Source: a virus. Taken from it: a DNA stretch of 23,203 nucleotides. Within the stretch, counting starts at the first letter, position 1. Every line of letters begins with the position of its first letter. The DNA lies in the IMG/VR virus record IMGVR_UViG_3300027976_000231, positions 1 through 23,203 of that record; one strand, 5' to 3'. Positions 1 to 23,203 of this stretch are shown piece by piece. The position numbers were made by a program, and so were the translations under genes. Below the pieces are notes generated by a model. The model was not told the DNA's origin, searched no databases, and saw only the letters and a list, made by a program, of their open reading frames with translations.

Positions 1-244
1 TGCCGTAGGTGGCTCCAGCCGCGATATAAATTGCAGCACCAACGGTGGCGGCATCTGCGGTTGTGCCGCGGAATACACCGATGTGACGCAGGGTTGCGTA
101 GTATGCGGAGTCAGCACCCAGTTCAGCGTCAGTTTCTGCAACGCCAACAATTCCACCGAGAACAACAAAATCGCCAGAGTCGACGGCAGAGTTCACAACG
201 TAATTAAGGGATTCTCCGTTTGCGTAAACTTCGTTAAGAGCCAT
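1..244 (-). CDS. DUF2190-like head decoration/capsid-associated protein, 3' part cut by window edge
   Basis: The first 81 codons are visible on the minus strand, starting at ATG 244 and running off the window. The protein begins MALNEVYANGESLNYVV and continues with alternating Val/Gly/Ala strands (GDFVVLGGIVGVAETDAE, then GVFRGTTADAATVGAAIYI). This pattern matches DUF2190 proteins, small beta-rich proteins encoded between the protease/scaffold and the major capsid protein, often mislabelled RecA/RadA and thought to decorate or stabilise heads. The start overlaps the stop of the upstream protease gene as TAATG, with AAGGTT as a ribosome-binding site about 8 bases upstream, so translation is probably coupled. 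The family call rests on recall of its pattern, not on a search. Confidence 0.72.
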   Translation of the reverse strand, partial: MALNEVYANGESLNYVVNSAVDSGDFVVLGGIVGVAETDAELGADSAYYATLRHIGVFRGTTADAATVGAAIYIAAGATYG

Positions 245-612
245 TAGGCACCAACCTTCACGTTGAGAATTTCAGAGAGGCGAGGAGCCTTCTCTGCTGT
301 GTTGAAAATAACAGTCTCTTCGCCACGGGGAGAGGCATCAGCCTGCTCCTTAAAGTGGGTTTTCACAGACTCAACAAAAGCTTTCTGGCTTTCGATGGCT
401 TCTGCGAGGTCTCCACCAGCGCGAAGGGACTCGTACACGGCCTTGCGAGAAACCTCGGGAAGGTCAGCTGCGACCATAGCTTCAGCCACAGCCGCAACAT
501 CTACTTCTTCCTTCTCTTCGGTCTCTTCAACAGGCGCAAGGGCTTCTGCGACAGCTGCGGCTACCAAGTTTGGCAGTTCAGCAATCTGATCGCTCAATTC
601 CTTGAGTTCCAT
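244..612 (-). CDS. Nested scaffold protein from internal in-frame start (putative)
   Basis: Within the protease gene, codon 240 is an ATG preceded by GAAGAAGGAAA, with its AAGG core 10 bases from the ATG. Starting there gives a 122-residue acidic, Ala/Glu/Val-rich helical protein beginning MELKELSDQIAELP. Fused protease-scaffold genes with an internal scaffold start are known from lambda C/Nu3 and relatives, where extra scaffold is made separately from the same frame. The internal ribosome site is seen in the sequence; its use is inference. The methionine could simply be an internal residue. Confidence 0.5.
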   Translation of the reverse strand: MELKELSDQIAELPNLVAAAVAEALAPVEETEEKEEVDVAAVAEAMVAADLPEVSRKAVYESLRAGGDLAEAIESQKAFVESVKTHFKEQADASPRGEETVIFNTAEKAPRLSEILNVKVGA

Positions 613-1329
613 ATCAGAATTTCCTTCTTCCTTGTTAGATTCGGTAGCTGCGGCTGCTTGTGCAGCAGTACCATTCTTGCCACTCAGTAGAGCGGAAGCT
701 TCTTGTTGTTTCGGTGCCCAAGCGTTGCAATAGGAACCACCCTCGACATATTCTTCCCACTTTTCACCGCGTGCTCGACCGCCACTTGAGTTCCAGGAAA
801 CATAGTCTCCAACCTTTAGCGAACCGGGCTCAGCTTCTGTGACCATAGCGACAGCGGCTTCGTACAACTTGTCAGCCAACTTCGAGCCAGGGCGTCCTGG
901 GTAGCTCACCAGGTCTACGCTGTTTTGCGTGTTGGGCACCAGTGCCTCAACAACAACATCTCCGTCATCGTTGTAGCCGCCTTCACCCATCGCGTAAATA
1001 GAAAGACCCGTGTGTGGCGCAACGGCCTCGACGAACTCTTTCCAGTGAGGCATGATTTCAAGTTCGGCAACCAGGCCGACGCCCTCCTCGTAACGAGCGT
1101 CCTCTGCTAAAACACCGATCAGATTCTTGGGTGAGCGAATGTCCACCTCGTTGCGGGGGTGGTCAACATAGGAATGCGTTCCTTTGGTAAACGCCATCGG
1201 CCCAGAGTTGCGCAAGGTCTCTTCGGTATAGATACCAGAAGAACCCTTACCGGGTGTAATAAGTACAGCCCGCCAAAAATTACCAATTTTTTGGGGTGCG
1301 CCACTTGATTCTATTAACAGCTGAGCCAT
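244..1329 (-). CDS. Capsid maturation protease with C-terminal scaffold region
   Basis: 361 residues. The N-terminal part looks like a phage prohead serine protease: YVDHP with His57 and GLSIYAMG with Ser110 are the expected catalytic positions, followed by the family's NSVDLVSYPGRPGS segment (about 136-149). Such enzymes cleave scaffold and capsid subunits inside the prohead. Residues 170-187 (LKVGDYVSWNSSGGRARG) resemble the start of the Tudor-like domain found in XkdF-type phage proteins, but the rest of that domain is not recognisable. From about residue 240 the protein is acidic, Ala/Glu-rich and helical, typical of scaffold, and has its own internal start (separate entry). No Shine-Dalgarno precedes ATG 1329; TATTAT lies 6 bases upstream, suggesting a leaderless mRNA. 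It sits between portal and the DUF2190 gene, the usual order. Confidence 0.85.
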   Translation of the reverse strand: MAQLLIESSGAPQKIGNFWRAVLITPGKGSSGIYTEETLRNSGPMAFTKGTHSYVDHPRNEVDIRSPKNLIGVLAEDARYEEGVGLVAELEIMPHWKEFVEAVAPHTGLSIYAMGEGGYNDDGDVVVEALVPNTQNSVDLVSYPGRPGSKLADKLYEAAVAMVTEAEPGSLKVGDYVSWNSSGGRARGEKWEEYVEGGSYCNAWAPKQQEASALLSGKNGTAAQAAAATESNKEEGNSDMELKELSDQIAELPNLVAAAVAEALAPVEETEEKEEVDVAAVAEAMVAADLPEVSRKAVYESLRAGGDLAEAIESQKAFVESVKTHFKEQADASPRGEETVIFNTAEKAPRLSEILNVKVGA

Positions 1330-1335
1330 ACCACT

Positions 1336-1341
1336 ATAATA
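1336..1341 (-). promoter_or_regulatory. Candidate -10 box for leaderless protease/scaffold mRNA
   Basis: TATTAT read leftwards is followed by exactly 6 bases (AGTGGT) and then the ATG at 1329. With the usual -10 to +1 distance, transcription would start on the A of the ATG. No Shine-Dalgarno is present and the preceding portal stop is only 20 bases away. No -35 match is evident. Confidence 0.5.
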
Positions 1342-1349
1342 TCATCATT

Positions 1350-2834
1350 TTATCTAGGGTTATTTTGCAGGTCCCTATTAGAGTTGTCGCTGTTGGACAA
1401 ATCGTCCACGCCTGCACCAGAGTTGCCCTGCGAGCTTGCCACGTTATTGGGATTGCCTGCGCCCACTGTTCTACCACTGTTGGCAAAGCTGCCAGAGTTG
1501 TTGGGAACAAGCACGCCAGTTGGCACTGGACCGGGAGCCTCGATACCTAACTGCTCTGCCATAGCATCCTGCATAACCCCAGCACCAAACAAACCAGTCA
1601 TCCAAGCTTGACCAAGCGACTGCACCGTGCGGTAAGCAGGGTCCACAATAATGTTGTTGAACGTAACGCTAGGCTCGGGAACACCCATCACGCGAAGCAC
1701 ACGGGTAAAGAAATCCTCCCAGTTACCCTGGCGTGCGTAAGCAGCGTTCAGTGTTGACTGATCGAGAATTTGAGTTCCACCAGCACCCTCGGCTCCAGGG
1801 CCAGATAGTAAAGCGTCTACAGAAACTTCCATAGCCGTTGCAGCCATAGCCGCAATCGGACGCCCCGTGTCCAAATCAACCGAGTTGTTTCTTGGCATCG
1901 CAGCAATATCAATGTCAGCACCAGTAACAGCAGTAGCCGCCACATCTTTATTGTTCACAAGCTTAGAAGAAATGTTAGCGCCACCCTTTTGGCTTCGCGT
2001 CTTAACCTGCCACGCAATACCCGAAAGAGCTTTCAACATTTTCGAGCCGTCCTTAAGGTACTCAGAATATGCCCACGACCACGGCAAAGCTGGCAGCGCA
2101 TCAGGAATTCCCCACAAAGAACCAGTCTCATCGTTTGACTTAGTATCAATCACAACAAAGTTGCGGTCCACAGGAATGTCGTTGATCCGTGCAACAGGAT
2201 TGTCAACATAGTCAAGCGGGTACCAAACTTTACGAGTCTCAGCCATATAAGAGTTATACGGATCGGTTACAGGCTGGCGCACCTCATACTCGCGCAAGTA
2301 GTAACGAATAACCTCTGGATCGTCCGGGTCGGTAGCCCAACCAGTAATTTCATCCAATGGCACCCGAGAAAAACGACGGCTACGCTTGTCGTAGCGTACA
2401 AAAAAATTACCATCAGTGAACAGTGCACGTTCGTTCTTCTTCGAAGCCGTCTCGCTAAACAAAACCTTCTGGTTAATCGGATCATCAATGATCGCCTGAA
2501 AACGAGGAGGAAGCGGGTTGTTCCGAGAAGACATTTTAAAACCGTGCCCAAAAACATAGCTTGAACGCAACATTGCGCCACGCTTCAAAATTGGGTTAGA
2601 AGAAGTCTGCCTTCTAGCGTGACGGGCAATAAGCTTCACGTCCTGAAGTTGCATACCCGAATCTTCAAACTGATTGATCGGAGCCCAACCCTTTTCGTCA
2701 AACTCTAAGGTGGCGCGAGCCAAAGCGGAATAAGACTCCGAAAGAATGTTGTTGTCTTGAGAAAGATTACGAATCTCTTCCAAAAGCTTAATAGATTCTT
2801 CAGAAGCGCCAGTAAAACGATCGAATATGCCCAT
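1350..2834 (-). CDS. Portal protein
   Basis: 494 residues, between large terminase and protease, the canonical portal position. Portal forms the dodecameric ring at the capsid vertex through which DNA is packaged and to which the tail joins. The N-terminal half has the usual portal features: an early helical segment (KLIARHARRQTSSNPILKRG), a region with FTDGNFFVRYDKRSRRFSRVP and ITGWATDPDDPEVIRYYLREY, then a long central helical section (SWAYSEYLKDGSKMLKAL). The last 55 residues or so are a low-complexity Asn/Ser/Gly-rich tail. There is no Shine-Dalgarno; TAATAT lies 6 bases before the ATG, and its TAA is the stop codon of the terminase gene. The family call is strong from context and length. 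Confidence 0.88.
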   Translation of the reverse strand: MGIFDRFTGASEESIKLLEEIRNLSQDNNILSESYSALARATLEFDEKGWAPINQFEDSGMQLQDVKLIARHARRQTSSNPILKRGAMLRSSYVFGHGFKMSSRNNPLPPRFQAIIDDPINQKVLFSETASKKNERALFTDGNFFVRYDKRSRRFSRVPLDEITGWATDPDDPEVIRYYLREYEVRQPVTDPYNSYMAETRKVWYPLDYVDNPVARINDIPVDRNFVVIDTKSNDETGSLWGIPDALPALPWSWAYSEYLKDGSKMLKALSGIAWQVKTRSQKGGANISSKLVNNKDVAATAVTGADIDIAAMPRNNSVDLDTGRPIAAMAATAMEVSVDALLSGPGAEGAGGTQILDQSTLNAAYARQGNWEDFFTRVLRVMGVPEPSVTFNNIIVDPAYRTVQSLGQAWMTGLFGAGVMQDAMAEQLGIEAPGPVPTGVLVPNNSGSFANSGRTVGAGNPNNVASSQGNSGAGVDDLSNSDNSNRDLQNNPR

Positions 2835-2840
2835 AAAACA

Positions 2841-2846
2841 ATATTA
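2841..2846 (-). promoter_or_regulatory. Candidate -10 box for leaderless portal mRNA, built on the terL stop codon
   Basis: TAATAT read leftwards, then 6 bases (TGTTTT), then ATG 2834. The first three bases are the TAA stop of the large terminase gene. The portal start has no Shine-Dalgarno. Confidence 0.5.
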
Positions 2847-4388
2847 CCAGTAAGTGTCACTATAAAAAGGATGCTCGTCAAACATTTCTTCGACACCCAT
2901 AATCACGTCACCCGGCTTCAAACCCTCAAAACGTGTCATATCAATACTGCACAATATCGCGGCATCCAAACTGTCCGGAGATTTCATTCCCGAACGCTTC
3001 ATGTCATCCTTTGAAGTCATCTGAATAGAACCGCGTTGTGAAAACTTATAAGTCTGAGTTATCAACTCTTCACGAAGATCATTATCCTCATAGTCAAGAT
3101 CAATCGTTCCGGTCGCCATCATCTCGCGGAACGTGTCGTAGTGCCACGCCCTAGCGTTAAGCCAACGCGCCGAGTCCGGGCTCGCAGACGAATTATTAAT
3201 AGCGCCAATATCATACACAGAATCAGCAAACTCATCCAAACGAACCAAAGCATCGACAACACCACCACCAACACCGTTAACGTCAACATTGACCACAGAC
3301 GCAACAACCCTTTGAGCATGACTATGCACTCTCCTTGCCGTTTCAATCAAGTCTAACTTAGACCACGCATCAACACGTCTGACTCGCCCTCCAACGTTCT
3401 CGTACAGAACGTTCTCGTCAGACCCAAACCGCGCAACATCAAGACCCAACACAGGCCGCACATCAACATCAATATTTGCATCAAACGCTGTATCAAGAAC
3501 CTGCTGCGAAAAGAAAGTATTATCAGCCTCATCAGGGAACTCCCCCAACACTTTAGCCTTATACCGCGCAGAGTCCTCACCCCACGCACGCTTCTTGTGC
3601 TCCACCCACTCAACGCTAGTCAAACCATTTAAAAAATTTTTCTGGTCCTCCCTATCAGCGTAAACATACTCGTCAGTAAATGTAGGTAAGTCGAAAGCAC
3701 TAATCGTATGGAGAGACCAGTCCTGTGATAACTGAGGCTCAGTGAAAATCCGGTGGAACTCAGTTCCTCTTCGATCAGGGTTACCAATCGCAAGAATACG
3801 AGACCCCGCGCCAGTCGCAACCGCCTCAGCGGCCGTAAACATATCAGCAGGTAACCCTCCTGCTTCGTCCAAAAATACATAAGTATTTCGTTTACGAGTA
3901 CCCTGAAAACTGGAAACAATATCCTGATCACTGGGTCGTTTGCCGAAAACCAAAAATTCCGCACCATTATCACCATCCAACTTCCACGCTAAAGTTTCCA
4001 TAATTCTACCCGGCAAAACAACTCCGTTACCATCCGCCAAACCCTTATTTACTTTTAAATACGCAAAAATAACTTTCTCAATCTGCGACAACGTAGGCGC
4101 AGACACAATACACAAAGTTTCAGACGGCACGCCAGTAGCAACAATCCAAGTAATCAAATCAGCAACCACCGCAGACTTACCACAACCATTAGCACTCTTC
4201 ACCGCAGTACGAGACGAAGACATAAAACCCTGAACAATCTCCGCCTGCTTCGAATACCAACGCTTACCCAAAACATCCCACAACCACGCCTGAGGATCAT
4301 CCTGATAAATACGCAACCTCGACCTAGCACGCAACTCATCAACAGCGCCCGAAACAACGCTACTCAAATATGTGTTCGTTGAGGACAC
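2844..4388 (-). CDS. terL: Terminase large subunit
   Basis: 514 residues. The packaging ATPase/nuclease that drives DNA into proheads and cuts the concatemer. Walker A is SANGCGKS (65-72). Walker B is YVFLDEAGG (170-178) with the catalytic Glu after the Asp. The nuclease domain begins at VLGLDVARFGSDENV with Asp317, and its RNase H-like fold continues through ARAWHYDTFREMM. The start is GTG 4388, preceded by a strong G-rich ribosome site (GAGGGGGGCGG), and overlaps the end of the small-subunit gene by 29 bases, so the two are probably translationally coupled. Domain order and length are normal for the family. Confidence 0.95.
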   Translation of the reverse strand: MSSTNTYLSSVVSGAVDELRARSRLRIYQDDPQAWLWDVLGKRWYSKQAEIVQGFMSSSRTAVKSANGCGKSAVVADLITWIVATGVPSETLCIVSAPTLSQIEKVIFAYLKVNKGLADGNGVVLPGRIMETLAWKLDGDNGAEFLVFGKRPSDQDIVSSFQGTRKRNTYVFLDEAGGLPADMFTAAEAVATGAGSRILAIGNPDRRGTEFHRIFTEPQLSQDWSLHTISAFDLPTFTDEYVYADREDQKNFLNGLTSVEWVEHKKRAWGEDSARYKAKVLGEFPDEADNTFFSQQVLDTAFDANIDVDVRPVLGLDVARFGSDENVLYENVGGRVRRVDAWSKLDLIETARRVHSHAQRVVASVVNVDVNGVGGGVVDALVRLDEFADSVYDIGAINNSSASPDSARWLNARAWHYDTFREMMATGTIDLDYEDNDLREELITQTYKFSQRGSIQMTSKDDMKRSGMKSPDSLDAAILCSIDMTRFEGLKPGDVIMGVEEMFDEHPFYSDTYW

Positions 4389-4866
4389 TTTCCGCCCCCC
4401 TCAAACCCTGCTCCACAAGATCATCAATCTCCTCATTACTAGGCACACCATCAAACGCACGAAAACCAGCAACAATATACTGCAAAGCCACATCAAACGC
4501 TTGCGCAAACATCTTCGCGTGCGCAGCAGTAATCTTATCAATATCATCATCCACCAACTTGCGGCGAGCATCCAGGCGTTCGCTTACCAAACGCAACGAC
4601 TTAAGCACCACGTTAGCAACACCCGCAAACTCCTGCGGACCCACATCATCCAACATACCAAAAGCCCGATCCTTAAGACTCCCCACCTCAATAAGCAACA
4701 ACCGCTCCTCCTGACGATCCGTCAACCAATCCTTAGAATCCAACAAATGCGAAATACGCTCAGCCACATAACGCGGCTCAAGACCCGTAAGACCCGCAAT
4801 CTCAGCCGGAGACTTACGCGCAAGCGACAACAACTTTTCATCCAACGAAGTTTTCTCTAGCTCCAT
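4360..4866 (-). CDS. Terminase small subunit (putative)
   Basis: 168 residues from ATG 4866. A TTG 21 bases further upstream (4887) is possible but lacks a ribosome site. Residues near the N-terminus (SPAEIAGLTGLEPRYVAERISHL) form a helix-turn-helix, as expected for the DNA-recognition subunit that selects the packaging site and presents it to the large subunit. The rest is helical and charged (LKDRAFGMLDDV, FAGVANVVLKSLRLVSERLDARRKL), suitable for ring oligomerisation. The direct overlap with terL supports the assignment. There is no Shine-Dalgarno; TAGAAT lies 7 bases before the ATG, a candidate leaderless promoter. No residue-level family signature is decisive, so the name leans on position and the helix-turn-helix. 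Confidence 0.75.
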   Translation of the reverse strand: MELEKTSLDEKLLSLARKSPAEIAGLTGLEPRYVAERISHLLDSKDWLTDRQEERLLLIEVGSLKDRAFGMLDDVGPQEFAGVANVVLKSLRLVSERLDARRKLVDDDIDKITAAHAKMFAQAFDVALQYIVAGFRAFDGVPSNEEIDDLVEQGLRGAESVLNEHIFE

Positions 4867-4873
4867 GCGGATA

Positions 4874-4879
4874 ATTCTA
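4874..4879 (-). promoter_or_regulatory. Candidate -10 box for leaderless terminase mRNA
   Basis: TAGAAT read leftwards matches TATAAT at five of six positions and lies 7 bases (TATCCGC) before ATG 4866. It is the first gene after a terminator-like hairpin and a 186-base gap, which suits the start of a late operon. No convincing -35. Confidence 0.5.
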
Positions 4880-4887
4880 CCGTACAA

Positions 4888-5027
4888 GTTGGTTTAGACC
4901 TGGTGTCAGCGTTCGCCGACATGGAACCAGCCCGTCGTTTCAAAATAGCACCATTGGTGTAAAGGTTAGGGACCAAAATCCGAAATTAAAAAAAAATAAA
5001 CGTGCGAGTGGTACACATGCCACAGAG
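4888..5027. other. Non-coding spacer with a small perfect-stem hairpin
   Basis: No credible ORF. Positions 4904-4921 form TGTC-a-GCG-tt-CGC-c-GACA, a compact stem that can be extended outward by TGG/CCA and GGTT/AACC (4891 to about 4927). An A-run at 4988-4997 reads as a T-run on the minus strand. The hairpin lies just upstream of the terminase start and could be a protein-binding or packaging-site element, or RNA structure. This is inference from position only. Confidence 0.4.
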
Positions 5028-5064
5028 AGCCCACACGCGACCCGTGAAGGGTTTTGTGTGGGCT
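5028..5064 (-). terminator. Terminator-like inverted repeat after the 40-residue peptide gene
   Basis: AGCCCACAC (5028-5036) pairs with GTGTGGGCT (5056-5064), with a second inner stem ACCC/GGGT around a GTGAA loop. It begins 11 bases beyond the stop of the minus-strand peptide gene at 5075. The T-run on that strand (4988-4997) comes about 30 bases after the stem, so it is not a textbook intrinsic terminator. Confidence 0.5.
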
Positions 5065-5074
5065 TCTGCTTGGG

Positions 5075-5197
5075 TTAGTGTCCTACGTTGGCGAGAATCA
5101 TTAGCGCCAACATTAGGGCAATGAGCGTGATGGCTAGGCGGTCTTTGCGGTCTAGCCTCCGCGCTGGTTTGAAGGTCTCGCGTCGTCGCTTAGTCAT
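5075..5197 (-). CDS. Small single-span membrane peptide
   Basis: 40 residues: a very basic N-terminus (MTKRRRETFKPARRLDRKDR) followed by a hydrophobic stretch from about 21 to 36 (LAITLIALMLALMILA), predicting one membrane helix with the N-terminus inside. The start lies within the end of the coiled-coil gene: GATGACTAA contains both the ATG and that gene's stop, an 8-base overlap that suggests coupled translation. It is immediately followed by a hairpin. No family recognised; holin-like accessory or membrane-anchoring roles are possible but not shown. Confidence 0.6.
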   Translation of the reverse strand: MTKRRRETFKPARRLDRKDRLAITLIALMLALMILANVGH

Positions 5198-5894
5198 CTT
5201 CGCATTCAATCTCTACCTCGTCGACTTCCCAGTCTAGGTTGTCACTGTTCAGGTTGTCGAGTATGTCGCTATTGTCAATACTCCATTCGACGTCGCCGTT
5301 TGCGATGTTACGGCGTGTGTCGGTTCCTGAGACTGGTACGTTTACGAAGGCGTTTACTCTGACTGTGATTGTCCCGCTGTAGTCGAGCTCGACTTCTGGC
5401 AAGTTCAGGGCTTCTGCTATTGCGTCGTATTCACTGCAGTAGCCTCGGGCTGTGGCGATGCGTGATGCTTTGCGCCATATGTGCGCAACCCTGGGGTCGG
5501 CGGGGTGGATTTCGTCACCGTCTGCCACGCTTGCTAGGGCGCGGTCTCGGTCGCTTTCGGCTTGGCGCTGTAGGCCTCGGGCTTCGGTGACGTCGTTCGC
5601 TGAGCGTTCGGCTCTGAGTTCGGCTTGCCGCATTTGTTCTACGGCGGTGCCCTGCTCGGTGTTGGTGAGCGTTTCGATGCGCTCTAGCAGTTCGGCTTCT
5701 CGTGCTTCTCGGCGGTCCCTAATGTGTAGGGCGCTGTCCCTGTACTCGTCGCGGTTCGCTTTGATAGCGTCTTCCAGGTTGGTGATTCGCGCTTGGGCGT
5801 TTTCGTGCTGGCTGGCGCGTTCGGCGGTCATCGCTTCGATATTTTCTCGCTGTGCTTCGATGGTGCGCTGTAATGCTTCAATTTCGTTGCTCAT
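5190..5894 (-). CDS. Coiled-coil protein with conserved C-terminal region, unknown function
   Basis: 234 residues. Residues 1 to about 125 are a long coiled coil rich in Glu, Arg, Ala and Gln (EALQRTIEAQRENIEAMTAER and onward). A middle segment has the pattern RIATARGYCSEYDAIAEALNLP, followed by a beta-rich part (YSGTITVRVNAFVNVPVSG) and a strongly acidic tail. The GYC-EYD-IA-ALNLP phrase recurs, as I recall, in uncharacterised actinophage proteins. The ribosome site is GAAGGAAA, 8 bases before ATG 5894. A ten-pair hairpin lies in its leader at 5923-5946. It may be a structural or nucleic-acid-associated protein; no function is assigned. Confidence 0.8.
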   Translation of the reverse strand: MSNEIEALQRTIEAQRENIEAMTAERASQHENAQARITNLEDAIKANRDEYRDSALHIRDRREAREAELLERIETLTNTEQGTAVEQMRQAELRAERSANDVTEARGLQRQAESDRDRALASVADGDEIHPADPRVAHIWRKASRIATARGYCSEYDAIAEALNLPEVELDYSGTITVRVNAFVNVPVSGTDTRRNIANGDVEWSIDNSDILDNLNSDNLDWEVDEVEIECEDD

Positions 5895-5922
5895 GATTTG
5901 GTTTCCTTCTGGAATTACAATA

Positions 5923-5946
5923 AGCGCTGGGCGGTTGCCTAGCGCT
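5923..5946 (+). other. Ten-pair hairpin in the leader of the coiled-coil gene
   Basis: AGCGCTGGGC, loop GGTT, GCCTAGCGCT: ten consecutive pairs as plus-strand RNA (one of them G-T) and nine plus a mismatch as minus-strand RNA. It ends 29 bases before the minus-strand ATG at 5894 and just outside its ribosome site. A translational operator or transcript-processing site is possible. No T-run follows on either strand. Confidence 0.4.
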
Positions 5947-6132
5947 GGGGGTTTTGCTTCGCTGTGGATTTGTCAGGTTTCGGGCCGGCTCACCTAGGCA
6001 TCTGGGGCGTTCGCCTCGGTGGGGGCTTCGCCCCCATTCTGCCACGTTTGGGGCGTGAACGCAAGCCCATTCTGCCCCAACCTTCAACCAATGGTTGAGG
6101 GTTTGATCCGTTCGGCGGTCATCGCCACCCCC

Positions 6133-6184
6133 ACCCCCCCGCCCATATATATGTACCCACCCCCCCGCCCATATATATGTACCC
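6133..6184. repeat. Two perfect tandem copies of a 26-bp unit
   Basis: Units at 6133-6158 and 6159-6184 are identical. Each begins with A and seven C's, then GCCC, then ATATATATGTACCC. The AT-rich core between C/G blocks resembles iterated protein-binding sites or a DNA-unwinding element. Read leftwards, each unit contains TACATATATATGG, which could also serve as a -10 region for the genes to the left. Confidence 0.85.
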
Positions 6185-6187
6185 GCG

Positions 6188-6204
6188 CACACGCGTAAAG
6201 TTCC
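6188..6204. repeat. 17-bp box, copy 1
   Basis: CACACGCGTAAAGTTCC, identical to 6225-6241 and 37 bp from it. Read leftwards it contains GGAACTTTACGCGTGTG. It is a candidate operator or promoter element adjoining the 26-bp tandem units. Confidence 0.75.
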
Positions 6205-6224
6205 GGAATGATTATGTAGTCACA

Positions 6225-6241
6225 CACACGCGTAAAGTTCC
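6225..6241. repeat. 17-bp box, copy 2
   Basis: Second exact copy of CACACGCGTAAAGTTCC. Between the two boxes, read leftwards, is CATAAT (6211-6216), a possible -10 element for leftward transcription of the coiled-coil gene. Confidence 0.75.
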
Positions 6242-6242
6242 A

Positions 6243-6290
6243 GAAAAGGAAAACCGGCTGGCGAGGAAACCAATAAACCTGCCAGCCGGT
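6243..6290 (-). terminator. Intrinsic terminator of the 118-residue gene
   Basis: ACCGGCTGGC (6253-6262) pairs perfectly with GCCAGCCGGT (6281-6290), with AGG/CCT extending the stem inward. Read leftwards the stem is followed by TTTTCCTTTT. It begins 12 bases after the stop of the 6302-6658 gene, and so isolates it from the coiled-coil/terminase unit. Confidence 0.85.
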
Positions 6291-6301
6291 AGTCTGTGTC
6301 G

Positions 6302-6658
6302 CTAGGCTATGATTGCCTGCGCTAATTGAGTATAGCCTTTTCTGACCCCAAGTGCAACCTGCACGATTTCAAGCGCCTCAGAGGCGTTGGTGGCTTCTGA
6401 GATGACGTCCCACGCGAACCAGCTGTAGGTCTCATAAAGACCGCTTGCCATGAGCACGAGAATGTCTGTGCTGTTGTTGTCATCGGGTTGTGGCATTCCT
6501 GCTTCAACCCATTCGGTCACTAGGTCCGTGTAGTAAATCGGTAGTGCCGAGTCGATCGATTCTGCTACGGCTTGTTCGTAGTCATCTTGACCGTGCTGTA
6601 GACCTTCGAGGATTCCCTCCAGGAGGTCTGTCTCCTGCTTGTAACTGAGTTCACTCAT
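6302..6658 (-). CDS. Unknown acidic protein, monocistronic early gene
   Basis: 118 residues, acidic (MSELSYKQETDLLEGILEGL at the start) and mostly helical, ending ALGVRKGYTQLAQAIIA. No domain recognised. It has its own transcription unit: a TTGACA/TACAGT promoter upstream, a very strong ribosome site (AAGGAGGGG, 6 bases from the ATG at 6658) and a terminator right after the stop. It faces away from the rightward early operon across an AT-rich control region, a place where phages often keep regulators, but nothing in the sequence shows DNA binding. Confidence 0.82.
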   Translation of the reverse strand: MSELSYKQETDLLEGILEGLQHGQDDYEQAVAESIDSALPIYYTDLVTEWVEAGMPQPDDNNSTDILVLMASGLYETYSWFAWDVISEATNASEALEIVQVALGVRKGYTQLAQAIIA

Positions 6659-6685
6659 TGTGACCCCTCCTTGTTTGATGCTCTT

Positions 6686-6714
6686 ACTGTAGTGCCATTC
6701 TAAACGACTGTCAA
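6686..6714 (-). promoter_or_regulatory. Sigma-70-like promoter for the 6302-6658 gene
   Basis: Read leftwards: perfect -35 TTGACA (complement of 6709-6714), 17-base spacer, -10 TACAGT (6686-6691, four of six consensus bases). The ATG with strong ribosome site follows about 27 bases further. This is the only consensus -35 seen in the window. Confidence 0.75.
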
Positions 6715-6943
6715 ATCCATTTTTTGGGGGTCTCTATACACACGGAACTATATTACGATAATACTATTATATGAATATAGTAATCCTTATAAGTAACACG
6801 GTAAAACTATTTTCTTCTTAGGCTTGTTTGTAGGCATCGGCAGAATCCCTTTTTTTGATTATTCCTAAAACAGGACTTGCGGAATCGTTTTTACTATGTC
6901 ATACTATCAACACGGGTTACAGATAACATAGGAGGTTGACCTA
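6715..6943. promoter_or_regulatory. AT-rich divergent control region
   Basis: Between the leftward gene at 6658 and the rightward early operon at 6944. Positions 6750-6785 are extremely AT-rich and contain TACTAT ... ATAGTA arms. No rightward promoter can be fixed with confidence; TTGCGG near 6879 followed by CATACTAT is one weak candidate. No gene is seen here. Confidence 0.5.
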
Positions 6944-7195
6944 GTGAATAGCACTTTAGACGGCAAGCAGAAAGACAGCTCTGTTGACGATGACCTTCGG
7001 GCTTTGTATGCAGATTTGGAATATGCGCTCATTGAAGAGATGGAAAATAGCGACCAGCCTTCTCTGCACTTAGTTGAGACGGTTCACGATTGGAGCGTGT
7101 CATTACATGCTCGGGGTGTGTTAGATACGAATGCGTTTGAGACGGCACAACTTCTTATAGCCGATGCTGGCAGATTGGTAGGCGATGATGATTGA
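6944..7195 (+). CDS. Small acidic protein, first gene of the rightward early operon
   Basis: 83 residues from GTG 6944, chosen because AGGAGG lies 7 bases upstream. It is acidic and helical (DDDLRALYADLEYALIEEMENS) with no recognised domain. Its end overlaps the next gene's start. As the first gene after the divergent control region it is probably expressed early; no function can be assigned. Confidence 0.75.
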   Translation: MNSTLDGKQKDSSVDDDLRALYADLEYALIEEMENSDQPSLHLVETVHDWSVSLHARGVLDTNAFETAQLLIADAGRLVGDDD

Positions 7196-7454
7196 GATTG
7201 TCCAGCGGTTGACGGAAGCACGCGATTCTGATGCGGAACTCCAGGAGAAGATTTGGGCTTGTGCGGAAGGTCGTACTTTGTCGATGGATGAGGATTCTGA
7301 CCAGTCGTATTTGGAGGGTAAGGTGGTTGCGTATAACCACGCTATAGATATGCTCACAATCAAAGTTTGTCCAAAGCACGAAGGGGCATTCGATTGCACA
7401 CCGTTCTGTAGTGTCTGTGAGGGTAATCAAGAATATGTAGAAGGGGGTAACTAA
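7185..7454 (+). CDS. Small protein with C-terminal Cys/His cluster (putative zinc-binding)
   Basis: 89 residues. The N-terminal half is helical and acidic. The C-terminal third carries Cys62, His65, Cys71, Cys75 and Cys78 in CPKHEGAFDCTPFCSVC, spacing suitable for one zinc ion. The start overlaps the previous gene by 11 bases and has only a weak ribosome site, so coupling is likely. The stop is immediately followed by the next ATG. Family unknown. Confidence 0.72.
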   Translation: MMIEIVQRLTEARDSDAELQEKIWACAEGRTLSMDEDSDQSYLEGKVVAYNHAIDMLTIKVCPKHEGAFDCTPFCSVCEGNQEYVEGGN

Positions 7455-7766
7455 ATGTACGGTTGGGCTAATAAGATTGTCCGGACGGCTGTTGAGTCTG
7501 TGCCGGAGGAGATTCTAGAGAACGAGAGTGTCAAGTCTGCGCTTGAATATCTGGGCTCTTGGATTGACCAATACAGCGATTACATAGAGCCTCATGGCGA
7601 CCACTACAACGACCTCGTGTATGAGGCTGAGCGTGATGGTGCCTATGAGGTTCGATCGAAGGTTGTTGACATTCTGAAAGATGCACAGTATCGTCAGAAT
7701 CTGTTCGGCACGCAGATAGACTTGGGTGCCATTATCAAGGAGGTAAGTGACGATGGGGGAGCATAA
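7455..7766 (+). CDS. Hypothetical protein, 103 residues
   Basis: Starts directly after the previous stop (TAA then ATG) with AAGGGGG as ribosome site. Helical and acidic (ESVPEEILENESVKSALEYL near the N-terminus), without recognised motifs. It overlaps the next small gene by 14 bases. The arrangement suggests one polycistronic early message. Confidence 0.75.
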   Translation: MYGWANKIVRTAVESVPEEILENESVKSALEYLGSWIDQYSDYIEPHGDHYNDLVYEAERDGAYEVRSKVVDILKDAQYRQNLFGTQIDLGAIIKEVSDDGGA

Positions 7767-7911
7767 GGGGGCGAGGCTTCATATGAAGAGTCTCGATGAG
7801 TTCGAGAAAGAGGAGCGGTGGTCGGATTGCGATAAGCACCCCGATGACCTATGCTTCATGTTCCGGTGTCCTTGTGGCACCTTCGACAGAGATTGTGAAA
7901 GGAAAGTATGA
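7753..7911 (+). CDS. 52-residue Cys-rich peptide (putative zinc knuckle)
   Basis: ATG 7753 follows AAGGAGG by 9 bases. The product starts MGEHKGARLHMKSLDEFEKE and ends with Cys26, His29, Cys34, Cys39, Cys41 and Cys48 (CFMFRCPCGTFDRDC). It starts inside the previous gene and its stop overlaps the next start as ATGA. The strong ribosome site, coupling at both ends and clustered cysteines make it a real gene despite its size. Function unknown. Confidence 0.72.
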   Translation: MGEHKGARLHMKSLDEFEKEERWSDCDKHPDDLCFMFRCPCGTFDRDCERKV

Positions 7912-8231
7912 ATATCAAGCAAGAACTAGAATATGCGCGTGGCATGGTGGAGCGCCGTAGGGATATCGCCAACGCCATAAATGCAGCCGAATCTGCACGC
8001 GAGGCCAAGGAGAACCATAGGAGCGTTCTAGGAGCGCTCAAGGAAGTTCTCAAGCACCGCAAGAACATTATGTCTCTGGTGGACGATACGACCGCAGGCT
8101 ACGCGCTTGAGGTCGAGCAACTTCTGGGCACAGTAAATGTCTGGAGAGAACAGTCAGCGCTTGTTTTGGCTGGCTGGGGTGTACCGGAGAATGAGTTGCG
8201 ACTCATTGAACAACAAGTGGGAGGACTGTAA
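7908..8231 (+). CDS. Helical hypothetical protein, 107 residues
   Basis: ATG 7908 with GAAAGGAAA upstream and an ATGA overlap with the previous gene. The protein is almost entirely helical and charged (ELEYARGMVERRRDIANAIN, AAESAREAKENHRSVLGALK), probably a coiled-coil or helical bundle, ending in GWGVPENELRLIEQQVGGL. No family recognised. Confidence 0.75.
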   Translation: MNIKQELEYARGMVERRRDIANAINAAESAREAKENHRSVLGALKEVLKHRKNIMSLVDDTTAGYALEVEQLLGTVNVWREQSALVLAGWGVPENELRLIEQQVGGL

Positions 8232-8236
8232 AGAGT

Positions 8237-8398
8237 ATGAGTAAGCATAAGAAGTGTGAGCACCCGAGCAGGAGGTCCCTGGCTCGGAGAAGAAGGCTAA
8301 TGTTTCTTTCCTATGATTTATGGAGACTGAGCATTGTGCTCTTCGTCATAGGTGTGGTATCTTTGGTCTCACTAATCCTCTTGGAAGGGGGAATCTAA
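8237..8398 (+). CDS. 53-residue single-span membrane peptide
   Basis: ATG 8237 to TAA 8398. A very basic N-terminus (MSKHKKCEHPSRRSLARRRR) is followed by one hydrophobic helix at about 31-50 (LSIVLFVIGVVSLVSLILL), predicting N-in topology. The TAA overlaps the next gene's ATG (TAATG), and that gene's ribosome site GGAAGGGGG lies within this ORF. Small early membrane peptides in phages are often host-directed, for example in exclusion or lysis timing; here that is only a possibility. Confidence 0.62.
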   Translation: MSKHKKCEHPSRRSLARRRRLMFLSYDLWRLSIVLFVIGVVSLVSLILLEGGI

Positions 8399-9015
8399 TG
8401 CCCAACTGGGTATTCAATACGCTTACCGTAATCGGTGGCGAAGAAGAAGTAGCGCGGTTCAAGAAGCAGGCTAGCCAGCCGTATGAGTCTTTTCATATGA
8501 AAACGATTCAAGCCGAAGATGGCACTTGGAGTTATGTTCCTGCTGTATCTACAGTCGAGGGCGAACTCTTGTTTTGGAACTTCGTCAAGCCAGACAACCT
8601 CGAAGAGTATTACGAGGACACAAACTGGTACGACTGGAACATCGACAACTGGGGCTGTAAGTGGGAAACCAGGGGCACCCTGGACCCAGAGACTCCACAG
8701 GAGTTGACCTACAGGTTCGATACAGCCTGGTCACCACCAGAGGACTGGTTCCGCAAGGCGGTCCAGCAGTTCCCTGAGTTGAGTTTCAAACTCTTCTACG
8801 AGGAGGAGCAGGGCTGGGGCGGGCAGATGCTCGCCGATGATGGTGCCGTTCATTTTGAGGACTCCTGGGATATTCCAGAGACTCACGCGGAGCGTATGTC
8901 CCATTATGAGTATTGCTACTGCGAGGAGATGAACGACTCTGATGCAGAGTATATGCACGAGGATTGCCCAAGGAGATTGGAACTAGAAAATGCAAACCTT
9001 TCTACCGTTTCCTGA
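8398..9015 (+). CDS. Api92-like ferredoxin-fold domain protein
   Basis: 205 residues from ATG 8398. The start is fixed by GGAAGGGGG 6 bases upstream and by the hallmark N-terminus MPNWVFNTLTVIG, the signature of the Api92-like ferredoxin-like domain found in many phages and mobile elements; the biochemical role is unknown. Later parts are Trp- and acid-rich (WYDWNIDNWGCKWETRG, AWSPPEDWFRKAVQQFPEL), also typical of the family, ending in an acidic Cys-containing tail. A longer frame starting at 8320 would run through the preceding membrane peptide and is not preferred. Confidence 0.82.
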   Translation: MPNWVFNTLTVIGGEEEVARFKKQASQPYESFHMKTIQAEDGTWSYVPAVSTVEGELLFWNFVKPDNLEEYYEDTNWYDWNIDNWGCKWETRGTLDPETPQELTYRFDTAWSPPEDWFRKAVQQFPELSFKLFYEEEQGWGGQMLADDGAVHFEDSWDIPETHAERMSHYEYCYCEEMNDSDAEYMHEDCPRRLELENANLSTVS

Positions 9016-9481
9016 TTTTGCCAAAACGGCTCAGGTCCTGGACCGTCAACGCCTGAACAAGCAGGCGCTCGAAGCGTGGCAGATTATGATGACGAACCTG
9101 AAGCTCGACCCCGAGGGGAACCACAGAGAGCCAAAGGGCTGGTACAACCACCCGGCTGCATTGATGTGGCGAGGTCACGATATGGCTTTGCTTGAATACA
9201 TTCGTGCGATGGTGTCCGAATGGATTGGGCGTGGCTATAAATCCACCATCTTCGAGAAGTCAGAAGCCACGATGGCAACTGCGATCGCAAGGGGGCTGGT
9301 TGTATATCCGTTTCCTGATATGCCGAACTGGTTCAAAGTTCCACGAACTCGAAACGCGATTACAAAAAGTCACAGAATAGCCTTGCTATCTAAGAACTAT
9401 TCGTGGTACTCTCGCTTTGGGTGGAAGGAAGATGCTGGCGTAGCGCCGGAATCTTATGAATATGTATGGAGGAAAGCATGA
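8990..9481 (+). CDS. Pyrimidine-dimer DNA glycosylase-related protein (MSMEG_6728-like)
   Basis: 163 residues. The N-terminus MQTFLPFPDFAKTAQVLDRQRLNKQ and the later YNHPAALMWRGHDMALLEY match the MSMEG_6728-type proteins of actinobacteria, distant relatives of T4 endonuclease V, which cleaves the glycosyl bond of UV-induced pyrimidine dimers. The N-terminal residue used as nucleophile in T4 endonuclease V is Thr2; here residue 2 is Gln and residue 3 Thr, so the chemistry is uncertain. It overlaps the previous gene by 26 bases and the next by ATGA. A UV-repair role would suit a sunlit-water phage. Confidence 0.75.
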   Translation: MQTFLPFPDFAKTAQVLDRQRLNKQALEAWQIMMTNLKLDPEGNHREPKGWYNHPAALMWRGHDMALLEYIRAMVSEWIGRGYKSTIFEKSEATMATAIARGLVVYPFPDMPNWFKVPRTRNAITKSHRIALLSKNYSWYSRFGWKEDAGVAPESYEYVWRKA

Positions 9482-9843
9482 ACTACGATATCAATGTCTG
9501 GGACAGGCTCGGCTACGAGACTGAGTACCGGCAAGAGGGCTGGTCCTTGAGCGTGTATAGCATTCTCGAAGAAGGTGCCAGTTTTGGCTCTGGTGAGTTC
9601 GTCAGCGAACTAGCCTTGACGGAGGAAGAGTGGAAGGCTCTGACTCTTGGTGTGGCATCTGCCAACGGCGGTGACTACACACCCGACTCTGACTTTTGGA
9701 TTGACCTAGAGTCGTTCTTTGTAACGTATAGCAACATGCCAACGAGGGTGGAAGCTTTTTTGCGAAGCCTGTATGACCAGGAGGAGGTCAGAACTGATGA
9801 AATGCTATCTTTGTGGCAGGAACTCAGCACGCGTATTGGTTGA
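9478..9843 (+). CDS. Antirestriction-like acidic protein of unknown function
   Basis: 121 residues from ATG 9478, with GGAGGAAAGC directly upstream and an ATGA overlap with the previous gene. It is acidic and aromatic (MNYDINVWDRLGYETEYRQ, DSDFWIDLESFFVTY). An acidic phage protein of this size could be a DNA mimic, but no ArdA or similar motif is seen, so the label is only a suggestion. An in-frame ATG at 9466 is possible but would place the ribosome site inside the gene. Confidence 0.7.
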   Translation: MNYDINVWDRLGYETEYRQEGWSLSVYSILEEGASFGSGEFVSELALTEEEWKALTLGVASANGGDYTPDSDFWIDLESFFVTYSNMPTRVEAFLRSLYDQEEVRTDEMLSLWQELSTRIG

Positions 9844-10045
9844 GTCATCTAGTGGGGAGACATACACCGTTTGCGGTGTGTGTGACGAGCGCGGTGTGTA
9901 CTGCGACTCGTGCGACAAGCCACTCAAGGGCGGTGACGACCAGCACGAGATTCTCGGTGCCTGGGACTCTCCGACAGGGCGCTTCAACTGTGAGACGTGC
10001 GCTGAGGGGGCTTACGAGCGGTATCAAGAGATGGTTATGTCATGA
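9797..10045 (+). CDS. Double zinc-ribbon protein, 82 residues
   Basis: Start ATG 9797 is chosen because AGGAGG lies 11 bases upstream and the first residues are MKCYLC. Four CxxC knuckles are present: Cys3/Cys6, Cys26/Cys29, Cys36/Cys39 and Cys65/Cys68, enough for two zinc ions in a LIM- or treble-clef-like arrangement. Such proteins bind nucleic acid or bridge proteins. It overlaps the gene before by 47 bases and the gene after by ATGA. Family unknown. Confidence 0.72.
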   Translation: MKCYLCGRNSARVLVESSSGETYTVCGVCDERGVYCDSCDKPLKGGDDQHEILGAWDSPTGRFNCETCAEGAYERYQEMVMS

Positions 10046-10176
10046 AAGAGTGGGATAACCAAGTTTTTCGGTGCGATACTTGCGACAACTTGTTGCTGTG
10101 GAAGCAGTACGACAAGGATGCCAGAATGTGTAAAGATTGTGCTGCAATAACAGAGGAGAAAGAGAATAATGAGTAG
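10042..10176 (+). CDS. 44-residue zinc-ribbon peptide
   Basis: ATG 10042 overlaps the previous stop (ATGA). It contains CDTC (Cys11/Cys14) and CKDC (Cys30/Cys33), a single zinc ribbon, and ends in an acidic tail. The last 8 bases overlap the next gene, whose ribosome site GAGGAG lies inside this one. Coupling on both sides and the CxxC pair spacing support a real gene. Confidence 0.62.
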   Translation: MKEWDNQVFRCDTCDNLLLWKQYDKDARMCKDCAAITEEKENNE

Positions 10177-10423
10177 ACATACCGTCAATAAGGCTGTCAT
10201 GCGAAATGTTCCGCTGGCTGAACTGGAGAAACTGTTTCGTATCTTCGAGGAACTAGCGTGCCGGGTTGACTGGTCGCTGGAGAACGGTGAGCTGATTGTT
10301 TCGATCGGAGATACCTTCGAGCTGGAGCTGACGGCTGACCCGCAAGAACTCATCGACCATGAGGCTGATAAGTACTGGGCTGACGATGCTATGCGTATAG
10401 CAGATGGGTTGTGGAACGAATGA
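10169..10423 (+). CDS. Hypothetical protein, 84 residues
   Basis: ATG 10169 with GAGGAGAAAGAG upstream. Acidic, with an N-terminal helix (VPLAELEKLFRIFEELACRV), two or three strands (GELIVSIGDTFELEL) and a C-terminal helix. No family recognised. The stop overlaps the next ATG. Confidence 0.75.
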   Translation: MSRHTVNKAVMRNVPLAELEKLFRIFEELACRVDWSLENGELIVSIGDTFELELTADPQELIDHEADKYWADDAMRIADGLWNE

Positions 10424-10941
10424 GCATAAAGTTAGATGCGGTTAGCAAAGCCAAGCAGGCTTACATGAGTGCGAAAAGCACCCTGGAGCACAGGCTTCGA
10501 GAACAACTGAATAAAGAAATGTCAAACCTGCAAACCCAGATAGATATTGCGGTGCGTTACGCATACGATTCTGGGGAGACAAAGGCCAACATTTTGAGGG
10601 CCTTGGGAACCAAAGACTTCAACACGGTTGTCCGTTGCCTGGAGCGCACAAGCGCAGTAGCGGAAATAGTTGGAGAAAGTCCACTAGATAGCATTTACTC
10701 GTGGCTCGACAAAGACACGGTACGCGCTGTTTACAAAGACCACGGACCGAACAACTACTCTGGCGAAGCCAGTTTTGTTGTCAAGAAACTCGACAATGGT
10801 TCTTACCTGTTTCTGTCGCTGGATTCCTTGTGGAGTGAGGACTACAAGACACGGAACGATATTGTTGCCGCCTTGGACGGCAAGACTGATGGACACTATT
10901 ACGAGGAGTTGGTCTCTTGGGTGACTCGCAGGGGTTTGTAA
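10420..10941 (+). CDS. Helical protein with helix-turn-helix segment
   Basis: 173 residues from ATG 10420, which overlaps the previous stop as ATGA; an in-frame GTG at 10411 is less likely. The N-terminal 50 residues are a coiled-coil stretch (AKSTLEHRLREQLNKEMS). The segment VRYAYDSGETKANILRALGTKDFNTVVRCL (about 46-75) resembles the helix-turn-helix units in actinophage early proteins and suggests DNA binding. The C-terminal half is mixed alpha/beta. A regulator of early genes is possible; not established. Confidence 0.72.
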   Translation: MSIKLDAVSKAKQAYMSAKSTLEHRLREQLNKEMSNLQTQIDIAVRYAYDSGETKANILRALGTKDFNTVVRCLERTSAVAEIVGESPLDSIYSWLDKDTVRAVYKDHGPNNYSGEASFVVKKLDNGSYLFLSLDSLWSEDYKTRNDIVAALDGKTDGHYYEELVSWVTRRGL

Positions 10942-11111
10942 AAATACTTCTGTTCTCTTTGACGGTCTACTTTTTTGCCAAACAGTTCATTCTCTATAAA
11001 AGGTTCAAGGCGCGTGGTGTGTACGACAAGCCATCAATGACTTTAGCCAAAGAGGTCTACTACTTGCGTAAGGGTTTTAGGGAAGCGAAAAAGGAGTTCA
11101 TGAATGACTGA
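10917..11111 (+). CDS. Small single-span membrane protein, TTG start
   Basis: 64 residues starting at TTG 10917, supported by GAGGAG about 8 bases upstream. Residues 8-27 (VKILLFSLTVYFFAKQFILY) form one membrane helix, followed by a basic cytosolic tail. It overlaps the previous gene by 25 bases, and the helicase gene starts inside its last codons (an 8-base overlap), with AAGGAG of this gene as the helicase ribosome site. Function unknown. Confidence 0.62.
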   Translation: MGDSQGFVKILLFSLTVYFFAKQFILYKRFKARGVYDKPSMTLAKEVYYLRKGFREAKKEFMND

Positions 11112-12525
11112 ACAGGGGGCTGAAATGGTCGACACGAGAAAGAGTAGCCTTCCGAGGCTTACTCCAACTCCAGAGCAAGAAGAGGCGATTGTAAAGATGG
11201 TCTCAGAAAGTTCTGGTGGTGCGCTGAACGCATCGACAATGGGCTCCGGCAAGACCGTCAAGGCGGTTGAGGTTGTTCGCAGGCGTGGGGACAAGATGGT
11301 TTTGCTAATCGCCCCACTCGGCACGAGGCTCGGTTGGAAGGCAACTTTCGATCGCCAGGGTGTCGAACTGCCGTTCAAGTGGCTCAACTCCACCAAGCAA
11401 GGTAAGGATAACCTTACCGATTGGATGCGTGCGGAGAATGGTATCTACTTTGTGGGCACCGAATATTTTGTGCGTTTGGGTTGGAATAAAAGGGTTCGTA
11501 CAAAAATCTGGACACAAGAGCCAGAAATTATCCTTTTTGATGAGGCGCACCGTTCTCAGAACCGGCACAGTAAAACTTACAAAACTCTCAAGCAGTTGAA
11601 AGCACCGTTCAAGATATCCATGTCCGGCACGCCAACTGGCAATAGTTTCGAGGGCGCGTTTGCTGTCACCAAGTGGCTATGGCCCGATTCCATTGAGAGT
11701 TCTTTCTATAACTGGAGGAACAACTGGTGCCAGTTCGAGAAGGACTACTTTGATCCTTCTGGCTATAAGGTCGTGGGGGAAAGGACACCCGGAGCGTTTT
11801 TCAACTCACTGCCCTGCTACATTCGTTTGGAATCAGAACTCGATGTAACTTTGATTGAGGAGCAGGTGTTTGTCGAGCTGTCTGCCACTCAAAGAAGCGC
11901 TTACGAAAAGCTTGAAAAGGACCTGATTCTCTGGGTTGAGAATAATCCGTTGATTGTGGAGTTCCCGATTACTTTGCGCACCAGGCTTCGTCAGGCAACC
12001 TTGGGGATGTTTTCTGTTACAGACGAGGGTGAGGTGATATTCAAGGATGATTGCAAGTCCAGTAAGCTGGATGCGCTAGAGGATATCTTGAAAAATCGCA
12101 TTGAGGGAGAGCCGGCGCTGATACTGACCGACTCTCGTAAGTTTGCGAATGTAATTTGTTCCAGGATTCCTGGTTGCCTACCCTGGCATGGCGAGGTTTC
12201 GCAGAGCCAACGCGAAGAGCATAAGAAGGCTTTTGTAAATGGCGATGCTAAATATCTTGTAGCGGTCGTTGCTGCAATTGCCGAGGGCGTAGACGGTTTA
12301 CAACACGCCACCCGCAATATCGTGTGGGTATCACGTTCAGACAATAGAATACTAAATGAGCAGGCGATGAAACGTATTCATCGTCAAGGTCAGCAACACC
12401 AGGTTCGATCTTTTGATATTGTCGCTTTGGATACATATGACTCCGGCGTAATAAGCGAACAGCTGGCTAAGGCTCTGGAAATGAATAGGACTCTGAAGAA
12501 AAATGTCGTGGGAGGAAAAAAATGA
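11104..12525 (+). CDS. SNF2-family DEAH helicase/translocase
   Basis: 473 residues. A superfamily 2 ATPase: motif I MGSGKT (46-51), motif II DEAHR (146-150), motif III MSGTPTG (173-179), and motif VI RIHRQGQ (424-430), the Q-R-x-HRxGQ form characteristic of SNF2/Rad54-type translocases. The C-terminal half includes the second RecA lobe (ALILTDSRKFANVICSR, YLVAVVAAIAEGVDGL). These proteins remodel protein-DNA complexes or assist recombination; in phages they accompany replication genes. It lies directly upstream of WhiB, ERF, nuclease and SSB genes, so a role in phage recombination or replication is likely. The ribosome site is AAGGAG. Length is normal for phage members. Confidence 0.92.
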   Translation: MTEQGAEMVDTRKSSLPRLTPTPEQEEAIVKMVSESSGGALNASTMGSGKTVKAVEVVRRRGDKMVLLIAPLGTRLGWKATFDRQGVELPFKWLNSTKQGKDNLTDWMRAENGIYFVGTEYFVRLGWNKRVRTKIWTQEPEIILFDEAHRSQNRHSKTYKTLKQLKAPFKISMSGTPTGNSFEGAFAVTKWLWPDSIESSFYNWRNNWCQFEKDYFDPSGYKVVGERTPGAFFNSLPCYIRLESELDVTLIEEQVFVELSATQRSAYEKLEKDLILWVENNPLIVEFPITLRTRLRQATLGMFSVTDEGEVIFKDDCKSSKLDALEDILKNRIEGEPALILTDSRKFANVICSRIPGCLPWHGEVSQSQREEHKKAFVNGDAKYLVAVVAAIAEGVDGLQHATRNIVWVSRSDNRILNEQAMKRIHRQGQQHQVRSFDIVALDTYDSGVISEQLAKALEMNRTLKKNVVGGKK

Positions 12526-12862
12526 TAAAGCTCTACAGAAAGACATAGATCGTGGGTCCAGCAACTTCCCCAGCCTGAACTATCTCAAGCTGACCAAGCG
12601 TCAGCAGATAGCGATGGCACCACTAGAAGTAGCTTTGGACGCCAGGGTTCCGAACTGTCAGAACAAGGCAAGCGAGTTTGTCGATTACGCTGACGAGGAC
12701 ACACCCTCGGCCGAAGATGCCTACATCATGTGTGGAGGTTGCCCAATGCTGATAGAGTGTGCTCGGTTTGCCAATGCCTATAAACCGCCAGTCGGAATAT
12801 GGGGAGGGCAAGTATGGATAGATGGAAAGGTGGTAGATAATGGTCGCAACAACAACAGCTAA
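12503..12862 (+). CDS. WhiB-like iron-sulfur transcription regulator
   Basis: 119 residues. The four cluster-binding cysteines are Cys52, Cys77, Cys80 and Cys86 (NCQNK, CGGCPMLIEC), followed by GIWGG at 98-102, the turn that contacts the housekeeping sigma factor. Wbl proteins bind a 4Fe-4S cluster and act with sigma region 4; they are confined to actinobacteria and their phages, where phage copies can repress host whiB genes. The C-terminus after GIWGG is short and lacks a clear basic AT-hook. It overlaps the helicase gene by 23 bases. Confidence 0.88.
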   Translation: MSWEEKNDKALQKDIDRGSSNFPSLNYLKLTKRQQIAMAPLEVALDARVPNCQNKASEFVDYADEDTPSAEDAYIMCGGCPMLIECARFANAYKPPVGIWGGQVWIDGKVVDNGRNNNS

Positions 12863-13532
12863 GGAGGCTAAGGTGACTGTTCCAAAAATATATTACGCAA
12901 TCGCTAATATTCAAGCGGGCGTAGGAAACATTCCGAAGAATGGAGTGGGTCCAACTTCGCAGGGTTCTTACAAGTATGTAAAGAACGATGACATTCTGGA
13001 TTCGATCAGCAAGCTCATGATTGAAAACAAGGTCATCACTCGGCCCAACATCAAGAGGCACGAACTTGTGACTCGGGAGATTGGTGCCAATCGCTTCGTA
13101 GCGATGACGGTAGTGGAGCTTGAGGTTACTTACATCAGCCTTGAAGATGCTTCTGAGTTCGTCACCACGGTTATTGCCGAGGGTGCCGACAACGGCGATA
13201 AGGGTGGTCGCAAGGCAGTAACGCAGGCGCAGAAGATTGCCAACCTGCTGACCTTCAATATCGCTACTGGTGAGCCAGACCCCGACGGCATGGAGGTGTC
13301 AGCCGTTTCTTCGGCTACAACTCCGGTCCAGAAGAGAATCGCAACGGCTACGGCTGGTGGCTCGACCGCTTTGTATAACGAAATCAAAGCGTTCCTCGGT
13401 GCCAACAGTCTCGCTGGTGCAGTTGCCAACGGACTCGGCAATCGGATTTCGGGTGGCGATGCCAACTGGATGAAGGACGAGAAGATACTTGCTGAGGTGT
13501 TGAATGCACTCAAAAATAACGAAGTCGAATAA
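12840..13532 (+). CDS. ERF-family single-strand annealing protein
   Basis: 230 residues. The pattern YYAIANIQAGVG, then SYKYVKNDDILDSISKLMIEN, and later GDKGGRKAVTQAQKIANLLTF, is diagnostic of ERF recombinases, which anneal complementary single strands during recombination and genome circularisation. It is followed by a RecB-like nuclease and SSB, the usual partners. Two starts are possible: ATG 12840 (AAGGTGG upstream, overlapping whiB) or GTG 12873, which has a near-perfect AAGGAGG five bases before it and would remove 11 residues. Ribosome-site strength favours 12873; length and codon favour 12840. Confidence 0.88.
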   Translation: MVATTTAKEAKVTVPKIYYAIANIQAGVGNIPKNGVGPTSQGSYKYVKNDDILDSISKLMIENKVITRPNIKRHELVTREIGANRFVAMTVVELEVTYISLEDASEFVTTVIAEGADNGDKGGRKAVTQAQKIANLLTFNIATGEPDPDGMEVSAVSSATTPVQKRIATATAGGSTALYNEIKAFLGANSLAGAVANGLGNRISGGDANWMKDEKILAEVLNALKNNEVE

Positions 13533-13719
13533 GTACCAACTCGACTGGTCTAAGTTGCCCGAGGTTTACCAAGACAATATGGGTTACTGGTGGGCCGGCG
13601 AATGGTCTTTTGAGCTAGAAGCTGAAGATGACCTTGAGTTATGTGAGCAGGCAATCTACTCACACTTGGCATGGTATTTGTTCGTGAAGGAGAATAAGAA
13701 TGACACAGCCAAAGCTTAG
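13504..13719 (+). CDS. Hypothetical acidic protein, 71 residues
   Basis: ATG 13504 with GAGGTG upstream, overlapping the ERF gene by 29 bases and the nuclease gene by 20 bases. It is aromatic and acidic (DNMGYWWAGEWSFELEAEDD), then helical. No family recognised. Its place between annealing protein and nuclease hints at a recombination accessory role, without direct evidence. Confidence 0.68.
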   Translation: MHSKITKSNKYQLDWSKLPEVYQDNMGYWWAGEWSFELEAEDDLELCEQAIYSHLAWYLFVKENKNDTAKA

Positions 13720-14551
13720 GGTACGCTCCTCGGGGCATGGTGGCTCCGGGTACAAACACCCCACAACGGGGAGGGTTGTACCCGGTGTAACCACTGTGCT
13801 AAAGAAGCTTGATAAGCCTGGTGTTTTGCAATGGGCTGTAGACAACACTTCCGCGTATGCGGTGGCGAATGTCGATGCCCTGCTGAATCGGACAGAGGAG
13901 CAGGGCTGGGGGTTTTTGCGATGGTACTGGAAGCGTGACCCTATTGCGGGTGACGACCAGGATATTCGGAACTACTCAGCAGGCGTTTTGAGCAATGCGG
14001 CCGAACTGGGTACGCTCATGCACGACTGGGTTGCGGCCGAGCATGATAACCTGCCCTATCCCGATGTGAGCCTAGCCCCAGCGCATTTCTGGGAGATGGT
14101 TGCACAATGGGATGCGTGGAAGATGGGGCACGAGGTCAAGCCAATCTTAACTGAAACAACTTTCTGGTCACACACTTACGGTTACGCTGGAACGGCTGAC
14201 GGTTTGTGGGAGGTCGATGGTGTTAGTATGCTGATCGATGTAAAAACTTCCAGGAACGTTTGGGATGAGCACTTCATGCAGTTATCTGCGTTAGGTGCGT
14301 GCGACACAATGCTTATCGAATCTAATAAGGGTTGGGTTGAGAGCGAAATTCCAGGTTTCAGCAAGTATGCTTTACTTCACATCAGACCATCTGATACCAC
14401 CAAGAACGGGGAGCCAATGGATGCGTTCTGCCGTTTAGAGTTAGTGGACATGGAAGAAATTCCATTACACTTCGAAGCCTTCTTGGGACTGCTTGCAGTC
14501 TCAGAAGCGCAAAACAAGGTGCGAGAGCACAGAAAAGGAGGAAGGTCATGA
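13700..14551 (+). CDS. RecB/Cas4-like PD-(D/E)XK exonuclease
   Basis: 283 residues. The nuclease core is visible in order: GTLMH with His108, Glu152 in ILTETTFW, GTADGLW with Asp167, the catalytic LIDVKTS with Asp180 and Lys182, and Gln194 in HFMQLSALGA. This is the RecB-type arrangement used by phage exonucleases that resect DNA ends for the annealing protein. The order ERF, exonuclease, SSB is a standard phage recombination cassette. The ribosome site AAGGAG is 7 bases before ATG 13700. No iron-sulfur cysteines are seen, so it is not a full Cas4. Confidence 0.88.
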   Translation: MTQPKLRVRSSGHGGSGYKHPTTGRVVPGVTTVLKKLDKPGVLQWAVDNTSAYAVANVDALLNRTEEQGWGFLRWYWKRDPIAGDDQDIRNYSAGVLSNAAELGTLMHDWVAAEHDNLPYPDVSLAPAHFWEMVAQWDAWKMGHEVKPILTETTFWSHTYGYAGTADGLWEVDGVSMLIDVKTSRNVWDEHFMQLSALGACDTMLIESNKGWVESEIPGFSKYALLHIRPSDTTKNGEPMDAFCRLELVDMEEIPLHFEAFLGLLAVSEAQNKVREHRKGGRS

Positions 14552-14892
14552 GTCAAATCAAGGCTACCTTTACCGGGAATGTTGTCGCCGACCCGGAGCG
14601 ACGAGAAGCAGGTGGGGCACCCCTTTTGGAGTTCCCTTTGTATGTAAACCACACCAAGAAAAACAAAGACTCGGGAGAGTATGTGAAGACTGGTGACGTG
14701 TCCAAGATTCGTGTCACTCTGTGGCGCGACCTGGCTGGCACGGATGTTCAGAAGGGTGACCTCGTTGAGGTTACCGCCACTCTGGTCGAGAAGGAGTTCG
14801 ACAAGAAGGACGGAACGCCCGGACGATCGATTCAGACTGACTATGTTGAGTCTGTGGTCATCAAGCACCGTAAGGAAGCTCAAATTTTCTAG
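14548..14892 (+). CDS. ssb: Single-stranded DNA-binding protein
   Basis: 114 residues beginning MSQIKATFTGNVVADPERRE, with the OB-fold pattern (FPLYVNHTKKNK, KIRVTLWRDLA, KGDLVEVTATLVEKEF). It binds single strands during replication and recombination. It is short: the flexible acidic C-terminal tail that recruits host partners in bacterial SSB is missing, as is common in phage versions. The start overlaps the nuclease stop (ATGA), with GGAGGAAGG upstream. Confidence 0.9.
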   Translation: MSQIKATFTGNVVADPERREAGGAPLLEFPLYVNHTKKNKDSGEYVKTGDVSKIRVTLWRDLAGTDVQKGDLVEVTATLVEKEFDKKDGTPGRSIQTDYVESVVIKHRKEAQIF

Positions 14893-14925
14893 GTGAAACC
14901 AGGGGCGCGACTGGCTAACGCGCAA

Positions 14926-14997
14926 TGACCACTAGCTCAATGGCAGAGCAGGGAGCTGTTAACTCCAAGGTTCCAGGTTCGAATCCTGGGTGGTCAG
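14926..14997 (+). tRNA. tRNA-Asn (anticodon GTT)
   Basis: 72 bases fold as a cloverleaf: acceptor TGACCAC/GTGGTCA, D stem GCTC/GAGC, anticodon loop CTGTTAA with GTT, T stem CCAGG/CCTGG with loop TTCGAAT, discriminator G. CCA is not encoded. The anticodon stem has one mismatch at its outer pair (G against A); all other stems are perfect. It lies inside the rightward operon between SSB and the second whiB, whose ribosome site begins just after it, so it is probably cut from the polycistronic RNA. Confidence 0.93.
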
Positions 14998-15011
14998 CGG
15001 AAAGGGGAAGC

Positions 15012-15305
15012 GTGACATATAAATCAGAACAGCTTTACAGGGAGCTAACAGAAAGAATCAGGGATAACAAGGGCGCTCCTTGTGAGATAGCTCCAGACAT
15101 GTTTTTCCTTGACAAGGACGACAAGATGGGTCGAGAGAAAATGCGGGTCGCAAAAGAAGTTTGCGGTTCGTGCCCAATGAGGCTACTCTGTTTGGAGTAT
15201 GCTTTGGAAGCAAACGAGCAAGATGGCATCTGGGGTGGTCTCACCCGAAACGAACGCAACGCTCTCAATAGGAAAAGGATTCTGACAAGTGCAAGACTTT
15301 ATTGA
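15012..15305 (+). CDS. Second WhiB-like iron-sulfur regulator
   Basis: 97 residues from GTG 15012, with AAGGGGAAG 5-6 bases upstream; the longer frame begins inside the tRNA and is rejected. Cluster cysteines are Cys24, Cys51, Cys54 and Cys60 (CGSCPMRLLC), followed by GIWGG at 72-76 and a basic C-terminus (LTRNERNALNRKRILTSARL), the more classical Wbl layout. It probably binds a 4Fe-4S cluster and sigma region 4, modulating host or phage promoters. It is clearly divergent from the Wbl at 12503, so the pair is not a recent duplication. Confidence 0.92.
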   Translation: MTYKSEQLYRELTERIRDNKGAPCEIAPDMFFLDKDDKMGREKMRVAKEVCGSCPMRLLCLEYALEANEQDGIWGGLTRNERNALNRKRILTSARLY

Positions 15306-17514
15306 AAAGGTGCTGGGGTCAGCCTCCGGCAACGCTTTCATTAGTCGCGCCAGCGGTAAGACGAACAGCGGTAAACTGAATATCAATGTTCATAAAACGT
15401 TTTTATATCCACAACAAATTGAGGAGATGGTCAAGTATGCAGAACAGTATGCCTCGGAGGATGTCTACCTTTCGCCGCTTCTTTATGGTGATCGGCGTAA
15501 CGATAAAGGTAACATTGCTCGCACTCCTGAGAATGCGCTAACGTCTCAGACCATTTATATGGACTCGGACTTGTGTGTTCCGGAGAAGTTCCGGCTCATG
15601 CCGAGTATCCATGTTGCCACGTCGAAGGGGCGCGGTCACGACTACTGGGTTCTTGAAGAGCCCGTCGACGCTAAACGTGCCGCCGAAATTGCCCACAAGA
15701 TTACAACAGCGCACAGAGAAGATGGGTGCGATCCATCTGGCTGGTCAGCTAATAAGGTGCTTCGGCTACCCAATACGGTTAACACCGGGCACGGATTTCC
15801 CGAGTCGGTGCTTGCCGAGATGTCCGATGTTACCTATGCCATAACCGACATAGAGAACGCTTACGAGGATATAGACGTGTACGAGCGCCCTGTAATGGGA
15901 CGCGTTACAGACTCTGTTGAGGTTGTGGAGCCAAACGACCTGCCCGATTATACGGACTCTTTGAACAAACTTCCAGCAAACGTTTTAGAGTTGGCGCTTC
16001 AAGAGCCGAAGGTTGGCTCCGGGGGCAACCGCTCCGAGATGCGCTACCGCCTGCTGTGCGAGCTGTTCCGATTAGGTGACCTTATCACCCACGACGAAGC
16101 GCTTGCTGTCGCCTGGAACGCTCCAGCGTCTCGCAAGTGGTCGGTTGAGGACCCTCGTGGCTTCAACGGCTTGCTAGCGGAAGCCAACAAAGCGTGGCTT
16201 GATATCCAATGGGAGTCGGGCATGGGCTTGGAGCCACCGGAGGAGAAGAGTACTGCCAAGTCGGTAGTGTCTTTGCTGTCCGATGACGAGCGCTCTGTCT
16301 CCAATGGTTACTCGTGTTGGGTTGATAGGTATGTTGGTTGGGCTGGTACCAAGCTGGCAAAGCAGAATGCGCCGTATGACAAGATGAACGGCTGGCTAAT
16401 TCTTTCGGCGGTGTTTTCTGACGTAGCGTTCATTCCGCGTAAGAACGGTCCCGAGGGATTGAACTTGTACACAATGACCCTTGGTGAAACCACGACTGGT
16501 AAATCGCAGGCTCTGAAAATTATGCGCACGGTTCTAGACGAGGCTTTTATCGAGGACAAGGGCTACAACCTTGGTGGTAACGCCAGCCCCAACGCTCTGG
16601 GCGAAAAGCTCCAGGAGCGCGATGGCAAGGTGTCGTTGTTCGGCAAGGACGAGGCGCATGGTTTGTTCAAGCAGTGGGCTACACAGGACTGGACAACGGG
16701 AATGATGGAAGATTTGGCTTTGCTGTACGATGGCATCGTGCCACCGATGTTGCGCGTGGGCAAGAAGGATATTGAGCGCGTTGCCAAGACACACTTCTTG
16801 ATGCACTTGATGGGCACGCCAGAGGAGATTACTAAGTCGCTGAATCGCGAGATGTTCAAGTCCGGGTTCCTTGCTCGATTTATTTGGGGCATTGGTGAAC
16901 CTCGCACGCTGACCAAGGAAGCGGTACGCGAAGAGGATTCGGATGGTACGGAAATCAGGTTGGGCTTTGAGCCGATGGCACGCCAATGGGCCGCCGAGTT
17001 CAGTGATGCCAAACGGAGACTTCGTGGAATGACCCCGAACGGCTACATTCCAATTCGTATCACCAAAATTGGTGCCGATCGAATGACTAAGGTAAAATGG
17101 GACTTAGCTAATTTAGTCAAGAAGAGTGACCCAAATTGGGATATTCTCAACCCGTCCCTAGTTCGTATGGGTATTACTATTCGCAAGTGCGCCTCCCTGC
17201 TGGCGTTGTCTGACGGTCTTAGCGAGGCGGATGTAAAGCACGTTGTCAAAGCAATCGCGCACGCTGAAGAGTGGGTCAAAAATTTGTTTATCGTGGCGGA
17301 ACAGATTAGTGCCAGCGACTTTGAGCGCAACTGCGACCTTGTGGAGCAATTTGTCAAAGAGCGTGACGGTAGGGTAAAATTAGAGTTTGTAAATCGCAGG
17401 TTCAAAGCCTGGAGAGTTCGGGACATTCAAGAGTCCATTGGTGCTCTTGTTTCGCAAGGGCGGATTCGTGAGGTCTCGGGAAAGGAAGGAAAGTGGCTAG
17501 AACTAAACCGTTGA
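15289..17514 (+). CDS. Primase-helicase: archaeo-eukaryotic-type primase plus DUF3987-like ATPase
   Basis: 741 residues from GTG 15289. The N-terminal domain looks like a primase-polymerase of the RepB-like type: catalytic acids in IYMDSDL (Asp92, Asp94), the His in SKGRGHDYWVL (His117), and RLPNTVN (159-165). The centre carries Walker A GETTTGKS (399-406) and a Walker B-like SLFGKDEA (449-456) of the DUF3987 helicase type. The last 70 residues look like a winged helix (FVNRRFKAWRVRDIQESIGAL). It would synthesise primers and unwind the phage origin. The gene overlaps whiB upstream by 17 bases and a small ORF downstream by 22. No separate DNA polymerase is seen in the window. Confidence 0.88.
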   Translation: MQDFIEKVLGSASGNAFISRASGKTNSGKLNINVHKTFLYPQQIEEMVKYAEQYASEDVYLSPLLYGDRRNDKGNIARTPENALTSQTIYMDSDLCVPEKFRLMPSIHVATSKGRGHDYWVLEEPVDAKRAAEIAHKITTAHREDGCDPSGWSANKVLRLPNTVNTGHGFPESVLAEMSDVTYAITDIENAYEDIDVYERPVMGRVTDSVEVVEPNDLPDYTDSLNKLPANVLELALQEPKVGSGGNRSEMRYRLLCELFRLGDLITHDEALAVAWNAPASRKWSVEDPRGFNGLLAEANKAWLDIQWESGMGLEPPEEKSTAKSVVSLLSDDERSVSNGYSCWVDRYVGWAGTKLAKQNAPYDKMNGWLILSAVFSDVAFIPRKNGPEGLNLYTMTLGETTTGKSQALKIMRTVLDEAFIEDKGYNLGGNASPNALGEKLQERDGKVSLFGKDEAHGLFKQWATQDWTTGMMEDLALLYDGIVPPMLRVGKKDIERVAKTHFLMHLMGTPEEITKSLNREMFKSGFLARFIWGIGEPRTLTKEAVREEDSDGTEIRLGFEPMARQWAAEFSDAKRRLRGMTPNGYIPIRITKIGADRMTKVKWDLANLVKKSDPNWDILNPSLVRMGITIRKCASLLALSDGLSEADVKHVVKAIAHAEEWVKNLFIVAEQISASDFERNCDLVEQFVKERDGRVKLEFVNRRFKAWRVRDIQESIGALVSQGRIREVSGKEGKWLELNR

Positions 17515-17675
17515 GAAAGGATTGGTACTTCGGTAACTTTCATCTCATACGTTATCCAATGTTGGATTCGGATACGATGCACGGCGTCTGTCTGGTTCTG
17601 TCAAAAAAACAATCATCAATACTCGAAGTTTATTTGGGTAGAAGAATTTATGTACTAACAAGGAGGAAATATTAA
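17493..17675 (+). CDS. Small basic hypothetical protein, 60 residues
   Basis: Starts at GTG 17493 with GGAAAGGAAGGAAA upstream, overlapping the primase-helicase stop. The product is basic and beta-rich (RKDWYFGNFHLIRYPML, SSILEVYLGRRIYVLTRRKY). No family recognised. Its TAA stop forms the first bases of TAATAT, the candidate -10 box of the sirtuin gene. The strong ribosome site is the main support. Confidence 0.58.
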   Translation: MARTKPLRKDWYFGNFHLIRYPMLDSDTMHGVCLVLSKKQSSILEVYLGRRIYVLTRRKY

Positions 17676-17678
17676 TAT
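17673..17678 (+). promoter_or_regulatory. Candidate -10 box for leaderless sirtuin mRNA
   Basis: TAATAT followed by 7 bases and ATG 17686. As at the portal gene, the TAA is the stop codon of the previous ORF. A good AAGGAGG at 17660-17666 is 19 bases from the ATG, too far for normal use, though it sits four bases before an in-frame ATT (17671). Confidence 0.42.
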
Positions 17679-17685
17679 AAGAGGA

Positions 17686-18465
17686 ATGAAGAAAGCGTTA
17701 CGGCTTCTCGAAGATAAAACGTTCTGCGTCATCACTGGCGCTGGACTAAGTACCGACTCGGGTATTCCCGATTATCGTGGTGAGGGTTCAGCACCCCAAA
17801 AACCGCTGGACTTCGAGCCATTTATTGAGAGTGCCGAGTATCGTAAAGAGTTTTGGATTGACGGGTACAAGGACTGGTGCGACTTTTCACCAGCCCAGCC
17901 CAATGATGCACATTTGGCGATCGCTTTGCTTGATCAGATCGGGTTTGTGAACGGTGTTATTACGCAAAACGTAGACGGCCTTCACTATAAAGCCGGTTCC
18001 GAAGTTGTTGCCGAGTTGCACGGAAATATGTACACAACATCGTGCCTGCGCTGTGGCTTCACGGTTTCAACAGAAGAGTTTGTTGACTTACTTGAGTTGG
18101 GTAACCCCAGCTTGCTCACAAATAATGTGGATACCGAGAACTTTTGGGTGCCTAACTGTTCTGCGTGCGCTGGTCCGATGAAGCCAGACGTGACCTTCTT
18201 TGGAGAATTGTTGCCATTGGGTGCGTTTGAGCTTGCTGGAGAAATAGCAAAAGATGCCGATGTGATTGTTGTTGCTGGCACCTCGCTAAATGTTTTCACT
18301 CCGATGACATTTATTCAAACCGCAAAGTCAATGGGCAAGCCTATTATTGTTATCAATCGTGGCAAGACAATGGTGGATAAGATGGCAAACTTAAAGATTC
18401 ACGCAAGTGTGTCTGATGTGTTCCCCGAGTTGTGTAACCAATTACCCATGCCGGTGTATATATAA
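17686..18465 (+). CDS. Sir2-family NAD-dependent protein deacylase (sirtuin)
   Basis: 259 residues, full length. NAD-binding GAGLS (18-22) and SGIPDYR (25-31), TQNVDGLH (93-100), catalytic His112 in ELHG, structural zinc site Cys120/Cys123 and Cys158/Cys161, PDVTFFGE (167-174), GTS (198-200) and NRG (224-226) are all present. Sirtuins remove acyl groups from lysine while consuming NAD, or in some cases transfer ADP-ribose. In a phage it might reprogram host enzymes, deacylate a modified phage or host protein, or act on NAD-based defence; no choice is possible from sequence. It follows the replication module and precedes the modification island. No sign of decay. Confidence 0.94.
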   Translation: MKKALRLLEDKTFCVITGAGLSTDSGIPDYRGEGSAPQKPLDFEPFIESAEYRKEFWIDGYKDWCDFSPAQPNDAHLAIALLDQIGFVNGVITQNVDGLHYKAGSEVVAELHGNMYTTSCLRCGFTVSTEEFVDLLELGNPSLLTNNVDTENFWVPNCSACAGPMKPDVTFFGELLPLGAFELAGEIAKDADVIVVAGTSLNVFTPMTFIQTAKSMGKPIIVINRGKTMVDKMANLKIHASVSDVFPELCNQLPMPVYI

Positions 18466-18466
18466 T
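18461..18466 (+). promoter_or_regulatory. Consensus -10 box for a leaderless mRNA
   Basis: Perfect TATAAT overlapping the last codons of the sirtuin gene, then exactly 6 bases (GGATAC) to ATG 18473, with no Shine-Dalgarno. Predicted transcription start is the A of the ATG. It would give the modification island its own promoter inside the rightward operon. Confidence 0.6.
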
Positions 18467-18472
18467 GGATAC

Positions 18473-18796
18473 ATGGCTGATTACAAGGTACCTGCTGGCG
18501 CGATTGCAGCAGCTAAAAGGGCAATTAAATGGATTGGTGACGGGAAAGCTGGTAAAGGCTTTACGTCTGTGGGGCGCGGTAGGGCGCAACAACTTGCGTC
18601 TGGCGGTACGGTTGGTCGGGAGACGGTTGTTAAGATGCGTGCGTTCTTTGCGCGGCACTCGAAGGCAAGCAAGGGTGCCGAGGGCTTTCGGGCTAACCAG
18701 GATGGATACCCAAGTCCCGGTCGGGTCGCCTGGGACGCCTGGGGCGGAGACGCCGGGGAATCGTGGGTAAACGGATTGAGCCTAGACAATGACTAG
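18473..18796 (+). CDS. Conserved phage protein with RHxxxxxxGF...PSPGRVAWDAWGGDAG signature, unknown function
   Basis: 107 residues from ATG 18473; the upstream extension would overlap the sirtuin and lacks any ribosome site. It starts MADYKVPAGAIAAAKRAIKW, is basic in the N-terminal half, has a helix (RETVVKMRAFFARHSK) and ends with GYPSPGRVAWDAWGGDAGESW. I recognise this last pattern from many phage genomes, both as a stand-alone protein and as part of head-gene proteins, but know of no function. The stop overlaps the next ORF (ATGACTAG). Confidence 0.8.
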   Translation: MADYKVPAGAIAAAKRAIKWIGDGKAGKGFTSVGRGRAQQLASGGTVGRETVVKMRAFFARHSKASKGAEGFRANQDGYPSPGRVAWDAWGGDAGESWVNGLSLDND

Positions 18797-18830
18797 AGAA
18801 GAATGGCTAGACAAAGGATTCTACAAAGAA

Positions 18831-18852
18831 GGGGACACAATGAGTGAGCAAA
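18831..18852 (+). repeat. 22-bp direct repeat, left copy
   Basis: Identical to 19917-19938. Contains GGGGACACAATGAGTGAGC, that is, a ribosome site, start codon and codons for MSEQ. It marks the left edge of the Mom-containing segment. Confidence 0.85.
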
Positions 18853-18862
18853 GTGTATATGG

Positions 18863-18908
18863 CGGTGGTGTGATGGAGCCTGCAATTGTAATCGGTGGGG
18901 CGCGTGTG
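18863..18908 (+). repeat. 46-bp imperfect direct repeat, left copy
   Basis: CGGTGGTGTGATG, 18 variable bases, GGTGGGGCGCGTGTG. The same blocks with the same spacing occur at 19855-19900, in the same frame; the variable part encodes conservative changes (EPAIVI against LPVVVV). Confidence 0.82.
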
Positions 18909-18972
18909 TTTCATGGTGATTGCCGTGAAATTTTGCGGGGGGATATAAAGCCCTGCACGAGGCTAAAGTAGC

Positions 18973-19641
18973 ATGGCGCTTGAAGGCTACGAGGTACACG
19001 CGATCAGCGCTAAAGAAGCGACTTATGTTGTGGTGAAGAATCATTATTTGCACAGGCGTGGCCCGGCATCGTATTGTTACGGGTTGTTTGATGCGCAAGG
19101 GTCACTGGTGGGTGTAATTACTTATGGGACACCGGCTAGTCCTTCACTGTGCAAAGGTGTTGCTGGCCCTGATGAGAAGGATTATGTGTTGGAGCTGACC
19201 CGGTTGTGGATTGCAGACATTACGCCTAAGAACGCGGAGTCTTTTCTTATCGGTAACAGCTTGAAACTGCTCCCGCCAGAAAAGAACATTATTGTCTCGT
19301 TTGCGGAGATACGGGCTGGGCATGTGGGCACTGTCTATCAAGCGACGAACTGGCTATACACCGGGCTGTCTGATCGCCATGTTGAGTGGCAGGTCGATGG
19401 GGTGGAGAGCAGTAAACACGGTAGGCATTTGTTTGATGAGTTTGGTGGGATTGAAGGGGCAAAGATTGCGCTGGGGGAGCGTCTGGTGCGTACTGAGCGC
19501 CCCAGGAAACATCGTTACATTATTTTGAGAGGGGACAAGAGGCGTAGGCGTGAGTTGCTTGGCAAGTTGAGGTACCAGGTTCAGGCTTACCCGCAAGCAA
19601 CTGATGAAATTCCGAAAGATTCTACTAAGGGGAAGTCATGA
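18973..19641 (+). CDS. Mom-like DNA adenine modification protein
   Basis: 222 residues. The segments VVKNHYLHRRGPASYCYGLFD (19-39), ITYGTPAS (49-56), VLELTRLWI (72-80), PKNAESFLIG (85-94), FAEIRAGHVGTVYQATNWLY (110-129), SSKHGRHLFDEFGG (146-159) and RPRKHRYIIL (176-185) match phage Mom-family proteins. Mu Mom, a GNAT-related enzyme, converts adenine in phage DNA to a methylcarbamoyl form and so blocks many restriction enzymes. Here it is enclosed by methyltransferase remnants and direct repeats. The start ATG 18973 has only a weak GAGG about 12 bases upstream; expression may depend on the TATAAT at 18461. A Com-like translational activator is not evident. The reading frame is intact. Confidence 0.87.
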   Translation: MALEGYEVHAISAKEATYVVVKNHYLHRRGPASYCYGLFDAQGSLVGVITYGTPASPSLCKGVAGPDEKDYVLELTRLWIADITPKNAESFLIGNSLKLLPPEKNIIVSFAEIRAGHVGTVYQATNWLYTGLSDRHVEWQVDGVESSKHGRHLFDEFGGIEGAKIALGERLVRTERPRKHRYIILRGDKRRRRELLGKLRYQVQAYPQATDEIPKDSTKGKS

Positions 19642-19787
19642 TTGATTATGCGTTGGAGTATGGGATTGATGTTGAGCGTTTGCGGTTGGAGCATCCTGTC
19701 CATCCTCGGCAGATAAGGTTACGCCGTAAGGATGAGTTGAAGGCTTGCGGTAATGGGGTTGTCCCTCAGCAGGTTGCGTTGGGCTAA
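19638..19787 (+). pseudogene. C-terminal fragment of a C5-cytosine methyltransferase
   Basis: 49 residues, overlapping the Mom stop as ATGA. The end, LRRKDELKACGNGVVPQQVALG, corresponds to the last conserved motif of C5 DNA methyltransferases (motif X, GN-V-P-Q). The catalytic Pro-Cys loop and SAM site are absent. It could be a remnant left by replacement of a methyltransferase gene by mom, or, less likely, a small retained protein. Confidence 0.55.
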
Positions 19788-19807
19788 CGAGCAGGAGGGG
19801 GAAACGG

Positions 19808-19852
19808 ATGAGCGGTTATTCTGACAATTTGTGGGTGTTGAAATGGGTATAG
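19808..19852 (+). other. 14-codon ORF with a strong ribosome site
   Basis: ATG 19808 follows AGGAGGGGGAAACGG and encodes MSGYSDNLWVLKWV before TAG. The ribosome site is far better than needed for such a peptide, so this looks like the beheaded start of a lost gene rather than a functional product. Confidence 0.35.
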
Positions 19853-19933
19853 AACGGTGGTGTGATGTTGCCGGTGGTTGTGGTGGGTGGGGCGCGTGTG
19901 CAAGAACCGATGACGGGGGGACACAATGAGTGA
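19853..19933 (+). pseudogene. Second methyltransferase N-terminal remnant
   Basis: The frame after the TAG at 19850-19852 reads NGGVMLPVVVVGGARVQEP, parallel to GGGVMEPAIVIGGARVFHG in the left remnant, then diverges just before the GDC motif and stops at 19933. An ATG at 19865 could start it. It is a shorter, diverged copy of the same gene beginning. Confidence 0.5.
19855..19900 (+). repeat. 46-bp imperfect direct repeat, right copy
   Basis: Partner of 18863-18908, offset by 992 bp. It lies inside the 22-bp repeat pair, but its order relative to the adjacent 22-bp copy is reversed compared with the left side. Confidence 0.82.
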
Positions 19934-19938
19934 GCAAA
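19917..19938 (+). repeat. 22-bp direct repeat, right copy
   Basis: Exact partner of 18831-18852. Here it supplies the ribosome site and first codons of the intact gene at 19926. Confidence 0.85.
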
Positions 19939-20270
19939 CTATCCAATTACCACTACCAATCTATCCAGCCAAGCCAACGGGTGCGCAGCTGGAGATGTTC
20001 AAGCAGGCCAAGGCTATGATCAAGACAGACATCCTTGTCCAGCTGGTGCGAGCAGTAAACGGCTCTCCCGGTAGAGTAATCGCCCTACGGGAGCACCCAG
20101 AGTTTCTTTGCGATTACGCTTTTGTAAAAGAGCCCTCGGAAAGTTCCATTCAGGCCGCAATGCGGTGGGCGCTTGGTGACCACGAGGATGCTCGCGCTGT
20201 TACAATAGTTTCAACACTAGAAAAAATATTTAAGGGTAAGGTGAGGGAAGTTGCCGTTTCAAAGAATTAG
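19926..20270 (+). CDS. Hypothetical protein, 114 residues
   Basis: Starts MSEQTIQLPLPIYPAKPTGAQ within the 22-bp repeat. The middle is helical and basic (LEMFKQAKAMIKTDILVQLV) and followed by CDYAFVKEPSESSIQAAMRWAL, which could form a small helix-turn-helix. No family recognised. It overlaps the next gene by 20 bases. Confidence 0.75.
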   Translation: MSEQTIQLPLPIYPAKPTGAQLEMFKQAKAMIKTDILVQLVRAVNGSPGRVIALREHPEFLCDYAFVKEPSESSIQAAMRWALGDHEDARAVTIVSTLEKIFKGKVREVAVSKN

Positions 20271-20805
20271 TAGTTCAACTCCAGTAAAGCATCCAGTTCT
20301 GGGACCATTTGATAGTGAACTGGACATTTTGCGTCGCAAAAGGTTTGAGGAACAGGAGCGCAAACGCGCACCAAGAATCCAGGTAGACCAGGTAATTACG
20401 CTCAACTCTTGGTTGATCGGTGTTCTTATTGCGTTTGTGGCTTCAGCTGTGGTGTCGTTCAATGGCATCACATCAGTGGCTGCGTTTGTGGGACTGTCTA
20501 ATGCGTGGATGGCGTACCTGTTTTTCTTCTTTATAGAGCTCATCTACTTGTTGTTCCTGGTCGCTTACTTGCTTCTGGAGTCGCGTGAAAACGAAAGCTC
20601 CGGTGGCGCTTTGGCGGGAATGATATTCTTCGCAACAATTGCCGTGCTAGCTAACGGTTTCCACACTTTCGACTACTGGGAGTGGGACTTCGCGGAGCCA
20701 CGCGCATGGGCTGGTGTTGTGCTTTCAGTTTCCGCACCAATTGCAATCATATCGGCCAGCAAGCTCGCAAGCCGCGTAATTTTTGCTCGGCCGCTAGTTG
20801 ATTAA
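20251..20805 (+). CDS. Four-span membrane protein, DUF2637-like
   Basis: 184 residues from TTG 20251, with GAGGGAAG directly upstream. A basic cytosolic N-terminus of about 50 residues precedes four hydrophobic segments near 54-72, 84-108, 119-137 and 153-172. The arrangement resembles DUF2637 proteins (SpdB-like) of actinobacterial plasmids and phages, some linked to plasmid spread; the match is from general layout only. Role in the phage unknown. Confidence 0.7.
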   Translation: MPFQRISSSTPVKHPVLGPFDSELDILRRKRFEEQERKRAPRIQVDQVITLNSWLIGVLIAFVASAVVSFNGITSVAAFVGLSNAWMAYLFFFFIELIYLLFLVAYLLLESRENESSGGALAGMIFFATIAVLANGFHTFDYWEWDFAEPRAWAGVVLSVSAPIAIISASKLASRVIFARPLVD

Positions 20806-21115
20806 CGAGACTGTAGAAGTTTTTGAGCCTTGGCACGAAGTATCGCTTAGCGAGCTGTCGGGTAGAACTCAGATGGGTCAGGCCGCAAAGCTCGGCTTGA
20901 CTCACGGTTGGGTTGTCAAGGTTGCTAAGACAAAATCCCGCACGGTAAAAGCGCACTCCGGCAAGGAGACCATCGAGGACAACTTCTGGGTCGGTGGGGC
21001 TAAGCCGAACTTCGAAAAGCCTGACCGCGTGTTCCTGGTGAACAAAATGTATATGAAGAAAAACATGGAGCACTGCGACTTTCTTGAATTGAAAAAGTTC
21101 ATTCTAGAAAATTAG
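20798..21115 (+). CDS. Hypothetical protein, 105 residues, TTG start
   Basis: Begins at TTG 20798 overlapping the previous stop; no clear ribosome site, so coupling or a later start is possible. It has a helix-turn-helix-like part (SLSELSGRTQMGQAAKLGLTH) followed by a basic beta-rich section (WVVKVAKTKSRTVKAHSGK, then DNFWVGGAKPNFEKPDRVFL). Possibly DNA-binding. Not recognised. Confidence 0.66.
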   Translation: MINETVEVFEPWHEVSLSELSGRTQMGQAAKLGLTHGWVVKVAKTKSRTVKAHSGKETIEDNFWVGGAKPNFEKPDRVFLVNKMYMKKNMEHCDFLELKKFILEN

Positions 21116-21118
21116 ATG

Positions 21119-21124
21119 TAGTAT
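21119..21124 (+). promoter_or_regulatory. Candidate -10 box for leaderless resolvase mRNA
   Basis: TAGTAT, then 6 bases (GTTTCC), then ATG 21131, with no Shine-Dalgarno. It sits right after the previous stop. Confidence 0.45.
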
Positions 21125-21130
21125 GTTTCC

Positions 21131-21649
21131 ATGAACATAAACTACGTCATGGCAATTGATCCGGGCAAAGCTACCGGCGTTTGCATCGGTCGATATTCGA
21201 TCCAGGACCCACTTCAGGTTATCTTTACCGAGATCGTTAGCGGTGGCACCTACGGGTTTGCCGAGTGGTTGTTCAAAACCCAAGACGGCAAGACCATCAT
21301 TGAGAATGATTGCTCTTACAACCTCCCCGAAGAGTACGAAGAGATCGACTACCACCTTGACGTGGTGTGTGAAAACTTCAAACTTCGAGGTGGCAACTTC
21401 ATTCCAGACCTAGAGCCATTGCGGATCGAGGGAGTCGTGATGGATCACTTTGGCAACATTGTGAACTGGCACTCTCCGGCCGACAAGTCTATGGTCGGTG
21501 ACGACTTCCTCAAGAAGCACGGTCTATGGCTGACCGGCAAGGACGTTGACCACGAGGACGCTCGCGACGCGAACGACGCAACTATTCACCTATTTGCGCA
21601 CGCAATGCGGATACGGCATATCCCCACACTTGAGGCATACTGGCGGTAG
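21131..21649 (+). CDS. RuvC-like Holliday junction resolvase/nuclease
   Basis: 172 residues with an RNase H-like fold: first strand VMAIDPGKATGVCIG with catalytic Asp10, Glu81 in DVVCENF, and the C-terminal helix DVDHEDARDANDATIHLFAHA supplying Asp143, Asp146 or Asp149. This is the RuvC acid pattern. It probably resolves branched DNA before packaging and so links the recombination module to the terminase. Length is typical of RuvC. Actinophages often carry such a gene near the end of the replication region. Confidence 0.85.
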   Translation: MNINYVMAIDPGKATGVCIGRYSIQDPLQVIFTEIVSGGTYGFAEWLFKTQDGKTIIENDCSYNLPEEYEEIDYHLDVVCENFKLRGGNFIPDLEPLRIEGVVMDHFGNIVNWHSPADKSMVGDDFLKKHGLWLTGKDVDHEDARDANDATIHLFAHAMRIRHIPTLEAYWR

Positions 21650-21891
21650 TCAAGCGCATACAAATTGCAGCGCACTTCGGCTCTGTGACGCCGATCGCGG
21701 AGCTTTTCGACAGCACTTAGGTATGAATTGTATACAGATAATTTTATGTGCATACGAACAGAATGTGGCTCTAAGAGCATCCATATATATATAAAAACGT
21801 GTGTTTATGTTTGTATGGACAGAATGGCGTGTCGCAACATCAAAACTCTGACCGCGGATAATATGGTGGCATTGAGTGATATGGAGATGCA
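21650..21891 (+). other. Spacer with AT-rich tract and possible leader ORF
   Basis: 242 bases without a clear gene. Positions 21724-21800 are AT-rich, with GATAAT and TATATATATAAAA as possible promoter elements. The phrase ACAGAATGTGGC near 21759 is partly repeated as ACAGAATGGCGT near 21819. A 26-codon ORF (21815-21895) ends in an ATGA overlap with the next gene but has no ribosome site; it may be a leader peptide or chance. Confidence 0.4.
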
Positions 21892-22089
21892 ATGAACCAA
21901 AGAGTTGAAGAAGCGTGGACTGAATACCAGTTTGGCAAGATGGTTGACCCTGTGCACAGATATGAGCACGACGACAAGGCAATTTTCAACGCCGGTTGGG
22001 AAGCGGCCCAAAAGAAGCCGAACCCTGCACATAGGGAATCGGTCTGGGTCTCAGTCCCCGTCGCAATCGAGGACGACCCAGAGCAGTAG
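21892..22089 (+). CDS. Hypothetical protein, 65 residues, last gene of the rightward unit
   Basis: ATG 21892 with GGAG 7 bases upstream. It has a helical N-terminus (MNQRVEEAWTEYQFGKMV), then FNAGWEAAQKKPN, then a short acidic strand-rich end. The FxAGWEAA phrase is common in small phage proteins of unknown function. A strong terminator follows 11 bases after the stop. Confidence 0.7.
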   Translation: MNQRVEEAWTEYQFGKMVDPVHRYEHDDKAIFNAGWEAAQKKPNPAHRESVWVSVPVAIEDDPEQ

Positions 22090-22099
22090 GCTATACAAC

Positions 22100-22127
22100 A
22101 AAAAGCCCCGGTTGCCCGGGGCTTTTT
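22100..22127. terminator. Strong bidirectional intrinsic terminator
   Basis: AAAAAGCCCCGG, loop TTGC, CCGGGGCTTTTT: seven G-C pairs extended by A-T pairs, with T-runs on both strands. It ends the rightward operon (stop at 22089) and the leftward holin operon (stop at 22157), which converge here. Confidence 0.95.
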
Positions 22128-22156
22128 GCTTTAGGGGGAATCACCAGCCTTTCGGT

Positions 22157-22366
22157 CTATACGGACTTAGGCTCTCTGTCGTACTGAAGTACGGACGTAA
22201 GTAGTGACATAAGTGTTGCTAGTGCTGCGACACCCAGGGTTTGAGCAAAGTCAATATCAATAATTGACAACGCTGCGCTCGCCGTAATTACACCGAGCAT
22301 TGTCTGTGCGAAAGTTTTCAACGCACGTTCTGTTGCATAAGCGTGAAACTGCTTAATCTTTTCCAT
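22157..22366 (-). CDS. Holin, r1t type
   Basis: 69 residues. MEKIKQFHAYATERALKTFAQTML, followed by two hydrophobic segments (about 17-36 and 41-60) separated by SIIDIDFAQTLG, matches the r1t-type holin family of actinophages, which makes the membrane pores that trigger lysis. The ribosome site GGAAGGAAAA lies upstream and the start overlaps the previous gene by 14 bases. The C-terminus is short and charged (QYDREPKSV). No endolysin gene is adjacent in this window. Confidence 0.88.
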   Translation of the reverse strand: MEKIKQFHAYATERALKTFAQTMLGVITASAALSIIDIDFAQTLGVAALATLMSLLTSVLQYDREPKSV

Positions 22367-22577
22367 CGGGATTTTCCTTCCATAGTTTTGTATCTTCGTA
22401 TGCTGCGAAACCAGTATACGCGGTCAGCACGATGCTGATCAAAGACACTCCACCAATAACCATCTGCGATCCGACCTGGGTATCCGTCAGATAAGTGATC
22501 GCACCAAAGACAATCATGCCCGCACCGAGAGTGTACGATGCGTAGATGAGCCTGCGACGATGCTTCCAGCTGGGCAT
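22353..22577 (-). CDS. Two-span membrane protein, holin partner (putative)
   Basis: 74 residues. A basic start (MPSWKHRRRLIYASY) precedes membrane segments near 10-30 and 38-58, then a charged tail (YEDTKLWKENPDGKD). It overlaps the holin downstream and the tiny basic ORF upstream (TAATG). Actinophages commonly pair a holin with a second small membrane protein that tunes or antagonises it; that role is inferred from position and topology. Confidence 0.75.
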   Translation of the reverse strand: MPSWKHRRRLIYASYTLGAGMIVFGAITYLTDTQVGSQMVIGGVSLISIVLTAYTGFAAYEDTKLWKENPDGKD

Positions 22578-22618
22578 TAGTATCCCGGCTTCTTCTTGGG
22601 TTTCTTTTTACCTGGCAT
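22577..22618 (-). CDS. 13-residue basic micro-ORF
   Basis: MPGKKKPKKKPGY, ending in TAATG, where the stop shares bases with the ATG of the membrane-protein gene. Its start lies inside the Cys-rich micro-ORF. Such a short frame would be dismissed alone, but it is one link in an overlapping chain of five. It may be a coupling leader or a tiny basic peptide. Confidence 0.4.
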   Translation of the reverse strand: MPGKKKPKKKPGY

Positions 22619-22664
22619 TTTCACAACGCTGACATCTTGGGTCGCAATCGCAACAACCGTTCAT
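22608..22664 (-). CDS. 18-residue Cys-rich micro-ORF
   Basis: MNGCCDCDPRCQRCENAR: five cysteines in 18 residues, a possible metal-binding or disulfide-bonded peptide. It begins in an ATGA overlap with the previous micro-ORF and overlaps the next by 11 bases. Cysteine density this high is unlikely for a random frame. Confidence 0.45.
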   Translation of the reverse strand: MNGCCDCDPRCQRCENAR

Positions 22665-22741
22665 TGACATGATTCGCAATTTAGTGCCTCCATAGGGTCG
22701 AGTGGGACCGAATATCCGTCTACAAAGTCATTTTCATTCAT
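22661..22741 (-). CDS. 26-residue acidic micro-ORF, first of the lysis operon
   Basis: MNENDFVDGYSVPLDPMEAL followed by NCESCQ. The VDG-VPLDPM-x-L-CESCQ phrase resembles small uncharacterised ORFs I recall near actinophage lysis or structural genes. It has no Shine-Dalgarno; TAAAAT lies exactly 6 bases before ATG 22741. Its stop overlaps the next micro-ORF start (ATGA). Confidence 0.5.
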   Translation of the reverse strand: MNENDFVDGYSVPLDPMEALNCESCQ

Positions 22742-22747
22742 TATTCC

Positions 22748-22753
22748 ATTTTA
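22748..22753 (-). promoter_or_regulatory. Candidate -10 box for the leaderless lysis-operon mRNA
   Basis: Read leftwards, TAAAAT (five of six consensus bases), 6 bases (GGAATA), then ATG 22741. It lies in the 57-base divergent gap with the exonuclease gene. Confidence 0.52.
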
Positions 22754-22784
22754 CCATTTCGAGTGCTACTTTAATGTTTCGTGA

Positions 22785-22790
22785 TAGGCT
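22785..22790 (+). promoter_or_regulatory. Weak candidate -10 box for the exonuclease gene
   Basis: TAGGCT, 8 bases before ATG 22799, with TGA directly in front. It fits TAnnnT and a nearly leaderless start, but is the least convincing of the set. Confidence 0.3.
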
Positions 22791-22798
22791 CATGAATT

Positions 22799-23203
22799 AT
22801 GAAAATACTAGCCTGGGATATCGAGCTCACACCGATGACGGTTTACTCCTGGTCGCTCTGGCCAAACTTCATTCCGATTCAGCAGATACAAAAAACCCAA
22901 GAGGTCATGTGCTTTGGCGCACGGTGGTACGGCGAGAAGAACGTGGAGTTCAAGTCCACACACCACCACAGCAAGAAGGAAATGCTCGAAAGCATTCACG
23001 CTCTACTCGACGAGGCCGATGCGGTCATGTCCTGGAACGGCCAGTCGTTTGATACCAAGCACATCAACCGTGAGTTTCTGGAGGCGGGTATGCAACCGCC
23101 CTCTCCGTACAAAGAGATAGACCTAATGCGCGTCACCAAGAGCCGGTTCAAAATGGCGTCAAACAAGCTCGATCACGTTTCTCAAATCCTCGGCGTGGGC
23201 AAG
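22799..23203 (+). CDS. DnaQ/RNase H-like 3'-5' exonuclease, 3' end outside window
   Basis: 135 codons visible. MKILAWDIEL gives the metal-binding Asp7 and Glu9 of the DEDD exonuclease superfamily; VMSWNGQSFDTKHINREFL (77-95) supplies the second motif (WNGxxFD, Asp85), and YKEIDLM follows. It could be the proofreading domain of a phage DNA polymerase or a separate exonuclease; the visible part does not decide. The start lacks a Shine-Dalgarno. It is divergent from the lysis operon. Confidence 0.8.
   Translation, partial: MKILAWDIELTPMTVYSWSLWPNFIPIQQIQKTQEVMCFGARWYGEKNVEFKSTHHHSKKEMLESIHALLDEADAVMSWNGQSFDTKHINREFLEAGMQPPSPYKEIDLMRVTKSRFKMASNKLDHVSQILGVGK

Follow-up and report, generated by a model that had tools for sequence, protein, structure and literature searches.

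How does an intact gene for a Mom-family DNA modification enzyme come to stand between direct repeats in a phage genome, with pieces of methyltransferase genes on either side of it? The locus lies in a 23.2-kb linear IMG/VR virus fragment (the window, meaning the whole stretch of DNA that was analysed), which also encodes a terminase, a portal protein, an ERF recombinase, an exonuclease, an SSB, 2 WhiB proteins, a primase, and a Sir2 protein. A sequence-only reading had proposed a place where DNA-modification genes are swapped against one another, leaving their ends behind, and after comparison with related loci we consider it very probable that the island, taken as a whole, is an overwritten DNA-modification slot. 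The closest relatives of the window in the genome collection are 2 contigs of an uncultured Microbacteriaceae bacterium (L028 and L029), so that the host of the phage is probably a member of this family. In a DNA search against named phages the locus found no match and the tRNA alone did; this tRNA-Asn (GTT), at 14926-14998, stands directly 5' of a WhiB gene (about 15012-15305) and overlaps its longest ORF.

Short repeats can mislead assemblers, and the island might on these grounds be taken for an assembly chimera, but a second contig of the same phage (L002, IMGVR 3300032462_000250) carries the same 1.19-kb island at 100% identity, within an alignment that has 1 mismatch in 10,231 bases, unless both contigs derive from the same reads. 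Since the island is free of any difference between the two, we give an artefact of this kind next to no credence. The repeats are equally real, and chance accounts for neither of them. The exact 22-bp repeat at 18831 and 19917 finds no match in 100 dinucleotide shuffles with up to 3 mismatches allowed, and the inner repeat, which had been put at 46 bp (18863/19855), turned out to be longer, with 59 bp at 76%. Both 22-bp copies hold, as the earlier reading had it, a Shine-Dalgarno-like GGGG and the first codons of gene 19926 (Table 1).

Table 1. The island, its neighbours, and the candidate recombination genes, in window coordinates
Feature	Position	Strand	Match or remark
ERF-type single-strand annealing recombinase, candidate agent	12840..13532	+	PF04404, E = 1e-12
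Phage exonuclease, candidate ERF partner	13700..14551	+	phrog_298, E = 5e-33
Left neighbour, small gene of phrog_2859	18473..18796	+	E = 2e-34; stop overlaps ATG (ATGACTAG), likewise in relatives
22-bp direct repeat, copy 1	18831..18852	+	ribosome-binding site and ATG AGT GAG CAA
59-bp imperfect repeat, copy A	18850..18908	+	76% to 19842-19900
N6/N4 DNA methyltransferase, N-terminal fragment (MEPAIVIGGARVFHGDCREILR)	18870..18941	+	L203 2252-2323, 82% DNA identity
mom, Mom-family DNA modification gene, intact	18973..19641	+	PF25680, phrog_1384
mom end and N-terminus of small phage gene (MIDYALEYGIDVE...)	19602..19711	+	L211 6274-6370
C5 cytosine methyltransferase, C-terminal fragment, ~17 codons (RKDELKACGNGVVPQQ)	19725..19773	+	L203 2166-2214
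N6/N4 methyltransferase, C-terminal tail (RLRWANEQEGETDERLF, then stop)	19769..19824	+	out of frame with preceding ORF
Second small phage gene, truncated start (MSGYSDNLW...)	19808..19850	+	aligned with L201 gene
59-bp imperfect repeat, copy B, including second methyltransferase N-terminus (VMLPVVVVGGARV)	19842..19900	+	
22-bp direct repeat, copy 2, where translation of downstream gene 19926 begins	19917..19938	+	
Right neighbour, gene of unknown function, hybrid; crossover about 20030-20090	19926..20270	+	

The mom product, of 222 aa, matches the Pfam Mom profile far above its curated cut-off and practically from end to end (PF25680, E = 1.2e-41, 143.1 bits against 27.1, profile positions 2-202 of 202) and phrog_1384 with E = 1.7e-50, which confirms that an intact Mom-like gene lies within the repeats. 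Many invariant columns are common to the window's Mom and three other Moms in an alignment, and in a tree of 74 sequences it is the sister of the Mom of L044 with support of 100/90. All 12 of the related viral contigs outside the window's own phage lack mom. Mom-family enzymes are described to transfer an acyl group onto the N6 of adenine (PMC7824862), and the Mom of phage Mu to shield phage DNA against restriction (PMC6483171). The window's gene resembles Mu mom in full-length sequence and in being a DNA-modification gene of a tailed phage, whereas it differs in its setting, an actinophage and the midst of methyltransferase debris; moreover, no Com gene was recognised beside it, and no zinc-finger protein was noticed on inspection of the unit. 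The Microbacterium phages Lupine and Lifes also carry mom, but in different neighbourhoods, and a 45-aa gene after the Lifes mom, considered as a counterpart of the 19638 ORF, was rejected as unrelated.

To trace the fragments around mom, the island was compared with every locus retrieved and the matches were read, and in each of five cases none of 200 shuffles matched as well as the shard did. Upstream, the N-terminal fragment corresponds to the start of a methyltransferase gene in L203, and by tblastn it is 70% identical over 27 aa to the methylase AUV61455 of Pontimonas phage phiPsal1. It ends in GDCREIL, and a second piece, in copy B (88-90% to L201 3175-3215 and L203 2252-2290), ends before GDC, both as had been seen from the sequence. 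Downstream, the end of mom and the adjoining start of a small gene are 88% identical in DNA to L211 over 97 columns, where the ORF reads RDSTKGEVMIDYAREYGIDVE and the matching stretch precedes a whole small gene. The 49-bp C5 fragment is 92% identical in DNA to the C-terminus of an ORF in L203 that matches phrog_1008 (E = 7e-54) and has an overlapping neighbour matching PF00145 (E = 3e-36); the C5 gene of L203 is split across two overlapping frames and stands directly 5' of the N6/N4 methyltransferase. The counterpart in L201 of the second truncated small gene begins MSVYSNNLWAEEMGI.

The ORF at 19638-19787 had been described as a C5 C-terminal piece, which holds for 19725-19773 and fails for the ORF as a whole, a fusion of the small-gene N-terminus (to about 19711), some 17 C5 codons, and a stop read in the wrong frame within the tail of the N6/N4 methyltransferase. 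This tail (19769-19824) had been missed; the methyltransferases of L126 and L201 end ...EQEGETDERLF and a stop at the homologous place, and by eye it shares with the C5 piece a 5-bp overlap, GCAGG, at their junction. Compared with a complete phage enzyme of the PF01555 family such as phiPsal1 AUV61455, the window retains about 24 N-terminal and 15-17 C-terminal codons but lacks the catalytic domain between them, with no PF01555 match anywhere in it. PF00145 likewise has no match there, the 17-codon C-terminal fragment being all that represents a C5 enzyme. The shards are only 82-92% identical to their whole relatives, so the actual donors have not been found; no source was found for the pieces 18797-18830 and 18942-18972, and the piece 19901-19916 has a counterpart in L126 only. 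The string GDIKPCTRLK, considered as a remnant of an HPTVKP motif, was dropped as too short.

If the small ORFs were instead real genes or leader peptides acting with mom, they might serve, for example, in its translational control, which is what Com exerts on the mom of Mu. The ATG-TGA overlap between mom and the 19638 ORF and the good ribosome-binding sites are what one would expect of such genes, but every one of the ORFs corresponds to part of a longer gene in other loci, one runs to a stop in the wrong frame of the methyltransferase tail, another has lost 1 nt compared with L126 and is thereby shifted, and in no relative do they occur as units, all of which makes a coding role very unlikely. 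The ORFs at 18789-18971, 19638-19787, and 19853-19933 are gene ends, as had been proposed, and the contrary outcome, the same small ORFs intact with mom in all relatives, was not found.

The genes on either side place this debris in a slot, between the primase gene and gene 19926, that is used differently from phage to phage. The primase is common to 13 viral contigs, of which one is the window's own phage, and scans with the primase alignment added only the two Microbacteriaceae genome contigs. Ten related loci (L005, L006, L009-L012, L015, L016, L028, and L029) have no insert: the homologue of gene 19926 begins within about 20 bp of the end of the phrog_2859 gene, and in most cases the stop of the one overlaps the start of the other. 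Elsewhere the slot is filled by a complete N6/N4 methyltransferase of 410 aa and a 119-aa ORF (L014), by a Sir2 gene and small genes (L013), or by other small genes (L007 and L008). The flanking genes are thus conserved and the contents differ among relatives, and the swapped cargo that the sequence-only reading envisaged can be nothing, Sir2 with a small gene, a complete methyltransferase, or Mom amid debris. The window's own Sir2-family gene (17686-18465; PF02146, 3e-39) also belongs to the variable cargo: L005, L028, and L013 have it beside the slot, and the other relatives lack it.

On what stood in the slot before mom, the decisive relative is L126, a contig of the metagenome that also yielded L002. 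Its first bases already fall within an N6/N4 methyltransferase (PF01555) whose undamaged C-terminus reads ...GRLRWAIEQEGETDERLF, and it continues with the truncated small-gene start, copy B, a form of the 22-bp start that has one mismatch, and gene 19926. The order in the window is the same, but the methyltransferase is reduced to RLRWANEQEGETDERLF. Since L126 belongs to the window's group on its right side and has a methyltransferase in this position, such a gene has occupied the slot in this group. In sliding comparisons the window matches L126 at 93-100% between 19790 and about 20000 and at 55-76% farther on, while against L005 the values are 55-70% up to about 20080 and mostly 66-95% from there. 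Because identity to L126 falls where identity to L005 rises, gene 19926 is a hybrid, and on this profile a tract of at least 0.25 kb, which takes in the methyltransferase tail and the beginning of gene 19926, is one exchanged with an L126-like phage. L126 begins inside the methyltransferase, so that an ancestor with the left 22-bp copy and a whole methyltransferase has not been seen, and when viral contigs were scanned for methyltransferases close to that of L126, none of them had the 5' end of the gene in the slot.

The same scan brought up a second phage group, which includes phage phiPsal1 of Pontimonas salivibrio and has the gene order HNH, replication initiator, cargo, Zn/HNH, SSB, and RusA. 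As cargo L043 and L044 carry mom, whereas L201, L202, L203, L205, L206, L209, and L211 carry a methyltransferase. The replication initiators of L043 and L202 are 52% identical over 247 aa, and directly after this shared gene L043 has mom and L202 a methyltransferase, so mom and methyltransferase alternate in the slot of this group as well. It is here that the closest whole relatives of the window's mom, and of its small-gene and C5 fragments, are found. If the mosaic had been assembled in a second-group phage or an unseen intermediate and imported as a single block, mom would have displaced no methyltransferase in the window's phage. Every traced shard has a whole counterpart in the second group, and the number of steps is not countable, both of which suit a single import; but L126 has the methyltransferase, the small-gene start, copy B, and gene 19926 in order, and we regard this history as unlikely, though not negligible.

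The direct repeats raise the further question of whether mom arrived in a discrete mobile element that left a 22-bp target-site duplication. The unit is flanked by exact repeats, and excision in silico between the 22-bp copies, which removes one copy with the unit (1086 bp), leaves an open reading frame, MTREEWLDKGFYKEGDTMSEQTIQLPLPIYP..., with the same overlap between its start and the upstream stop that relatives show. On the other hand, the unit is a patchwork with unique ends and contains no recombinase gene, whether for a transposase or an integrase, nor one for a homing nuclease, its 22 bp are confined to the window's phage, and its right half is present in L126 without mom. Since copy B and the right-hand 22 bp both exist in L126, 3' of the methyltransferase, neither was made by insertion of mom, and a mobile element is highly improbable.

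Nor is there support for the 22-bp sequence as a recurring flank of the slot, which is one part of the earlier reading: in 2.9 million viral contigs the exact sequence (first 21 bases searched) occurs only in the window's phage, twice, and beyond this phage L126 alone has a copy, with one mismatch. Since no other phage among the viral contigs searched has the exact sequence, the repeat is not a general seam; its best interpretation is the point where translation of gene 19926 starts, a sequence that also stands before the methyltransferase remnant. We think it unlikely that GGGGACACAATGAGTGAG marks a recurring seam of near-identical 20-30 bp gene starts at which ERF swaps modification genes, with mom and methyltransferase alleles coexisting in a population. 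A third start of this kind, AAGGAGGGGTCACAATGAGTGAACTC, precedes an unrelated gene on the minus strand at 6644-6672 and is 83% similar over 29 nt, so translation starts may look alike without exchange. The contig L122 (1-3259; metagenome 3300027983) agrees with the window at 99.9% identity from position 19945 onward and starts 7 bp past the 22-bp repeat, which may represent variation at the junction.

The overwriting of the slot can be pictured as follows. A whole N6/N4 methyltransferase would once have stood between the primase gene and gene 19926, and its interior would have been replaced by the intact mom together with the small-gene and C5 methyltransferase fragments, through exchanges at short or imperfect homologies. 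The agents were probably the phage's own ERF recombinase, exonuclease, and SSB, whose genes lie 4-7 kb upstream of the slot. From its sequence we predict that Mom in the window is an active enzyme and assumed the protective role, in that it would acylate adenine in the phage DNA and so replace the shield against restriction formerly given by the methyltransferase, while the shards would be dead sequence. A link between Red-type systems and mosaicism of diverged phage sequences has been drawn by Martinsohn et al. (2008, PMC2327257), who name Erf as a further family of this type. The window shows the same patches of >90% identity ending abruptly in diverged flanks, with an ERF gene nearby, but its cargo would be one protective modification exchanged for another, and fossils of successive occupants are kept.

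Phage mosaicism is an ordinary, well-known process, and the record of it here is unusually legible. A literature search, with most subscription journals outside its scope, found no paper describing mom replacing a methyltransferase. At this one locus, with relatives from before and after, methylation and Mom acylation (both predicted) would have been swapped between phages apparently from related actinobacterial hosts, and restriction pressure in a wild phage population becomes testable through counts of modification alleles at a fixed site.

Some further observations concern other parts of the window and of the loci compared with it. Between divergent gene blocks, at 6130-6245, a 26-bp C-rich unit occurs twice without a mismatch, followed by a 33-bp unit that occurs twice at 85%. 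The DUF2637-like membrane protein at 20251-20805 has relatives in about 80 viral contigs, and in two of these (L134 and L184) mom is about 4.5 kb away. L003 contains a tandem pair of different mom genes (141-1444), and in L112 (2998-5580) mom is clustered with a short C5-methylase-like gene and an N6/N4 methyltransferase of the family that left its shards in the window.
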